64,000 nt of DNA from Dehalococcoidia bacterium (GTDB lineage: Bacteria; Chloroflexota; Dehalococcoidia; Tepidiformales; Tepidiformaceae), in assembly GCA_020850615.1 (NCBI GenBank), contig JADZEI010000004.1, forward strand, positions 1-64,000, written 5' to 3'. A program made the translations under genes and the position numbers. The notes beneath the pieces are model-generated. The model searched no databases, was not told the DNA's origin, and saw only the letters and a list, made by a program, of their open reading frames with translations. This document shows, one piece after another, positions 1-64,000 of this stretch (position 1 is its first letter; each line of letters begins with the position of its first letter).

Positions 1-354
1 GACCAAGAGTGCGGATGGAAGCGGAGCTTCGAAACGACATCCCAGCTGGTGCGCCCGCTAAAGGCGCGGCTTGATCCAGGCTGGCCTTCTCATGGAAGTC
101 GCAGAGCACCGGCTCTGCGGCCCCAAGTACCATGCCCCGCGGTAGCCCACGCCAACGCCCGGTGCCGCGAGGGCGGGCGCGCAGCAACCGCCCGGCTCGC
201 AGCGAATGGTCCCGCGCGACGGCAAGTAACCCGAAGGGAAACCCGCGCCCCCGGAAGCTCCGCGCGCCGAAGGCACCCGGTGAGGGCGATTGCGACCCCC
301 ACCCGCACTTCCGTAGACTTCCCCCGCGCCACTCTGCGCACCGAGGGAACACAC
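1..354. other. Gene-free GC-rich leader, possible structured RNA
   Basis: No convincing coding frame covers this stretch; the open frame that crosses it has no ribosome site and only becomes gene-like at the ATG at 355. It contains a perfect 7-bp hairpin (GCAGAGC at 101-107 with GCTCTGC at 112-118) and the short pair CCAGCTG/CAGGCTGG around 47-82. I looked for the conserved cores of RNase P RNA, tmRNA, SRP RNA and the common riboswitches and did not find them on either strand. Upstream sequence outside the window would help to decide whether this is an RNA or only spacer. Confidence 0.35.
290..319 (+). promoter_or_regulatory. Candidate promoter for the 355 gene
   Basis: TTGCGA at 290-295 and TAGACT at 314-319 are separated by 18 bp. 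The predicted start of transcription is near 326, about 29 nt before the ATG at 355, and a GAGGG ribosome site lies at 343-347. The 18-bp spacing recurs at other candidate promoters in this window. Confidence 0.4.
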
Positions 355-636
355 ATGGCCACCTTGCGGGAGACCCAGGACCGCCACGCCGCCGACGTCG
401 TTTCCGGCAACGTCGCCAACCTCATGGGCGACTTCACGCCCGCCGCCATGCCGAAAGTCATGGCCCTCGCCGCCAACCCGATCACCGCGAAGTCCTTCGA
501 AGTGAACGACCTCGGCAACAACGAAGCCCTGATCACCTACATCGGCGAGAGCTCGAGCCGCCGCGTCTGGAGCCGCTGGGAAGAGAACAACGGCAAGTGG
601 CAGATCGCCGACGTGGAGGACCGGACCAACGCATGA
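355..636 (+). CDS. Small hypothetical protein, paralogue of its neighbour
   Basis: A 93-residue soluble protein with no signal peptide. The start at 355 is chosen because GAGGG lies just upstream at 343-347; a longer reading would run back through non-coding sequence. The N-terminal part (GNVANLMGDFTPAAM) and the end (W-x4-GKWQI) closely parallel the next gene, so the two are tandem duplicates. The helix-then-strands layout and the closing GKW motif resemble small NTF2/SnoaL-like folds, but this is only a guess. It shares a 4-bp ATGA overlap with the next gene and is probably co-transcribed with the sixA-like phosphatase. Confidence 0.75.
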   Translation: MATLRETQDRHAADVVSGNVANLMGDFTPAAMPKVMALAANPITAKSFEVNDLGNNEALITYIGESSSRRVWSRWEENNGKWQIADVEDRTNA

Positions 637-974
637 CGAGCCCCGAGGGGCTGCGCGAAGCAGTCGAACGGAACGCCCGCGCCCTCATGGAGGGCAACTT
701 CAGCCAGCTCATGGCCGACATCACGCCGGAAGCCCTCGCGCAGATGATGCAGATGGCCCCGGCCGGCGGTGGCATGTCCCTCGCGCAGATGCCCTTCATC
801 TCCGGCTACACCATCGAGGACCACGGCCCCGATGACGCCGGCGGCCACGTCTACCAGGTCTGCTTCGAATCCACGATGGGCCGCGCCACCCTCGCCGCCA
901 CCTGGAAAGAGCTGATGGGCCAGTGGAAGATCACCGCCGTCCGCGTCGTCTCCATCGAAGCGGCCCAGGGGTAG
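633..974 (+). CDS. Small hypothetical protein, tandem paralogue
   Basis: A 113-residue protein whose ATG overlaps the stop of the preceding gene (ATGA), suggesting translational coupling. It repeats the same pattern as its neighbour: a first helix with ALMEGNFSQLMADITPEAL, a Met-rich segment, then a beta-rich half ending in W-x4-GQWKI. The function is unknown; an NTF2-like fold is possible. Only three bases separate it from the SixA-like phosphatase, so the three genes form one unit. Confidence 0.75.
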   Translation: MTSPEGLREAVERNARALMEGNFSQLMADITPEALAQMMQMAPAGGGMSLAQMPFISGYTIEDHGPDDAGGHVYQVCFESTMGRATLAATWKELMGQWKITAVRVVSIEAAQG

Positions 975-977
975 CCC

Positions 978-1493
978 TTGGAAGTCTGCCTCGTCCGCCA
1001 CGCCATCGCCGAGGACCGCGGCGCCCGCTTCCCCGATGACCGGCAGCGTCCCCTCACCGAACGCGGCCGCGCCCGCATGCGCGAAGCCACCGTCGGCATC
1101 CAGCAGCTCTTCCTGCCCGAAGTCGTCGTCAGCAGCCCGCTCCGCCGCGCCATCGAGACCGCCGAGATCCTCTGCGATGTGCTCGGCCTCCGCAAGATGG
1201 AGGTCCACAACGGGCTCGCCACCGGCGACGACGACGAGCTCATCGACTTCGTCAACGCCCTCGGCCGCGAGCGCGTCGCCCTCGTCGGCCACGAACCGCA
1301 CATCTCCATGACCCTCTCCTACCTGCTCTGCGGCAGCCCCGAGGGCCTGCGGTCCGTGTACAAGAAGGGCGCCGCCGCCCTGGTTGGCTTCAACGGCCCG
1401 GTCATGCCCGGCGCCGGCGCGCTCTACTGGCTCATGCAGCCCGCCGCCCTCCGCGCCATCGGCCGTTGCGGCGAATCAGCCAGCGGTGAATGA
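978..1493 (+). CDS. sixA: SixA-type phosphohistidine phosphatase
   Basis: A 171-residue histidine-phosphatase family protein. The phosphate-binding RHA motif is at residues 7-9 (catalytic His8), with SSPLRRAIETA at 52-62 and the second histidine in GHEPH at 104-108. SixA enzymes remove phosphate from phosphohistidine on phosphotransfer proteins, but related enzymes act on other phosphoesters, so the substrate is open. The start is TTG at 978, the only one that keeps the N-terminal strand before the RHA motif. The 3' end overlaps the convergent exopolyphosphatase gene by 18 bp. Confidence 0.85.
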   Translation: MEVCLVRHAIAEDRGARFPDDRQRPLTERGRARMREATVGIQQLFLPEVVVSSPLRRAIETAEILCDVLGLRKMEVHNGLATGDDDELIDFVNALGRERVALVGHEPHISMTLSYLLCGSPEGLRSVYKKGAAALVGFNGPVMPGAGALYWLMQPAALRAIGRCGESASGE

Positions 1494-2969
1494 CACAGGC
1501 ATCTTGAGCGCGCCCTCCAGCCGCTTCTGCTGCCGTTCGAGCGCGGCCAGCTCCGCGTCGATTGGCGCCGGCCCCCGCAGCTTCACGACCAGCGTGCCGC
1601 CCTTCACCTTCGCCCCCACGCACTCCACCGGCTCCCGCCCGCGCCGCCGGATCGCCGCGGCCGTCCCCAGCAACGCCGCCAGCACCGTCACCCGGCGCGC
1701 GTCGTCCGGCGTGACCACCGCCTTGTAGAGCGACAGGTCCGGCGACCCCGATCCCGCCCACCGCACCAGCGCCCCGAGCAGCACGATCTCCCGGTGCGTG
1801 AACCCGTGCAGGTCCCCGCTGTGGACCAGGTACTCCGCGTGCCGGTCCCGGTTGTAGTAGTCCACGTGCATCCCGATGCCGGCGATGCGCGCCGCCGCCA
1901 TGAGCAGCTCCCGGTCCGCCGCATCCAGCTCGTGCACCGCGCGCGTCGCATCGAACAGCTGCCCCGCGACCTCGGCCACGTGCTCGGCCGCCGAACCGTC
2001 GACGCCGTTCGCGGCCGCGAGCCCGCCCACCGAAGCCGCCCGCACATCCGGTAGCACCGCGCCCTCGCCGCGCAGCTGCTGCCAGGCGAGCCCCTCGCGC
2101 AGTCCCTGCCCCGAGACTTCGAGCCGCTCCGCCCCCGCCGAGAGCATCACCTCCTGGATCACCACCGCCGCCGCGGGCAGGATGTCCGCCCGGTTCGCCG
2201 CCACCCCCGGGATCCGGCGCCGCCCCTCCGAGGGCACCGCCAGCAGGTCCCGCACCAGCCGCGCCAGCTCCCGCTGTTCGATAACCAGGCCGTGCAGCCG
2301 CCGCAACGGGTACCTCCGTCGCAGCCGCACGATCCGGGCCAGGTTCCGGACCGCGCCCCCCACCCCGAACAGCACCGGCTCGGGGCTGATCTCCAGTTGC
2401 TGCCGCACCGCCTTGCGCAGCGCCCGGACCTCCTTCGCCGTCGGCGGGTCGTGCGCGAAGTACTTCTCGGTCGCGTAGATTGCGCCCAGCGGCACGGACT
2501 GCGCGTCCACCATCGCCCGCTCCCGCACGCGGATCAGCTCCAGCGACCCCCCGCCGATGTCGACGATCGCCCCGTCGCGCAACATCGTGCTGTTCACCGT
2601 GCCCAGGTAGCTCGCGTGCGCCTCCTCGTCGGCGCTCAGCACGCGGATCGTGATGCCCGTCTCGTCGCGCACGCGGTCCACGAACTCGCCCGCATTCGGG
2701 GCCCGCCGGAGCGCCTCCGTGCCCGCCGCCAGCACGTACGACGGTTCATACGCCGCCGCCACCTGCGCGACCACGCGCATCGCCGCGGTCCCCCGGGCCA
2801 TGCCCTCGCTCGTGAGCACGCCCTCCACCTGCCCCTCGCCGAGCCGCGCGTACGACCGCTCCTCGTCGATCACCTCGAACGCGGTGTCCGAGAGCTCCCG
2901 CGCGACCAGCAGCCGGATCGAGTTCGACCCGACGTCGACGACGGCGGCGATGCGAGAGCTGGCGGCCAC
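1476..2969 (-). CDS. ppx: Exopolyphosphatase / guanosine pentaphosphatase (Ppx/GppA)
   Basis: A 497-residue protein of the Ppx/GppA family, which hydrolyses polyphosphate or pppGpp. The N-terminal ASKHA ATPase-like fold shows the first phosphate loop (VVDVGSNSIRLLVA, residues 10-23) and the second (VDIGGGSLELI, near residue 135). The C-terminal half contains an HD-like helical domain with IGMHVDYYNRDRHAEYLV. The length matches the long two-domain type. The start is GTG at 2969, with GGAGGA about 10 nt upstream. It overlaps the sixA-like gene tail to tail. Phosphate and phosphohistidine handling may be a common theme, but no direct link is visible. Confidence 0.92.
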   Translation of the reverse strand: MAASSRIAAVVDVGSNSIRLLVARELSDTAFEVIDEERSYARLGEGQVEGVLTSEGMARGTAAMRVVAQVAAAYEPSYVLAAGTEALRRAPNAGEFVDRVRDETGITIRVLSADEEAHASYLGTVNSTMLRDGAIVDIGGGSLELIRVRERAMVDAQSVPLGAIYATEKYFAHDPPTAKEVRALRKAVRQQLEISPEPVLFGVGGAVRNLARIVRLRRRYPLRRLHGLVIEQRELARLVRDLLAVPSEGRRRIPGVAANRADILPAAAVVIQEVMLSAGAERLEVSGQGLREGLAWQQLRGEGAVLPDVRAASVGGLAAANGVDGSAAEHVAEVAGQLFDATRAVHELDAADRELLMAAARIAGIGMHVDYYNRDRHAEYLVHSGDLHGFTHREIVLLGALVRWAGSGSPDLSLYKAVVTPDDARRVTVLAALLGTAAAIRRRGREPVECVGAKVKGGTLVVKLRGPAPIDAELAALERQQKRLEGALKMPVSFTAG

Positions 2970-3034
2970 GGAGATGGATCCTCCTCCGCGACCACGGTAG
3001 CAAAGTTAACGGGCGGCGCGCCCGCCTCGCAGTG

Positions 3035-4030
3035 TCATCGCGCACCCCGCATCCGCGGGTCGAGCACGTCGCGCAGCGCGTCCCCCAGCATGTTGAACCC
3101 GAAGACCGCCAGGAAGATCGCCAGCCCCGGGAAGATCGCCAGGTGCATGTGGTTCTCGGCCAGGTCCCGCGTCCGCCCGGCGAGCATCTGCCCCCACGTC
3201 GGGAAGTTCGTGATGCCCACGCCGAGGTAGCTGATCGTCGCCTCCGCCAGGATCGCCGTCCCGAGCTGCAGCGTCGCCAGCACGATCACGGTCGGCATGA
3301 TGTTCGGCAGGATGTGGTGCGTGATGATCCGCAGGTTCGAAGCCCCGACCACCACGGCAGCGTCCACATACGGGTTCGCGCGCGTCGCCAGCGTCGCGCT
3401 GCGCACGACCCGCGACGCGCCCCCGGCGAGCACCAGGCCCAGCGCGAGGATGACGATCGTCGTGCGCGGGAACGTATACCAGAACCACTCGCCGTTCGCG
3501 GGGTTCGGCCCGAAGTCCGGCCCCCGCCCAAGCCCGAAGAACCCGCCGCTACTCGTCGTCTTCAGCACAGCGACCATCGTCAGGATCAGGAAGATCGCCG
3601 GGAAGCTCAGCCACACATCCACGAGCCGCTGCACGAGGAAATCGAACTTGCCGCCGAAGTACCCGCTCGTGACGCCGACCAGCAACGACAGAATCGTTAC
3701 CAGCACCACCGTCCCCAGCCCGACGAGCGCGGTCACCTGGCAACCGAAGACGATGCGGTCGAAGATGTCCCGCCCGTTGTGGTCGGCGCCGAACCAGTGG
3801 TCCGCGCTCGGCCCGGCGAGCGCGTCGCTGAGCGTCGCCTGCTCAGGGTCGCCCGCGATCCAGGGCGAGAACGCCCCGCACAGCACCACCGCCACCAGGA
3901 TGAACGCACCGAACGCCCCCAGCGGCTTCCGGCGCGCGAACTGCAGGATCACCGACAGCGCCCGCAGCACGGCCGGCCGTTCCGGCCGCAGATAGATGTC
4001 GCCAACGCGGTCTGACGTTGCTACAGCCAT
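3035..4030 (-). CDS. Peptide/nickel ABC transporter permease, DppC type
   Basis: A 331-residue inner-membrane permease. The N-terminal OppC-type segment is followed by about six membrane helices and the cytoplasmic EAA loop region (VGASNLRIITHHILPNIMP) that docks to an ATPase. The start at 4030 (MAVATSD) is preferred over a reading frame extension to 4081, because the extension would overlap the upstream permease by 35 bp and lacks family similarity. It is the last gene of the operon binding protein, DppB-type permease, DppC-type permease. No ATPase genes are nearby, so they must be encoded elsewhere. Confidence 0.92.
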   Translation of the reverse strand: MAVATSDRVGDIYLRPERPAVLRALSVILQFARRKPLGAFGAFILVAVVLCGAFSPWIAGDPEQATLSDALAGPSADHWFGADHNGRDIFDRIVFGCQVTALVGLGTVVLVTILSLLVGVTSGYFGGKFDFLVQRLVDVWLSFPAIFLILTMVAVLKTTSSGGFFGLGRGPDFGPNPANGEWFWYTFPRTTIVILALGLVLAGGASRVVRSATLATRANPYVDAAVVVGASNLRIITHHILPNIMPTVIVLATLQLGTAILAEATISYLGVGITNFPTWGQMLAGRTRDLAENHMHLAIFPGLAIFLAVFGFNMLGDALRDVLDPRMRGAR

Positions 4031-4046
4031 GATGTTCTCGGCCCCC

Positions 4047-5189
4047 CTACGCCAGCCGGACCCGTGGGTCGAGTACCGCATACATGACGTCCACCAGCAG
4101 GTTGACCATGACGATCGTCACGGCAACCACCATGTTGACCCCGATGATCGCCGGGAAGTCACGGTTCGCGATCGATACGAACAGGTAGTTCGCGATCCCC
4201 GGGATGCCGAAGATCTGCTCCAACACGAGCGACCCTCCGACGAGCACCGGCACCTGCAACCCGATGACCGTGACCACCGGCACCATCGCGTTGCGCAGCG
4301 CGTGCCGGATGATCACCGACCGCGCCCCGAGACCCTTCGAGCGCGCCGTCCGGATGTAGTCCTGGCGGAGCACCTCCAGCATCTGCGCCCGCGTCAGCCG
4401 CAACAGCGTCCCGGAAAGCCCGATGCCCAGGATCAGCGCCGGCACCAACACCAGCTCCAGGTTCGCCTTTGGGTTCTCCCAGAACTCCTCGTAGCGCACC
4501 GGGAACGAGTAGCTCCACCACCGCGCGCTGAGCGCGATCACGATCGTCGCGATGAAGAACGACGGGACCGCGAGCATCGCGATCGCGAAGCTGCGCAGCC
4601 CGTAATCGATGAAGCCATCCTGCTTGACCGCGGACGCCACCCCGAGCGGCAGCGCGATCACCACCGAGACGAGCATCCCCAGCAAGCCCAGCTCCACGCT
4701 CACCGGGATGCGGCGCTTCAGCTCGTCCGAGACCGGCCGCGAGCCGAGGATCGAGTGCCCGAGGTCGCCCCGGACCGCATCCGTCGCCCACGAGAACCAC
4801 TGTTCGAAGTAGTTCTTGTCGAGCCCCAGGTTCTTCCGGATGTTGTCCTTGTACTGCTCCAGCGAAAGCGTGCTCTTCGCCGCGTTCTTCTGCGGGTCAG
4901 TCGCCTTCTCGAAGTCGATACCGTCTTTCTGGAGCTGCGCCGAGATGAGGGCGTTCTCCGCCCGGGCCCGGTCCGTGATCGACGCCGTGGCCGGGTCCTT
5001 GCCGTCGGACGCGAGCCGCGCGTCGACGAGCTCCTTGAACGCCGCCTGCCCGCCCTGCACCTCCCCGCCCGCGACCAAAATGTCGACCGCGTCGGAGGGA
5101 AGCAACCGGAGCAGCGCCGTGACGAGCAACGACACTCCGATGAGCGTCGGGATCATGAGAAGGATGCGACGAATGATGTACTGGAGCAT
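4047..5189 (-). CDS. Peptide/nickel ABC transporter permease, DppB type
   Basis: A 380-residue permease. A first membrane helix (residues 8-30) is followed by an unusually long extracytoplasmic region (about 35-180) with charged repeats. The conserved five-helix core then carries the EAA loop (RTARSKGLGARSVIIRHALRNAM begins it). The inserted loop makes it about 70 residues longer than the second DppB copy in this window (305 residues). It lies 64 bp after the binding-protein gene and 16 bp before the DppC-type gene. Confidence 0.92.
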   Translation of the reverse strand: MLQYIIRRILLMIPTLIGVSLLVTALLRLLPSDAVDILVAGGEVQGGQAAFKELVDARLASDGKDPATASITDRARAENALISAQLQKDGIDFEKATDPQKNAAKSTLSLEQYKDNIRKNLGLDKNYFEQWFSWATDAVRGDLGHSILGSRPVSDELKRRIPVSVELGLLGMLVSVVIALPLGVASAVKQDGFIDYGLRSFAIAMLAVPSFFIATIVIALSARWWSYSFPVRYEEFWENPKANLELVLVPALILGIGLSGTLLRLTRAQMLEVLRQDYIRTARSKGLGARSVIIRHALRNAMVPVVTVIGLQVPVLVGGSLVLEQIFGIPGIANYLFVSIANRDFPAIIGVNMVVAVTIVMVNLLVDVMYAVLDPRVRLA

Positions 5190-5253
5190 CGGCAGTCCAA
5201 CGATCAGTCACGGGCGCCCACGCGGGCGCCCGTCAGAGGGTGCTGCGCAGGGA

Positions 5254-7034
5254 CTAGCCCTTCTTGATCCGCTCGGGCGTGAAGTGCGCCTTCATCACGC
5301 TGTCGGTGATGTACGGGTACCCGGCCTTGTAGTAGAAGTTCTTCAGCCACGGCTGGGCGTACACGAACCCGGCAGCCCCGTGATACGGGATCACCACGAA
5401 CGTGTCCGACATCTTCACCTGCATGTCCTGGATGTACTGCTGCCGCTCCTTCGTATCCATGATCGTGCGCTGCTTCTCGATCATCGCGTCGATCTCCGGC
5501 TGCTCCGGGATCGAGCCACCGAAGTTGTGCCGCGCCGACTTGGACCAGTACTGGTTGAACATGTTGTCCGGGTCACGAGGCGACCCGATGAGCGGACCAC
5601 AGGCGCACCCGTCGGCGATCTTCCCGAGGTACGTCGACTGGATGTACGAACCGTACTCCTCCAGCACAAGCTCCGCTTCGAAGCCCGCTTCCTTGATCGT
5701 CGAGACGAACAGCTCCCACGACTGCGCCGCCTCCGCGCCGTAGCGGTCGACGTTCGCGTGCAGCTTGAACTTCAGCGTATCCTGCCCGGTCGCCGCCTTG
5801 AGCAGGTCCTTCGCTTCCTTGATGTTCCGCTTCCAGTACTTCCCGGCAGCTCCGTACTTCGCGTTCTGGTCGCGCGGCGAAAGGTAGAACGGCGACAGCC
5901 CCGGCGGCAGGAACGAGTGGTAGTCGCCCTTGCCCGTCCCGTCCTGGATCTTCAGATACCCGTCGCGGTCGAGCGCCATCGAGAGCGCCTGGCGCACACG
6001 AGCATCCTTCCAGGGCTCGTTGTCGAAGTTGAAGTAGAACGCCCCGAGCGAGATGTTCTTCGGGAAGAATTCGGTGCCATCCGAAGCCAGCTTCGACCGC
6101 GACTCCTTGTAGATGCTGCCGCTCAGGCCGCTCAGGTCGTAGTCGTTCGACTGCAGCGCCGCGGTGAGCCACTGCGGGTCCGCCAGCAGGCCCATCTCCA
6201 CCTTGTCGAAGTTCGGCAGCGGCGCGTCGTAATACGTCGGGTTCTTCGAAAAGAACATTGCCACGCCCGACTCGAACTTGTCGAAGAGATAGGGGCCCGT
6301 GCCCACCGGGTCGGTCTTGACCTGGTTGTTGTCGATCGTCTCCGCGGGGATGAACCAGAGCGCCTCGGCCGACGACGCGTGTGTGATCAGGAACGGCGCG
6401 TACGGCGCCAGCAGCTTGATCCGGATCGTCTGCTCGTCCGGCGCCGTCACGCTCTCGACGACGGCCTTCCAGCCGGCCGCATTCTGTGAGGTCTTGAGGA
6501 ACGCTTCGTAGGTCTTGACGAAGTCCGTCGCCGTGGCCGCGCGCCGTTCATCGGCGCCTTGTCCTGCCACTTCACGTTCGGCTTCATCGTGAAGACGTAG
6601 GTCAGGTCGTCCGGCTGCTCCCACTTGGAGGCGATGTCGCCTTCCATCGCGGTGTTGTCGTTGACATCGATGTTCGGCCCGCCGATACCACGCACCAGGC
6701 GGCTGTACATGTACGACGCCGGGACCTGGGCCAGGTAAGTGAGGTTCTCGAACGGGAACAGCGTCGGCGGGTTGCCCGTCGACAACCCGTACATGGGGTA
6801 GCGAATGGTGCCGCCCCGCGTGACCTCCGCCGTCGCAGTCGCGGTAGCAGAAGCCGCTCCCGTCGAGCTCGCCGTAGCGGTGGAGGTCCCGGTGGCAGTT
6901 GCAGTGCCATCGCCCTCGTCGTCGTCGTCGCCGCATCCCACGAGCGCGAGGCTGGCGGCGCCGGCCGTTGCAGCCATGCCGGTGCCGAGCACGCGCCGGC
7001 GGCTCCAGTAGCGGTTCCAGTAGTCCTGTGCCAA
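5254..7034 (-). pseudogene. Peptide ABC transporter substrate-binding lipoprotein, frameshifted
   Basis: A family 5 solute-binding protein that would be about 593 residues long. The start is TTG at 7034, chosen for AGGAGGGG 7 nt upstream. The N-terminus has a twin-arginine motif (SRRRVL, residues 11-16), a hydrophobic stretch and a lipobox ending at Cys34, then an acidic and Ala/Thr-rich linker. The frame breaks near 6541-6544. Upstream reads ...KAPMNG and downstream reads AATATDFVKTYEAF in another frame; adding one C restores the usual NGRAATATDFV sequence. Both sides are otherwise intact and normal, so this is either a recent inactivating mutation or a sequencing error. The two downstream permease genes look intact. 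Confidence 0.85.
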
Positions 7035-7085
7035 GGAAAAGCCCCTCCTGCGCCGGTATTTCCCACTCCGGCGCCCTGCACACGG

Positions 7086-7115
7086 ACTATAGAGAAGCCA
7101 AATTCGAACCAGCAA
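7086..7115 (-). promoter_or_regulatory. Promoter of the first peptide transporter operon
   Basis: On the minus strand, TTGCTG (7110-7115) and TATAGT (7086-7091) are 18 bp apart. They lie in a conspicuously AT-rich island of an otherwise GC-rich genome. The predicted transcript would start near 7079, leaving a 45-nt leader before the TTG start at 7034. The rest of the gene-free stretch 7035-7340 shows no other recognisable element. Confidence 0.55.
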
Positions 7116-7340
7116 CTACACAAAGGCTATGATTGGTCATATCGACGCAGAATATGGAACTAGACCGTGCGTTCGCTCGGCTGAAAAATCACGAGGATAT
7201 CGGCGCTAATTAGGAAAAGAACGCCAACAAATTCGCGTCAACTACCGCTTCCCAACCGGGACTTCATTCATCGCGTCGCGTGAACAGGCGACGCCCGGCC
7301 CCGCAGTCACGCCGCCCCCGGAACTCCGCCAGGCAGCCGC

Positions 7341-7604
7341 CTACCCGCCGCCGATCGACGGCACGATCGTCACCTCGGCGCCCGGCCGCAGCGGCTCCCA
7401 GAGCGGGTACTTCGCCGCCTCCCCGTCGATCGCCACCGCCAGCTCCGGGCGCAGCCGCCCGTCCTCCACCACCCGCGCGTAGAACCCCGGGCACCGCGCG
7501 TCCAGCGCCCGCAGCAACTCCTCCAGCGTCGCCGCCGGCACGTCCAGCTCCGGCGACCCCGCGCACAGGTCGCGCAGCAGCGCCGGGATGTAGACGTTCG
7601 CCAT
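7341..7604 (-). CDS. MoaD/ThiS-family small sulfur-carrier protein
   Basis: An 87-residue ubiquitin-fold protein. It starts with the strand ANVYIPALLRDL and ends in the sulfur-carrier tail SIGGG, whose terminal glycine is the thiocarboxylate site in MoaD and ThiS. MoaD donates sulfur for molybdopterin synthesis. Its place directly after the three genes of a molybdenum hydroxylase fits a role in making or sulfurating that cofactor. The ATG at 7604 is chosen because AGGAGG lies 8 nt upstream; an in-frame GTG nine bases earlier is too close to that site. Confidence 0.85.
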   Translation of the reverse strand: MANVYIPALLRDLCAGSPELDVPAATLEELLRALDARCPGFYARVVEDGRLRPELAVAIDGEAAKYPLWEPLRPGAEVTIVPSIGGG

Positions 7605-7679
7605 GGCAGCCACCTCCTCGCGCGAAACGAGGAGGGCACAGGCCCTCCTCGTCGTTCATCTGCCGGCCGATGTGCCGCG

Positions 7680-9941
7680 CTATGCCAGCCCGTGCAGCTC
7701 TTCCACTACCCGCCGCGGCGAAATCGGCAGGTCCGTGAACCGGTGCCCCGTCGCCTCCGCCACCGCGTTCGCGACCGCCGCTAGCGGCGGTACGATCGGC
7801 ACCTCGCCCACGCCCCGGACGCCGTACGGGTGTCCCGGGTTCGGCACTTCCACCAGCACCGTGTCGATCGCCGGAACGTCCAGCGTCGTCGGCATCCGGT
7901 AGTCCAGGAAGCTCGCGTTCGCCAGCGTCCCGTCCTCGTTGTAGTAGTACTCCTCGTTCAGCGCCCAGCCGATGCCCTGCGCGACGCCGCCCTGGATCTG
8001 CCCCTCCACGTACGACGGGTGGATCGCCGTCCCCACGTCCTGGACCGCCGTGTAGCGCAGGACCGTCACCTTGCCCGTGTCCGGGTCAACTTCCACGTCC
8101 ACAATGTGCGTGGCATAGGCGCCGCCCACGCCCCGCGCCATCAGCGACGCGTTGCCGTAGATCGGCCCCCCGGTCCGCCCCTGCGCCGCCGCGATCTCCG
8201 CGAAAGGGATGCGCTTCGAGCCGTCGCTCGAAACTACCGCCCCATCCTCGTAGCGCAGCTCGCCTTCGGGCGCGTTCAGCAGCTTCGACGCCCGGCTGAT
8301 CATCTGCGCCTGGATGTCCTTCGCCGCTTCGACCACCGCCAGGCCGCTGGCGAACGTCGTCCGGCTGCCGCCGGTCACGTCGTTATGTCCCACGGAGTCC
8401 GTGTCCGCGACGATCGGCTTCACGTCGTCGTACGGGATCCCCAGCGTCTCCGCGAGCTGCATCGCCAGCGACGCCCGCGTCCCACCGATGTCCGTCGAAC
8501 CCTCGATCAGGTTCACCGTGCCGTCCACGTTCACCGCCACCGAGACCGACGACTGCAGCCCCGCGTTGAACCAGAACCCCGACGCGACACCACGGCCGCG
8601 GTTCGGCCCCTCGATCGGCGACTGGTAGTGCGGCGATTCCAGCGCCGCCCTGACGCACTCCTCGTGGCCAATCCGCGGGAACGGCACGCCCGTGACCATC
8701 CGCGTGCCCTCGTGCGCGCTGTTCTTCAGCCGGAACTCGAGCGGGTCCATTCCCGCCGCTTTCGCCAGCTCGTCGATCGCCGTCTCCGTCGCGAACGCCG
8801 ATACCGGCGCCCCCGGCGCCCGGTAGGCCGAGACCTTCGGCTTGTTCACGACGACGTCGTACGCGTCGATCACGAAGTTCTCGATGTTGTAGGGCGAGAG
8901 CATCGTCATCGCGCCCGCGCCCACCGGCGAACCCGGGTAGGCCCCCGCTTCGTACGCCATCTCCGCCTGGACGGCCGTGATGATCCCGTCCTTCTCGGCC
9001 ATCTTCAGCTTGATCGAGCTGCCACTCGTCGGCCCGGTCGCCATGAACACTTCCGTCCGGTTCATCACCAGCTTCACCGGCCGCCCGGCCTTCTTCGAAA
9101 GCAGCGTCGCCACCGGGTCGAGGTAGATCGGGATCTTCCCGCCGAACCCGCCGCCGATCTCCATCGGGATCACCCGGATCTTCGAGACCGGCAGCCGCAG
9201 CACTTCCGCGACCTGCGCCCGGACCACGAACGCGCCCTGCGTGCTCGTCCAGATCGTCAGCGTCCCGTCGCTGTTCCAGCTCGCCGTCGAGTTCTGCGGC
9301 TCGATGTACCCCTGGTGCACCATCTTCGTCGTGAACTCGCGCTCGACGATGTGATCCGCAGCCGCGAACGCCTCCTCGACGTTGCCGCCCTGGAACCGCG
9401 TGATTGCGGCGATATTGCTCGGCTTGTCGCTCGCCTGGCCGCTCATCGACTTCGTGAACCGCGTCTCGCTCAGCAGCGGCGCGTCCTCGCGCATCGCATC
9501 CCGAACGTCGAGCACCGGCGGCAGCACCTCGTACTCGACCCGGATCTTCTTCAGCGCCTCCTCGGCGACGTGCCCGTTGATGGCCGCCACCGCGGCCACC
9601 GCGTGGCCCTTGTAGAGCACCTTGTCCGAAGCAAGGATGTTGTCGCTCAGCTCCTTGAGGTTCACCGCGCTCTCGCCGAGCTCCTCGATCTTGTCCTCCG
9701 CGACCGGGAAGTCCTTGTGCGTCAGGACCGCGAACACGCCCGGCGTCTTCTCGGCCTCGCTCGTATCGATCGAGAGGATGCGGGCGTGCGCATGGGGGCT
9801 GCGCAGGATCCGCCCCTGGATCAGGTTCGGCAGCCGGACGTCAGCGCCGTACTGCGCCTTCCCGGTCACCTTTTCGACGCCGTCGGGGCGGATGGGACGG
9901 GTGCCAACGATGCGGTAGGTGGGGCGATCGATGGTCGTCAC
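7680..9941 (-). CDS. Molybdenum hydroxylase large subunit (xanthine/aldehyde dehydrogenase type)
   Basis: A 753-residue molybdopterin-binding subunit of the xanthine dehydrogenase / CO dehydrogenase family. The N-terminal a/b-hammerhead domain (about residues 15-125) is followed by two cofactor-binding domains with GGGFGGK near the molybdopterin site and AYRAPGAP in the active-site loop. That loop differs from the AYRCSFR signature of form I CO dehydrogenase, so CO oxidation is unlikely. The oxidised substrate (purine, aldehyde or aromatic acyl-CoA) cannot be told. The start is GTG at 9941, with AGGAGG 9 nt upstream inside the end of the preceding gene. Confidence 0.92.
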   Translation of the reverse strand: MTTIDRPTYRIVGTRPIRPDGVEKVTGKAQYGADVRLPNLIQGRILRSPHAHARILSIDTSEAEKTPGVFAVLTHKDFPVAEDKIEELGESAVNLKELSDNILASDKVLYKGHAVAAVAAINGHVAEEALKKIRVEYEVLPPVLDVRDAMREDAPLLSETRFTKSMSGQASDKPSNIAAITRFQGGNVEEAFAAADHIVEREFTTKMVHQGYIEPQNSTASWNSDGTLTIWTSTQGAFVVRAQVAEVLRLPVSKIRVIPMEIGGGFGGKIPIYLDPVATLLSKKAGRPVKLVMNRTEVFMATGPTSGSSIKLKMAEKDGIITAVQAEMAYEAGAYPGSPVGAGAMTMLSPYNIENFVIDAYDVVVNKPKVSAYRAPGAPVSAFATETAIDELAKAAGMDPLEFRLKNSAHEGTRMVTGVPFPRIGHEECVRAALESPHYQSPIEGPNRGRGVASGFWFNAGLQSSVSVAVNVDGTVNLIEGSTDIGGTRASLAMQLAETLGIPYDDVKPIVADTDSVGHNDVTGGSRTTFASGLAVVEAAKDIQAQMISRASKLLNAPEGELRYEDGAVVSSDGSKRIPFAEIAAAQGRTGGPIYGNASLMARGVGGAYATHIVDVEVDPDTGKVTVLRYTAVQDVGTAIHPSYVEGQIQGGVAQGIGWALNEEYYYNEDGTLANASFLDYRMPTTLDVPAIDTVLVEVPNPGHPYGVRGVGEVPIVPPLAAVANAVAEATGHRFTDLPISPRRVVEELHGLA

Positions 9942-9945
9942 GTGA

Positions 9946-10422
9946 TTACGCCTCCTGCATTTGGGCGGACGCCTTGAGGACGGCCCGCACGATCTTGTCG
10001 TATCCGGTGCACCGGCAGAGATTGCCGGCCAGCCACCAGCGTACCCGGTGCTCGTCCGCGTCCGGTTCCGCGTCCAGCAGCGCCTTCGCCGAGACGATGA
10101 ACCCCGGCGTGCAGACGCCGCACTGCAGCGCCGCCTCTTCGAGGAACGCCCGCTGCAGCGGGTGCAGCTTGTCCGCGTTGCCGATGCCCTCGATCGTCGT
10201 GACTTCCGCTCCTTCGGCTTCGACACCGAGGACGCAGCACGAGTTCACGACGCGGCCGTCGAGCAGCACCGCGCAGGCGCCGCAGTTGCCGTTGCTGCAG
10301 CCTTCCTTCGTGCCCGTCAGCCCGAGCTCGTCGCGCAGCACTTCCAGCAGGCTCTGCCGCGGCTCGCAGAGGTACTCGGTCTCCACGCCATTGAGCGTGG
10401 TCGTGACATGTGAACGGGCCAT
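9946..10422 (-). CDS. Molybdenum hydroxylase small subunit, two [2Fe-2S] clusters
   Basis: A 158-residue electron-transfer subunit. The plant-ferredoxin-like N-terminal domain binds one [2Fe-2S] cluster through Cys42, Cys47, Cys50 and Cys62 (CSNGNCGAC pattern). The helical C-terminal domain binds the second through CGVC and CRC (QCGVCTPGF, NLCRCTGY). All eight cysteines are present and the length is normal. It passes electrons from the molybdenum centre to the FAD subunit encoded two bases upstream. It ends four bases before the large-subunit start. Confidence 0.95.
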   Translation of the reverse strand: MARSHVTTTLNGVETEYLCEPRQSLLEVLRDELGLTGTKEGCSNGNCGACAVLLDGRVVNSCCVLGVEAEGAEVTTIEGIGNADKLHPLQRAFLEEAALQCGVCTPGFIVSAKALLDAEPDADEHRVRWWLAGNLCRCTGYDKIVRAVLKASAQMQEA

Positions 10423-10424
10423 GG

Positions 10425-11297
10425 TTAGCGTGCCTCCCGGATGCGCTCGAGCGCCCGTTCCAGGGCGCGGACGGTGAGGACGGAAACGAGGTGCTTCCGT
10501 TGCGCGGCCGACCCGCGCATGTCCGTGATCGGCGTCGCCGCGGCAGCTGCCGCCGCCCCGGCCTTTTCGAAGGTCTCCCGCGTCGCCGGCTGGCCGATCA
10601 GCGCCTCAGCAGCCGAGGGCACGAACAGCGGCGTCGCCGCCACCGCCCCCAGCGCCACCCGCGCCGACACGATCCGGTCGCTCTCATCGAGCCCGATCCG
10701 CACGCCCGCGCTCGCAACCGCGATGTCCATCTCGTTCCGCGGGATGAAGCGGTGGTAGTACGCTCCTTCTCGCGCGCCCAGCGCCGGGATGCGCACCTGC
10801 AGCAGGATCTCGCCCGGCTGGAGCGAGCTCCGCCCCGGCCCGGCGAAGAACGCCTCCACCGGAACCTCGCCCGTCCCCCGGTCCGAGCCGATGACCAGCA
10901 GCGCGCCCAGCGCGATCAGCGCCGGCGACGAATCCGCAGCGGGGCTCGCGTTGCAGAGGTTGCCGCCCAGCGTCGCCCGCGACTGGATCGCCGTCCCGCC
11001 GATGATCGTCGCCGCGTCGCAGAGTGCCGGCTGCCGCCGCCGGACCTCCGGGTCCTCGTACAGCTGCGCCAGCGGCACCGCCGCCCCGATTTCGAGCGTG
11101 CCATCCGCCGCGAACCCGTACGACATGAGCTCCGGGATGTGCTTGAGGTCGATCAGCTGGTCGCACTGCTTGCGGCCTTCCCGCAGCTGCACGATGACGT
11201 CCGTGCCGCCCGCGAGCATGAGCGACGTCCGCCCACTGCCCAGCGCGGCATACGCCTCGGTCAATGACCGCGGCGCGAGATAGTCGAAGTTCTCCAT
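10425..11297 (-). CDS. Molybdenum hydroxylase FAD-binding medium subunit
   Basis: A 290-residue FAD subunit of the CoxM/XdhB type. The FAD-binding motifs are AGGTDVIVQLREG (residues 29-41) and TIIGGTAIQSRATLGGNLCNASPAAD (around 97-122), both complete. It is the first gene of the medium, small, large, MoaD-like operon. The short gap to the divergent DUF2207 gene (11298-11359) must hold its promoter; I see no clear consensus hexamers there. Confidence 0.94.
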   Translation of the reverse strand: MENFDYLAPRSLTEAYAALGSGRTSLMLAGGTDVIVQLREGRKQCDQLIDLKHIPELMSYGFAADGTLEIGAAVPLAQLYEDPEVRRRQPALCDAATIIGGTAIQSRATLGGNLCNASPAADSSPALIALGALLVIGSDRGTGEVPVEAFFAGPGRSSLQPGEILLQVRIPALGAREGAYYHRFIPRNEMDIAVASAGVRIGLDESDRIVSARVALGAVAATPLFVPSAAEALIGQPATRETFEKAGAAAAAAATPITDMRGSAAQRKHLVSVLTVRALERALERIREAR

Positions 11298-11359
11298 GTG
11301 CCCCCTGACCCTTAGGGATTACCCGCGAAATGTGAGACCCGCCCTGTACCGGGTCTGCG

Positions 11360-13891
11360 ATGCGGCCGATCATACGGGCCGTGAAAACGCTTGTCGCCCC
11401 GCGTGTCACCGTCCCCACCGCGTTCGCCCTCCTGCTCCTCGCAGTTGCGCTGCTGCCCCTCCATGCCAGCGCCGCCGAGTCCATGCCCGCCTTCGAAGCC
11501 CACTACCAGGTTAACGCCGACGGCACCGTCGATGTCACCGAGACCATCACCTGGGACTTCGAAAGCGCGCCGGACCGGCACGGCATCTTCCGCGACCTCG
11601 CCCTCACCGGCCTCTGCGGCGCGCCCGGCGCACGGCTCGTGGACTGCGAAAGCGGCTACAACCGCCGCTGGGACTACGACACCATCAGCGTGACCGGCCC
11701 CGCCGGCGAGGAGCTCCCCTTCGAGACGGACGAAGTCGCGTCGAACAGCCCGCTGCCAAACCAGGAGCTCCTCCGCATCCGCATCGGCGACCCCGATGCC
11801 ACCGTCACCGGCGTCCAGACCTACGTGCTGCGCTACCGCATCCACGGCGCCCTCGATGCCACGCCCGGAGCGGACGAGCTCTACTGGAACGTCACCGGTG
11901 CCTGGACCGTGCCGATCCAGGCCGCCACCGTCACCGTTACCGCCCCCAGCGGCGCCACCATCGAGCCCGCCTGCTACCAGGGCCCCCTCGGCACGACCAC
12001 GAAGTGCGCCGCCGCGGCCGCGGGCAACACCGCCACCTACACGGCGAACGGCCCCATCCGCCCCACCCAGCAGATGACCGTCTCCGCCCGCTTCGACGCC
12101 GGCACGCTGCCCCTCACCGCACCCCGCCTCTCGCCGCTCGCCGCCGCGCAGGTCGCCGAGTCCATGCGCTCCTTCGAAGCCGACTACACCATCAACGAAG
12201 ACGGCACGGTCGACGTCGTCGAGGTCATCGAGTGGGACTTCGCCAGCGCCCGGGACAGGCACGGCATCTTCCGCGACCTCATCGCAACCCAGGACTGCCC
12301 CTCCGGCGCGGAGGAGCGCGTCTACCCCTGCCCGACCACCCACGAGCGGAGCTGGGAGTACAGCGACATCAGCGTCGAAGACGAGCGCGGCCGCGACGTG
12401 CCCTTCGAACAGAGCCGCGAAGAGGACGCCGTCCGCCTCAAGATCGGCGACGCCGACATCGAGGTCACGGGCGTCCAGACCTACGTCATCCGCTATCGCA
12501 TCGAAGGCGTCCTCGACGCCTACGAGGACTTCGACCAGCTCTTCTGGAACGCCAGCGGCACCTGGCCCGTGCCGGTCGAACGGTTCGTCGTGCGCGTCAC
12601 CCTGCCTTCGGGCGAATTCGACCGCACCTTTTGCTACGAGGGCGACCCCGACGACGATGTCGACTGCCCCTCCCGCGCGAACGGCGCCGTCGCCTCCTTC
12701 ACCTCCGACGGCGTAATCCCGCCGGGCGAGCAGGTCACCATCGCTGCCGAGTTCCCGAAGGGCATCGCCGAAATCCAGCCACCGATGCTGAAGGACAAGC
12801 CCACCATCGACGACTACTTCGCGCTCGACCCGCTCGAGCTCGGCGGCGCCGTCCTCGGCAGCCTCGCGGGCGTCGCCGGCGTCGTGGCGCTCTGGTGGCG
12901 CCAGGGCCGCGACCGCGCCTACAAATCGCTCTACTACCTCACGAACGACCCCACCGAAGGCCGCCGTCCGCTCTTCGCCAAGCAGGACATCGTCGTCGAG
13001 TACCTCCCGCCCGACGGCCTCCGCCCCGCCCAGATGGGCATGATCCTCGACGAGAAAGCCGACACCCTCGACGTCACCGCCACCATGGTCGACCTCGCCG
13101 TGCGCGGCCACCTCCACATCACCGAGATCCCCAAGAAGGGCTGGTTCGGCAGCAAGGACTGGAAGCTCGAGAAGCTCCAGGGCGAAGACCAGCTCCTGCC
13201 CTACGAAAGCAAGCTCCTCTCGTCCCTCTTCCAGTCCGGAGACACCGTGGAGATCTCCGACCTCAAGGACAAGTTCGCCACCCGCCTCGGCAAGGTGAAG
13301 GAAGAGCTCGTCGACGACGCGATGAAGCGGAAGTGGTTCAGCCAGAAGCCCGGCACCAGCAAGGGCATCTGGGTCGGCGCCGCCATCGCCCTCGTGGCCA
13401 TCGGCGGCCTCGTGGGCTTCGGCGCCGCCGTCTGGATCGGCCGCGCCCTGCTCGGTGCACCGTTCGTCGTCGCCGGCATCATCCTGTTCTTCATGTCGTT
13501 CTCGATGGCCCGGCGCACCGCCACCGGCAGCGAAGCCCTCCGCCGCGTCCTCGGCTTCCGGCTCTACGTCGCCACCGCCGAAAAGCGCATGCAGGAGTTC
13601 AACGAGCAGCAGAACATCTTCGCCCGCTATCTCCCCTACGCGATGATCTTCGACGTCGTCGACAAGTGGGCGAAAGCGTTCGAAGGGCTCGAAAACGACC
13701 CGGCGCAGGCCGGCACCGCATCCTGGTACACCGGCATCGGCGCCTTCAGCGCGGCCAGCTTCGCCAGCGACATGAGCGGCTTCTCCAGCTCCGTCTCTTC
13801 CACCATCGCCAGCACGCCCAGCTCCAGCGGCTCCGGCTCCAGCGGCGGCGCCGGTGGTGGCGGCGGCGGCGGTGGCGGCGGCTCCTGGTAG
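11360..13891 (+). CDS. DUF2207 membrane protein with tandem DUF2207 domains
   Basis: An 843-residue protein. A signal peptide (about residues 1-40) precedes two copies of the extracytoplasmic DUF2207 domain, roughly residues 43-240 and 265-470. Both copies begin with the same pattern (M-x-[AS]FEA[HD]Y) and carry DRHGIFRDL and TGVQTYV[LI]RYRI. Membrane helices follow near 490 and 660-710, a cytoplasmic region lies between them, and the tail is a run of ten or so glycines ending in SW. Family members usually have one DUF2207 domain, so the duplication is unusual. The function is unknown; these proteins often have a Gly-rich C-terminus like this one. No good ribosome site precedes the ATG, so the exact start is uncertain. 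Confidence 0.88.
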   Translation: MRPIIRAVKTLVAPRVTVPTAFALLLLAVALLPLHASAAESMPAFEAHYQVNADGTVDVTETITWDFESAPDRHGIFRDLALTGLCGAPGARLVDCESGYNRRWDYDTISVTGPAGEELPFETDEVASNSPLPNQELLRIRIGDPDATVTGVQTYVLRYRIHGALDATPGADELYWNVTGAWTVPIQAATVTVTAPSGATIEPACYQGPLGTTTKCAAAAAGNTATYTANGPIRPTQQMTVSARFDAGTLPLTAPRLSPLAAAQVAESMRSFEADYTINEDGTVDVVEVIEWDFASARDRHGIFRDLIATQDCPSGAEERVYPCPTTHERSWEYSDISVEDERGRDVPFEQSREEDAVRLKIGDADIEVTGVQTYVIRYRIEGVLDAYEDFDQLFWNASGTWPVPVERFVVRVTLPSGEFDRTFCYEGDPDDDVDCPSRANGAVASFTSDGVIPPGEQVTIAAEFPKGIAEIQPPMLKDKPTIDDYFALDPLELGGAVLGSLAGVAGVVALWWRQGRDRAYKSLYYLTNDPTEGRRPLFAKQDIVVEYLPPDGLRPAQMGMILDEKADTLDVTATMVDLAVRGHLHITEIPKKGWFGSKDWKLEKLQGEDQLLPYESKLLSSLFQSGDTVEISDLKDKFATRLGKVKEELVDDAMKRKWFSQKPGTSKGIWVGAAIALVAIGGLVGFGAAVWIGRALLGAPFVVAGIILFFMSFSMARRTATGSEALRRVLGFRLYVATAEKRMQEFNEQQNIFARYLPYAMIFDVVDKWAKAFEGLENDPAQAGTASWYTGIGAFSAASFASDMSGFSSSVSSTIASTPSSSGSGSSGGAGGGGGGGGGGSW

Positions 13892-14052
13892 TTCCCAGTT
13901 CCTGGTACCCAGAGGCCAATCACCCTGTTCACCCAGCCCGGACTCGCCGCCCTGGGTGTCGCACAAACCCCCTCGCCCGCCGCAGCGGGAGAGGGGGCAG
14001 GGGGTGAGGGCCCACCCGCCCAAATCGCCTCTGGGGACTGGGAACTGGGAAC
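13891..14052. repeat. Small element with 26-bp terminal inverted repeats
   Basis: The left end 13891-13916 and the right end 14027-14052 are inverted copies that agree at 23 of 26 positions; they start GTTCCCAGTTCC and end CCAGAGGC. The 162-bp element holds a REP-like palindrome at 13968-14010 and no gene of its own. It begins at the stop codon of the DUF2207 gene and supplies the last 41 or so codons of the convergent selenoprotein gene. It looks like a MITE or REP-cluster insertion. Confidence 0.65.
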
Positions 14053-15140
14053 CTTACAACGTCCGTCCTCGGGTAATACTCGTCCGGCCCCAACCGCTCC
14101 ACTTCCGCCCAGAAGCTCGAGTCGAATGGCCACGGCTCCGTGTCCCCGTCTGCCGGGCCCTGCGCGAACAACGCCATCGGCCCCTCGCCACGCTCCGCGC
14201 TCACCGCCGACCACGCCTGGCGCTTGTACGTCCAGTTCTCCGGCTGCAGCCGGTGCGCCGCGTTGAAGTGCCCGATCGCCGCCGCGCGCCGGCCCGCCCG
14301 CCACAGGTGCACGCCGAGCTCGAACTCCGCCGCCGCCTGCGATACCTCGATCGGCCGCGGCTGCGACCGCGCGATCACCTCATCCGGCGTCAGCGCGTAT
14401 TCGCTCGTCCCGCCCTTCGCCGCCCAGTCCCGGATCGCGTCGGCGTAGTGCCGGCGGTCCTGTCCGCCTTCGAGGAACCGGTACCGCACGCGGCCCGCAC
14501 CGCCGCCTTCGGGCCGCTCCGGTGGGGGCGGCGGCCACCCCGGCTCCGCGGGACGCACGATCATGCCCTGCTCGTCGATCCACACCACGTTCGGGATGTT
14601 CACCACGCCGAACAGCGCGTCCATGGCGTGCTCCGTGTCGATCAGCGACGGGTGCGCAGGGTTCGCCGCCTCCACGAACGGGCGGCCAAGCTCCGGTCCG
14701 CTCATCTCCAGGCATACCGTGACGATTTCGAGTCCAGCGGGAGCCAGCTCCTCGCGCAGTGCCTGCCACCCGGGCAGGTCATGCCGACATCCTCAGTAGG
14801 GCGCCCAGGCGACGAGCAACACCTTCTTTCCGCGGAGCGAGGAGAGCCGCAGCTCGCTGCCGTCGAACGCCGGGAGGGTGAAATCGGGAGCCTCCGCGGA
14901 GACCAGCGCCCGCTCGCCGAGCGACTCCGGGCCAAGCGCCCACAGCCCCTCGCCCGGGTCGTGCACCAGGGCCATGCGCAGCCGGTCGGCCGTGGCCTGC
15001 AGGTCGATCCCCTCTCCCCGGCCGAGCGGGACGCAGACATCGCCCTTGCACGCGCCTTCGGGCTTGATCTCCCACCCGGTGCCGGCCGCAAACTCCGCGG
15101 CGCTGATGTCCAGCCGGTCAAGGATCACGGTCGTCTCCAC
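13929..15140 (-). CDS. Probable selenoprotein: ResA/TlpA-like redoxin with in-frame UGA
   Basis: One frame runs from GTG 15140 to 13929 and is interrupted only by a TGA at 14793-14795; read as selenocysteine it gives 403 residues with Sec116. The N-terminal region (1-80) has Cys at 50 and 56. A thioredoxin/AhpC domain follows: APDFTLPAFDGSELRLSSLRGK at about 84-105, WAPY-U-GCRHDLPGW around the UGA, then the cis-Pro region NIPNVVWID. UGA sits exactly where the catalytic cysteine of TlpA/ResA proteins belongs, and Cys118 follows. A hairpin with a GG loop lies just downstream (14756-14784). A C-terminal TPR-like helical region follows near 290-330. The last 41 residues come from the repeat element 13891-14052 and look foreign. 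The alternative, two fragments of a dead gene, is less likely because coding quality continues after the TGA. Confidence 0.8.
13968..14010. repeat. REP-like palindrome, copy 1
   Basis: CCCCCTCGCCCGC followed by CGCAGCGGGAGAGGGGG, then GGGGGTGAGGG. The same core recurs at 49142-49168 and 49204-49249, both times between genes. It can fold into a GC-rich hairpin. Confidence 0.7.
14756..14784 (-). promoter_or_regulatory. Bacterial SECIS-like hairpin after UGA
   Basis: Fifteen nt after the UGA, CCUGCC (14773-14778) pairs perfectly with GGCAGG (14762-14767) around the loop CGGGU (14768-14772), with GG in the apical loop as in known bacterial SECIS elements. A lower stem GCA/UGC (14782-14784 with 14756-14758) is separated by a small internal loop. 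The GG lies 22-24 nt from the UGA, within the known spacing of about 16-37 nt. Confidence 0.7.
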
Positions 15141-15230
15141 TGCCGCGCGGGCGCCAGGTTCGCACCCGGACCGGCCATTCCCGTGGCGGGCCCAATCTAA
15201 TTGCGCGTTGCAAAGGACGTCAATCGCCGC

Positions 15231-15950
15231 TCACGCCAGGAACGCCCGCAACCGGTGCGGCATGTTCGTGATGATCCCGTCCACCCCCGCCGCGATGAGC
15301 CGCTCCCAGTCCGCCGGCTCGTCCGCGGTCCACGTCCACACGCAGAGCTGCCGCCGCTTCGCCGCGACCACCAGCTCGCGCGTCACCACGTGGTGCTCGA
15401 CCGAGATCGCCTGCCCGCCGCGCTTCAGCGTCCCCATGATCAGCCGCTCCACATCCTCGCCGAAGATCGGCCCCGAGATGATCGCCGCCGACACGCGCGG
15501 CTCGGCCGCCCGGGCGCGCGCCACCATCGCCGGGTTGAACGAATGCACCGCCGACCACGCCTGCGCCTCGCACGCCCTCACCACCGCCAGGGCCGCGTCG
15601 ACGAGACGTTCGTCCCACTCCGGCGCGCCCGGCGTCGCCTTCAGCTCGCACATCACGGTCAGCCGCCCCGCCACGAGCTCGAGCACCTCCGCGAGCGTGG
15701 GCACGAGCTCCCCGCCCCCCGCGTCCGCCGCCCGGAGCTGCGCCAGCGTGAAGTCCCGCACCGACCCGGTGAGGTTCGTCGTGCGGTCCACCCGCGTGTC
15801 GTGCATCAGCACCGGCACGCCGTCCGCGCTGAGCAGGACATCGATCTCCATCGCCTCGGCGCCCGCGTCCAGGGCGGCGCGGACGCCCGCGAGGGTGTTC
15901 GCGGGCGCTTCTCCCGCGGCAGCGGCATGGCCAATGACGAACGGCTTCAT
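15231..15950 (-). CDS. Glycerophosphodiester phosphodiesterase family protein
   Basis: A 239-residue cytoplasmic protein of the GDPD TIM-barrel family, which hydrolyses glycerophosphodiesters to glycerol-3-phosphate. Visible motifs are GHAAAAGEAPANT (residues 7-19), EIDVLLSADGVPVLMHD (about 35-51) with the metal-binding Glu/Asp and second His, and the closing TWTADEP and DGIITNMP. The usual HRG at the first catalytic histidine is HAA here, so the arginine is missing. The ATG at 15950 begins at the first conserved strand; a longer open frame upstream is a shadow of the enoyl-CoA hydratase gene. Confidence 0.9.
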   Translation of the reverse strand: MKPFVIGHAAAAGEAPANTLAGVRAALDAGAEAMEIDVLLSADGVPVLMHDTRVDRTTNLTGSVRDFTLAQLRAADAGGGELVPTLAEVLELVAGRLTVMCELKATPGAPEWDERLVDAALAVVRACEAQAWSAVHSFNPAMVARARAAEPRVSAAIISGPIFGEDVERLIMGTLKRGGQAISVEHHVVTRELVVAAKRRQLCVWTWTADEPADWERLIAAGVDGIITNMPHRLRAFLA

Positions 15951-15985
15951 GCCGCGAAGCCTACGGCCTCGCGCCGCAACGGGTG

Positions 15986-16777
15986 CTACGGGTTGAAGTT
16001 CGGCTGCCGCTTCTCCCGGAACGCCGTCACGGCCTCCTTGAACGCCGGCCGCGCCTGGGCCGCCCCGAACTCCACGTTCTCCCGCGCGCTCGCCTCCGCG
16101 ATCGTCCCGTTGAGGTAGTTCTGCCACGTCAGCCGCTTGATCGCGACCAGGTTCTCCGCCGGCCCCGACGCGATCTCCGCCGCGATGCTCAGTGCCGTGG
16201 GCATCAGTTCCTCCGCCGGCACCACCCGGTTCACCAGGCCGATCCGCCCCGCCTCCGCCGCGTCGATGATTCGCCCCGAAAGCATCAGCTCCAGCGCCTG
16301 CCCCATGCCCACGATGTGCGGGAGCAGCTGCGTGCTGCCCAACTCCGGGATCACGCCGATCCGCACGAACCGCATCGACAGCCGCGCCTGCTCCGACGCG
16401 ATCCGCACGTCGCACGGCAACGCCAGCGTCAGCCCGACGCCGATCGCCGGCCCGTTGATCGCGCAAATGACCGGCTTCGAGTGCATCACGAACTCGGTCC
16501 AGGATTCCTCCTGTCGCGGCCGCTCGCGCGTAGCCTCGCCCGCTTCGCGCTGCTGGATCTGCTGTGCGAACCCGCCGATGTCCGCCCCCGCGCAGAACGA
16601 CCGCCCCGCTCCCGTGAGCACGATCGCGCCGATCCCCGGGTCGGCGTTCCACGCCTCCACCTGGCTGCGGTACTCCCCCGCCATCTCCCAGGTGTACGCG
16701 TTCAGCCGCTCCGGCCGGTTGAACGTGATGATCCCGACGCGGTCCCGCGTCTCCGTGAGGATGAACTGGTGCCCCAT
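15986..16777 (-). CDS. Enoyl-CoA hydratase/isomerase family protein
   Basis: A 263-residue crotonase-fold protein. The oxyanion-hole segments are GRSFCAGADIGGF (about residues 58-70) and INGPAIGVGLTLALPCDVR (about 107-125); the RIGVIPELGST segment carries the second catalytic glutamate position. It probably acts on a 2-enoyl-CoA in fatty-acid or amino-acid breakdown, but crotonases vary widely in reaction. The ATG at 16777 has AGGAGG about 7 nt upstream. Confidence 0.92.
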   Translation of the reverse strand: MGHQFILTETRDRVGIITFNRPERLNAYTWEMAGEYRSQVEAWNADPGIGAIVLTGAGRSFCAGADIGGFAQQIQQREAGEATRERPRQEESWTEFVMHSKPVICAINGPAIGVGLTLALPCDVRIASEQARLSMRFVRIGVIPELGSTQLLPHIVGMGQALELMLSGRIIDAAEAGRIGLVNRVVPAEELMPTALSIAAEIASGPAENLVAIKRLTWQNYLNGTIAEASARENVEFGAAQARPAFKEAVTAFREKRQPNFNP

Positions 16778-16835
16778 GGCGTGACCTCCTTGTTGCGCGG
16801 CATCCTAGCGCAGCCACGCCCCGTGCGCCGCACCG

Positions 16836-18401
16836 CTACCGCTTCTCCGGCGCGACTCGCGTCTTCGCCCACGCGCCCAGCTCGTCCCCGGCCCGCCGCT
16901 CCAGCCGCGCCAGCAGGAACCCGGCCACCACCGCACCCAGCGTGTCGAACACCAGGTCGTACGCCGTGTCGAGCCGTCCCTGGACCCGCTTCGTCGCGAA
17001 GATCTCGTCTCCGAAGAGCTCGTACAGCTCCCAGCCCCCGCCCATCGCCACCCCCGCGACGATCGCGACCGCCAGCCGGTACTCGGTCAGCCACGAACGG
17101 TGGCCCCGCAGGTACCCCGCGCGCAGGCAGTCGTATGCCCCCGCCGTCACCGCCGCCACCCCCGCGAAGTGCGTGATCTTGTCGTACTCGGCGATGTTCG
17201 CGTACAGGTCCCCGGCCGTCCCGAACGTGTCGGCGTACCCCGTGAGCACCGCGATGATGTGCGTCGCCCACGAGATCCCGCCCTGGTCCCGGAAGATCCG
17301 CTCGGCGCCCACCAGCAGCACTAGCGTCACCGCCATCTGCGCCACCAGGTAGCCCCAGAATGCCGTGAACCCCGGCGCCACCAGCTCGCCCACCACCAGG
17401 AACGCAAGCAGTGCGCCCAGCGTGACCGACGTGAACAGCGACTTGGGCGACCCGGTCACGCAGCTCCCGATCCCCAGCACCGCGCGGTGCACCGCCGCCG
17501 CCGCCGCCCGCGCGGGCACGCCCACGCCGCCCCGCACCCCGTGCACCATGAGCATCGCCGGCCCCACCGAGAACGCCACCCCCACCACGCCGTCGATCCA
17601 GTAATGGTTCCCCGTGCCGATGACGATGACGAGCATCGCCAGCCCCGGCAGCCACGCCATCGCCACCCGCTGCCACCCCGTGAGCGTGAGCGACACCGCG
17701 TACCCCGCCAGCGCCGTCCAGCCGACGTGGAAGCTCGGGATCGCCGCGTACTCGTTCGCGAACGAGTGCTCCCGCCCGAGCACGACCACCGTGTCGAACA
17801 TCTCCGCTTCGGGCACCAGCCGCGGCGGCGCCACGGGCAGCGCCGCGATCGTCGCCAGCGCGATCAGCGTCGAAAGCCCGAGCGCGTTGCGCAGCACCCG
17901 AAAGGCCCGCTGGTCCCGCGCGTACAGCCAGAGCAGCGCCGCGCCGATCGCCGGCAGGTACGCGAACGAGTACACGTCGTTCATCGCCCGCATCCCCACT
18001 TCGGTCTGCGTCAGCCACGCCTGGAACCCGGGTTCGAAGTGCAGCCCGAGCCCGCGTTCGAAGTCGAGCACGCGCATGGCGTTGGCGTGCGCATCGGCGT
18101 ACGACCCCTCGATGAGCCGCCGCGCCGTCGTGTAAAACAGGAGCCCCGCCCCCACGTAGCCGAATTGCCGCGCGATGTCCCACCCCGGCGCGCGACGGCA
18201 GCTCGTCCGCCACAACGCGAAGCTCAGTACCAGCGTCATCAGCGGGAACGCCGGGTGCCCGACCACCACGAACCCCGCCAGCCCGCCCAGCGAGGCCACG
18301 ACCGCGAACGGCACCCCCGGCCCTCGCGCCGCGCACCAGTACGTCAGCGCGGCGACGACAACCGCGACTACGAGTTCGCTATAGCTCTCTCCCGCCTGCA
18401 T
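16836..18401 (-). CDS. PAP2-family membrane phosphatase fused to DUF2238 domain
   Basis: A 521-residue polytopic membrane protein with two halves. The N-terminal half (to about 285) is a PAP2_3-type lipid phosphatase or phosphotransferase with the catalytic motifs IPSFHVGWT and GTGNHYWIDGVVG. The C-terminal half (about 320-500) resembles the DUF2238/YjdF family, with YDKITHF and GGGWELYELFGDEIF, ending in the typical DTLGAVVAGF. This is a fusion of two families usually encoded separately. Its substrate is probably a lipid phosphate; a role in recycling the lipid carrier of the adjacent polysaccharide locus is possible but unproven. Confidence 0.82.
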   Translation of the reverse strand: MQAGESYSELVVAVVVAALTYWCAARGPGVPFAVVASLGGLAGFVVVGHPAFPLMTLVLSFALWRTSCRRAPGWDIARQFGYVGAGLLFYTTARRLIEGSYADAHANAMRVLDFERGLGLHFEPGFQAWLTQTEVGMRAMNDVYSFAYLPAIGAALLWLYARDQRAFRVLRNALGLSTLIALATIAALPVAPPRLVPEAEMFDTVVVLGREHSFANEYAAIPSFHVGWTALAGYAVSLTLTGWQRVAMAWLPGLAMLVIVIGTGNHYWIDGVVGVAFSVGPAMLMVHGVRGGVGVPARAAAAAVHRAVLGIGSCVTGSPKSLFTSVTLGALLAFLVVGELVAPGFTAFWGYLVAQMAVTLVLLVGAERIFRDQGGISWATHIIAVLTGYADTFGTAGDLYANIAEYDKITHFAGVAAVTAGAYDCLRAGYLRGHRSWLTEYRLAVAIVAGVAMGGGWELYELFGDEIFATKRVQGRLDTAYDLVFDTLGAVVAGFLLARLERRAGDELGAWAKTRVAPEKR

Positions 18402-18543
18402 GCACGAACCCCGAGAACTGGCCTTCTACTCGTTCGCACGCGTGTTGCCAATACGCTGCTGGCATTGCACACCGCGCGCGCTGTGGTCATCTGTGCTGTA
18501 GATCACGTTCCACCGATCCGACATTCTGAATGACGGAGGCTCC

Positions 18544-19502
<959 letters not shown>

Positions 19503-19506
<4 letters not shown>

Positions 19507-20402
19507 CCCGCGTCACTGTCACTGGCGGCGCCGGGTTCATCGGCAGCCACCTCGCCGCTGCGCTCGTCGCTGCCGGGGACAAGGTCACCGTCCTCGACAA
19601 CCTCCACCGCGGCCGCCGCGAGTTCGTCCCCGCCGGCGCCACCTTCCTCGAGGGCGACATCCGCGACCCCGCAGCCGTCGAACGCGCCGTCGCCGGGTCC
19701 GAAGTCGTCTACCACCTCGCCGCCCAGTCGAACGTCATGGGCGCCATGGGCGACATCGACTATTCGTTCGAATCGAACGTTGTCGGCACCTTCAACGTGC
19801 TCAAGGCAGCCGCCCGGGCCGGCGTCCGCCGCGTCGTCTTCGCCTCCTCCCGCGAGGTCTATGGCGAACCGCCCGCGCTCCCCGTGCGCGAAGACGCGCC
19901 CCTGAACGCGAAGAACCCCTACGGCGCCAGCAAGCTCGCCGGCGAAGCCTACTGCCGCGCCTGGACGAGCTTCGGCGATGTCGATGTCTACGTCCTCCGC
20001 TTCGCCAACGTCTACGGCCCCGGCGATACCGGCCGCGTCATCCCGCTCTGGCTCGAACGCGCGCACGCCGGCCAGCCCCTCCAGGTCTTCGGCGGCGCCC
20101 AGGTCCTCGACTTCGTGCCTGTGACGACTGCGGTGCAGGCGTTCCGCGCCGCCGCCACCGCCCCCAACCGCGGCCCCGTGAACGTCGGCACCGGGCAGGG
20201 CACACCCCTCCCGGAGCTCGCGGAGCGCATCCTCGCGCTCACCGGGCACCGCTCGGCGATCGAGCAGCTCCCCGCCCGCGGCGCCGAAGTCGTGCGCTTC
20301 GTCGCCGACGTGACCCGCATGCGCGAAGTACTCGGCGTCGAACCGCCCGCCCATTCCCTCTGCGACCTCCCGGAGCTCGCCTGCCAGCCCCCGGCGGGCT
20401 GA
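19503..20402 (+). CDS. NAD-dependent sugar epimerase/dehydratase
   Basis: A 299-residue member of the UDP-glucose 4-epimerase branch of the extended short-chain dehydrogenases. GGAGFIG lies at residues 7-13, and the YGASK catalytic motif and RFANVYGPGD loop are present. The probable role is to interconvert or dehydrate a nucleotide sugar for the polysaccharide made by this locus. Its ATG overlaps the stop of the UDP-xylose synthase-like gene (ATGA), so the two are translationally coupled. Confidence 0.87.
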
Positions 20403-20489
20403 TCCAGCGTTTGCCACCGGCCCAGTCCGGCAACTCCCCGATGCCCGCCGCACCACGCAGCCCGCAGGCTGTGCCACAGAGGTGTGCCC

Positions 20490-21719
20490 ATGACCGTGCT
20501 CGCGGCTGTCCAGGAGCAGTACGAAACCTTCCCCTACCCGCCCCGTGACCCCGAGCGCGAGCTCGAGAAGCTCCACACCACCCTCATGAGCCAGCTCAAG
20601 GTCGCGAACATCGCGATCTGGGGCGGCCGCCGCCGGGTCGATGCGGCCTTCCGCGCACTCGATGCCGGCTGCGGCACCGGCGATAACGCCATCTTCCTCG
20701 CCGAGCAGGTCCGCCACGCCGGTGGCCACGTCGTCGCCGTCGACCTCTCGGCCGCCTCGCTCGACATCGCCCGGCAGCGCGCCGCGAAACGTGGCATCGA
20801 GAACATCACCTTCGTCCAGGCCCCGCTCGAAGAGCTCCCCCACCTCGGCCTCGGCACGTTCGACTACGCCGTCTCCACCGGCGTGCTCCACCACCTCGCC
20901 TCGCCCGAAGCCGGCCTCGCCGCCATCCGCGATGTCCTCACGCCCGACGGCGGCATGGGCCTCATGGTCTACGGCCTCTACGGCCGGACCGCGATCTACC
21001 AGCTCCAGGAGCTCCTCCGCATCGTCGCCCCGCCCTCCCTGCCCACCGCCGAGCGCGTCCGAATCGCGCGCGAGGTGCTCGCCGGCCTGCGCCCGGACCA
21101 CTGGGCCAGCTATGGCCGCTCCACCTGGGCCGGCGAGATCGAGCTCTTCGGCGACGCTGGCCTCTTCGACGCCTTCCTCCACTCCACCGACCGCGCCTAC
21201 ACCGTCCCGCAGGTCTACGAATGGCTCGCGGGCGCGGGCCTCTCGCTCGCCGCCTTCGGCATGCCCACGTTCTACCGGCCCGAGCTCTACGGCAGCAGCG
21301 TCGACTACTCCACCCTCCCGGAGCCCCAGCGTCACGCCGCCGCCGAGCTGCTCAACGGCAAGCTCCAGACGCACTCGTTCTACGTCTCCCGCGGCCCGGT
21401 TGCCCCGGCGCCCTCGCCGCTCGACGAAACGGCCACGCCGGACTGGCTCCAGTACGACTCCTCGCTCGCCCGCGCGCAGGTCGAAGGCCGCCCCGAGCTC
21501 CGCCTCAACTTCGAAGGCCTCGACTTCCAGATGACCCTCGACCCCGTGCGCCGCGCGCTGCTCAAGCTCGTCGACGGGCGCCGCCCGCTCGCCGCGATCA
21601 TTGATGCGGTCGCCGCGAAGTACCCGAAGCAGCCGCGCGAGGCGATCCTCCGCGCCTGGCAGGAAACCCACGACGGCCTGGCGATGTTCAGGATGATGGG
21701 GATGTTCGCGCCGGCCTGA
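20490..21719 (+). CDS. SAM-dependent methyltransferase with C-terminal extension
   Basis: A 409-residue protein. After an N-terminal segment with YETFPYPPRDPERE, a Rossmann methyltransferase domain shows motif I (LDAGCGTGDNAIFLAE, about residues 52-67) and the acidic SAM-ribose position in VVAVDLS. The C-terminal third is a helical region that may act as a substrate or partner domain. The target is unknown; a sugar of the adjacent pathway is a reasonable guess. The ATG at 20490 is preferred to the GTG at 20484 because CAGAGG then has a normal 7-nt spacing. The 3' end overlaps the convergent flippase gene by 32 bp. Confidence 0.87.
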   Translation: MTVLAAVQEQYETFPYPPRDPERELEKLHTTLMSQLKVANIAIWGGRRRVDAAFRALDAGCGTGDNAIFLAEQVRHAGGHVVAVDLSAASLDIARQRAAKRGIENITFVQAPLEELPHLGLGTFDYAVSTGVLHHLASPEAGLAAIRDVLTPDGGMGLMVYGLYGRTAIYQLQELLRIVAPPSLPTAERVRIAREVLAGLRPDHWASYGRSTWAGEIELFGDAGLFDAFLHSTDRAYTVPQVYEWLAGAGLSLAAFGMPTFYRPELYGSSVDYSTLPEPQRHAAAELLNGKLQTHSFYVSRGPVAPAPSPLDETATPDWLQYDSSLARAQVEGRPELRLNFEGLDFQMTLDPVRRALLKLVDGRRPLAAIIDAVAAKYPKQPREAILRAWQETHDGLAMFRMMGMFAPA

Positions 21720-23328
21720 CCGCCTTCAGCCGCCCCGGCGCATAGAGCAGTACCGGCCCCTCCGCCGGTGCGAACAGCGGCGCGGGCGGCACTTCCAGCG
21801 CGTCCTCCGCGGCTTCGGCGCCGCCCCGGCCGCGCAGCCAGGCCACCGCCGCCACCGTCTCGCGCGGCGTGTACACCGCCAGCCCGAACGCGGTGAGCAC
21901 ATACGCCGCGACCCCAGCGGCCCCCGCCACCACGAACCCGGCCGGCTCCGCCACCAGGATCGCCAGGAACGCGACCGCCCCCGCCGCCACCAGCCGCACC
22001 CCGTGCCACGCCAGCTGCGGCCCGGCGATCCCCTGCGGCAACAGCGCGATCCCCACCACGGTCATGCCGCCTTCTACCAGGAGCAGCCCCATGGCCGCGC
22101 CAAGCGCCGCGTTCCCCCACCACGCCTCCGCCAGCTGGATGAGCGCGAAGTCGAGCGCCACCTTCGCCACGAACCCGGCACCCATCACGTAGGTCCACGC
22201 CCGCTGCCGGTCGACCGCCACCAGCACCCGGTGCGCGATCATGTTCAGGCTCGTCGGCACCAGCGCGAACGCGAGCACCGCCATCACGGCGTGCGTGTCG
22301 TCGAACTCCCCGCCGAGCAGGATCCGCAGCATCGGCGCGCTCAGCCCCGCCGCCAGCACCGCCACCGGGATCGTGATCCCGCCCACCACCTTCAGCGTCG
22401 TCACCGCGAGCTCCCCGAACCGCCCCGGCGCGTTGTGCGCCACCGCGGAAAGCCGCGGGAACATGATCGTCATGATGATCGTGGGCGCGAACAGTAGCGT
22501 CCCGAAGATCCGGCTGGCCGGCCCGTAGATGCCCACCGCACCTTCGTCCGCCAGCACCGAAAGCAGCATCACGTCCACCGCCAGGTAGAACACGAGGAAC
22601 ACGCTCGCCGAACAGAACGGGATGCTCTCAATCACCAGCTCCCGCGCCATCCGCAGCGAGACCGCGAACGGGTCGTAAGGCACGTACTTCCGGACGATGA
22701 ACAGGCCCGGCAGCCCCCACAGCACCGACATCACCACCCAGACGCCGATGTACGCCGTCAGCCCCAGGTCGAACACGATGATGACCGCCGTGGCCACCAG
22801 CAGCGCGAGCTTGCCCGCGGCGTCGAACACGGCCTGGTAGCGCATCACCTCCGCGCCCTGCAGCGCCCCGAACGCGAGCAGCGAGACGAGGTTGAACGGC
22901 ACCGTGAACGCCATCGCGACGATCACGAGCTGCGTCGCCCGCTCATACCCCAGCGCCAGCCCCACGCCCGCCGACACCGCCCCCGCGGTCACCCCGAGCA
23001 GCACGTTCAGCCACAGCGCCGTACCCAGCATCGCCGCGCCCCGCGCGGGGTCGCGCGCCACTTCGCGCGTCACCAGCGTTGCCATCCCCAGCCCCGCCAC
23101 CGTCGCCGCGATGTCCGCGTACGAGATGCCGATGGCGTAGCGGCCCATCGCCTCCGGCCCCAGGTAGCGCGGCAGCAGCGCCAGCGTCACCGCCGTCAGC
23201 ACCCACGTCGTCCCCTGCCCCAGCACCATCGCCAGGGCGTTCTGCCGGAGCGAATGCCGTGGCGCCGCCGCCGGCCGGTTCGCGGTCGTGGTCATCGGGC
23301 GCGCTGCCGCACGTGTAGCCATCTCCAT
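21688..23328 (-). CDS. Wzx-type polysaccharide flippase (MOP superfamily)
   Basis: About 546 residues with some 12-14 predicted membrane helices, beginning with SLRQNALAMVLGQGTTWVLT near residue 25. The family exports lipid-linked repeat units across the membrane. The C-terminal 60 residues are hydrophilic. The start is uncertain: ATG 23328, a TTG at 23361 and ATG 23295 are all in frame and none has a good ribosome site. It is transcribed against its neighbours, and a copy of the locus motif lies at 23345-23364. Confidence 0.87.
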   Translation of the reverse strand: MEMATRAAARPMTTTANRPAAAPRHSLRQNALAMVLGQGTTWVLTAVTLALLPRYLGPEAMGRYAIGISYADIAATVAGLGMATLVTREVARDPARGAAMLGTALWLNVLLGVTAGAVSAGVGLALGYERATQLVIVAMAFTVPFNLVSLLAFGALQGAEVMRYQAVFDAAGKLALLVATAVIIVFDLGLTAYIGVWVVMSVLWGLPGLFIVRKYVPYDPFAVSLRMARELVIESIPFCSASVFLVFYLAVDVMLLSVLADEGAVGIYGPASRIFGTLLFAPTIIMTIMFPRLSAVAHNAPGRFGELAVTTLKVVGGITIPVAVLAAGLSAPMLRILLGGEFDDTHAVMAVLAFALVPTSLNMIAHRVLVAVDRQRAWTYVMGAGFVAKVALDFALIQLAEAWWGNAALGAAMGLLLVEGGMTVVGIALLPQGIAGPQLAWHGVRLVAAGAVAFLAILVAEPAGFVVAGAAGVAAYVLTAFGLAVYTPRETVAAVAWLRGRGGAEAAEDALEVPPAPLFAPAEGPVLLYAPGRLKAVRPARTSPSS

Positions 23329-23344
23329 CAGTGTCGGCAGCCGG

Positions 23345-23364
23345 GGTGGAGCAGCGGTCAACCG
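23345..23364 (-). promoter_or_regulatory. Recurrent exopolysaccharide-locus motif, copy A
   Basis: The minus-strand reading is CGGTTGACCGCTGCTCCACC, just upstream of the flippase start. It matches the shared core TCAACC-N4-GCTCCACC seen at 23515, 43781, 46021 and 47168. It could be an operator or part of a promoter. Confidence 0.4.
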
Positions 23365-23514
23365 CAGGTTTCATCCGGGTGGCCCGCTCGTTACCGCATC
23401 GCCCCCGCCGCGCCTCGCCCCGCGCGCCGCCGCCAGATTCGGACCGCCACCAACCACTATTGGAAAGTGGGAGATGGAGGGTTACGCGAGGGTGGACGCA
23501 CCTGCAACCGTCCC

Positions 23515-23531
23515 TCAATCGCCGCTCCACC
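23515..23531 (+). promoter_or_regulatory. Recurrent exopolysaccharide-locus motif, copy B
   Basis: TCAATCGCCGCTCCACC lies 23 nt before the ATG of the Gfo/Idh-type gene at 23554, in the same orientation relative to its gene as the other copies. Confidence 0.4.
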
Positions 23532-23553
23532 GCACCCGATCACCATTCTGACC

Positions 23554-24624
23554 ATGACATCGCTACTCACTCGTCCAGCTGTCGCGCCCCTGGCGCCCGG
23601 GGAAATCGCCCCCGTGCGGGTTGGGATCATCGGCTATGGGTACTGGGGGCCAAACCTCGCCCGCAATGTCGCCCAGGCGGCGGATACGGAGCTCGTCGCA
23701 ATCGCCGACATCAACTCCGGCCGCCTCTCCCAGGCGCGCCGCTCCCACCCCCTGGCAGCGCTCACGGACGACGTGTACGAGCTCCTCGACGACCACTCGA
23801 TCGAGGCCGTCGTCATCGCCACCCCGCCCGAAACGCACCACGCGCTTGTCCGCCGTGCGCTCAAGGCCGGGAAGCACGTCCTCGTCGAAAAACCGCTCGC
23901 CACGAACGTGGCCGACGCCGAGGACCTCGCCCGCATGGCCGCCGAGACCGGCCTCACCCTCGCGGTCGACCACACCTTCCTCTTCACCGGCGCCGTCAAG
24001 CGCATGAAGCAGTACTTCGATGCCGGCGAAGTGGGCGATGTCTACTACTACGACTCCACCCGCATCAACCTCGGGCTCTTCCAGCACGAAGCGAACGTCA
24101 TCTGGGACCTTGCGCCCCACGACGTCGCGATCATGCTCCACCTCCTTGGCCAGCCGGTCCGCAGCGTCTCCGCCTTCGGCGCCCGCCACGTCGACCACGA
24201 CGTCGAGAACATCGCCTACCTCACGCTCCAGTTCGACACCCCGCTCCTCGCCCACTTCCACGTCAACTGGCTCGCCCCCGCGAAGGTCCGCCGGACCATC
24301 ATCGGCGCCAGCAAGAAGATGTTCGTCTACGACGACATGGAGATGGACGACAAGCTCAAGGTCTACGACTCCGGCGCCCAGCTCTGCGCCAGCAAGGAAG
24401 ACATCTACCGCAAGCTCGTCGAATACCGCACCGGCGATGTCCTCGCCCCCAAGCTCGACAAGACCGAGGCGCTCGCCGCCGAGACGAAGCACTTCGCCCG
24501 CGTCGTCCGCGGCCTCGAGGAGCCCATCTCCGGCGCGGACCTTGGCGTCGCCGTCGTCCGTGTCATCGAAGCCGCCCAGACGTCGCTCCGCAACGGCGGC
24601 GCCCCCGTGGAGGTGAAGCGGTGA
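23554..24624 (+). CDS. Gfo/Idh/MocA-family NAD(P)-dependent oxidoreductase
   Basis: A 356-residue protein. The dinucleotide fold begins with GIIGYGYWGPNLARN (about residues 26-40), followed by the conserved EKPLA loop with the catalytic lysine and an H-containing active site (DLAPHDVAIM). It is followed with a 4-bp overlap by a DegT aminotransferase. That pairing is typical of WbpB/WbpE-like steps that oxidise a nucleotide sugar at C3 and then aminate it. It begins a nine-gene plus-strand run. The ATG at 23554 is used; upstream sequence in the same frame is not protein-like. Confidence 0.9.
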   Translation: MTSLLTRPAVAPLAPGEIAPVRVGIIGYGYWGPNLARNVAQAADTELVAIADINSGRLSQARRSHPLAALTDDVYELLDDHSIEAVVIATPPETHHALVRRALKAGKHVLVEKPLATNVADAEDLARMAAETGLTLAVDHTFLFTGAVKRMKQYFDAGEVGDVYYYDSTRINLGLFQHEANVIWDLAPHDVAIMLHLLGQPVRSVSAFGARHVDHDVENIAYLTLQFDTPLLAHFHVNWLAPAKVRRTIIGASKKMFVYDDMEMDDKLKVYDSGAQLCASKEDIYRKLVEYRTGDVLAPKLDKTEALAAETKHFARVVRGLEEPISGADLGVAVVRVIEAAQTSLRNGGAPVEVKR

Positions 24625-25745
24625 ACGTCCCCTTCGTCGATATGGCCCGGCTTCACGCCGGCACGAAGGCCGAGCTCCTCGCCGCCTTCGAACGAGTGCT
24701 CGATTCCGGCGCGTTCGTCCAGGGCCACGAAGTCGAGGCCTTCGAGCACGAGTTCGCCGCCGCCTATGGCACGCCCCACGCCCTCGCCGTGAACAGCGGC
24801 ACCGCGGCCCTCCACCTCGCCCTCCAGGCCTGTGGCGTAGGCCCCGGCGACGAAGTCGTCACCGTCGCGAACACGTTCATCGCCACCGCCGAGGCCATCT
24901 CCCTCGTGGGCGCGACGCCCGTCTTCGCCGACATCGAGCCCGGCGGCTTCAACCTCGACCCGGACGACTTCGCCGCGAAGATCACGTCGCGAACCCGCGC
25001 CGTCATCGTGGTTCACCTCTACGGCCGCGTCGCCCAGATGGACCGTATCGTCGCCATCGCCCGCGAGCACGGCCTCCGCGTCATCGAAGACGCCTGCCAG
25101 GCCCACGGCTCGGCCGTCGACGGCCGCCGTGCCGGCACCTTCGGCGACGCCGGCTGCTTCAGCTTCTACCCCACCAAGAACGTCGGCACCGTCGGCGAAG
25201 GTGGCCTCGTCATCACCGCCGATGACGCCATCGCTGCTCGCGTGGCCTCGCTTCGCAACCACGGCCAGGCGGACCGCCACGTCCACGTAGAGCCCGGCTA
25301 CAACTACCGCATGCCGGAGCTCCAGGCCGCGGCCCTGCGCGTGCTCGTGCCCCACCTCGAAGCGTGGAACGCCGCCCGCATCCGCGCCGCCGCCTGGTAC
25401 CGCGAAGAGCTCGCCGGCACGAGCGTCGCCCTCCCCGTGGAGGGCACCGCCGGCGGGCACGTCTACCACCTGTACGTGGTCCGCCACTCCCGCCGCGCCG
25501 AGCTCCAGCAGTTCCTCGGCAGCCGCGGCATCGCCAGCGCCATCCACTACCCGACCCCCGTGCACCTCCAGCCCGCCTACGCGAGCGAGCGGCACGGCCC
25601 TGGTTCGCTCCCCCGGACGGAAGCTGCCGTGCGCGAGATCCTCTCGCTGCCGATGCATCCCTCCATCACCCGCGAGGAGGTGGCCGCCGTGGCCGCAGCC
25701 ATCCGCGAATTCGACGCCCAGCACCGGCAGGAGGTGGCGGCATGA
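24621..25745 (+). CDS. DegT/DnrJ/EryC1-family sugar aminotransferase
   Basis: A 374-residue PLP-dependent enzyme. The catalytic lysine is Lys186 in FYPTKNVGTVGEGG, and the PLP phosphate site AVNSGTAALHLAL is at about 56-68. It transfers an amino group to a keto sugar nucleotide, probably the product of the adjacent oxidoreductase. The start is GTG at 24621, with GGAGG 7 nt upstream and GTGA overlapping the previous stop. C-terminal HYPTPVHLQPAY is characteristic of the family. Confidence 0.92.
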   Translation: MNVPFVDMARLHAGTKAELLAAFERVLDSGAFVQGHEVEAFEHEFAAAYGTPHALAVNSGTAALHLALQACGVGPGDEVVTVANTFIATAEAISLVGATPVFADIEPGGFNLDPDDFAAKITSRTRAVIVVHLYGRVAQMDRIVAIAREHGLRVIEDACQAHGSAVDGRRAGTFGDAGCFSFYPTKNVGTVGEGGLVITADDAIAARVASLRNHGQADRHVHVEPGYNYRMPELQAAALRVLVPHLEAWNAARIRAAAWYREELAGTSVALPVEGTAGGHVYHLYVVRHSRRAELQQFLGSRGIASAIHYPTPVHLQPAYASERHGPGSLPRTEAAVREILSLPMHPSITREEVAAVAAAIREFDAQHRQEVAA

Positions 25746-26728
25746 ACGACCTCAGGGACAGCAGGATCCTCATCACCGGCGGCGCCGGCCTCGTCGGCTC
25801 CCACATCGCCGACCGCCTCGCCCGCGAAGACGTCGCCGAGGTCATCATCCTCGACAACTTCGTCCGCGGCCGCATGGAGAACCTCGAACAGGCGGAGCGC
25901 ACCCTCCGCCGCCTCACCGTCATCCACGGTGACATCACCGACCCGGCGACCTGCGCGCGCGCCATGGAGGGCGTCGACTACGTCTTCCACCAGGCAGCGC
26001 TGCGCATCACCCAGTGCGCCGAGATGCCCCGCCTCGCCCTCGATAGCCTCGTCGGCGGCACCTTCAACATCCTCGAAGCTGCTGTGAACACCGGGGTGCG
26101 CAAAGTTGTCGCGGCTTCCAGTGCGTCTGTCTACGGAGAGCCCTCCTACCTGCCGATGGATGAAGGGCATCCCTTCAACAACCGCACCCTCTATGGCGCA
26201 TGCAAGGTGGCCGATGAACAGGTCCTCCGCAGCTTCAACGACATGTACGGCCTGCCCTACGTCGCCCTCCGCTACTTCAACATCTACGGCCCTCGCATGG
26301 ATGCCTGGGGCGTCTACACCGAAGTTATGATCCGCTGGCTCCAGCGCCTCGAACGCAACGAAGCGCCGGTCATCTTCGGCGATGGCATGCAGACCATGGA
26401 CTTCGTCTACATCGAAGACGTCGCCGAAGCGAACGTCCTCGCCCTCAAGTCCGACGTCAGCGACGACGTCTTCAACGTCGCCACCGGCGAAGAGACCAGC
26501 CTGCGCCAGCTCGCCCGGATGATGTGCGATGCCGCCGGCAAGCCGCACATGGAGCCCACCTTCGAGCCGCCCCGCAAGGTGAACCCCGTCACCCGCCGCA
26601 AGGCCGCCGTCGGCCACGCCCGCGATCGCATCGGCTTCGCCGCCTCCTGGCGCCTCGAAGACGGCCTCCGCGAGCTCGTCCGCTGGCACGCCGCCCTCGA
26701 AAAGAAAGAACTGGCGGCCGTGCGATGA
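25742..26728 (+). CDS. NAD-dependent sugar nucleotide epimerase/dehydratase
   Basis: A 328-residue extended short-chain dehydrogenase. GGAGLVG is at residues 13-19, catalytic Tyr151 and Lys155 are in YGACK, and RYFNIYGPRMD follows. It probably makes a 4-keto or epimerised sugar nucleotide that the next-encoded aminotransferase uses. AGGAGG lies 6-7 nt before the ATG. It overlaps both neighbours by 4 bp, so the block 23554-27846 is one tightly coupled biosynthetic unit. Confidence 0.9.
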   Translation: MNDLRDSRILITGGAGLVGSHIADRLAREDVAEVIILDNFVRGRMENLEQAERTLRRLTVIHGDITDPATCARAMEGVDYVFHQAALRITQCAEMPRLALDSLVGGTFNILEAAVNTGVRKVVAASSASVYGEPSYLPMDEGHPFNNRTLYGACKVADEQVLRSFNDMYGLPYVALRYFNIYGPRMDAWGVYTEVMIRWLQRLERNEAPVIFGDGMQTMDFVYIEDVAEANVLALKSDVSDDVFNVATGEETSLRQLARMMCDAAGKPHMEPTFEPPRKVNPVTRRKAAVGHARDRIGFAASWRLEDGLRELVRWHAALEKKELAAVR

Positions 26729-27846
26729 TCCCGATCACGAAGCCCTTCGTCGGCCAGGAGGAAGCGGACGCGGCCGCCCACGCAGTCCTCTCCGGCTGGC
26801 TCTCCCAGGGCCAGCGCGTCCAGGAGTTCGAAGAGCGCGTCGCCCGCTACACCGGCGCCCGGCACGCCATCGCCACCAGCAACTGCACCACCGCGCTCCA
26901 CCTCGCCCTCGTCGCCGCCGGCATCGCCCCCGGCGATGAGGTGATCTGCCCGTCCTTCAGCTTCATCGCCACCGCAAACGCGGTCATCCACGCCGGCGCC
27001 ACGCCCGTCTTCGCCGACATCGACCCCCGTACCTACAACATCGACCCGGCGAAGGTCGAAGCCGCCATCACCCCGCGCACAAAGGCGATCATGCCGGTCG
27101 ACCAGATCGGCCTCGCCGCCGACATCCCAGCGGTCCTCGCCATCGCGCACCGGCACGGGCTCAAGGTCATCGAAGACGCCGCCCCCTCGCTTGGCGCCAT
27201 CGCCGGCGAAGGCCGCGTCGGCGCCATGAGCGACTTCACCTGCTTCAGCTTCCACCCCCGGAAGAGCATCACCACCGGCGAGGGCGGGATGATCACGACG
27301 GACGACGACGCCGCGGCCGAACGCCTCCGCGTCATCCGCTCGCACGGCGCCTCCACCTCCGACCTCGCCCGTCACCAGTCCGGCACCACCGCCATCGAGG
27401 AGTACCGCGAGCTCGGCTGGAACTACCGGATGACCGATATCCAGGGCGCCATCGGCGTCGTCCAGCTCAGCAAGCTCGAAACCGTCCTCGCGGCCCGCGG
27501 CCGGCTCGCCGCCCGCTACGGCGAGCTCTTCGCCGGCGACGACCGCCTCGAAACCCCGTTCGTGCCCGCCGGCTACCGCCACACCTACCAGTCCTACTGC
27601 GTCCGCCTGCGCGACACGCGCCCCCGCAACGCGATCATGGAAGAGCTCGCCGCGCAGGGCATCGCCACCCGCCGCGGCGTCATGGCCATCCACCTGGAGC
27701 CCTGGTACCGCGAGCGCTTCCCCGGCGTCTCCCTCCCCGAGACCGAGCGCGCCACCGCCGAGACGCTCCTCCTGCCGCTCTACGCCACCATGACCGACGC
27801 CGAGCAGGACACCGTCGTCCACGCCTTCCGGCAGGCCCTGGGCTAA
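26725..27846 (+). CDS. Second DegT/DnrJ/EryC1-family sugar aminotransferase
   Basis: A 373-residue PLP enzyme with Lys180 in FHPRKSITTGEGG and the ATSNCTTALHLAL phosphate-site segment at about 50-62. It differs clearly from the first DegT copy (HPRK against YPTK around the lysine), so it likely uses another keto sugar. In its class, members paired with a dehydratase make 4-amino sugars. Its ATG overlaps the epimerase stop. Confidence 0.92.
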   Translation: MIPITKPFVGQEEADAAAHAVLSGWLSQGQRVQEFEERVARYTGARHAIATSNCTTALHLALVAAGIAPGDEVICPSFSFIATANAVIHAGATPVFADIDPRTYNIDPAKVEAAITPRTKAIMPVDQIGLAADIPAVLAIAHRHGLKVIEDAAPSLGAIAGEGRVGAMSDFTCFSFHPRKSITTGEGGMITTDDDAAAERLRVIRSHGASTSDLARHQSGTTAIEEYRELGWNYRMTDIQGAIGVVQLSKLETVLAARGRLAARYGELFAGDDRLETPFVPAGYRHTYQSYCVRLRDTRPRNAIMEELAAQGIATRRGVMAIHLEPWYRERFPGVSLPETERATAETLLLPLYATMTDAEQDTVVHAFRQALG

Positions 27847-27851
27847 GCGCG

Positions 27852-28649
27852 ATGGTGGCAGCACCCGTGAAGACAGTCCTCCGCACGTGCGGCGTCCGGC
27901 GCCACCGGGTCGCCGCCACGCGCGCCTGGCTCGAACGGAACGCCCTTCCGTTCGTCGAGCACGGCGAAGGACTGCGCAGCCGGGTGCTCTGCTACCACTC
28001 CGTCGGCACGCCCCGCTGGGGCATCAACGATGTCTCGCCCGCGCAGTTCCGGCGCCACATCGAGCTCGCCCTCGACCTTGGCTTCCACTTCGTGCCCGCC
28101 AGCGTCATCACCACCGGCAGCACCGAGCCGCGCCTCGCCGTTACCTTCGACGACGGCGTCGCCAGCGTCGCCACCACCGCCGCGCCCATGCTGCGCGACT
28201 ACGGCATCCCGTTCACCGTCTTCGTCGTCACCGGCTGGTCCGACGGCGACCCGCGCTTCGCCGATGGCTCCGTGCTCGACTGGAAGCAGCTCGAAGCCCT
28301 CGCGGACGCAGGCGCCGCCATCGGCAGCCACTCCGTGACACACGCAAACCCGCGCTACCTCGCCCCGGACCAGCTCGAATACGAGCTCGCCGGGTCCCGC
28401 GCCGTCATCCGCGACCGCCTCGGCCTCGATGCCACCGCCTTCGCCATCCCCATGGGCACCTCCCGCGACTGGAGCCCTGCCGCCCAGCAGCTCGCCTGCC
28501 AGGCCGGCTACCGCGCCGTCTACGCCCAGTCCGAAGAGCGCCGCGCGCCGGGCACCATCGCCCGCACCTTCGTCACGAAGTACGACAACGACCGCATCTT
28601 CCGCGCCGCACTCCACGGCGCCTTCGACCGCTGGGAGGAGTGGGCCTGA
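27852..28649 (+). CDS. Polysaccharide deacetylase (NodB homology domain)
   Basis: A 265-residue protein of carbohydrate esterase family 4. TFDDG (about residues 98-102) gives the catalytic Asp and the first metal aspartate; SHSVTH (about 157-162) gives the two metal-binding histidines. These enzymes remove N-acetyl groups from sugars. No clear signal peptide is seen, so it may act in the cytoplasm or at the membrane face. The start ATG at 27852 has no good ribosome site but fits the five-base gap to the upstream stop. Confidence 0.88.
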   Translation: MVAAPVKTVLRTCGVRRHRVAATRAWLERNALPFVEHGEGLRSRVLCYHSVGTPRWGINDVSPAQFRRHIELALDLGFHFVPASVITTGSTEPRLAVTFDDGVASVATTAAPMLRDYGIPFTVFVVTGWSDGDPRFADGSVLDWKQLEALADAGAAIGSHSVTHANPRYLAPDQLEYELAGSRAVIRDRLGLDATAFAIPMGTSRDWSPAAQQLACQAGYRAVYAQSEERRAPGTIARTFVTKYDNDRIFRAALHGAFDRWEEWA

Positions 28650-29662
28650 TGGACGCCGCCCCCACGCTGTCGGTCACCGTCCTGAACTACAACTACGGGC
28701 GCTTTCTGCCCGGCTGCCTCGACGCGATCCTCGCCCAGACCTTCACGGACTTCGAGGTCATCGTCATCGACGACGTCTCGACGGATGACTCGCTCCAGGT
28801 GGTTCAGCCCTACCTCGCCGACCCGCGCGTCCGGCTCGTCGCCCACGAACAGAACGCCGGCTTCGCCGCATCCCTGCTCGAAGGCACCGAAGTCCACTCC
28901 CGCGGCGAGTTCCTCATGGTCATCTCCGCCGACGACATGGTCATGCGCCCCGACGCTTTCGCCACCCAGCTCGACCTGCTGCGCCGCAACCCGCGCGCCG
29001 CGTTCTGCTTCTCCTCCGTCGAACGGCTCATGACCACCCGCCCGAACGAGATCCACGAGTCCTTCTCCGCCGATACCGTGCTTGGCCCCCGCGAAGCGCT
29101 CCACGCGCTCCTCACGGTCGAGAGCACCTGGCCGGCCCACTCCGGGACCATGGTCCGCCGCGCCGCCTACCACGCCTGCGGTGGCTACCGCCGCGACGTC
29201 ACCATGCCGCTCGACCTCGCCCTCTGGGTCGACCTCGCCATGGAAGGCGGCTTCGCCTACACGGCGCTCCCGCTCTACGGCTACCGCATCCACGAAGGCC
29301 AGATGTCCGCATCGCTCGCCGGCGTCCGCCGCAACACGGTCGAAGTCGCGACGATCCTCCGGCGCGCCTGCCGCAAGGGCGAGAAGCGCGGCTTCGGCAC
29401 CCGCCGCCTCGAGCGGCCCAGCGTCCGCGCCCACCTCAGCGGCTCCGTCATGTTCGACGCCTTCAGCGACCGCCGCCGCGTCGCCGCCACCCGCATCCTC
29501 GCCGCCCTGCGCGAATGCCCCGTGGAGACGCTGACCACCCGGCCCATGTGGGTGGCCGCCTTCCGCACGCTCCTCGGGAAGCGCGCGTTCGATTCGTTCC
29601 GCGCGTTTCGCCGCGCAGCCGCCCGGCGGCTCCCCGCCCGCGCCCCCGGGGGCGCGCCATGA
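28649..29662 (+). CDS. Glycosyltransferase family 2
   Basis: A 337-residue GT-A fold transferase. SVTVLNYNYGRFLPGCLDAIL begins the nucleotide-binding domain, VIDDVSTDDS is the donor-binding loop, and the DxD-like ISADDMVM is near residue 92. It is cytoplasmic, probably membrane-associated, and adds one sugar to the lipid-linked repeat unit. The ATG shares one base with the deacetylase stop, and GGGAGGAG lies upstream. Confidence 0.9.
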   Translation: MDAAPTLSVTVLNYNYGRFLPGCLDAILAQTFTDFEVIVIDDVSTDDSLQVVQPYLADPRVRLVAHEQNAGFAASLLEGTEVHSRGEFLMVISADDMVMRPDAFATQLDLLRRNPRAAFCFSSVERLMTTRPNEIHESFSADTVLGPREALHALLTVESTWPAHSGTMVRRAAYHACGGYRRDVTMPLDLALWVDLAMEGGFAYTALPLYGYRIHEGQMSASLAGVRRNTVEVATILRRACRKGEKRGFGTRRLERPSVRAHLSGSVMFDAFSDRRRVAATRILAALRECPVETLTTRPMWVAAFRTLLGKRAFDSFRAFRRAAARRLPARAPGGAP

Positions 29663-30855
29663 GCCAGCAGGTCACCATCCTCCACGTCTCCGTCTCCGGC
29701 GGCTTCTCCGGCACCGAACGCATCGTCTGCGAGCTCGCCGAACGCTCCCGGGGCGAAGGCATCGCCACCGGCGTCGTCGTGCCCGTGCGCCCCGCGCTCG
29801 ATGGCATGGCCCGGCGCCTCGAAGCTGCCGGCGTCACCGTCTTCCGCACCGGCGACCTCTTCGCGGCCGATCGCGGCCTGCCCGGCAGCTTCGCCACCTT
29901 CTGGAAGCTCTTCCGCGCCGTGCGCCCCCGCGTCGTCCACTTCCACATCCCCTGGGTGCCCTCCGCCTGGGAAGCCGTCATCGCCGCGCGCCTCGCCGGC
30001 GTCCCCGTCGTCCTCCGCACCGAACACAACCCCATCACGGCGCCGCTCCCGCTCGCGCAGCGCGCCAAGCTCCGCATCACCGACCTCGCGGCCCACCATG
30101 TCGTCTTCGTCTCGAAAGGCAATGCCGAGCGCCACCGCGCGAACGGCCGCGGCTGGCTCCGCCGCTGGAGCATCGTCCCGAACGGCATCCCCGCAGCCCC
30201 GGCCCCGCCCGCCACCCGCGACGAGCTCCGCGCTATCCTCGGCGCCCCGCCCGGCGCCACCATCGCCGCCATGGTCGGCCACCTCGAAGAGCGCAAGGGC
30301 CCGATCGACTTCGTCCGCGCCGCCGCGGCCGCCGTCGATGCCGGCTCGGAGCTGCATTTCGCCGTCTTCGGCGACGGCCCCCTCCGCGCAGAGGCGGAAG
30401 CCCTCGCCGGGGTTCTCGGCATCGCCGGGCGCGTCCACTTCGCCGGCCACCGCCCCGATGTCCGCCGCCTGCTCCCCGCCTGCGACATCTTCATCCAGCC
30501 CAGCCACTTCGAGGGCCTCTCGATCGCGATGCTCGAAGCCCTCGCCGCCGGCCTCCCGATGGTAACCACCCGCGTCGAGGGCATCGACGAGGTCCTCCGC
30601 GGCGGCGACGCCATCGTCTGCGAGGTCCGCGACATCCAGGGCCTCGCCCGCGGCATGCGCGACCTCGAACGCGACCCCGGCAGGCGCGCAGAGCTCGCAG
30701 CGGCCACCCGCGCGCGCGTCCTGGAATCGTTCTCCGCCGAGGCCATGTGGGCCGCCTACCGCGCGCTCTACACGCAGCTCGGCGCACCCATCACCGCGAA
30801 AGGAGAGGATGCATGGTTGACGCACCCCGTATCTCAGTCGTCATCCCAACGCTAG
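29659..30855 (+). CDS. Glycosyltransferase family 4
   Basis: A 398-residue GT-B fold transferase. The N-terminal HVSVSGGFSGTERIV loop and the C-terminal donor site with HFEGLSIAMLEALAAGLPMVTT are both present, including the retaining-enzyme glutamate pair region E-x7-E. The tail extends 43 bp into the next gene, so the two overlap in different frames. ATGA overlap with the preceding gene. Confidence 0.9.
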   Translation: MSQQVTILHVSVSGGFSGTERIVCELAERSRGEGIATGVVVPVRPALDGMARRLEAAGVTVFRTGDLFAADRGLPGSFATFWKLFRAVRPRVVHFHIPWVPSAWEAVIAARLAGVPVVLRTEHNPITAPLPLAQRAKLRITDLAAHHVVFVSKGNAERHRANGRGWLRRWSIVPNGIPAAPAPPATRDELRAILGAPPGATIAAMVGHLEERKGPIDFVRAAAAAVDAGSELHFAVFGDGPLRAEAEALAGVLGIAGRVHFAGHRPDVRRLLPACDIFIQPSHFEGLSIAMLEALAAGLPMVTTRVEGIDEVLRGGDAIVCEVRDIQGLARGMRDLERDPGRRAELAAATRARVLESFSAEAMWAAYRALYTQLGAPITAKGEDAWLTHPVSQSSSQR

Positions 30856-31751
30856 ACCGCCCGGTTTACGTCGCCGCGGCCCTCGCCGCCCTCCGCCGCG
30901 GCTCCTTCGAAGCCTACGAAGTCCTCGTCATGGACCAGAGCGACCGCGACGCCACGGAACGCGCCGTCCTCTCGCTGGAGGACCAGCGCATCCGCTACAT
31001 CGCCGTCCCCCGCAGGGGCGTCTGCCCCGCACGCAACCTCGGCGCCGCGATGGCCCGCGCGCCGCTCGTCGCCTTCGTCGATGACGACTGCGAACCACGC
31101 GATGACTGGCTCGCCCGCATCGCCGGCACCTTCGAACGCAACCCGAGGCTCCAGTTCATCTTCGGCGAGCTCCGCGCCCCCGCGCCGGCCACCGCGCGCG
31201 GCGGCTACCCGGAAGTCCGCCCCGGCGACTACCCGCCCCACCGCCGCCGCAGCCGCACCGTCGCGATGATCGCCGCCGGCGCGAACATGGCCGCCCGCAA
31301 GGACTTCCTCCGCCGCATTGGCGGCTTCGACGAGGTCCTCGGGCCCGACGTCCCCGACGCCAAGGGCGACGATTGTTCCATCAGCTACAAGGTCTGGCGC
31401 AGCGGCGAGCAGTGGGTCGCCTCGCCCGACATCAGCGTCGAGCACACCAACGGCTTCCGCGAGCACGCCCAGCTCCACCGGCTCTACGCGGGCTACTACC
31501 ACGCCCTTGGCATCACCTACGCCCGCTTCGCCCGCCGCGGCGACCTCCGCGCCCTCGAAACCTTCCTCGTCGAGCAGGTCCGCATGGCCTGGTGGCCGCT
31601 CCGCTGCGTCCTCCTCCTCCGGCGGCCCCAGGGGCTCCGCAACTGGTGGGCGCATCTCTCCGGCTTCGCCCGCGGCCTCCGCCTCCCGCCACACCTCGGC
31701 CATATCGATGGCACCACCTTCCGGACTATCGAAGACAAGGGGCTTGTCTAG
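30813..31751 (+). CDS. Glycosyltransferase family 2, tandem paralogue A
   Basis: A 312-residue GT2 protein. SVVIPTLDRPVYVAAALAAL opens the domain, and the DDD triad VAFVDDDCEP is at about 90-99. The start ATG at 30813 has a strong AAAGGAGAGG 4 nt upstream. It is clearly a duplicate of the next gene: both carry the VCPARNLGAA/ACPARNLGAA, RLQFIFGEL/DLQFIFGEL and SYKVWRSG segments at matching positions. They differ most at the acceptor-side surface. Confidence 0.9.
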   Translation: MVDAPRISVVIPTLDRPVYVAAALAALRRGSFEAYEVLVMDQSDRDATERAVLSLEDQRIRYIAVPRRGVCPARNLGAAMARAPLVAFVDDDCEPRDDWLARIAGTFERNPRLQFIFGELRAPAPATARGGYPEVRPGDYPPHRRRSRTVAMIAAGANMAARKDFLRRIGGFDEVLGPDVPDAKGDDCSISYKVWRSGEQWVASPDISVEHTNGFREHAQLHRLYAGYYHALGITYARFARRGDLRALETFLVEQVRMAWWPLRCVLLLRRPQGLRNWWAHLSGFARGLRLPPHLGHIDGTTFRTIEDKGLV

Positions 31752-31839
31752 TACCGCCCGCCGCCGAAGATCCCTGTGCACGGGGCAACGCCCCGGCGTC
31801 GCGCTGAGGGCCCCCTGACCGGGCGCCCGGGGATCCCGT

Positions 31840-32784
31840 ATGCCGTCCACACCGCCCGCCATCTCCGTCGTCGTCCCCACCCGCAATCGCCCGGAGCACC
31901 TGCGCGAGGCCCTCGAAGCCGTGCGCGCCGGCGCCCTCTCCGCGTTCGAACTGCTCGTCATGGACCAGAGCAACGGTGACGACACCCGCGCCGTGGTCGA
32001 AAGCTTCGACGACGAGCGCCTGCGCTGGCACCGGATGCCGCGCAACGGCGCCTGCCCCGCGCGCAACCTCGGTGCCGCCCTCGCCCGCGCGGACCTCGTC
32101 GCCTTCCTCGATGACGACTGCACACCGCTCCCCGACTGGCTCGAACGGATCGACCGCGCCTTCTCCCGCGACCCGGACCTCCAGTTCATCTTCGGCGAGC
32201 TTCGTCCGCCGGATGTGCGCGAGGAAGGCGGCGGCTACCCCGAGTTCCTCCCGGCCGAGTTCACCCCGCGCCAGCGCCGCCGCAGCCGCAAGGTCGCGAT
32301 GGTCGCCGCCGGCGCGAACATGGCCACCCGGAAGTCCTTCCTCCGCCGCGTTGGCGCCTTCGACGAGCTCCTCGGCCCCGCCCGCCCCGACGTGAAGAGC
32401 AACGACTCCTCGATGAGCTACAAGGTCTGGCGTAGCGGCGCGAAGTGGGTCGCCACCCCGCGGATCGCCGTCATCCACAAGAACGGCTTCCGCCGCGAAG
32501 AGGACCTCGTCCCGCTTTACAGGGGCTACTCCCACGGCCTTGGCGTCTGCTACGGCCGCTTCGCCCGCCGCGGCGACCTCCGTGCCGTCGAAACCTTCCT
32601 CGTCGAGCAGTGGGACCTCCTCCGCTGGCCGCTCAAGGAAGCCCTTCACCTCCGCCGCCCGACCGGCGTGAAGCCCTGGCTTGCGCACCTGCGCGGCTTT
32701 GCCGAAGGCCTCCGCCTCCCCGGTAACGTCGGTTATGTCAGCGGCGAAGTCTTCCAGGACATGGAACGGACCGGCAAGGTCTAG
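31840..32784 (+). CDS. Glycosyltransferase family 2, tandem paralogue B
   Basis: A 314-residue GT2 protein of the same layout as its upstream paralogue: SVVVPTRNRPEHLREALEAV, the DDD triad AFLDDDCTP, VAMVAAGANMATRKSFLRR and YGRFARRGDLRAVETFLVEQ. The two may add the same or similar sugars, or one may be a recent duplicate under divergence. It ends 4 bp inside the convergent glycosyltransferase gene. Confidence 0.9.
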   Translation: MPSTPPAISVVVPTRNRPEHLREALEAVRAGALSAFELLVMDQSNGDDTRAVVESFDDERLRWHRMPRNGACPARNLGAALARADLVAFLDDDCTPLPDWLERIDRAFSRDPDLQFIFGELRPPDVREEGGGYPEFLPAEFTPRQRRRSRKVAMVAAGANMATRKSFLRRVGAFDELLGPARPDVKSNDSSMSYKVWRSGAKWVATPRIAVIHKNGFRREEDLVPLYRGYSHGLGVCYGRFARRGDLRAVETFLVEQWDLLRWPLKEALHLRRPTGVKPWLAHLRGFAEGLRLPGNVGYVSGEVFQDMERTGKV

Positions 32785-33926
32785 CGCGTCAACGGTTCGA
32801 GCACCCCGCGGCCCTGCGCTTCGGCCGCCAGCCCCAGCATCCAGTCGACCAGCACCCGGTCGTTCTTCGGCCCGTCGAACCGCGCCTCCGCCACCTGGCG
32901 CCCGCGCGCGCCCATCGCCCGAAGCCGCGGACGCTCCGCCAGCGCGCGCTCAATCGCCGCCGCCACCGATGCGGCGTCTGGTTCGATCAGCCAGCCCGTC
33001 TCGCCTTCGTCCACGATGTCCCGGGCGCCGCCCATGTCCGTGACGATGACCGGCAGCCCGCTCGCCAGCGCCTCGACCGTCACCAGCCCGAAGCACTCCG
33101 CCGTCGTCGGCATGACGAACAGGTCCGCATCGCGGTAGAGCGCGTGCAGCTCGGGGCTGTTCGCCTCCGTCCGGTGCACCCGCACGCCCGGCGCGGGCTC
33201 CACCGCATCGCGCGTCACGATGTCGAGCTCGCACCGCCCCGAAAACCGCGTTCGCACCAGGTCCACCAGCAGCGGCCCGCCCTTCCGCGCGAAGTTCCCC
33301 CCCACGAACAGCAGCCGAAGCGGCCCATCCGCCGCGCGCTCCGCCCGCTCCACCCGCCACGCATCGAGGTCGAGCCCGGGGTGCAACACGCGGATGCGCT
33401 CCGCGGGCACACCCCCCCGCCGCAGCCCATCCGCCGCCCAGTTCGACATCGGCGCGAACAGCGAGACGGCGTCGAACACCTTCCGCTGCTGCCATTCCGA
33501 AAGCCGCCGCCGCAGCCCCGTGCGCGGCTCGCGGCCGTAGTACGCGGGCGCGAACAGCTCCCGCTGCTCCACCGTCCAGTCGAGCTCGACCACGAGCGGC
33601 CTCCCAAGCGGCCACGCCTGCGTCCAGAGATACGGGAACAGCAGCTCCGAAGCCGAGGTCCACACCACGTCGGGCCGCGGCAGCCGCGCGAACGCGCTCG
33701 CCTCGAGCATCGCCCGGCCGCGTCCCCGCACGCCCGCCGGTATCACCGGCAGCCGCTCGATGAGCCCGCCCGCGCGCCACCCGGTGACGTGCCGGAAGTC
33801 CGCGTCCAGCCGCCCGTCGCGGGCGACGTTCTCTTCCAGGTTGAGCTGGCGCGTACGCCAGCCCGCATACATCGACCCCACGAAGAGGGCCCGCGGCTGT
33901 GCCGGTCTCCCGGGCGCACGTTTCAT
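32781..33926 (-). CDS. Glycosyltransferase family 4
   Basis: A 381-residue GT-B protein. LRLLFVGGNFARKGGPLLVD marks the hinge and C-terminal domain, and TTAECFGLVTVEALASGLPVIVTD carries the donor-site glutamates. It is similar in pattern to the GT4 at 38125 (LFVGG-x-F-x-RKGGP in both), so the two are probably related. It is transcribed away from the secreted glycoside hydrolase. Confidence 0.9.
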   Translation of the reverse strand: MKRAPGRPAQPRALFVGSMYAGWRTRQLNLEENVARDGRLDADFRHVTGWRAGGLIERLPVIPAGVRGRGRAMLEASAFARLPRPDVVWTSASELLFPYLWTQAWPLGRPLVVELDWTVEQRELFAPAYYGREPRTGLRRRLSEWQQRKVFDAVSLFAPMSNWAADGLRRGGVPAERIRVLHPGLDLDAWRVERAERAADGPLRLLFVGGNFARKGGPLLVDLVRTRFSGRCELDIVTRDAVEPAPGVRVHRTEANSPELHALYRDADLFVMPTTAECFGLVTVEALASGLPVIVTDMGGARDIVDEGETGWLIEPDAASVAAAIERALAERPRLRAMGARGRQVAEARFDGPKNDRVLVDWMLGLAAEAQGRGVLEPLTR

Positions 33927-33960
33927 GCCACCACCCTACCGCCGCCCCGCCCAGCCACGG

Positions 33961-33988
33961 TTGACCGGCGGTGGCTGCTTCGTAACGC
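33961..33988 (+). promoter_or_regulatory. Possible promoter of the glycoside hydrolase gene
   Basis: TTGACC (33961-33966) and TAACGC (33983-33988) are 16 bp apart in the 207-bp gap between divergent genes. The short spacing and weak second hexamer make this tentative. A 6-bp hairpin (34105-34110 with 34116-34121) lies directly before the ribosome site at 34122-34127 and could modulate translation. Confidence 0.3.
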
Positions 33989-34133
33989 AGGGGAAAGGCC
34001 GCACCCGTTCTCATCCCAATCGCCAACCTTCTCGCCCGCTCCTTACGGGCCTCCCCTACTGCTAGTCAGGTCCCGAAAAGCCGAACCCACAGAAGAACAG
34101 ATGAGCGCGGGCACACCGCGCGGGAGGATTGCT

Positions 34134-35702
34134 GTGGGTCGTCTGCGTTTGCTGGTGTCATCGCTTGGTTTGGCCGCCGTCCTGGCCATCACACTCGGCT
34201 TCATCGGCCTTGGTGGAGGAGGTGGCAGCACCGCCGAAGCCGCGGCCGTTCCCGGTACGAAAGTCACCTACGGTGGCGGCCAGTACTTCCTCCACGGCGT
34301 CAACGTCGCCTGGTACAACTGGGCCTGCGACTTCGGCTGCGCAGGCAACGGCGGCGTCTCCAGCTCCGCTTCGAAGGCCGCCATCGGCGAGCGCTTCGCC
34401 CAGCTCAAGGACGCAAACGTCAAGCACGTCCGCTGGTGGATGTTCGAAGGCGACGCCTGGCAGGTCCAGCGCGATGGCTCCGGCATGCCCACCGGTATCA
34501 ACCCCGCCGTCTACCAGGACATGGATGCGGCGCTCCAGCTGGCCCAGCAGTACGACCTCTACATTACCTTCGTGATCTTCAACTTCCCGGGCGACATCCC
34601 CGCGTCCTGGCTCAACAACACCACCCACCGCGCGAAGCTCGCCGAGGTCCTCTCGCCGATGTTCGCCCGCTACGCCGGCAACCCCCGCGTCTTCGCCTGG
34701 GAGCCCTTCAACGAGCCCGAATGGGACATGTGGAACGGCAAGGTGAACATCGAGAACACCCAGGCCACCACCCGCGCCATCATCAACGCCGTCAAGGCCA
34801 ACTCCAACACCTACGTCACCGTCGGCTCCGCCATGATGGACGGCATCCCCTTCTGGCAGGGCATGGGCCTCGATTTCTACCAGGCCCACTGGTACGACTA
34901 CATGAGCTCCGGCAACTGGTGTGCCAGCTGCACCACCTACGACGCCGTCCGCGCGCGCTACAACCTCGATGCCCCGCTCGTCATCGGCGAAATCTACCTC
35001 GGCCCCGACGCGAACCCGCTCGGCCGCCTCGAAGACTTCTACGCCCGCGGCTATGCCGGCGTCTGGGGCTGGACCATCTTCCCCGAGAAGAACCAGGACG
35101 GCATGCGCGTCGATATGCCCGCCCTCACCACCTTCGGCAAGAAGTACGCCTCCGTCATCGGCCCCGGCGGCGGCGGTGGCAGCGCTCCCGCCCCGACCGT
35201 GACCCAGGCGCCCTCCACGCCCGTCGCCACCGCCACCCAGCCGCCGCGCACCTCCACGCCGGCCGCCACCGCCACAGCCACGCGCACGGCTACCGCGACT
35301 CGCACGGCCACCGCGACCCGCACCGCCACGCCCGCCGCGACCATCGCCCAGCAGCCGCCCGCGGCGACGCCGGCCGTCACCAGTTGGAGCTCCTCCGCAA
35401 CCGCGACCGGCTCGGTCAACCGCGGCAGCCTCGTCACCGTCCAGGCCAAGTTCACCAGCCCGGTGACCGTCTCGAACACCATTGTCGACATCGAGCTCTA
35501 CGGCCCCGGCGGCGAAAAGGTCCACCAGCGGTACTTCGGCGGCCAGTCATTCACCGCCGGCCAGACGAAGACCTACACCATCACCTACGCCATCCCGGCG
35601 GGCGCGAAGACCGGCACCTGGACCGCCCGCGTCGGCACCTTCACCGGCGGCTGGTCGCTCCTCCACTGGCAGCACAACGCCGCCTACTTCCAGGTGAAGT
35701 AG
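34134..35702 (+). CDS. Secreted cellulase-like glycoside hydrolase with linker and C-terminal domain
   Basis: A 522-residue exported protein. The start GTG at 34134 is chosen because GGGAGG is 6 nt upstream; an ATG at 34101 lacks one. A signal segment (about residues 3-35) is followed by a TIM-barrel of the GH5 type or a close clan A relative, with acid/base Glu in PFNEPEW and nucleophile Glu in VIGEIYLG. A Thr/Ala/Pro-rich linker with an 18-bp DNA repeat (35283-35336) joins a C-terminal beta-sandwich of about 105 residues, possibly carbohydrate-binding. Sitting inside a polysaccharide locus, it may trim or release the locus product. Confidence 0.87.
   Translation: MGRLRLLVSSLGLAAVLAITLGFIGLGGGGGSTAEAAAVPGTKVTYGGGQYFLHGVNVAWYNWACDFGCAGNGGVSSSASKAAIGERFAQLKDANVKHVRWWMFEGDAWQVQRDGSGMPTGINPAVYQDMDAALQLAQQYDLYITFVIFNFPGDIPASWLNNTTHRAKLAEVLSPMFARYAGNPRVFAWEPFNEPEWDMWNGKVNIENTQATTRAIINAVKANSNTYVTVGSAMMDGIPFWQGMGLDFYQAHWYDYMSSGNWCASCTTYDAVRARYNLDAPLVIGEIYLGPDANPLGRLEDFYARGYAGVWGWTIFPEKNQDGMRVDMPALTTFGKKYASVIGPGGGGGSAPAPTVTQAPSTPVATATQPPRTSTPAATATATRTATATRTATATRTATPAATIAQQPPAATPAVTSWSSSATATGSVNRGSLVTVQAKFTSPVTVSNTIVDIELYGPGGEKVHQRYFGGQSFTAGQTKTYTITYAIPAGAKTGTWTARVGTFTGGWSLLHWQHNAAYFQVK
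35283..35336 (+). repeat. 18-bp tandem repeat coding the Thr-rich linker
   Basis: Three 18-bp units, the first two nearly identical, starting CGCACGGC and encoding RTATAT-type linker residues in the glycoside hydrolase gene. Such repeats readily change copy number. Confidence 0.7.
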
Positions 35703-35727
35703 CGCCGCCCAACCCGCACCCATCCAT

Positions 35728-35753
35728 CGAAGCCCCGGTTTCCCGGGGCTTCG
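35728..35753 (+). terminator. Hairpin terminator after the glycoside hydrolase
   Basis: CGAAGCCCCGG (35728-35738) pairs with CCGGGGCTTCG (35743-35753) across a TTTC loop. The T-run afterwards is poor, so termination may be partial, but it lies between two convergent genes where a terminator is expected. Confidence 0.6.
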
Positions 35754-35816
35754 CTACGTCCCGCCGCGCGAAGGGCGGCGAACAACGTCGAACGGGCAAC
35801 GCAGAACGGACAACGC

Positions 35817-36977
35817 CTACCCCCGGCCCGTGCGCTGCCACTCCACCGGCCGCCGCGCCGCCAGCCCCGCGTATACGCCCAGCTTGTGCGCGACGAACCG
35901 CGGCGCCGTCCGCAGGGCGGCCAGGTCGCTCTTCGCCGGCCGCGCCGCCGCCAGCCCGGTCACGGTCGCGAACGCCAGCGAGCCCGCGGCGCCCGCGGCC
36001 AGCGGCCACGGCGCCGCGCCGGCTACCGCCAGCATCACTCCGCCTGCCGCCAGCGCCCCCAGCAGCGTCAGCGGCAACGATGCCACCTCGACCGCGCCCG
36101 CCGCCGCCGCGACGTTGCCGCGCGCGAGCGCCGTAGCGGCCGCGCCCAGCGCCCGCGGCATCAGCGCGAGCCGTCCGCCCTCCCAGCGCCGGTCCTGGAC
36201 CGACGCCGCGTCATACGTCGCCGCCATGTGCCCCCACACGGTTGCGCCCGGCGTGAACCGCACCGCGACCCCGCGCCGCGCCAGCTCGACCGTGAACGCC
36301 GCGTCCTCCGTGATCCCGGACCCGCCGAAGCCGTCGCGGACCAGCGGCCACGCGAACGCCATGCCGTTCCCCTTGAGCCCGGACCCGAGCCCCAGTCGCG
36401 CCGCGCCCAGCGGCCGCGACCAGTGCACCAGCGACAGCGCCAGCCGCCGCAGCGCCACGAGGTCGCCCTCGCCGCCGGCCGCCGCGTAGTGCGCCTGCAC
36501 CGCCTGCGCCCCGCCTGCCAGCGCGCCCCCAAGCGCACGGTACAGCCCCGGCGACACCGTCGTATCCGCATCCACGATGACCACCGCGTCCGGCGGCTCC
36601 GCCCGCGCCCGCAGCTCCGCGAGCGCGAAGTCGAGCGCGTAGTTCTTCCCCCGCTCCGTCTCCGACGTGCGTTCCAGGACGGTCGCGCCGTGCTCCCGCG
36701 CGATCGCCGCCGTCGCGTCCGTGCAGTTGTCCGCGACCACGATGACCTCGGGCACGCGCTCGTACGCCGCCGCCCGCAGCGAATCCACGCACGCTCCGAT
36801 GAGCAGTTCTTCGTTGTGGGCCGGCACCACCACCGCCAGCCGCAGCCCCTCGCCGCCCGGCACATCGATCGCCGCCGGCCGCTTCAGCGCCACCAGCGAC
36901 AGCAGCGACCACCACGCCCCATGCGCCAGCACCACCGCCGGGGGCACCGACGCGACCGCGATGATCAGCGGGTTCAT
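35817..36977 (-). CDS. Membrane glycosyltransferase family 2
   Basis: A 386-residue protein. An N-terminal membrane helix is followed by a GT2 domain (LAVVVPAHNEELLIGACVDSL, VIVVADNCTD, VIVDADTTV, and GSGITEDAAF with the QxxRW-like RRWEGGR nearby) and C-terminal membrane helices (about 300-350). This layout is that of processive or membrane-bound transferases. Its ATG overlaps the stop of the upstream transferase gene. A longer open frame to 37298 is a shadow. Confidence 0.88.
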   Translation of the reverse strand: MNPLIIAVASVPPAVVLAHGAWWSLLSLVALKRPAAIDVPGGEGLRLAVVVPAHNEELLIGACVDSLRAAAYERVPEVIVVADNCTDATAAIAREHGATVLERTSETERGKNYALDFALAELRARAEPPDAVVIVDADTTVSPGLYRALGGALAGGAQAVQAHYAAAGGEGDLVALRRLALSLVHWSRPLGAARLGLGSGLKGNGMAFAWPLVRDGFGGSGITEDAAFTVELARRGVAVRFTPGATVWGHMAATYDAASVQDRRWEGGRLALMPRALGAAATALARGNVAAAAGAVEVASLPLTLLGALAAGGVMLAVAGAAPWPLAAGAAGSLAFATVTGLAAARPAKSDLAALRTAPRFVAHKLGVYAGLAARRPVEWQRTGRG

Positions 36978-38128
36978 GGCGCAGGTGCCGCGGCACCGAC
37001 CCCGCGGCCCTCCCGCGCCGCAGGCGTCTCGAGCAACGCCGCCAGTGCCGCCGTGAAGCGGTCCGTGTCGAACGACTGGACCGCGCTCGCGCGCCCCGCC
37101 GCCCCGAGCGCCGCCCGCGCCTCTGCGTCGCCGAGGAGCTGTGCCAGTGCCGCCCGCAGCGCCGCTACATCCCCGGGCGGGACGTACAGCCCCGTGGCCC
37201 CGGGCGCCGCCGCGCCGCCGAGCACCTGTAGCCCGCGGTCCGCCGTCGCGAGCGCGTCGCGCGCGCCGTCGCCCGTCACCAGCGGCCCGGTCACGCACTC
37301 GCGCTGCCCGCGCGAGGCCGTCACGACCACCGGCACGCCCATGCTCATCGCCTCGAGGATCGTCGTCACGCCCGACTGGTTCGGGACGTCGTGCAGCGGC
37401 ACCGCGACCACCGCCGCCCGCGCGTACAGCTCACGCAACTCCGCAAACCCCAGCGGCTCGGAGAGATACCGCACGTTCGCGGGCAACTCGCCCGCCGCCG
37501 CCGTCTCCCGCGCCCAGTGACTGCCCGCGGCGATCACCACGTCCGCATCGATCCCGCGCGCCGCCGCCGTCAGCGTCTCGTAGTCCCGGTTCTCCGACCC
37601 CACCGCCACGACCAGCTTCCGCCCGGGCGGTTCGACCCCCTCCTGCGCGTGCCAGAACGCCGTATCGACCTGGTACGGCACCAGCCGCGCGCGCCACCGC
37701 CGCCCCAGCCTCGGCGCCGCGATCGCGTGCTGCTCCACGCTGTGCAGCACCAGCTGCCCGCGCGGCCCCGCCCGCGTCGCCAGCCACAGCAACGCCAGCT
37801 TCCACCGCTTGCTCAGCAGGTGCCCGAGCATCACCACCCGCGCCGGCCGCCGCCCGCGCACCGCCAGGAACAGCAGCAGCGGCAACCCCACATGCTCGCC
37901 GTCCGCGAAGATGACATCGCCCCGCCGGGCCATCCCCGCCACCCGCCACGCCTGCCGCACGTGCGGGCCGAGCAGCTTCGCCCGCCAGCCGCGCGCCTTC
38001 ACGCCCTCGCGGTACACCACCGTGCCCCCGACCGCCTCCGTGAGCTCGAGGAAGTCGCGCCGCGGCCCGCCCGCCGTCAGGCGCGCCGTCTCCGCCTCGC
38101 TGGCGCTGACCGCGAGCAGCACCGTCAC
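36974..38128 (-). CDS. Glycosyltransferase (GT-B fold)
   Basis: A 384-residue protein with a GT-B layout: an N-terminal domain with a basic surface (RRDFLELTEAV, VRQAWRVAGMARRG) and a C-terminal glycosyltransferase 1 domain containing VPNQSGVTTILEAMSMGVPVVVTA. It starts at GTG 38128, overlapping the upstream stop as GTGA. Linked sugar and acceptor are unknown. Confidence 0.87.
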   Translation of the reverse strand: MTVLLAVSASEAETARLTAGGPRRDFLELTEAVGGTVVYREGVKARGWRAKLLGPHVRQAWRVAGMARRGDVIFADGEHVGLPLLLFLAVRGRRPARVVMLGHLLSKRWKLALLWLATRAGPRGQLVLHSVEQHAIAAPRLGRRWRARLVPYQVDTAFWHAQEGVEPPGRKLVVAVGSENRDYETLTAAARGIDADVVIAAGSHWARETAAAGELPANVRYLSEPLGFAELRELYARAAVVAVPLHDVPNQSGVTTILEAMSMGVPVVVTASRGQRECVTGPLVTGDGARDALATADRGLQVLGGAAAPGATGLYVPPGDVAALRAALAQLLGDAEARAALGAAGRASAVQSFDTDRFTAALAALLETPAAREGRGVGAAAPAP

Positions 38129-39168
38129 GCCGCTACCCCCCGCAGCAGCTCCAGCACCCGCGCGGCGTTCGCGGCCGCGTCGTACCGCTCGGCTGCCAGC
38201 GCGCGCGCGTTCCGGGCCAGCCGGTGGCGCAGCGCCGTGTCGTCGATGAGCTCCTCCAGGGCGTCCCGCAGCGCCGCTGCGTCGTGTACCGGCACGATCC
38301 GGCCCGCCTCGCCCGCGCCCAGCGTCTCCGCGTTCGAACCCACGGACGTCGTGACGACTGGCAGCCCGGCCGCGAGCGCTTCGCCGATCGCCACCGGCGT
38401 GCAGTCGCCCCGCGTCGGCAGGCAGAACAGGTCCGCCCCGGCGAACGCGGCCAGTTGCTCCGGCGAACCGGGCCGCACGCCGCGCAGCACGGTCACGCCC
38501 GGCCGCGGCTCAACTGCCGCCTCGGTCACCAGCAGCAGCTCGGCGTGGTTCGCGAGCGGCGCGAACGCCTCCAGCAGCTCCGGTCCACCCTTGCGCTCGA
38601 AGTCACCGCCAACAAAGAGGATCCGCGGCCGCCCACCATGTTCCCGCCGTTCGATTTCGAAGAACCGTCGCGGCGCGCCCGGGTGCGCGACCACCACCGG
38701 CGCACGCACGCCATAGTCCGCCCGCAGCGACCGCGCCGCCCACTCGGACCACGCCACGAAGCCCGCGGCGCCGCCAAACACGTGCCGGTACCACGCCGCC
38801 TTCACGGCTTCGACCGGCCCGGGCCCCGTCTTGTGCCGGTAGAACGAGCCCAGCGTGTCGAGCTGCCGTGGCGTCGCATCGACCGAGACCACGTATGGCG
38901 CACCGCCCGAGGCCTGCCGCGCGAACAGCGAGATCGTCTGCGTGTGATACAGCACGGCCCCGAACCGGCGGCCCTGCGCCTTCAGCCGCGAGCGCGCCTG
39001 CGCGCTGCCGCGCACCGCCCACGGGACCCGCATCCGCGTTCGTTCCGGGAAGTCCACGTGGACCACGGTCGCCGGTTCCCCCGCCCGCGCGACCGCCGCT
39101 TCGAGGTTCTGGCCGTGCATGCGGTGGCCCAGCGTCTGTTCGAGGCAGAGGGCGATCGGTTCGGTCAC
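38125..39168 (-). CDS. Glycosyltransferase family 4
   Basis: A 347-residue GT-B transferase: RILFVGGDFERKGGPELLEAF at the inter-domain region and FCLPTRGDCTPVAIGEALAAGLPVVTT at the donor site. The start GTG at 39168 is preferred to GTG 39174 because CAGGAG is then 8 nt away. It resembles the GT4 at 32781. It is followed with 4-bp overlaps by two more transferase genes. Confidence 0.87.
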   Translation of the reverse strand: MTEPIALCLEQTLGHRMHGQNLEAAVARAGEPATVVHVDFPERTRMRVPWAVRGSAQARSRLKAQGRRFGAVLYHTQTISLFARQASGGAPYVVSVDATPRQLDTLGSFYRHKTGPGPVEAVKAAWYRHVFGGAAGFVAWSEWAARSLRADYGVRAPVVVAHPGAPRRFFEIERREHGGRPRILFVGGDFERKGGPELLEAFAPLANHAELLLVTEAAVEPRPGVTVLRGVRPGSPEQLAAFAGADLFCLPTRGDCTPVAIGEALAAGLPVVTTSVGSNAETLGAGEAGRIVPVHDAAALRDALEELIDDTALRHRLARNARALAAERYDAAANAARVLELLRGVAA

Positions 39169-39212
39169 GTACACAACTCCTGGGGGCGTGGAGCAAAGGT
39201 GGCGGCGCCGGA

Positions 39213-40253
39213 TCAGGTGTCCGGTGTGGGTACGACGGTAGCCGCTGCGGGTTGAGTGCCGGTGGATGCGGGGTTGCCCACGGGGCCTACCGGGTGACCA
39301 ATGTCCGCCGGGGGCCGCTCCCGCGCAGCCCGCAACGCCGCGTGGTACTCGATGTCGTAGACCAGGCTCAACGCCTTCACGGCCGGCCCGCTGAACCCGG
39401 CCCGCTGGAGCAACCGCGCTGCCCGCACGCCGGACCACCGGATCGCCGTCCGCGCGGCCGGCACGCCCCCCACCCGGCGCGCCAGCTTCGCCGGCAGCCC
39501 CCGGTACTCCGACTCCCGCTCGATGACCGCCAGCCAGCCCAGCTCGGGGTAGAACCGGTCCAGGACCACATCGAAGCGCGCGTACTGCCGCGGGATGTTC
39601 AACCAGCTCTCCAGCGACCGGTGCGCGTAGTGCCAGCCCACCGCCTTCGGTTCGAACACGAACCGGCACCCCAGCCGCCACAGCCGGTGCCCGAGCTCGA
39701 TGTCCTCCGCTCGCGTGAACCGCTCGTCGAACCCGCCCGCCGCGAGGATGTCCGCCCGGCGCACGAGCGCGTTCCCGGTGAAGAACTGTCGCCACGTCGG
39801 CTCGTACGCGCCCGCGCGCATGTTGGTGTATTCGCGCGCCAGCGTGCGCGCCTCCCACAGGTTCCACGGCGTCGGGCGCCAGTCCCGCGGCGCCAGCAGC
39901 GGCCCGAAGACCACGTTCCGGCCCTCGCTGCCCATCGCCCGCAACAGCGCCGCCAGCCAGTCCGCCGACGCGTCGACATCGTCGTCGATGAACGCGACGA
40001 ACTCCGTGTCCGCCGCCTGTACGGCCGCATTCCGGGCGCGCGCGGGCCCGCCGTTCCCCGCCATCCGCAGCACGGTGATCCGCAACGCCGCGCGCAGCTC
40101 CGCCGGGATCGAACCCTCCACCGGCGGCGTCGACCCATCGTCGACCACTATCACCGCGAAGCCCTGCACCGTCTGCGCCGCCAGCGAACGCAGCGTGCGC
40201 GCCAGCCGCGCGTGCCGGTTGAACGTCGGGATGACGACCGTTACGTCAACCAT
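39213..40253 (-). CDS. Glycosyltransferase family 2
   Basis: A 346-residue GT2 transferase. VTVVIPTFNRHARLARTLRSL, VVDDGSTPPVEG and the FIDDDVDAS triad are near residues 3-95, and the catalytic-base segment RFTRAEDIELGHRLW is near 175. The C-terminal 40 residues are Pro/Ala-rich. The ATG overlaps the end of the polymerase gene by 8 bp. Confidence 0.9.
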   Translation of the reverse strand: MVDVTVVIPTFNRHARLARTLRSLAAQTVQGFAVIVVDDGSTPPVEGSIPAELRAALRITVLRMAGNGGPARARNAAVQAADTEFVAFIDDDVDASADWLAALLRAMGSEGRNVVFGPLLAPRDWRPTPWNLWEARTLAREYTNMRAGAYEPTWRQFFTGNALVRRADILAAGGFDERFTRAEDIELGHRLWRLGCRFVFEPKAVGWHYAHRSLESWLNIPRQYARFDVVLDRFYPELGWLAVIERESEYRGLPAKLARRVGGVPAARTAIRWSGVRAARLLQRAGFSGPAVKALSLVYDIEYHAALRAARERPPADIGHPVGPVGNPASTGTQPAAATVVPTPDT

Positions 40254-41712
40254 CGCCGTCCCCCGTCCCGCGCTCCATGGGCAACAGCAGCGCCAGCGCG
40301 ACCAGGCACGCCAGCGGCACCGCGCTCCGCGGCGACACCAGCGCCAGGTCGATCCGCGCATAGCACAGGTACATCAGTAACCCCGCACCAACGATAGCGG
40401 GTTCCGCCGGGATGTCCCGCCACCGCGGCACCGAACGGCACGCCCGGATGCACCGCCCGAACGCGATCACCCACAGCCCGATGATGACCGACAGTCCAGC
40501 GATCCCCGTCTTCAGCCAGAGCCAGAGGATGTTCTGGTGCGGCGTGTACGACTGCAGCTCCCAGAACCACAGCTCCGGCAGCTCCCGGTACTGCGTGAAC
40601 GGCCGCCCGAAGCCCACGCCCATCACCGGGTCCTCCTGGAGCGTCCGCTGCAGGTTGTCCCGCTCGATTTCGCGGTACTCGTCCGAGCTCCGGTCGCGCG
40701 CATCCGGGTCCACCTGCGAGCGGATCGCCCGCGCCGGCTGCGCCAGCGGCCCGGTGTTCTCGTCCCAGTAGGCGCTCAGGTACGCGGCACCCGCCAGCAG
40801 ACCCACCATCGCCAGCGTCACCAGTAGCACCGGCCGCTTCGGCAGCAGCAGCCACCCCGCTGCCAGCACCCCCACCAGCACCACCAGGATCGCCGACCGC
40901 CGCCCCGTCATCAGCATCGAACCCGCCATCAACAGCCCGTACGCGACCAGCAGCACGCGTTCCCGGTCGCTCTTCGCCCGCAGCAGCAGCACCGCCGCCA
41001 CCACGAACCCCAGCGCGAGGAACAGCCCCGTCTCGTGCCCGAACCAGAACTCCGGCTGCACGGGCGACCGCCCCGGGTTCAGGTACAGCACCCACCGCCC
41101 CGCCGAAACCACGCCGAGCACCGCCGTCGCCGCAAGGAACGTCGCCAGCGCCTCGCGCGCCGTCACCCGAAGGCGCCACGTCACCACGAAGGCCGCGATC
41201 CCGAACAACAGCCCCCGCGCCTCGTGGTACGCGAGGTTCATCTCGCCGCCCTGCGAAACCCCGTAGGCCAGGCCCATCGCGATCGCGGGCGGCACGAGCC
41301 ACGCCACGCCCGGCAGCTGCGCCGCGCGCCGCTGCCGCACCGCCGGGTGCACCAGCACCACCACCGCCGCGAACCCCAACGCCAGCTCGAACGGGCTCGT
41401 CGTCAGCGGCAGCCGGTTGCTGATCCCCGCCGGCAGCTGCCAGAGCCCCTGCGGCATCACCTTCGCCGGGTCCACCTGCGCCGTGTCGACCGCGAGCCCG
41501 AGTGCCAGCAGCCCCAGCGCCGCCGCCCGCGGCCATCGCACCAGCACGAACGCCGCCACGCCCGCCACCGGCAGCGCCACCACCGCGGGCCCGGCCGCGG
41601 CCATCCCCAGCGCCGCGATCGCCACCACACCAACCAGCGCCGCCACGCCGATGGCCGGTCCGGTGCCCCCGGGCCATCCACGCGCGCGATACCGTGCGGC
41701 GGCGACGCTCAT
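40246..41712 (-). CDS. Wzy-like O-antigen ligase/polymerase family protein
   Basis: A 488-residue polytopic membrane protein with about 11-12 helices. Between late helices lies a large outside loop with a charged stretch (DPDARDRSSDEYREIERDNL begins it) and the Wzy_C-type motif SYTPHQNILWLWLKTGI. This is the only polymerase candidate in the locus and probably links lipid-borne repeat units outside the membrane. Its ATG overlaps the stop of a 48-residue membrane protein. Confidence 0.87.
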   Translation of the reverse strand: MSVAAARYRARGWPGGTGPAIGVAALVGVVAIAALGMAAAGPAVVALPVAGVAAFVLVRWPRAAALGLLALGLAVDTAQVDPAKVMPQGLWQLPAGISNRLPLTTSPFELALGFAAVVVLVHPAVRQRRAAQLPGVAWLVPPAIAMGLAYGVSQGGEMNLAYHEARGLLFGIAAFVVTWRLRVTAREALATFLAATAVLGVVSAGRWVLYLNPGRSPVQPEFWFGHETGLFLALGFVVAAVLLLRAKSDRERVLLVAYGLLMAGSMLMTGRRSAILVVLVGVLAAGWLLLPKRPVLLVTLAMVGLLAGAAYLSAYWDENTGPLAQPARAIRSQVDPDARDRSSDEYREIERDNLQRTLQEDPVMGVGFGRPFTQYRELPELWFWELQSYTPHQNILWLWLKTGIAGLSVIIGLWVIAFGRCIRACRSVPRWRDIPAEPAIVGAGLLMYLCYARIDLALVSPRSAVPLACLVALALLLPMERGTGDGDG

Positions 41713-41855
41713 CCGGCCTGCCCCAGTGCCAGCAGCACAGCGAAGATCGCGCCCACGCCAACGACCGCCAGCAGCGACTCCGCCGGGATGGCGGCCCGCA
41801 GCGGGCGCCAGGTCAGCACCGTGGCTAGCGCGAACAGCGCGGCGATCGCGACCAT
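41709..41855 (-). CDS. 48-residue two-helix membrane protein
   Basis: A short gene between the CpsD-like kinase and the Wzy polymerase. The ATG (41853-41855) lies one base after the kinase stop and its TGA overlaps the polymerase ATG (ATGA). The product has two hydrophobic helices (about residues 2-17 and 27-43) separated by RPLRAAIPAE. The perfect fit between its neighbours and the ATGA coupling argue that it is translated. It may be an assembly or regulatory subunit of the polymerase complex; I know of no family it belongs to. Confidence 0.72.
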   Translation of the reverse strand: MVAIAALFALATVLTWRPLRAAIPAESLLAVVGVGAIFAVLLALGQAG

Positions 41856-41856
41856 C

Positions 41857-42681
41857 TCAGTGGCGAAGGTCCAGCACGCGCTCCACCCAGCGCGGGATGG
41901 ACGTCTTGTCGCGGTTCACCACCACGCCCAGCACGTGCGCGTCGCGCAGCAGCGTGAGCACGCGCTCCAGCTCCGCCCGCGTGGTGTGCCCCGCCCGCGC
42001 GACGACGATGACGCCGTCGCAGCGCTGCGCGAGCACGGGCGCGTTCATCGATTCGAGCGCCGCCGGCAGGTCCAGAACCACGAACCCGCTCAACGACTTC
42101 AGGTGGTCGATGACGCCGCTGAGCTCGTTGCTCCGCGCCATCCGGCCCGCATCCTCGTCCGAAGTCCCCGCCGCCACCACGTTGAGCGGCGTCCGCAGGA
42201 AGCGATGCACCGCGGCCGGGAGCGGCACGCTCCCCGCGAGTACGTCCGTCAGCCCCTTCTTCCCTTCGAGCCCGTATTCCCGCGCCAGCGACTGCGTGCT
42301 GAAGTCCGCGTCGACCAGGGTCACCTGCGCGCCCAGGTCGGCCGCCAGCGAGCTCGCCAGCGCGATGGACAGCGTCGTCTTGCCGTCGCCAAACCCCGCG
42401 CTCGTCACGCCGATCGCCAGCGGTCGCGTGGCCGCCTGCGCCGACGGCCGCCCGTGCTGGGCCGCCGCCTGCGGCCGCATCCGCATCCGCAGCAGCGCGC
42501 CTCCCGGCAGCACCTCCTGCGTCCCGGCCTGCAGCCGTTCCGCGCCCACCGCCATGTCGAGCTCTTCGAGCGCGGCTCGCGGCTGGCGCAGCAACGTCAG
42601 CCCCGACATCACCTGGATCTCCCGCATCGCCTCCTGCAGGGCCGCGCGCGAACGTGGTTCCATCACCATCGCGGCGCTCAT
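41857..42681 (-). CDS. CpsD/CapB-type BY-kinase or ParA-like ATPase of the capsule system
   Basis: A 274-residue cytoplasmic ATPase. The Walker A loop is GFGDGKTT (Lys101 at 101), the Walker A' is LVDADFST, and VVLDLPAAL holds the Walker B position. It is separated from its membrane partner, the Wzz-like protein encoded directly upstream with a 4-bp overlap, as in Gram-positive CpsC/CpsD. The tyrosine-rich C-terminal tail used for autophosphorylation is absent; the protein ends ERVLDLRH. Confidence 0.86.
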   Translation of the reverse strand: MSAAMVMEPRSRAALQEAMREIQVMSGLTLLRQPRAALEELDMAVGAERLQAGTQEVLPGGALLRMRMRPQAAAQHGRPSAQAATRPLAIGVTSAGFGDGKTTLSIALASSLAADLGAQVTLVDADFSTQSLAREYGLEGKKGLTDVLAGSVPLPAAVHRFLRTPLNVVAAGTSDEDAGRMARSNELSGVIDHLKSLSGFVVLDLPAALESMNAPVLAQRCDGVIVVARAGHTTRAELERVLTLLRDAHVLGVVVNRDKTSIPRWVERVLDLRH

Positions 42682-43727
42682 CGCAGCTCACCCCCGGCCC
42701 GCTCCGGCATCGGTGTCAGCGATGTCGCCACGCCCCGGGCGTAGTCGTCGCGCCGCCGGAACGACGGCAACCGCAGCGCGCGCATCACCAGCCGCTTGCG
42801 TGGGCGCAGCTCCGGCACGAACCCGAGCACCGGCGCTCCCAGCCCGCGCAGGTCCTCGGACGAGCGCACCGTGTGGTCGGCCCGGTAGCAGATGTACAGA
42901 TATGCCGTCGCCGCCACCAGCCCGAGGAACAACCCCGCCGCCGGGTACGCCAGCTTCGATGTGAGCGACGGCGTGAGCGGCGCCGCCGGCACGTCCGGCG
43001 CGTCCTGCACCACGAACGTCGAGAGCTCGGTCGAACCGGAGATCGTCTCCAGTTGCGTCGCCTGCAACGAGGCATTCAGCCGGTCCACCACGTTCGTCTG
43101 GGCGTCCACCTTGCTCTTGAGCGCGAGGTAGTCCGCGTCCACCGTCGCCGGGTCCGTCGCCGTCGGGTGCGTCTTCACGTAGCTCGCCAGCTCCGCCTGC
43201 AGCTTCGAAAGGTCCGACTGCGCGGCTGCGAGCTGCTTCTGGAAGTAGTCCAGGACCACGCCCGCCTGCCGGTCCGTCTCGGCCTCGAGCCGCAGCTGGT
43301 ACTGCGCCAGCACCGCCTCGACCATCTTCTGCGCCTCAGTCGCGTTCGAAGTCACCGCCGTCACACCGAGCAGGCTCGGCCCCAGCGGCGAAACCCGCAC
43401 CGCCCTCCCGACCCGCCATGCCGCGTGGTCCAGGTCCGCCGCCGCCGCATCCACCGCCACCAGCCCGGCCGCGACCGCGACATCGGTCCGGAAGGCGGTC
43501 GTCGCGAGCAGGTCGCTCAGCACCTCCGCCTGGCGTTCCGACGCCGTCTGGTCGCTCGAATTGCTCTGCTCCTGCGTCTGCAGGTCCGAAACCCACACGC
43601 GGGCGGACGATTCGTACTCTACCGGCGTGTCCACCAGCAGGGACCCCACGACCGGCAGGATCAGCACCGGCGCGAGCAGCACGGGCCATCGCCGGAAGAA
43701 GGTCTCGACGAGCTTGCGGGGGATCAC
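42678..43727 (-). CDS. Wzz-type chain-length determinant / CpsC-like protein
   Basis: A 349-residue membrane protein. Helix 1 (about residues 12-32) and helix 2 (about 262-285) flank an extracytoplasmic coiled-coil region with QKQLAAAQSDLSKLQAELASY. A cytoplasmic tail of about 60 residues follows. It probably sets polymer length together with the kinase encoded next. The start GTG at 43727 has TGGAG 6-7 nt upstream. Confidence 0.87.
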   Translation of the reverse strand: MIPRKLVETFFRRWPVLLAPVLILPVVGSLLVDTPVEYESSARVWVSDLQTQEQSNSSDQTASERQAEVLSDLLATTAFRTDVAVAAGLVAVDAAAADLDHAAWRVGRAVRVSPLGPSLLGVTAVTSNATEAQKMVEAVLAQYQLRLEAETDRQAGVVLDYFQKQLAAAQSDLSKLQAELASYVKTHPTATDPATVDADYLALKSKVDAQTNVVDRLNASLQATQLETISGSTELSTFVVQDAPDVPAAPLTPSLTSKLAYPAAGLFLGLVAATAYLYICYRADHTVRSSEDLRGLGAPVLGFVPELRPRKRLVMRALRLPSFRRRDDYARGVATSLTPMPERAGGELR

Positions 43728-43780
43728 ACATCACTCCAGGGCGGCCGGCTGCCGCGCTCAACCGCATCGTCACCAGCGCG

Positions 43781-43800
43781 GGTGGAGCGATGGTTGAGGG
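43781..43800 (-). promoter_or_regulatory. Recurrent exopolysaccharide-locus motif, copy C
   Basis: The minus-strand reading is CCCTCAACCATCGCTCCACC, 54-73 nt upstream of the chain-length gene start. A further TCAACC lies next to it. Confidence 0.4.
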
Positions 43801-43882
43801 TTGAGTGCATTCCCGGGAGCATCTGTAACCCTCCGTATACCGCCCGTGCGCCCCCTGGACACCTGCACCAGCGACAGGCCCC

Positions 43883-43922
43883 AAAACGCGCAGAACGCCT
43901 GATCTCACAATCGGCGTTCTGC
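43883..43922 (-). terminator. Rho-independent terminator after the phosphoglycosyltransferase
   Basis: On the minus strand GCAGAACGCC (43913-43922 reversed) pairs with GGCGTTCTGC (43890-43899), with an inner GAT/ATC extension, then GCGCGTTTT at 43883-43889. It ends the transcript of the ugd and sugar-transferase genes. Confidence 0.7.
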
Positions 43923-43947
43923 AGCGTGTCGAGTAGTGGGGAGTGCC

Positions 43948-44652
43948 CTAGCAGGAGCCGCTCCCGGTCAGCACGGTCGTCACCGTCCGCAGCAGGATCT
44001 TCACGTCGAGCAGCGGGCTCAGCTCACGCGCATACCGCAGGTCCAGCGCCACCATGTCGGCGAAGTCGTGGTGCCCCCGCAACGTCACCTGCCAGAGCCC
44101 CGTGATGCCCGGTACGACCACCAGCCGCTGCAGGTGCGGCAGGTCGTAGCGGATCACCTCCGCCGGGATCGGCGGCCGCGGGCCCACCAGGCTCATGTCG
44201 CCGCGCAGCACGTTCCAGAGCTGCGGCAGCTCGTCCAGGCTCGTTTTGCGCAGGAACACCCCCACCCGCGTCCGCCGCGGGTCGTCCTTCATCTTGAAGA
44301 TGTGGCCGTTCGCCTCGTTCTGCTCCATCAGCTGCCCCACCAGGCGGTCCGCACCCGTGTGCATCGAACGGAACTTCCAGCAGGTGAACAGCTTCCCGCC
44401 CTTGCCCACCCGCGTCTGGCGGTAGAACGGCCCGCCCCGGCTATCGAGCATGACCGCCAGGCTCACCAGCGCGAACAGCGGCGCCAGGAAGAGGATCCCG
44501 AAGAGCGCACCGGCGACATCGGCGCCGCGCTTCCAGGCCGGCATCGGCACGAGCTCGTCCGAAAGGAGCTCGGCCAGGGTGAGCCCCTCCGCCTCCACAG
44601 CCGGGACCTGGAGGACGGCGGGGCGAGGAGCAAGAGCAGCTCGCGCGGTCAT
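43948..44652 (-). CDS. Initiating sugar-phosphate transferase (bacterial sugar transferase family)
   Basis: A 234-residue monotopic phosphoglycosyltransferase. A membrane segment (about residues 46-68) follows a soluble N-terminus; the conserved core shows FYRQTRVGKGGKLFTCWKFRSM, KTSLDELPQLWNVLRGDMSLVGPRPP and PGITGLWQV. It transfers a sugar-1-phosphate to undecaprenyl phosphate, the first step of repeat-unit synthesis. It lacks the long N-terminal helical domain of WbaP-type enzymes. ATGA overlap with the dehydrogenase gene. Confidence 0.93.
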   Translation of the reverse strand: MTARAALAPRPAVLQVPAVEAEGLTLAELLSDELVPMPAWKRGADVAGALFGILFLAPLFALVSLAVMLDSRGGPFYRQTRVGKGGKLFTCWKFRSMHTGADRLVGQLMEQNEANGHIFKMKDDPRRTRVGVFLRKTSLDELPQLWNVLRGDMSLVGPRPPIPAEVIRYDLPHLQRLVVVPGITGLWQVTLRGHHDFADMVALDLRYARELSPLLDVKILLRTVTTVLTGSGSC

Positions 44653-45986
44653 GCGTGCACCCCTTCCAGCGCGGGCGCCAGCGCCGGGCCTTCCGCGCCC
44701 GGCCGCCCCACGCAGCGGTAGTCGAATCCAGCCGCCCGCACCGCGAGCGGGTCGAGCACGTTCCTGCCATCGACCAGCACCCGCCGGGCCATGCCTTCGC
44801 CCAGCCGGGCGAGGTCCATGTGGATGAACTCCGGCCAGTCCGTCGCCACCACGACCGCCGTCGCGTCCTTCGCCGCTTCCTCCACCGAGCCCGCGACCGT
44901 GGCCATCGGCACCAGGTGGTTGAGCCGCGCCGCCGGCACGACCGGGTCGTAGATCGCGACCGACGCCCCTTCGAGGAGGAGCAGCTGCGCCAGCTCCAGC
45001 GCCGGCGACTGCCGCGTGTCGTCCGTGTTCGCCTTGAACGCCGCGCCGAGGATCGCGACCCGCTGGCCTTCCAGCTCGCCCAGCGCCCCCCGCAGCTTCG
45101 CCACCGCCCGCAGCCGCTGGTCGCTGTTGATCTCCATCACCGACCGCAGGAGCTGCGGGTGCGCGCCGTGGATCGCCGCCATGTGCGCCAGCGCCTTCAC
45201 GTCTTTCGGGAAGCAGCTCCCGCCCCAGCCGAGGCCCGCCTTCAGGAACTGCCCGCCAATGCGGACGTCCATCCCCATCCCGTGCGCCACTTCCGCGACG
45301 TCCGCCCCGAGCGCCTCGCAGATCGACGCGATCTCGTTGATGAAGCTGATCTTCGTCGCGAGGAACGCGTTCGATGCGTACTTGATCATCTCCGCCGTGC
45401 GGATGTCCGTGCGCTGGATGACCGGCTCGAGCGGCGCGTAGAGCGACGCCACGCGCTCGATCGCCTGCGGGTCATCCGAGCCCAGGACCACCCGGTCGGG
45501 CTGCATGAAGTCCCGCACCGCCGAGCCTTCCCGCAGGAACTCGGGGTTCGAAACCACCGAGACCGGCCCCCGGCCCGCCCGGCCCGCCATGCCCGCGACC
45601 AGCTCCCCCGTGCCGATCGGCACCGTGCTCTTGTTCACGATGATCGAGCCCGGCCCCAGCCGTGCCGCCACGCTGCTCACCGCGTCCCGCACCCAGCGGA
45701 TGTCCGCCGCGCCCTCCGAGGACTCGGGCGTGTTCACCGCGATGAACACGATCTTCGCCTCGAACTGGTCCGGGTACTCGTCGAGAAAGTGGAGGCGCCG
45801 GCCCTGGATGCCCTTTTGGATCAGCGGCTCCAGCCCCGGCTCGTGGATCGGGCTCCGCCCGCTGCGCAGCAGCGCGATGCGGTCCGGGTCCGTGTCGACA
45901 CAGTCGACTTCGTGGCCGAGCTCCGCAAAGCACGCGGCCGATACGGCTCCGACGTAGCCACATCCAATAACAGCGATCCGGGTCAT
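44649..45986 (-). CDS. ugd: UDP-glucose 6-dehydrogenase
   Basis: A 445-residue UDP-glucose/GDP-mannose dehydrogenase. The NAD fold starts with VIGCGYVGAVSAACFAELGH. The catalytic cysteine is Cys258 in GGSCFPKD; the VNKSTVPIGTG and SNPEFLREGSA motifs are intact. The VVATDWPEF ending and neighbours favour UDP-glucose. It provides UDP-glucuronate, which the 18544 enzyme could turn into UDP-xylose. AGGAGG lies 6 nt before the ATG. Confidence 0.94.
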   Translation of the reverse strand: MTRIAVIGCGYVGAVSAACFAELGHEVDCVDTDPDRIALLRSGRSPIHEPGLEPLIQKGIQGRRLHFLDEYPDQFEAKIVFIAVNTPESSEGAADIRWVRDAVSSVAARLGPGSIIVNKSTVPIGTGELVAGMAGRAGRGPVSVVSNPEFLREGSAVRDFMQPDRVVLGSDDPQAIERVASLYAPLEPVIQRTDIRTAEMIKYASNAFLATKISFINEIASICEALGADVAEVAHGMGMDVRIGGQFLKAGLGWGGSCFPKDVKALAHMAAIHGAHPQLLRSVMEINSDQRLRAVAKLRGALGELEGQRVAILGAAFKANTDDTRQSPALELAQLLLLEGASVAIYDPVVPAARLNHLVPMATVAGSVEEAAKDATAVVVATDWPEFIHMDLARLGEGMARRVLVDGRNVLDPLAVRAAGFDYRCVGRPGAEGPALAPALEGVHA

Positions 45987-46020
45987 TGCTGGCCTCCTGG
46001 GGGGATGCCATAACCATCCC

Positions 46021-46039
46021 GCACCGTGGTTGAAGGCCC
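46021..46039 (-). promoter_or_regulatory. Recurrent exopolysaccharide-locus motif, copy E (weak)
   Basis: The minus-strand reading is GGGCCTTCAACCACGGTGC, 35-53 nt upstream of the ugd start. It keeps TCAACC but not the GCTCCACC half. Confidence 0.25.
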
Positions 46040-46283
46040 GTTGAGGCAGGGTGACTGCCCAGTTGCTGGCAGGGTCGATCCAGGGGGACCACCGGGGGAC
46101 AGCCGGGAAACATCGCCCGCACCCGTAACACCCACCGGTACCAGCTTCGCCTACCGCCCCCGGACGCCTCACGCCCGACACACTCCATCGGCGAACGCGC
46201 ACGTCCGCCCGGCGTCATCGAACACGCGCGGGTGACCAGCTCGTGGACATCGCGTACCGACGCCCACCGTCGCCCGCTGCGTG

Positions 46284-47105
46284 TCAGCTCAGTGCGCTCC
46301 GCGACCGCAGCCGCCCGCCCACCACTCGCGTCCCCACCGCCACCAGCGCCGGGATGTCGTCGACCAGGTACCGCCGCCACAGCCGCCGCGGCTCCTGCGC
46401 CAGCCGCACGAGCCACTCGCCGCCCACCCGCTGGGCCAGCCGCGGCGCCCGCGTGCGCTTTCCCGCGTAGAAGTCGAACGTGCCGCCAACGCCGACCCAC
46501 GCGGCCGCTGGGGCGACGTGGTGGTGGGCGGCGATGAACCGCTCCTGGCGCGGGCAGCCCAGCGCCACCAGCACCAGGTCCGGCACCGTCGCGTTCAGCT
46601 CCACCATGTGCGCCGTCAGCTCGCCCTCCGTCAGCGGCCGGAACGGCGGGCAGATGATGCTCACGACCTTCACGCCCGGGTACTCCGCCTCGAGCCGCGC
46701 GGCCGCCTTCCGGGCGATCGTTTCTTCCGAACCGTAGAACGCCACCCGCAGCCCGTCCGTCGCGCCCTGCCGGCACAGCTCCGCGACCAGGTCCACGCCG
46801 GTCACCCGCTCGATCCGGTTGCCGCTCGCCAGCCGCGCCAGCCACGCCACCGGCGCGCCATCCGCGGTCACCACGTCCGAATCCGCGAGGTCAGCCGCCA
46901 GCACTGCATCCCGCCGCGCGCGGGCCACGAAGTCCAGGTTCGCCGTCGCCACCCGGGCGCCATGCCCGGCGCGCACGTCGTGGAGGATCGCCGCCGCGAT
47001 GCCCCGAAGGTCGCCCGCGGTCACGGCCACCGGTCCCACCGGGATCCGCGGCATCGCTGCCAGCTCGCTGGCCGGGACATTCGGGCTGATCGTCGTGTTC
47101 TGCAT
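46284..47105 (-). CDS. WecB/TagA/CpsF-family glycosyltransferase
   Basis: A 273-residue transferase of GT26. Motifs TANLDFVARARRD, SDVVTADGAPV, VTGVDLVAELC, LVALGCPRQERFI and GGTFDFYAGKRTRAP are all present. It adds N-acetylmannosamine-type or related sugars to lipid-linked acceptors. The start at 47105 has GGGAG 6 nt upstream. It is the last polysaccharide gene of the locus. Confidence 0.92.
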   Translation of the reverse strand: MQNTTISPNVPASELAAMPRIPVGPVAVTAGDLRGIAAAILHDVRAGHGARVATANLDFVARARRDAVLAADLADSDVVTADGAPVAWLARLASGNRIERVTGVDLVAELCRQGATDGLRVAFYGSEETIARKAAARLEAEYPGVKVVSIICPPFRPLTEGELTAHMVELNATVPDLVLVALGCPRQERFIAAHHHVAPAAAWVGVGGTFDFYAGKRTRAPRLAQRVGGEWLVRLAQEPRRLWRRYLVDDIPALVAVGTRVVGGRLRSRSALS

Positions 47106-47167
47106 CGCTGGCTCCCGGGGCGGTGGTGACCACCCGGTGGCAGGTTGGCGCAGAACAGTGGACACGC

Positions 47168-47185
47168 GGTGGAGCAGCGGTGATG
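47168..47185 (-). promoter_or_regulatory. Recurrent exopolysaccharide-locus motif, copy D
   Basis: The minus-strand reading is ATCACCGCTGCTCCACC, 63-80 nt upstream of the WecG/TagA-type gene. The GCTGCTCCACC half is identical to copy A. Confidence 0.4.
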
Positions 47186-47287
47186 ACGCGGTTTCGGTCA
47201 CGTGGCAACCCGGGACACCCCCTGCGGAACCGCCCCCGCCGGGCGATAAGGGGCCCCGGCCGCGCGCCCGCGCACTCGCACCTTAAG

Positions 47288-47330
47288 CGCCAAACGAGCC
47301 GCCCCCTGGATGGGACCGGCTCGTTCGGCG
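47288..47330. other. Long inverted repeat between divergent genes
   Basis: CGCCAAACGAGCCG (47288-47301) and CGGCTCGTTCGGCG (47317-47330) pair at 13 of 14 positions around a 15-nt loop. It lies 31 bp before the ATG at 47361 and far upstream of the WecG-type gene. It could be an operator or a leader hairpin; no T-run follows on either strand. Confidence 0.5.
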
Positions 47331-47360
47331 ATGGATACGGCGGGGGGCTATAGTGGCGAA

Positions 47361-48419
47361 ATGCGGCTGCTCGTCCTGCTGTCAGCGTTCCTATCGTTGC
47401 TCTCCGCCGCCTGCTGCTTCGGCGATGACAACCGCAACCACCGGCTCGCGATTCGGGACTCCGAGAGCGGCGAGTGGTCGTTCATCTCCCCGCCCGGGCG
47501 TTCAGTCTCCCTCGCCGAATGGCTACCCGGTTCAACCGCCCTGCTCGTCATCGAAGGCGAGCCCCAGGAGGCCGCTGGCCCGGCCCAACCCGGCGGCTAC
47601 TTCATCACCGTGCGCGAGCTCGATGGTGACGTTCGCTGGGAGGTCGAAGGCGACATGTCCGACCGCCAGCCCCTGGCGGCAGCCGGATCACCCGATGGCT
47701 CCGAAGTGGCGATCCTGCGCGACACCATGGGCCAGGGTGAGCGCAGTGCGTTCATCGAAGTCCGGGATGCCGCCGACGGAAGCGTGCTCCGTTCGTCGGA
47801 AGAGTGGGTCACCCAGCTCACGGACGGCTTCACACCCTATGCGGCCGGCGTCGCATGGACCTCGGACGGCCGGCTAGCGGTCGTGTCGCACCACGGCGGC
47901 GGCAGCTCGAACGACCTGCGCTGGTTCGACGCCGCATCGCTCGAGGCGCAACCCGGGGAGCCTACGGAAGTGTCGGAGGTCTCCGTGGCGGCCAGCCCCG
48001 TGGGGTCGGAGGTCGTCGTACTGGGCGTCCGCCACCCGGGCGGTACGCACTCGCTCGTTCTACACGGCGCAGACGGTGCGTCCCGCGAGCTCCCGGTCGG
48101 TACTGGCGGGAACATCGCCTTCGACTTCGCGCCCGGCGGCGAGCACCTCGTGCTCGCCCATGCCGAACGTATCACCATCTTCGACCTGGAGACCGGCGAT
48201 TCCCACGACATCCGCGACGCGCAGACGCAGGGCATCTGCTGGGGCGCGAACGGCCGGATCGCCATCGCCTGGGGCAGCAGGCTCATGTCCTTCGCGGAGG
48301 ACGGCTCCGACCTCGACACGCTCGTGGACCTCAGCGGCGGCCGCACCGCGCGAAGCCCCGCGTGCTCCCCCGACGGCCGCTACCTCGCCTTCGTCGTCGA
48401 ACCGAAATACCGGGACTAG
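47361..48419 (+). CDS. Putative lipoprotein with beta-propeller-like repeats
   Basis: A 352-residue exported protein with a short signal and possible lipobox ending SAAC (Cys19). The body holds repeated blocks of the type SPDG...VAIL, TSDGRLAVVS, APGGEHLVLA, GANGRIAIAW and SPDGRYLAFV, as in WD40 or TolB-like propellers. The function is unknown. The frame continues upstream to 47310, but the hydrophobic signal begins at 47361. It ends 4 bp inside the convergent regulator gene. Confidence 0.78.
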   Translation: MRLLVLLSAFLSLLSAACCFGDDNRNHRLAIRDSESGEWSFISPPGRSVSLAEWLPGSTALLVIEGEPQEAAGPAQPGGYFITVRELDGDVRWEVEGDMSDRQPLAAAGSPDGSEVAILRDTMGQGERSAFIEVRDAADGSVLRSSEEWVTQLTDGFTPYAAGVAWTSDGRLAVVSHHGGGSSNDLRWFDAASLEAQPGEPTEVSEVSVAASPVGSEVVVLGVRHPGGTHSLVLHGADGASRELPVGTGGNIAFDFAPGGEHLVLAHAERITIFDLETGDSHDIRDAQTQGICWGANGRIAIAWGSRLMSFAEDGSDLDTLVDLSGGRTARSPACSPDGRYLAFVVEPKYRD

Positions 48420-49114
48420 CTCGCCTTCCGCTCGCTCTCCGGCAGCGCCAGCGAATACCCGACCGTCTGCTGCGAAATGATCTCGAAGAGCACCCCGCCC
48501 GCGTCCCGCAGCTTCTTCCGGATGTGCGAAATGTGCGTCTTCAGCAGCGCCGCGTCCGGCTCATCCAGCGACTCCCACCCGAAGCTCAGCAGCCGCTCGA
48601 TCGGCGCCACGTTCGGGTAGTGCTGCCCGATGCAGTACAGCAGCCGCCGCTCGAGCTTGGTCAGCGGCAGCGACTTCCCCGCCTTCGTCGCCACGAACAG
48701 GTCCAGGTCGATCTCCAGGTCCGCCAGCCGGATCGCCGACGACGCCGTCCCCGGCGCCGACCGCGCCGCCGCCCACGTCTCCGCCCGGTACACCACCTCG
48801 AACGGGTTGTACGGGCTCGTGACCACGTCCTGCGCGCCCGCCTTCAGCGCGCTGATCGGCGCCATCGGCGCGGCCCGCTCCACGATCAGCAGCACCGTGA
48901 TGCCCGTAAACGTCTCCTTGAGCAGCTGTATCGCCTCGATCGCCCCCGCGTCCAGCTCCGGCAGCGAAAGCAGGATGCACGTCGGCTCGAACGGCAGCCG
49001 CTCCGCCAGCCGCTCCACATGCGGCACACACACCGGCTGATGCCCCCGCCGCTGCGCCACGAACATCAACAGGTCCGCCGCCGCCGGGTCCGCCTCCACA
49101 ATCGCCAACCGCAT
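48416..49114 (-). CDS. OmpR-like winged-helix regulator with degenerate receiver
   Basis: A 232-residue protein. The N-terminal receiver-like domain keeps the initial VEAD acidic pair, but the phosphoacceptor site reads ILLSLPELDAG with no aspartate, and the conserved lysine loop (KPF) is replaced by SPYNPF. The C-terminal winged helix is intact (LTKLERRLLYCIG, LLKTHISHIRKKLRDAG, VGYSLAL). It is therefore likely a phosphorylation-independent DNA-binding regulator. It lies between the exopolysaccharide locus and three further regulators. Confidence 0.88.
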   Translation of the reverse strand: MRLAIVEADPAAADLLMFVAQRRGHQPVCVPHVERLAERLPFEPTCILLSLPELDAGAIEAIQLLKETFTGITVLLIVERAAPMAPISALKAGAQDVVTSPYNPFEVVYRAETWAAARSAPGTASSAIRLADLEIDLDLFVATKAGKSLPLTKLERRLLYCIGQHYPNVAPIERLLSFGWESLDEPDAALLKTHISHIRKKLRDAGGVLFEIISQQTVGYSLALPESERKAS

Positions 49115-49141
49115 CGCTACCTCCTGAAACGCTGTGGCCTG

Positions 49142-49168
49142 GGCTCCCCCTCGCCCGCCGCAGCGGGA
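49142..49168. repeat. REP-like palindrome, copy 2
   Basis: GGCTCCCCCTCGCCCGCCGC followed by AGCGGGA; the right arm is truncated. It matches 13968-14010 and 49204-49249. Confidence 0.6.
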
Positions 49169-49203
49169 AAGCCAGTAACCCCACCCCCGGTGTGCGGATC
49201 TCG

Positions 49204-49249
49204 CTCCCCCTCGCCCGCCGCAGCGGGAGAGGGGGCCCGGGGGGTGAGG
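49204..49249. repeat. REP-like palindrome, copy 3
   Basis: CTCCCCCTCGCCCGCCGC followed by AGCGGGAGAGGGGGC and GGGGGGTGAGG, complete as in copy 1. It ends just before the regulator gene 49251-49943, so it may also serve as its terminator. Confidence 0.65.
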
Positions 49250-49250
49250 C

Positions 49251-49943
49251 CTACACCGGCGTGAAGCTATACCCCACCCCGTGCACCGTGTGGATCATCT
49301 CCTCATCGCCACCCGCGTTCCGGATCTTCGACCGGATCGAGCTCACGTGGCCCTTCAGCAGCGTCGCGTCGTTCACGTTCTTGTATCCCCACACCTGCTC
49401 CGAAAGGAACGCGTGCGAGAGCACCTGGCCCGGGTACTTCGCCAGCTGGCAGAGCACATCGAACTCCAGCCGCGTCAGGTTCAGGTTGATCCCGTCGAGG
49501 TAGGCCGCCTGGTTCACCGTGTCGAGCTCCAGCCCCATCGCCTGGATCCGCGGCGGCGCCGCAGGGTCGTGCGCTTCACCCGGGTGCGAACGGCGCGTCA
49601 CCGCCCGCACCCGCGCCAGCAGCTCGCTCGGGTGGAACGGCTTCGTCACGTAGTCGTCCCCACCCGCGTTCAGCCCCGCCACAACGTCCGTGCTCCGGTC
49701 CAGCGACGACAGGAAGATGACCGGCAGCTCCGGCTGGTGTTCCCGCAGCCGCCGGCACACCTCCAGCCCGTTGCCATCCGGCAGCGCCACATCGAGCACC
49801 GCCAGCGCCGGCTGCTTGTTCGAAGTGAACCGCAGGGCCGCGCTCGCGGTCCCCGCCACCACCACGTCGTGTGACTCCCGTTTCAGCGTCTGGGAGATGA
49901 TCTCCGCGTAATCCTCGTCGTCTTCGACAACCAGCACGAGCAT
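49251..49943 (-). CDS. OmpR-family response regulator
   Basis: A 230-residue regulator with a complete receiver: VEDDED, phosphoacceptor Asp51 in VLDVALPDGNG, FLSS, and Lys102 in VTKPF. The C-terminal winged-helix domain has LTRLEFDVLCQLA, LLKGHVSSIRSKIRNAG and VHGVGYSFTPV. It is the only one of the local regulators with a phosphorylatable receiver, so it is the best partner for the kinase at 51482-52087. Confidence 0.93.
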   Translation of the reverse strand: MLVLVVEDDEDYAEIISQTLKRESHDVVVAGTASAALRFTSNKQPALAVLDVALPDGNGLEVCRRLREHQPELPVIFLSSLDRSTDVVAGLNAGGDDYVTKPFHPSELLARVRAVTRRSHPGEAHDPAAPPRIQAMGLELDTVNQAAYLDGINLNLTRLEFDVLCQLAKYPGQVLSHAFLSEQVWGYKNVNDATLLKGHVSSIRSKIRNAGGDEEMIHTVHGVGYSFTPV

Positions 49944-49958
49944 TGGGGGGACTCCTCT

Positions 49959-50621
49959 CTATGCGGATGCACGTTCGGGGGCGGCAGCGCCGCCCTGGCG
50001 GAATTCGAGCGCCTCCGGGATCGCCAGGGCCCGGGCGTTGGCCAGCATCTTGGTCCGGTTCGTCGCGTCCAGCTTCACCGACAGCGTGTGCAGGTGGCTG
50101 CGAACCGTGTTCGTCGAAATCGTCAGCTCTTCCGCGATCTCCTGGTTCGTATACCCGCGCGCCACGAGTTGCAGGATCTCCCGCTCCCGCTGCGTCAGCG
50201 TCACCTTCACCGCCTCGCGCGAACCCGAACGCTGCGCCAGCGCCTCGCCCGCCATCCAGCGCACCACGTCCACCGGCACGAACGCGCGGTCGCCGGCGTG
50301 GAGTGCCCGCAAGGCGAGCTCGAACTCCTCCGGCGCCGACCCCAGGTGCAGCACCGCGGAGGCGCCCTCCGCCAGCGCTTCGACCGCACTGCTGTCGCCG
50401 CCGTACACGGGCGCCACGTAAAGCCACCGCCCGTCGGAAGCGCTCAGCCGCACGCCGGCCGCCAGCGCCGGGAACTCCGGCCGCTCCACCGCCACGGCGC
50501 AGCCCGTCCGCTCTTTCACGAACGCGGCGACCATCATGGCGAACAGCCCTGCCGGGCCGGACACGGCGAATTGCGACACGACACTCCCCGGCTGAGCCGG
50601 CGCTGCACGCGCCAGGCTCAC
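49959..50621 (-). CDS. LuxR/NarL-type regulator with degenerate receiver
   Basis: A 220-residue protein. The C-terminal LuxR helix-turn-helix is intact (LTQREREILQLVARGYTNQ, IAEELTISTNTVRSHLHTL). The N-terminal half has the length and strand pattern of a receiver but lacks the aspartate and acidic pair. GTG 50621 is used; a second in-frame GTG 39 bases later has GGGGAG upstream and could be the true start. Its end lies 15 bp from the response regulator start. Confidence 0.85.
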   Translation of the reverse strand: MSLARAAPAQPGSVVSQFAVSGPAGLFAMMVAAFVKERTGCAVAVERPEFPALAAGVRLSASDGRWLYVAPVYGGDSSAVEALAEGASAVLHLGSAPEEFELALRALHAGDRAFVPVDVVRWMAGEALAQRSGSREAVKVTLTQREREILQLVARGYTNQEIAEELTISTNTVRSHLHTLSVKLDATNRTKMLANARALAIPEALEFRQGGAAAPERASA

Positions 50622-50751
50622 ACCTCAGTTATCGACCGCCCGGCAGGATGGGCACAGTCCGCCCCGTCCCCGCGCCCGCCCGGCGGCATCCCTCCCAATC
50701 TGTCACTCGTGTGCCACCGATCCTCAACGTGCCCCGCATAGGGTGGCGTCC

Positions 50752-51480
50752 GTGATTGTCAGCGATCCCGCCCCCGCACCAGCGCCCGCCGCGAGCCAGG
50801 GAGGTCCCTCGCCGGCTCTGCGCGCCCTGGTGGTGTACCTCCGGCCGGCGGCTCGCGCCTCCCTCCTGACCACCCTCGCCAACCTGGGCGTCTTCGTCAC
50901 CGAACAGCCCGGGACCGCGAGTCTGCCAGGCGTTTCAGCGGACTTCGGCGTGCTCGTGGCAGCGGGCCCCGAAGACGCCGCCGTCGCCGCCGGGCTGGCC
51001 CGCAGGCTGCCGGGTGGCGTCATCGCCGTGCTCCCCGAAGGTGCCCATCCCGCCGCGTTCACCGCGGCGGGTGCCAGCGCCGTCCTCCGCGATGGCGAGC
51101 TGCCCGCCGCCCTCACCGCGAACATCGCGCGCATGGCCTTCGCCGCCCGCCGCGCCCGCGCCGGGTACGTCCCCGCCCGCGGTGCACCGCGTGTCTTCGC
51201 CGACCTCGAATTCATCGCCGAACCCCCGCAACTCCGCAACGGGGCCCGCGCCCTCGCCCTCTCTCGCTCCGAGCGCGACGTCCTCGCGACGCTGCTCGCG
51301 ACCCGCGGCCGGCCCGTGCCCCACAGCGCGCTCGAACAGGCCGCCGCCGGCGACGACCTCGCCCACCCGGGGCTACTCAAGGCCGTCGTCCTCCGCCTGC
51401 GCCGCAAGGTCACGGATCTCGGCGGCGATGCCGAACTGCTGGCGACCATCCGCGGCTTCGGCTACACCCTCCGCGGGTAG
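50752..51480 (+). CDS. Winged-helix regulator with degenerate receiver-like domain
   Basis: A 242-residue protein. An Ala/Pro-rich N-terminus is followed by a receiver-like domain (LRALVVYLRPAARASLLTTL, FGVLVAAGPEDAAVA) with no phosphoacceptor aspartate. The C-terminal OmpR-type winged helix is intact (LSRSERDVLATLLATRGRPV, LLKAVVLRLRRKVTDLGGD, IRGFGYTLRG). The start is GTG 50752, with AGGG 8 nt upstream; GTG 50743 is the alternative. It converges on the histidine kinase gene with a 1-bp gap. Confidence 0.85.
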   Translation: MIVSDPAPAPAPAASQGGPSPALRALVVYLRPAARASLLTTLANLGVFVTEQPGTASLPGVSADFGVLVAAGPEDAAVAAGLARRLPGGVIAVLPEGAHPAAFTAAGASAVLRDGELPAALTANIARMAFAARRARAGYVPARGAPRVFADLEFIAEPPQLRNGARALALSRSERDVLATLLATRGRPVPHSALEQAAAGDDLAHPGLLKAVVLRLRRKVTDLGGDAELLATIRGFGYTLRG

Positions 51481-51481
51481 C

Positions 51482-52087
51482 TCAGGACACGACCGGCAGG
51501 TGTAGCCGCACCACGTGCTCGCGCCGCGCCTCGATCGTCTCGATCCGCGCGCCCAGCTGCTCTGCAAGCCCCCGCGCGATGTACGAACCCAGGCCCAGGC
51601 CCTCGTGCTGCTTCGCCGTCCCCACCCGGTTCCGCACCTCGACCACGAGCGCGTCCTCTTCCGCCGCGACCTGCACCACAGGCGCGACATCCGGGTCCCC
51701 GTGGTCCAGCGCGTTCGACACCAGGGACTGCATCAGCGCTTCGAACACCTCGCGCACTGCGAGCGTCCACGCCCGCCGCGCAGCCGGCGTGATCACGGTC
51801 TCGACCGTGCTGCCCAGCGCCGTGTTGTCCGCCGCGATGACCAGGATGATGTCGGTCGGCGAGAACGCTTCCGGTTCGCGGCCATCGTCGCCGCGGGCCA
51901 GGTCGAGCAGCTGTTGCGCCGTCCGCAGCATCCGCTCCGCCGCCCGGACGATGATCTCGCAGCGGCTCTTCAGGTTCTCGTCGTCGCACTCTTCGGCCGC
52001 CGAGCGTGCCGCCGTCGCCAGCAGCCCAAGGGGCGACCGGAGCTCGTGGTACACCAGCGTCATCGGTTCAAGGGTCGCGGGGTTCAC
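51482..52087 (-). CDS. Sensorless histidine kinase-like protein
   Basis: A 201-residue protein with only a transmitter: H-box MTLVYHELRSPLGLLATAAR, N-box LVSNALDHGDP and G-box LGLGSYIARGLAEQLG. There is no membrane helix or PAS/GAF domain, so input must come from a partner. The start GTG at 52087 is chosen for GAGGA 8 nt upstream; a longer reading to 52147 is possible. It may feed the response regulator encoded at 49251. Confidence 0.85.
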   Translation of the reverse strand: MNPATLEPMTLVYHELRSPLGLLATAARSAAEECDDENLKSRCEIIVRAAERMLRTAQQLLDLARGDDGREPEAFSPTDIILVIAADNTALGSTVETVITPAARRAWTLAVREVFEALMQSLVSNALDHGDPDVAPVVQVAAEEDALVVEVRNRVGTAKQHEGLGLGSYIARGLAEQLGARIETIEARREHVVRLHLPVVS

Positions 52088-52202
52088 GGTGCATATCCTC
52101 GGGGCGGAAGATCGTCCGGTTACCCCGATCCTACCCCGGTCAACCACTGCTCAACATCTGACGAACGGACGATAACCGCGCATCCCTGCCGCCTAGTCCA
52201 AA

Positions 52203-52214
52203 CGGATTAATCCG
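52203..52214. promoter_or_regulatory. Perfect 12-bp palindrome CGGATTAATCCG
   Basis: It lies in the 155-bp gap between the kinase gene and the cysteine desulfurase 3' end. On the minus strand it is upstream of the kinase gene, so it may be an operator. A TTGAGCAGTGGTTGACC sequence at about 52138-52154 resembles the exopolysaccharide-locus motif. Confidence 0.35.
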
Positions 52215-52242
52215 CCCCCCACGGCGGCGCGCCCGGTACGTT

Positions 52243-53412
52243 TCATCCGCCCGCCAGCGCCCGCAACCGCCCGACGATCGCTGGCAGCAGCTCCAGCACC
52301 CGGTCGATCTCCTCGTCCGTGTTCTGGTGGCCCAGCGTCAGCCGAAGCGACGCGTGCGCCAGGTCCGCGTCGATCCCCATCGCGGTCAATACATGCGACG
52401 GTTCGAGCGCGCCCGTCGTGCACGCGCTCCCCGAGCTCGCCGCCACATCCGCCAGGTCCAGTGCCAGCAGCACGCTCTCGCCCTCCACGTTCCGGAAGCA
52501 GCAACTGAAGTTGTTCGGCAGCCGCCCGGCGGGGTCCAGCGGCCCCGTGATCACCGTGTCGGGCACCCGCTCCGGCACGCCGAAGAGTAGCCGGTCGCGC
52601 AGGCGGCGCACGTGCTCGCCGCGCGCCTCGCGTTCGCCCCAGGCCAGCTCCATCGCCCGCGCCAGGCCCACCGCCCCGGCGACGTTCTCCGTCCCGGCGC
52701 GCCGCTCCTTCTCCTGGCTGCCGCCCAGCATGCTCGCCTGGAACGGCGTCCGGTTCTTGATGTACAGCAGCCCGATCCCGCGCGGCCCGTGCAGCTTATG
52801 TCCCGCAAGCGACAGCAGGTCCACCCCGAGCTGCGCCGGCGTGATGTCGACCGCCCCCGCCGCCTGCACCGCGTCCGTGTGGACCACCACCTTCGGGCTC
52901 CGCTCCCGCGCGATCCGCGCCGCTGCCGCCACCGGCTGCAGCGTGCCCACCTCGTTGTTCGCCGCCATGATGCTGACCACGGCCGTCTCCGGCGTCACCG
53001 CCGCTTCGAGCGCCCCCAGGTCCACCACGCCCTCGCCGTCAACCGGCACGTAGGTCGCGCGAAACCCCTCCCGTTCGAGCTGTTCCACCGTGTGCAGCAC
53101 CGCGTGGTGCTCTATCTGCGTCGTGACGATGTGGTCCCCGCGGCCGCGCGCCCGCTGCCCGTACGCCGCCCCCCGGATCGCCGCGTTGTCGCTCTCGGTT
53201 CCGCCGCTGGTGAACACGATCTCCTTCGGCGCCGCCCCCAGCAGCGCCGCGCACGTCCGCCGAGCTTCGTCCAGCACCCGGTGCGCGTCCTGTCCCTCCA
53301 GGTAGATGCTCGAAGGGTTCCCCCAGTGCGCGCTGTACACTTCCCACATCGCATCGAGGACGCGGGGGTCGGGCGGCGTGGTGGCGGCGTGGTCGAGGTA
53401 GATGCGGCCCAT
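52243..53412 (-). CDS. Cysteine desulfurase (NifS/IscS family)
   Basis: A 389-residue PLP enzyme that takes sulfur from cysteine for Fe-S clusters and other cofactors. PLP lysine is Lys206 in SLAGHKLHGP; the active-site cysteine is Cys331 in SSGSACTTG on the mobile loop. ANNEVGTLQP and HTDAVQAAG are present. Group I (NifS/IscS) loop length is seen. It could also serve selenium delivery, but that is speculation. The start is ATG 53412; a longer frame to 53763 is a shadow. Confidence 0.94.
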   Translation of the reverse strand: MGRIYLDHAATTPPDPRVLDAMWEVYSAHWGNPSSIYLEGQDAHRVLDEARRTCAALLGAAPKEIVFTSGGTESDNAAIRGAAYGQRARGRGDHIVTTQIEHHAVLHTVEQLEREGFRATYVPVDGEGVVDLGALEAAVTPETAVVSIMAANNEVGTLQPVAAAARIARERSPKVVVHTDAVQAAGAVDITPAQLGVDLLSLAGHKLHGPRGIGLLYIKNRTPFQASMLGGSQEKERRAGTENVAGAVGLARAMELAWGEREARGEHVRRLRDRLLFGVPERVPDTVITGPLDPAGRLPNNFSCCFRNVEGESVLLALDLADVAASSGSACTTGALEPSHVLTAMGIDADLAHASLRLTLGHQNTDEEIDRVLELLPAIVGRLRALAGG

Positions 53413-53459
53413 CGCCCAAGCGTAGCGCCTTTCCCGGCGCCCGTGCTCGCCGCCGCTGG

Positions 53460-54146
53460 CTAGAACTCGTGCAGCGCTTCCCAGCTCTGCCGGAACGGCA
53501 ACCCGCCCGCACGCTCGCACTCTTCCAGCACCGCCCGCTGCTTCGAAGACGACAGCTCCGAGAGCAGCATCGCCGGGTTCACGCTCACCTGCACCGCCAG
53601 CCGCTCGCTCCGGCTCACGATGTCGCAGAACGCCATGAAGATCGCGTCCCGGTCCAGGTAGTTCTCGAACACGAACAGCGAGACGTCGTCCAGCGCGTCC
53701 ATGTCGCCCGCCGTTTCCAGCTGGCCGTACACCGTCGCCAGCCAGTCGCCGATCTCTTCCCACGCCTGCGGCGATTCCGGGCAGCCACGCGCCTCCATCG
53801 CCTCCAGCGACGAGAACAGCATGACCAGGAACGTGGGCAGCCGCCGGTATTCGTACCCCACCCGCGCCACTCGCACCCAGCGCAGGTCCTCCCGGCAGCT
53901 CGCGCTCGGCTGCTGCGCCGGGATCGCCCCCGCCAGCTCGTTCGCCTCCGCGTCCGGCAGCGTCCGGATCCAGTCCTCGATCGTCTCTGGCGCCACCTCC
54001 GTGAGGTCGATCACCGAAAGCGCCGCCAGCCGCCGGTCCGGCGCGCCGTCCTGCACCTCCGCGACCAGCTCCGGCGTCGTCATCCGCCGGAACGCGGCCT
54101 CGTGCTGCTGCCAGCCTTCGTACTGCGCGGGTAATCGCCGTTCCAC
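53460..54146 (-). CDS. Hypothetical protein, divergent from hemB
   Basis: A 228-residue soluble, acidic, mostly helical protein with many aromatic residues. It shows no signal peptide and no motif I recognise; SLEAMEARGCPESPQAWEEI and NYLDRDAIFMAFCDIV are its most distinctive segments. GTG 54146 is used, since the longer frame to 54197 would run through the hemB promoter region. Its end lies 48 bp before the cysteine desulfurase start, so the two may be co-transcribed. Confidence 0.75.
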   Translation of the reverse strand: MERRLPAQYEGWQQHEAAFRRMTTPELVAEVQDGAPDRRLAALSVIDLTEVAPETIEDWIRTLPDAEANELAGAIPAQQPSASCREDLRWVRVARVGYEYRRLPTFLVMLFSSLEAMEARGCPESPQAWEEIGDWLATVYGQLETAGDMDALDDVSLFVFENYLDRDAIFMAFCDIVSRSERLAVQVSVNPAMLLSELSSSKQRAVLEECERAGGLPFRQSWEALHEF

Positions 54147-54192
54147 GGACTCAGGATAACAAGCCCTGCGCAGCCGGCGAGACGGCCGAGTG

Positions 54193-54198
54193 TACAAT
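54193..54198 (+). promoter_or_regulatory. -10 element of hemB, leaderless start
   Basis: TACAAT is followed by only 7 nt before the hemB ATG at 54206, so the transcript would begin at or next to the start codon. No clear -35 is seen. No ribosome site precedes the ATG. Confidence 0.5.
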
Positions 54199-54205
54199 TC
54201 CGCCT

Positions 54206-55180
54206 ATGGAAAACCCGGACTTTCGCCGCCACCGGCGCCTGCGCCGCACCGCCGGCATCCGGTCCCTCGTCCGCGAGACCGAGCTCACCCCCGGCCACCT
54301 CGTCTACCCCGTCTTCGTCCAGGCCGGCCTCTCCGGCCGCGCGCCCATCGCCGCCATGCCCGGCCAGGACCGCCTCGGCCTCGACCAGCTCGCCGCCGAA
54401 GCCCGCGAGCTCACCGCGCTCGGCATCCCCGGCATCCTCCTCTTCGGGCTCCCCGCCGCCAAGGACGCCCGCGGCACCGGCGCCTACGCCCGCGACGGCA
54501 TCGTCCAGCAGGCCACCCGCGTTCTCAAGGACGCCGCGCCGGAGCTCGTCGTCATCGGCGACGTCTGCCTCTGCGAGTACACCGACCACGGCCACTGCGG
54601 CCTCCTCACCCCCGCCGGCGAAGTCGACAACGACAGCACGCTCCCGCTCATCGCCGAAACCGCCGTCTCCCTCGCCGAGGCCGGCTGCGACATCGTCGCC
54701 CCGAGCGACATGATGGACGGCCGCGTCCGCGCCATCCGCCAGTCGCTCGACAGCGCGGGACTCTCCGGCACCGCGCTCCTCTCCTACGCCGCGAAGTACG
54801 CGAGCGCGTTCTACGGCCCCTTTCGTGAAGCAGCCGAGAGCGCACCCGCCTTCGGCGACCGCCGCGGCTACCAGGTGGACCCCGCAAACGCCCGCATGGC
54901 CCTCGACGAAGTGCTGACCGACCTCGCCGAAGGCGCCGACATGGTCATGGTGAAGCCCGCCCTGCCCTATCTCGACATCATCCGACAGGTCCGCGACCTC
55001 GTGGACGTGCCCGTCGCCGCCTACAACGTCAGCGGCGAATACAGCATGCTCAAGGCCGCCGCCGCCAACGGCTGGATCGACGAAGCCCGCGCCATCGACG
55101 AGACCCTCACCAGCATCCGCCGCGCCGGCGCCGATATCGTCATCACCTACCACGCGAAGGAATGGGCCCGCTCCCGCTGA
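54206..55180 (+). CDS. hemB: Delta-aminolevulinic acid dehydratase (porphobilinogen synthase)
   Basis: A 324-residue enzyme that joins two 5-aminolevulinate molecules into porphobilinogen for haem and B12. Schiff-base lysines are Lys197 (SYAAKYASAFYGPFR) and Lys250 (MVMVKPALPYLD). The zinc-site cysteines Cys121, Cys123 and Cys131 (CLCEYTDHGHC) are all present, so it is probably zinc-dependent. RR-x8-LVRETELTPGHLVYPVFV opens the protein. It is not next to other haem genes. Confidence 0.96.
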   Translation: MENPDFRRHRRLRRTAGIRSLVRETELTPGHLVYPVFVQAGLSGRAPIAAMPGQDRLGLDQLAAEARELTALGIPGILLFGLPAAKDARGTGAYARDGIVQQATRVLKDAAPELVVIGDVCLCEYTDHGHCGLLTPAGEVDNDSTLPLIAETAVSLAEAGCDIVAPSDMMDGRVRAIRQSLDSAGLSGTALLSYAAKYASAFYGPFREAAESAPAFGDRRGYQVDPANARMALDEVLTDLAEGADMVMVKPALPYLDIIRQVRDLVDVPVAAYNVSGEYSMLKAAAANGWIDEARAIDETLTSIRRAGADIVITYHAKEWARSR

Positions 55181-55194
55181 CGCGACCCCCGCGC

Positions 55195-55602
55195 CTACCG
55201 GCTCGCCGAGGCCCCGACCGGCACGCTCGCCTTGCACACCGTCCGCCGCGCCGGGAGCTGCTCCCCGCATGCCCCCACGAACGTCGCATCGACCACGTCG
55301 ATCAGGCCCTTCAGCCGCGCCTCCGCGCGCACGTACGCCACCGTCCCCGAGATGGTCGCCTCCACGCCCGCCCACTCCTCGCACCGCAGCACCCGCAGGT
55401 GCCGCGACGACTCGTTCCATTCGACAACGAGACGGGGCCGTGTGGACGGCCCCGCGGAGTAGCGGGTGTACCCGCCGAGATATTCCTTGGTCAGATGGAG
55501 ACCCTTGCAGGTCGGGTCGATGTTCGCGTTCTGCAGGCCTTCCCAGAGCTCCCCGAGCGAGAGCAGCAGGCGGAAGGCCACGTCATTCGTATCAGCGCGC
55601 AC
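55195..55602 (-). CDS. Hypothetical protein
   Basis: A 135-residue protein with three or four cysteines (CKGLHLT, RCEEWAG, GACGEQL, TVCKASV) and a mixed alpha/beta look. No signal peptide or known domain is recognised. GTG 55602 is used, with AAGGA about 10 nt upstream; the upstream open frame is a shadow. Convergent with hemB, with a 14-bp gap. Confidence 0.72.
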   Translation of the reverse strand: MRADTNDVAFRLLLSLGELWEGLQNANIDPTCKGLHLTKEYLGGYTRYSAGPSTRPRLVVEWNESSRHLRVLRCEEWAGVEATISGTVAYVRAEARLKGLIDVVDATFVGACGEQLPARRTVCKASVPVGASASR

Positions 55603-55649
55603 GTCACCACCATCCTTGCGGGATGCGGGCCTCGCCCGCCAATGGCCGG

Positions 55650-55680
55650 ATTCTACGCGAAACCGGCCTCCTGTGCGCAA
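55650..55680 (-). promoter_or_regulatory. Candidate promoter of the 55602 gene
   Basis: Minus strand: TTGCGC (55675-55680) and TAGAAT (55650-55655) with a 19-bp spacer. The predicted start is near 55643, about 40 nt before the GTG. Confidence 0.4.
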
Positions 55681-55727
55681 CTGGTCTATCTCTGTTATAG
55701 GCACGAGCCATGCCCGGATGGATTCGA

Positions 55728-56660
55728 CTACCTCGCGGCCGGCGCCGCAGGCACCTCCGCCGCCCCCTTCCCCCCGCCCAGGTAGCTCGCCAGCGCGTCC
55801 TCCATCCGCGTCAGCGGCAACCCGAACGTCGCCTGCAGCTCGGCCGTGTCCGCGATCGGGTCCATCGTCACAAAGTCGATCGCATCGGGCGTGAGCGGCC
55901 GGCCCGGCACGTGCTGCGCCACCGCCGCCACCGCCTTCATCAGCGCCTTCGGCTGGTGGAACAGGAACCGCTTCTTGCCCGAAACCCGCAGCGCCGTCCG
56001 GATCACCTCGTCCATGGTCACGACCTCGGGCCCGCCCACCTCGAACGTCCGGCCGTATGCCCGCTCGTTGCCCATCGCCGCCACCACATGCGCCGCGATG
56101 TCCCGCACGAACACCGGGTTCAGCCGGATCTTCCCGTTGCCGATCACCGGCACGAACGGCAGCACCTTCGCGAACCCCAGGAACCGGTTCAGCGACACGT
56201 CCCCGGGCCCGTATACCCAGCTCGGCCGGAAGATCGTGTAGCGGATGCCCGCCGCCTTGATCGCCTCCTCTTCCTTCCACTTCGCCCGCAGCCAGTGGTA
56301 CTCGCCGTCCGGCGCCGCCCCGCAGCCGCTCAGGTCGATGAAGTGGCCGGCCCCGTCCGCCGCCGCCGCCTCCACCAGGTTCTTCGTCCCGCCGAAGTCG
56401 ACCCGCTCGAACGTCCAGCCCTTCTTCGGGTTCTCCATCGGCGCATTCGGGAATTGGACCGCATCCACGACGACATCGAAGCCCGCGAGCTTCCCGGCGA
56501 GGCTCGCCGGGTCCGTCACGTCCCCCTGGACCACCGCCGCACCGCCAGCTCCCCGCCCCGCCGACCGCGAGAGGATGGACACGTCGTGCCCGGCCGCCTG
56601 CGCCGCCTGCACGATCTCCGCACCGATGAACCCCGTACCGCCTGCAACCAGGACCTTCAT
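55728..56660 (-). CDS. NAD(P)-binding atypical short-chain dehydrogenase (NmrA/NDUFA9-like)
   Basis: A 310-residue protein. GGTGFIG at residues 7-13 binds the dinucleotide; the body has VDAVQFPN, HFIDLSGCGA and IFRPSWVYGPGD. The YxxxK pair is replaced by WLRAKWKEEE, typical of atypical members that act as NADPH sensors or quinone-linked subunits. Its ATG overlaps the stop of the MerR-type regulator (TGATG), so the two are coupled. The C-terminus is Ala/Pro-rich. Confidence 0.87.
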   Translation of the reverse strand: MKVLVAGGTGFIGAEIVQAAQAAGHDVSILSRSAGRGAGGAAVVQGDVTDPASLAGKLAGFDVVVDAVQFPNAPMENPKKGWTFERVDFGGTKNLVEAAAADGAGHFIDLSGCGAAPDGEYHWLRAKWKEEEAIKAAGIRYTIFRPSWVYGPGDVSLNRFLGFAKVLPFVPVIGNGKIRLNPVFVRDIAAHVVAAMGNERAYGRTFEVGGPEVVTMDEVIRTALRVSGKKRFLFHQPKALMKAVAAVAQHVPGRPLTPDAIDFVTMDPIADTAELQATFGLPLTRMEDALASYLGGGKGAAEVPAAPAAR

Positions 56661-57580
56661 CACCGAACCCCCATGAGTGGCCGGCGCGCCGCGCGCACCG
56701 TGACGTCGAGGGCATCCCGCAACCCGGGCCCGCCGTACATCCCCCCGGCCAGCGACCGCAGTGCCGGGGTCTCGTCCGCAGCCCGTCCCCCGAACACTAC
56801 CGCCGCCTGGGGCGCCACCCGCGTGAGTTCGCTCACGATGCCCGGCAGCCGCAGCGCCGCATCCGTGCTGCCCGCGTGCAGGCCCACCACCCGCGGCATC
56901 ACCTCCTGCGCCGACCGCATCAGCGACGCGTCCGGCACGTCCTGCCCCAGGTAGACCGTCGCGACGCCCTGGAACCGCAGCAGCACGTGCAGCATCAGCA
57001 GCCCCAGCTCGTGGCGCTCCCCCGCCAGGCACGCGAGCAGCACCACCGGCGCGTCCAGCATCGGCGTCACCTGCCGGCTCAGTCCGTCCAGCCGCGCCCG
57101 GATGAACGCCGTCGCGAAGTGCTCCTGGCCAACGCCCGCCGTCCCCTGGTGCCACGCCTCGCCCACCTGCACCAGCGCCGGGACCACCATCCGCTCCAGC
57201 GCCGTCAGCAGGTCGTTCGACTCCATCACGTCGTTCCAGAGGATGATCGCCCGCCGCTCGTCGTAGTCGAGCAGCGCATCGAGGAAGCGTTCGAGCAGCC
57301 CCGCCGGGTTCGTCGCGCCGCCGCCCGGCCGCGTTTCGAGCTCCTGGAGCGCCGTGCGCGCCGCGCGCTGCAGCGAAACTCCGCTCTCCGCCAGCGCCGC
57401 CATCCGACGCACCAGCTCCACATCCTGGACCGAGTACAGCCGCTGCTTCCCCTCCGAGCGCGCCGGCCGCGGCACGCCGTAGCGCCGCTCCCACGCGCGC
57501 AGCGTGTGCACACCGACCCCGGTCAGCTTTTCGACCTGGGCGATCTTGAGGCCGTCAACGGCAGGCTCTGGATGACTCAT
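56660..57580 (-). CDS. CarH/LitR-like MerR regulator with B12-binding domain
   Basis: A 306-residue regulator. The MerR helix-turn-helix (LKIAQVEKLTGVGVHTLRAW, residues 11-30, RRYGVPRP) is followed by a helical cap and a cobalamin-binding Rossmann domain. The light-sensing W-x9-EH motif of CarH proteins is present exactly (Trp143, Glu153, His154). Glu188-x-His190 fits the lower cobalamin ligand. Known relatives bind adenosylcobalamin in the dark as tetramers and release DNA in light. A TTGAC-N5-GTCAA palindrome overlaps its own -35 box, which fits autoregulation. Confidence 0.88.
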   Translation of the reverse strand: MSHPEPAVDGLKIAQVEKLTGVGVHTLRAWERRYGVPRPARSEGKQRLYSVQDVELVRRMAALAESGVSLQRAARTALQELETRPGGGATNPAGLLERFLDALLDYDERRAIILWNDVMESNDLLTALERMVVPALVQVGEAWHQGTAGVGQEHFATAFIRARLDGLSRQVTPMLDAPVVLLACLAGERHELGLLMLHVLLRFQGVATVYLGQDVPDASLMRSAQEVMPRVVGLHAGSTDAALRLPGIVSELTRVAPQAAVVFGGRAADETPALRSLAGGMYGGPGLRDALDVTVRAARRPLMGVR

Positions 57581-57586
57581 GGGCCT

Positions 57587-57616
57587 GAGTTAGACACGAA
57601 CTTGACCATCTGTCAA
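57587..57616 (-). promoter_or_regulatory. Promoter of the CarH-like gene, leaderless
   Basis: TTGACA (57611-57616), 18-bp spacer, TAACTC (57587-57592), then 6 nt to the ATG at 57580. The predicted transcript starts at the start codon. The inverted repeat TTGAC-N5-GTCAA (57602-57616) overlaps the -35 box. Confidence 0.6.
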
Positions 57617-57766
57617 ACATTGCCGGTTCGCCGCGGCTCGTGCGCCGCCGGCAGCCTCGGGCCCCGGCTGCGTCCCCATCGCCCCGCTTACGGGTTCTTT
57701 AGCTACGCACGAACATTATTGCCGCCACTCTGGTACCGTCGGCCAAGCCCCCGGGAGGAGTGCCCT

Positions 57767-58018
57767 TTGCACCCGTGCGCCATCTGCCGCTTCCTCGGCA
57801 TGGAACCCCGGTACACCACCAACGTCGTCGGTTTGCGGACCCGCATCGAAGAGCTCCATAGCCACCCCGGCAGAACCTCCCTCGAAGGCTTCGACATCGA
57901 GCACGTCATGCTCCCCGCCTGCCCCGAGCATGTCGTCGAGGTCTACCGCGGCCGCGTCGATGGCGTCGCCATGGCCTGGCGCCTCCCCGAGCCCGCCTTC
58001 GCCCCCCGCCGCGACTGA
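57767..58018 (+). CDS. Small hypothetical protein with CxxC
   Basis: An 83-residue protein. The start TTG at 57767 is chosen because GGGAGGAG lies 6 nt upstream. It begins HPCAICRFLG with a CxxC pair, and a third cysteine (PACPEHV) lies near residue 57. It looks soluble and may bind metal, but no family is recognised. It is divergent from the CarH-like gene and 54 bp before the Fur-family gene. Confidence 0.65.
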   Translation: MHPCAICRFLGMEPRYTTNVVGLRTRIEELHSHPGRTSLEGFDIEHVMLPACPEHVVEVYRGRVDGVAMAWRLPEPAFAPRRD

Positions 58019-58036
58019 CCGCACCACCCCCGCGCG

Positions 58037-58066
58037 TTGACACCGCGATCCACCCATTTCTACCAT
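58037..58066 (+). promoter_or_regulatory. Promoter of the Fur-family gene, leaderless
   Basis: A perfect TTGACA (58037-58042), 18-bp spacer, TACCAT (58061-58066), then 6 nt to the GTG at 58073. This is the same geometry as at 57587-57616. Confidence 0.65.
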
Positions 58067-58072
58067 CGAACC

Positions 58073-58483
58073 GTGACCACCCAGGCCGAGTCATCCTCCG
58101 AACGGCTCTCCGTCGGCGGGCACCGTGTGACCGCCCCCCGCCGCGCGATCCTCGATGCGATCGCCCGCGCCGGCGGCCCCTTCACGATCGAAGAGCTCAC
58201 CAGCCGCGTCCCCGCCGTCGGCCGCGCCACCGTCTTCCGCACGGTCAAGCTGCTCCAGGAGTCCGAAGTCCTCTGCCGCGTCATCCTCGAAGACGGCAGC
58301 GTCCGCTACCAGCTCTCCCGCGGCGGCCACCACCACCACCTCATCTGCAGCGAATGCGGCACCGTCACCGACTTCAGCGACCCCGAGCTCGACCGCCTGA
58401 TCCACGAAAACGCCGGTTCCGCCGGCTTCCAGCTCGACGCCCACAGCCTCGAGCTCTACGGGCGCTGCGCCTCCTGCGCCTGA
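58073..58483 (+). CDS. Fur-family metalloregulator
   Basis: A 136-residue repressor of the ferric uptake regulator family. The winged helix (RRAILDAIARAGGPFTIEEL, VGRATVFRTVKLLQE) is followed by the metal-sensing domain with GGHHHHLICSECG and the second CxxC in GRCASCA, the structural zinc site. Whether it senses iron, zinc or peroxide cannot be told. The start is placed at GTG 58073; a TTG at 58037 lies inside the -35 box. The 3' end overlaps purU by 28 bp, convergently. Confidence 0.9.
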   Translation: MTTQAESSSERLSVGGHRVTAPRRAILDAIARAGGPFTIEELTSRVPAVGRATVFRTVKLLQESEVLCRVILEDGSVRYQLSRGGHHHHLICSECGTVTDFSDPELDRLIHENAGSAGFQLDAHSLELYGRCASCA

Positions 58484-59370
58484 GGCCCACCCATGTCCCG
58501 CAGCAGCGTCCGCATCCCCGGCTTGAACACGACCTTCCCGTTAATCACCACGATCTCATTGTTCAGGTAGAGCTGCAGCGCCCGGCTCAGCACCTTCCCC
58601 TCAAGCGCGCGCCCCTTCGTCCGCACGTCCTCGACCGTATCGACCCCCACGTCGATCTGGAACACGTCCTGCAGGATGATCGGCCCCGCGTCCAGCTCCT
58701 CGGTCACGAAGTGGGCCGTGCACCCGGAGACGCGCACGCCGTCCTCCCACGCCCGCCGGTACGGGTTCGCCCCGGGGAAGTACGGCAGCAGCGACGGATG
58801 AATGTTGATGATCCGCCCCGCGAACGGCTGCACCACCGTACCCGTCAGGATCTGCATGTAGCGCGCCAGCACCACCACGTCCGCCTTCGCCGCCGCCAGC
58901 CGCTCCACCAGGAACTCCTCGTGCGCCGCCTTGTCCGTGCTCGCGTGCCAGTCGAACGGCAGCCCCGCGCCCTCCGCCAGCTCCCGCAGCGACTCGTGGT
59001 TGCCCAGCACCGTCACGAGCTCGCCGTTCAGCACCCCGGCCCGGTGGTCCGCCACGATCTGCTCCAGGCAGTGCGCTTCCTTGCTCACCAGGATCGCCAC
59101 GCGCTTGCGCTCCCGCTGGCCGTGCAGCGCCACCCGGATCTCCATCCCAATCTCGTCGCCGATGGCCAACAGCCCCGGGATCAGCTCGTCCAGGCTCGCC
59201 GACGCATCCGTGATGTCGACCAGCATGTCCATCAGGAACTGCCCACGGACCACGCGCTGCTCGATGTCCTCGATGTTCACATCCCGCTCGGCGAGATACG
59301 TGCTGATCCGGGCGACCACGCCCTTCTGGTCACGCCCCAGCACACTCACAATGGCAAGCACACGCGTCAT
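58456..59370 (-). CDS. purU: Formyltetrahydrofolate deformylase
   Basis: A 304-residue enzyme that hydrolyses 10-formyltetrahydrofolate to formate and tetrahydrofolate. An N-terminal ACT domain (LAIVSVLGRDQKGVVARIST) precedes the formyltransferase fold with NIHPSLLPYFPGANPYRRAW and GCTAHFVTEELDAGPIILQ, including the catalytic Asn/His/Asp positions. Length is slightly above the usual 280. ATG 59370 is used; the longer frame to 59565 is not protein-like and no strong ribosome site is seen. Confidence 0.92.
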   Translation of the reverse strand: MTRVLAIVSVLGRDQKGVVARISTYLAERDVNIEDIEQRVVRGQFLMDMLVDITDASASLDELIPGLLAIGDEIGMEIRVALHGQRERKRVAILVSKEAHCLEQIVADHRAGVLNGELVTVLGNHESLRELAEGAGLPFDWHASTDKAAHEEFLVERLAAAKADVVVLARYMQILTGTVVQPFAGRIINIHPSLLPYFPGANPYRRAWEDGVRVSGCTAHFVTEELDAGPIILQDVFQIDVGVDTVEDVRTKGRALEGKVLSRALQLYLNNEIVVINGKVVFKPGMRTLLRDMGGPQAQEAQRP

Positions 59371-59806
59371 TTTCGCAGCAGTCCTCTTCCCGGTAGCCCC
59401 GGTCACACGCGGCCAAGCGTAGGCTGTCCCTTGACCACGGTCGACCGCGGCCGGAATCCGCCCGGTCGGCAGCTTCGTAAAGCAACTATAGGAAAGGCGG
59501 GTGGCGACAGCTCCATGAGAGCCTGCCCGGTCCTCGGCCCCGCCCCTCGCTATGCGCATCCCCATTTGATGCGGGATCAGCGGCGATTAATCAGTGTGCC
59601 CTTCAACCGCTCGACTAATCAGCCGTCCTTATTACTACCCCACACGCTTTCAGTGGGCCTTCATAGTGCTCGCGGTTTGTTCCCTTAGGAGGTTGCCATT
59701 AAGCGAGTGTGAAAACGCCGGATAGATCCGTAAAGACGGGTTGACGCTAGCCGATCACGAGCGCACCTTACCGATCGGTAATCGATAGAGGAGGGAACCC
59801 ACCACG
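59371..59806. other. Gene-free leader of the second peptide transporter operon
   Basis: A 436-bp stretch, AT-richer in its second half, with no coding frame I can support. It holds the purU upstream region, a TTGACG at 59741-59746 that might be a -35 box without a clear -10 partner, the palindrome at 59768-59781, and the AGAGGAGGG ribosome site at about 59787-59795. Confidence 0.6.
59768..59781. promoter_or_regulatory. Perfect 14-bp palindrome TTACCGATCGGTAA, operator-like
   Basis: It lies just before the ribosome site and 25 nt before the ATG of the binding-protein gene. Symmetric sites of this look are common targets of TetR-family dimers. No regulator gene is adjacent. Confidence 0.5.
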
Positions 59807-61567
59807 ATGACCAATCCCAAGTGGCGCATGCTGCTGAGCCTCTTCGCCATCTTCGCTGTTATGGCCATCGCCGTTGCCTGCGGCGATGACGATGACAACG
59901 GCGATACCGGCGACCAGACCCCCGCAACCACTGGCACCGCGACCGGCGCCTCCCCCACCTCCACCCCTGCCCCCCAGGCTGGCGGCACCCTCACCGTCCA
60001 GTACCTCGATGTCCAGTCCTGGGACCCCCACTTCTCCAGCTTCTCGCAGGACATCGGCCACCACGGTTTCGTCTGGCGCGGCCTCTACAAGCTCGACAAG
60101 AGTAACAATCCCGTCGCAGAAATGGCCGCCGGCGACCCGACCATCTCCTCCGATCAGAAGACCTACACGGTGAAGCTCAAGCCTGACCTCAAGTGGTCCG
60201 ATGGCCAGCCCCTCACCGCCAAGGACTTCGTCGCCGGCATCCATCGCACCTGCGACCCCGATAACGCCGGCCAGTACCAGTACCTCCTTTCGAACATCGT
60301 CGGCTGCGATGCGTTCTACGGCGCCAACGGCAACCCCGATGCCAATCCCCCCGTCGCCGGCAAGTCCGCCGCTGAGAAGGAAGCCCTTCGCAACGCCATC
60401 GGCGTCCGCGCGGTCGATGAAACCACTGTCGAGTACAAGCTCGTCGAGCCCCAGCCCACCACCCCGATGATCCTCTCGCTGTGGATGACCTACCCGGTCC
60501 CCTCCCATATCGTGAAGACCTCCGGTGAAGCCTGGCCCACGGACCCGACGAAGCTCGCCTTCAACGGCCCCTTCACGCTCGAAAGTTACACCGCCAAGAG
60601 CGGCGCCACCTTCGCCCGCAACGACAACTACGCCGGCGCCCACAAGGCCTACCTCGACAAGGTCGAGTTCAAGTACATCGAAGAAAACGCCCAGTCGAAC
60701 AACGCCTTCCGCTCCGGCCAGATCCAGATGGCGCTCGCCGACACTGCGAACCTGAAGGCAGTCCAGTCCGAATTCGGCGATAAGCTGAACAGCTATCCCC
60801 AGGCCCGCACCACCTCCCTCCAGATGCAGATGGAGAAGGAGCCGCTCAACAATGAAAAGGTGCGGCTCGCCCTCGCCCGCGCCATTGACCGCGAGACCCT
60901 CGCCAACAACGTCCTCCAGGGCGCTGTCATCCCGACCACCTCCTGGATCCCGGCCGACGTCATCGGCATCGACCCGAAGGCCTTCGATGACAAGATCGGC
61001 TTCAACGTTGCCGAGGCCAAGAAACTCCTCGCCGACGCCGGCTACGCCGACGGCAAGGGCTTCCCCGAGCTGACCATCCTCATCCGCAACGACCAGGCGC
61101 CGAAGTCCACGGCAGAGTTCCTCCAGGCCGAGTTCAAGAAGCACCTGAACATCAACGTCAAAATCGAAATCGTCGACGCGCCGACGCGCTCCAAGCGCTT
61201 CAGCACCGAAGACTTCGAGCTCTTCCCCGGCGGTTGGCAGCAGGACTACCCGGATGCAGAGAACTGGATCATCGGCCTGTTCGACAAAGCCGGCACGCTG
61301 AACCACTACAACTGCTTCGACCCCGAGATCGATTCACTCATCCAGAAGGCGCGGTACAACTCGAACAACACCGAGCGCCTGAGCCAGTACAAGCAGATCA
61401 ACGAGCTCATCTCGACGCGCGCCTGCGGCAGCCCCGCCATGTACAACAACGCCAACCACATCCTTATCGACCCGAAGGTCGGCGGCGCGAAAGACTTCGC
61501 TTCCCCCGGCCAGGACCGCGTCATCTCCGGCGACTGGACGCCTGAGGACTGGTACATCAAGAGCTAG
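59807..61567 (+). CDS. Peptide ABC transporter substrate-binding lipoprotein
   Basis: A 586-residue family 5 solute-binding protein. The signal peptide ends in a lipobox with Cys25 (IAVACGDD), followed by an acidic then Thr/Pro-rich linker (residues 26-58). The domain then carries WDPHFSS, LKPDLKWSDGQPLTAKDF and MQMEKEPLNNEKVRLALARA, the family signature. It binds oligopeptides or similar ligands outside the membrane. It is the intact counterpart of the frameshifted gene at 5254-7034. AGAGGAGGG lies upstream of the ATG. Confidence 0.94.
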   Translation: MTNPKWRMLLSLFAIFAVMAIAVACGDDDDNGDTGDQTPATTGTATGASPTSTPAPQAGGTLTVQYLDVQSWDPHFSSFSQDIGHHGFVWRGLYKLDKSNNPVAEMAAGDPTISSDQKTYTVKLKPDLKWSDGQPLTAKDFVAGIHRTCDPDNAGQYQYLLSNIVGCDAFYGANGNPDANPPVAGKSAAEKEALRNAIGVRAVDETTVEYKLVEPQPTTPMILSLWMTYPVPSHIVKTSGEAWPTDPTKLAFNGPFTLESYTAKSGATFARNDNYAGAHKAYLDKVEFKYIEENAQSNNAFRSGQIQMALADTANLKAVQSEFGDKLNSYPQARTTSLQMQMEKEPLNNEKVRLALARAIDRETLANNVLQGAVIPTTSWIPADVIGIDPKAFDDKIGFNVAEAKKLLADAGYADGKGFPELTILIRNDQAPKSTAEFLQAEFKKHLNINVKIEIVDAPTRSKRFSTEDFELFPGGWQQDYPDAENWIIGLFDKAGTLNHYNCFDPEIDSLIQKARYNSNNTERLSQYKQINELISTRACGSPAMYNNANHILIDPKVGGAKDFASPGQDRVISGDWTPEDWYIKS

Positions 61568-61593
61568 CCTCTACGGCTCGCGAAACGACTACA

Positions 61594-61627
61594 TACGGAG
61601 GGGCCCGGGTTCCGAGGCCCCTCCGTA
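61594..61627 (+). terminator. Intercistronic hairpin after the binding-protein gene
   Basis: TACGGAGGGGCC (61594-61605) pairs perfectly with GGCCCCTCCGTA (61616-61627) around a 10-nt loop. No T-run follows, so it more likely stabilises or attenuates than fully terminates. This arrangement is usual for making more binding protein than permease. Confidence 0.6.
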
Positions 61628-61669
61628 GCGCGTACACTCCAATTCATCGGCTGTGACACGGAGGCCCGC

Positions 61670-62587
61670 GTGGCCGGCTACGCCCTTCGCCGCATCCTCT
61701 CTTTCATCCCCCTCATCTGGGCCATCGCGACCATCACCTTCTTCCTGATGCATACGGTGCCGGGTGGCCCCTTCGATACCGAAAAGCCCCTGCCACCCGC
61801 GGCCAAGGCCAACCTCGAAGCCAAGTACGACCTCGACGGCAGCCTCCTCGACCAGTACGTCGCCTTCCTCAGGACCCTCAGCAAGGGTGACCTCGGCATC
61901 TCCTTCAACCAGGACCGCCCCGTCAAGGACATCATCAGCGAACGGCTGCCGAAGACCCTCCAGCTCGGCGTCTGCGCCTTCGCCTTCGCACTCGCCGGCG
62001 GCCTCACCCTCGGCATCGTCGCCGCTACGAACCACAACCGCTGGCCCGACTACGCCAGCGTCTTCATCGCCACCGTCGGCGCCGCCGTCCCGAACTTCGT
62101 CGTCGGCGTCTTCCTGATCATCTTCTTCGCGCTCAAGCTCGGCTGGTTCGACGTCATCGGCTGGGAGTTCGGCAACCCGCGCACCATGGTCCTGCCCACG
62201 GTCGCCCTCGGGCTCCTGCCCCTGGCCTTCATCGCCCGCATCACCCGCGCATCCATGCTCGAAGTCATGCGCCAGGACTACATCCGCACCGCCCGCTCCA
62301 AGGGCGTCACCGAGCGCGTCGTCATCATGCAGCACGCCATCCGCAACGCCCTGATCCCCGTGCTCACCGTCGCCGGCCCCATCTTCGCCGGCCTCATCAC
62401 CGGCTCCTTCGTTGTCGAACGCTTTTTCGCCGTCGGCGGCGTCGGAACCGCCTTCGTCGATGCCGTCTCCCTCCGCGATTACGGCATGATCATGGGCACC
62501 ACCCTGCTCTATGCCATGGCCATCGCCGTCGTGAACCTCGTCGTCGACCTCGCCTACGGCTTCGCCGACCCGCGGATCAGGTACTGA
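61670..62587 (+). CDS. Peptide/nickel ABC transporter permease, DppB type
   Basis: A 305-residue permease with six membrane helices and the EAA loop RTARSKGVTERVVIMQHAIR. The usual length of the family is kept. The start is GTG 61670, with CGGAGG 5-6 nt upstream. It is co-transcribed with the DppC-type gene, which starts one base after its stop. Confidence 0.94.
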   Translation: MAGYALRRILSFIPLIWAIATITFFLMHTVPGGPFDTEKPLPPAAKANLEAKYDLDGSLLDQYVAFLRTLSKGDLGISFNQDRPVKDIISERLPKTLQLGVCAFAFALAGGLTLGIVAATNHNRWPDYASVFIATVGAAVPNFVVGVFLIIFFALKLGWFDVIGWEFGNPRTMVLPTVALGLLPLAFIARITRASMLEVMRQDYIRTARSKGVTERVVIMQHAIRNALIPVLTVAGPIFAGLITGSFVVERFFAVGGVGTAFVDAVSLRDYGMIMGTTLLYAMAIAVVNLVVDLAYGFADPRIRY

Positions 62588-62588
62588 T

Positions 62589-63554
62589 ATGGCGACCACC
62601 GCACCCGCCATCCCCCTCCCCGGCGACGACGCCATCCTCTCCGTGAAGCAGCGCGGCCTCTGGGCCCAGGCCTGGCAGCGCCTCGTCCGCAACCGCCTCG
62701 CGGTCGTCGGCGGCGCCCTGCTCGCCGTCATCATGCTCATCGCCCTGCTCGCCACCGCCGTGCCCCTCGTCGAACGCTACGATCCCGGCGAAACCGCCCC
62801 CCGCGAGTCCCTCCAGGGCCCCAGCCTCGATCACTTCCTCGGCACCGATAACCTCGGCCGCGACACGTGGGCGCGCACCTGGCAGGGCCTCCGCATCTCC
62901 CTCCAGATCGGCGTCGGCACACAGATCATCGTCGTCACCATCGGCGTTCTCATCGGTGCCGCAGCTGCCCTCGGCGGCAAATGGACCGACTCGCTCCTCA
63001 TGCGCCTGGTCGACATCGCCTACGCCTTCCCCGACCTGCTCGCCATCATCATCCTCAAGGCCGTCCTCTCCGGGCGCGGCTGGCCCATCATCGGCGACGG
63101 CGACCCGCAGATACCCGGCCTCTCCGGCGAAGTCCTCCAGGTCATCCTCGCCATCTCCCTCGTCGGCTGGGTCACCGTCGCGCGCCTCGTCCGCGGCCAG
63201 ATGCTCTCGCTCAAGGAATCCGACTACGTGCTCGCCGCCCGCGCCATCGGCGCCTCCCAGCGGCGGATCGTCTTCACCCACATGCTGCCCAACACCATGG
63301 GCCCGATCATCGTCGCCGTGACCTTCGGCATCCCCACCGCCATCTATGCCGAGGCCGTCCTCGCCATCATCGGCTTTGGCCTCGAACCCCCCACCGCCAG
63401 CCTCGGCACCCTCGTCTACGACGGCTACATCTACTTCCGCGCGAACGAATGGCTGCTCACCGTGCCCGCCGCATCCATCGCCATCCTGATGCTCTGTTTC
63501 ACCTTCTTGGGCGACGGCCTGCGCGACGCACTGGACCCCCGCACCCGCCGCTGA
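62589..63554 (+). CDS. Peptide/nickel ABC transporter permease, DppC type
   Basis: A 321-residue permease. The N-terminal OppC-type segment (WQRLVRNRLAVVGGALLAVI) is followed by the core with ARAIGASQRRIVFTHMLPN as EAA loop and the closing FTFLGDGLRDALDPRTRR. Its ATPase partners are not in the window. It ends 45 bp before the tRNA gene. Confidence 0.94.
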   Translation: MATTAPAIPLPGDDAILSVKQRGLWAQAWQRLVRNRLAVVGGALLAVIMLIALLATAVPLVERYDPGETAPRESLQGPSLDHFLGTDNLGRDTWARTWQGLRISLQIGVGTQIIVVTIGVLIGAAAALGGKWTDSLLMRLVDIAYAFPDLLAIIILKAVLSGRGWPIIGDGDPQIPGLSGEVLQVILAISLVGWVTVARLVRGQMLSLKESDYVLAARAIGASQRRIVFTHMLPNTMGPIIVAVTFGIPTAIYAEAVLAIIGFGLEPPTASLGTLVYDGYIYFRANEWLLTVPAASIAILMLCFTFLGDGLRDALDPRTRR

Positions 63555-63557
63555 GCG

Positions 63558-63585
63558 TTGCCGCTAGGGCCGCGGATGCTACGAT
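63558..63585 (+). promoter_or_regulatory. Promoter of tRNA-Ala
   Basis: TTGCCG (63558-63563) and TACGAT (63580-63585) with a 16-bp spacer; the predicted start is near 63592, 8 nt before the tRNA. Confidence 0.45.
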
Positions 63586-63599
63586 AGTCAGGTTCGCGT

Positions 63600-63675
63600 G
63601 GGGACGTAGCTCAGCTGGGAGAGCACAACACTGGCAGTGTTGGGGTCAGGGGTTCGAATCCCCTCGTCTCCACCA
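63600..63675 (+). tRNA. tRNA-Ala (anticodon GGC)
   Basis: A 76-nt cloverleaf with encoded CCA. The acceptor stem GGGGACG/CGTCTCC keeps the G3-U70 wobble that marks alanine tRNAs. The D stem is GCTC/GAGC, the anticodon loop CTGGCAG gives anticodon GGC, and the T arm is GGGGTTCGAATCCCC. It reads GCC and GCU codons. Confidence 0.97.
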
Positions 63676-63690
63676 ACCGAACCACGCACA

Positions 63691-63725
63691 AAGGCGGCGC
63701 CCGTTCGGGCGCCGCCTTCTTCTTT
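63691..63725 (+). terminator. Rho-independent terminator after tRNA-Ala
   Basis: AAGGCGGCGCCCG (63691-63703) and CGGGCGCCGCCTT (63706-63718) form a perfect 13-bp stem, followed by CTTCTTT. Confidence 0.9.
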
Positions 63726-63896
63726 GCCCCTGGCCATCCCACCGGTCGGAAGCGAGTTCCTCATCGGGGCCAGCACCAGCTGCCAGGGCAACCGGCCGGA
63801 CTCGGGGCGACCTTGCTTCGAATCTACGGCCCCGCCGGTGTCCGGCGTATCACGCCCCACCCGCCGCGCGTGCAGGCGTCGTAACACGCCGGCCGC

Positions 63897-64000
63897 CTAT
63901 CCCTCCCCGGTACCCTGCGCCAGCGGAGGCAGCCGGAACGGCCCCGCCAGCCGCGCGTAGAGCGTCCCGAACGACCCTGCGCCCACGAGCACCCCCGCCA
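63897..64000 (-). CDS. 3' end of an unidentified protein, cut by the window edge
   Basis: Thirty-three codons are visible before a TAG at 63897-63899, with high GC at third positions, as in real genes here. The visible end includes AGVLVGAGSFGTLYARLAG, which is hydrophobic and could be the end of a membrane protein. No family can be assigned. The 171 bp between this stop and the tRNA terminator show nothing else. Confidence 0.5.
   Translation of the reverse strand, partial: AGVLVGAGSFGTLYARLAGPFRLPPLAQGTGEG

Follow-up and report, generated by a model that had tools for sequence, protein, structure and literature searches.

A conserved gene for a small two-helix membrane protein beside wzy in polysaccharide loci of Chloroflexota

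Organization of the polysaccharide locus

The sequence considered here (the window) is a stretch of 64,000 nucleotides from the 4.17 Mb genome of a Dehalococcoidia bacterium (contig JADZEI010000004.1). It carries a polysaccharide cluster on the minus strand which, in reading order, encodes an initiating sugar transferase with a Bac_transf domain (43948..44652), a Wzz-like chain-length protein of 349 residues (42678..43727), a CpsD/MinD-like ATPase of 274 residues (41857..42681), a small protein of 48 residues (41709..41855) and a Wzy-type polysaccharide polymerase of 488 residues with a Wzy_C domain (40246..41712). The small gene fits closely between its neighbours: the ATPase stop codon (TGA, 41859-41857) is separated by a single base from the small-gene ATG (41855-41853), and the small-gene stop codon (TGA, 41711-41709) overlaps the wzy start codon (ATG, 41712-41710) as ATGA, so that the coordinates, frame, spacing and overlap given in the preliminary description all agree with the sequence. 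The predicted product is MVAIAALFALATVLTWRPLRAAIPAESLLAVVGVGAIFAVLLALGQAG. No clear Shine-Dalgarno-like stretch precedes its ATG, and coupled translation of the small gene is therefore likely. From 41500 to 44800 the sequence shows neither a sigma-70-like promoter nor a terminator-like site, which is consistent with a single operon, although such absence carries little weight in a G+C-rich genome. The genome has a second, diverged cassette of ATPase, small gene and wzy some 200 kb further along the contig (contig C4, ~242670-244830; loci L023 and L070); it has its own 48-residue small gene and a Wzy that is 41% identical.

The polymerase belongs to the Wzy_C/O-antigen ligase family on the basis of both its match to Pfam PF04932 (62.4 bits against a cut-off of 31.7) and its WaaL-like predicted fold. 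Residues 58-480 of the AlphaFold2 model (pLDDT 90.7) cover residues 5-407 of the ligase WaaL (7tpg_B; Z 21.2, 367 aligned positions, rmsd 4.6), the next-best fold matches being SEDS polymerases (Z 11-14), and the model has an additional N-terminal helix beyond the WaaL-matched core. At two loci from two f2 genomes (G141 and G302; L113 and L114) Wzy begins ~50 residues later and does not have this helix, although the small gene is kept. The Wzy reading frame of genome G720 is 978 residues long (L163:49-2982, minus strand) and includes a long extension at the C-terminal end.

The ATPase matches three P-loop Pfam families above their cut-offs and contains the motifs GDGKTT and DADF, as expected of a CpsD/MinD-type P-loop ATPase domain. 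It had been called a kinase in the preliminary description, a label that is doubtful because the C-terminal tyrosine cluster is absent (there is no tyrosine in the last 45 residues) and its scores against the tyrosine-autokinase NCBIfam models fall below the curated cut-offs; a role in assembly is the more cautious label. The last 45 residues are likewise free of tyrosine in 58 of 71 homologues, none of which has more than two. Across the phylum, CpsD-like ATPases without the tyrosine cluster often end in P-x-W (for example IPRW or VPGW). The Wzz-like protein gives only a weak Pfam match (PF02706, 14.5 bits against a cut-off of 25.5, E 0.046) and is identified mainly by its position.

Conservation and architecture of the small protein

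Direct searches with the 48-residue protein detected the same open reading frame, identically placed, in three further genera and, as a weaker match, in another polysaccharide cluster of the genome that contains the window. At the eight homologous loci first read, a 48-residue two-helix frame occupied the slot in every case; seven of these proteins, including the second one from the same genome (C4:244124-244267), align without gaps, and most share a PSES-type loop motif. Such searches reach close family members only, and the remaining loci were reached through Wzy, by a profile search, first of 393 genomes from the class and next of 400 from the phylum, and by reading the DNA upstream of each member. 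The profile delimits one Wzy subfamily, whose new members in the phylum search score 239-384 bits; no other match exceeds 64 bits.

This subfamily is present at 82 distinct loci in Chloroflexota, and a short two-helix frame with a basic loop, nearly always of 41-50 residues, lies directly upstream of wzy at 76 of them. At two further loci the slot at first seemed empty and the small gene adjoins the ATPase away from wzy, a glycosidase-like gene lying between small gene and wzy in G682 and the two being on different contigs in G425. Three loci are cut by contig ends (G024, G542, G582), and only in G600 was a Wzy of the subfamily found with no detectable small gene. In several clusters (L151, L160, L168 and L179) a glycosidase-like gene adjoins either wzy or the small gene and may precede or follow the latter. 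Outside the phylum, the subfamily was detected in 2 of 198 sampled actinomycetotal genomes, both with a 47-residue small gene in the slot. No small gene precedes the divergent wzy genes at four Myxococcota loci and one Firmicutes locus, no small frame lies upstream of weak Wzy matches (E ~1e-8 to 1e-5), and no two-helix frame occupies the slot at 19 loci read for ATPase relatives from Acidobacteriota, Myxococcota and other groups. Searches of viral contigs with Wzy, and a plasmid search, returned no match.

A detector requiring a frame of 40-50 residues with two hydrophobic windows was positive at 72 of 79 junctions, compared with 0 of 79 antisense sequences, 0 of 79 sequences taken 500 nt further upstream, and 3 of 1580 shuffled ones. 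Purifying selection on the amino-acid sequence is indicated by a pooled pN/pS of 0.27 (pS 0.50, pN 0.13) over 44 close-relative pairs, which share sequences and so are not independent, and which all come from other genera because the sequences related to the window have diverged too far; in one such pair (L153/L157), 81% of synonymous but 11% of nonsynonymous sites differ. The frame, whose non-conservation in relatives had been named beforehand as the outcome that would speak against a gene, is thus maintained by selection across the phylum. The 48-residue frame is a real gene and represents a microprotein family that is widespread and undescribed; the gene is kept beside wzy across Chloroflexota and in some Actinomycetota. 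Sequence divergence is high, some members being less than 15% identical to the window protein, and a single common origin is for this reason argued from slot and architecture.

The two hydrophobic helices described previously are evident in the window protein (TM1 ~2-16 and TM2 ~28-45, flanking a basic loop with a PAES motif at 17-27) and represent an architecture shared across the loci. Among 68 members the helix cores are nearly free of charge, lysine and arginine are gathered in the loop, and 52 have a glycine at the end of TM1. An AlphaFold2 prediction made with the 68 sequences gives, at moderate confidence for the small protein alone (mean pLDDT 75), a helical hairpin (residues 2-15 and 25-47) with a short loop helix between. 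Since the loop is basic, the positive-inside rule suggests that it probably faces the cytoplasm. The window protein has no Pfam match and scores 10.5 bits against NCBIfam, below the cut-off of 19.9; the 68 members give scattered weak Pfam matches only, and sequence and fold searches of the PDB returned chance-level similarities (EGFR transmembrane segment, E 0.005; cytochrome bo3, E 5.6). The earlier view that the gene had been overlooked therefore holds in part, namely for the curated Pfam and NCBIfam libraries, in which no family covers it.

Association with Wzy or with the ATPase

Several loci separate the two neighbours. In G141 the small gene and wzy are present with no ATPase before them, and in G720 and at one G718 locus the order is Wzz, small gene, wzy with no ATPase between; conversely, in G682 and G425 the small gene has remained beside the ATPase, apart from wzy. 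Co-evolution was assessed by a mirror-tree comparison of small-protein, Wzy and ATPase distances over 34 loci. The rank correlation was 0.71 for small protein and Wzy and 0.38 for small protein and ATPase. The partial correlation with Wzy given the ATPase was 0.65 (0 of 500 permutations), that with the ATPase given Wzy 0.03 (p 0.33); the ATPase matrix is possibly the noisier of the two, and when Wzy was cut to the length of the ATPase alignment the values were still 0.59 and 0.06. Wzy is favoured as the partner because of the loci without an ATPase, this co-evolution and the lack of the gene before distinct but related Wzy proteins.

The most probable reading, put at about 0.62, is that the microprotein is a dedicated accessory hairpin subunit of one Wzy subfamily. 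The small subunit of the polymerization machinery proposed from gene position alone is thereby supported, with position, co-occurrence and co-evolution pointing to Wzy, and it would be a physical subunit acting on polymerization. A less likely proposal is that it serves the ATPase as a membrane adaptor, the polymerase being merely a neighbour. The CpsD-like ATPase is soluble, with no membrane segment of its own, and could dock on the loop if this is indeed cytoplasmic; the small gene usually starts 1-30 nt after the ATPase stop codon and stays with the ATPase in the two genomes where wzy is separated. Against this, the gene is kept at loci with no adjacent ATPase, and the correlation with the ATPase vanishes once Wzy is accounted for. 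All of the partner evidence would be accommodated if the hairpin contacted Wzy and its loop reached towards the ATPase. An action on Wzz is improbable but has a precedent in RmpD of Klebsiella pneumoniae, a small membrane protein (49-58 residues) that binds Wzc and alters the chain length of the capsule (PMC10294653), and Wzz is encoded in the neighbourhood; RmpD, however, combines a single transmembrane helix with a charged tail, whereas the present family has two helices and no tail.

It is very improbable that the hairpin was split off from the polymerase and provides helices missing from Wzy, an idea invited by a hydrophobic product encoded directly before and overlapping wzy, and by the later Wzy starts in G141 and G302. 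The structural alignment leads to its rejection, since the modelled Wzy already covers WaaL 5-407 with an N-terminal helix to spare and its core is complete, and no fused form was seen. Least credible of all is a non-functional frame or mere translational spacer: the frame is short and tightly packed and lies in G+C-rich DNA, where spurious frames are many, but selection on the amino acids, conserved length and architecture, and the clean controls contradict it.

Possible role and known small partners

For the accessory-subunit reading, coupled translation would most likely yield the small protein immediately ahead of Wzy, and the hairpin, usually of 41-50 residues with two short helices, would sit against Wzy in the membrane. 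There it may stabilize the polymerase, or connect the cytoplasmic side of Wzy with the chain-length apparatus of Wzz and ATPase. A bolder and rather tentative extension holds that no polymerase of this subfamily works as a single protein: each would have an obligate hairpin microsubunit, conserved phylum-wide and common to some Actinomycetota, whose loss would leave the enzyme unstable or inactive, or would uncouple it from the control of chain length.

The nearest functional precedent is RmpD, which is encoded in the rmpADC locus and consists of one N-terminal transmembrane helix and a charged C-terminal domain (PMC10294653). Both are small membrane proteins of Wzx/Wzy-pathway machinery with diverged sequence and conserved architecture. 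They differ in that the present proteins have a basic loop between two hydrophobic helices and no C-terminal domain, and in that the partner of RmpD is Wzc, whereas the family described here occupies a fixed slot before wzy and is tied to Wzy. SEDS polymerases, glycan polymerases with a fold related to that of the window Wzy, also work with smaller membrane partners (FtsW with FtsI/FtsQLB; RodA-PBP2). These partners are larger than the window protein, mostly single-helix and carry periplasmic domains, and no sequence relation to it was found. The window Wzy shares fold and family with Wzy_EPS (NF041870) and with WaaL (7TPG), but Myxococcota loci with related Wzy proteins have no small gene. 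The small proteins are filed as a new family within a known kind, the small accessory membrane proteins of glycan assembly.

The main text of a 2025 review of Wzy (PMC12004945), which treats Wzy with Wzz as a known complex and lists no solved Wzy structure, contains neither 'small protein' nor 'accessory', and no small partner gene of Wzy was found described there or in the open-access literature searched. A small partner conserved at almost all loci of a single Wzy subfamily would add a new component to the Wzx/Wzy pathway and, if confirmed, could ease the purification and structure solution of these polymerases. Curated libraries would then also be lacking a model for a gene family that is carried by an entire phylum.
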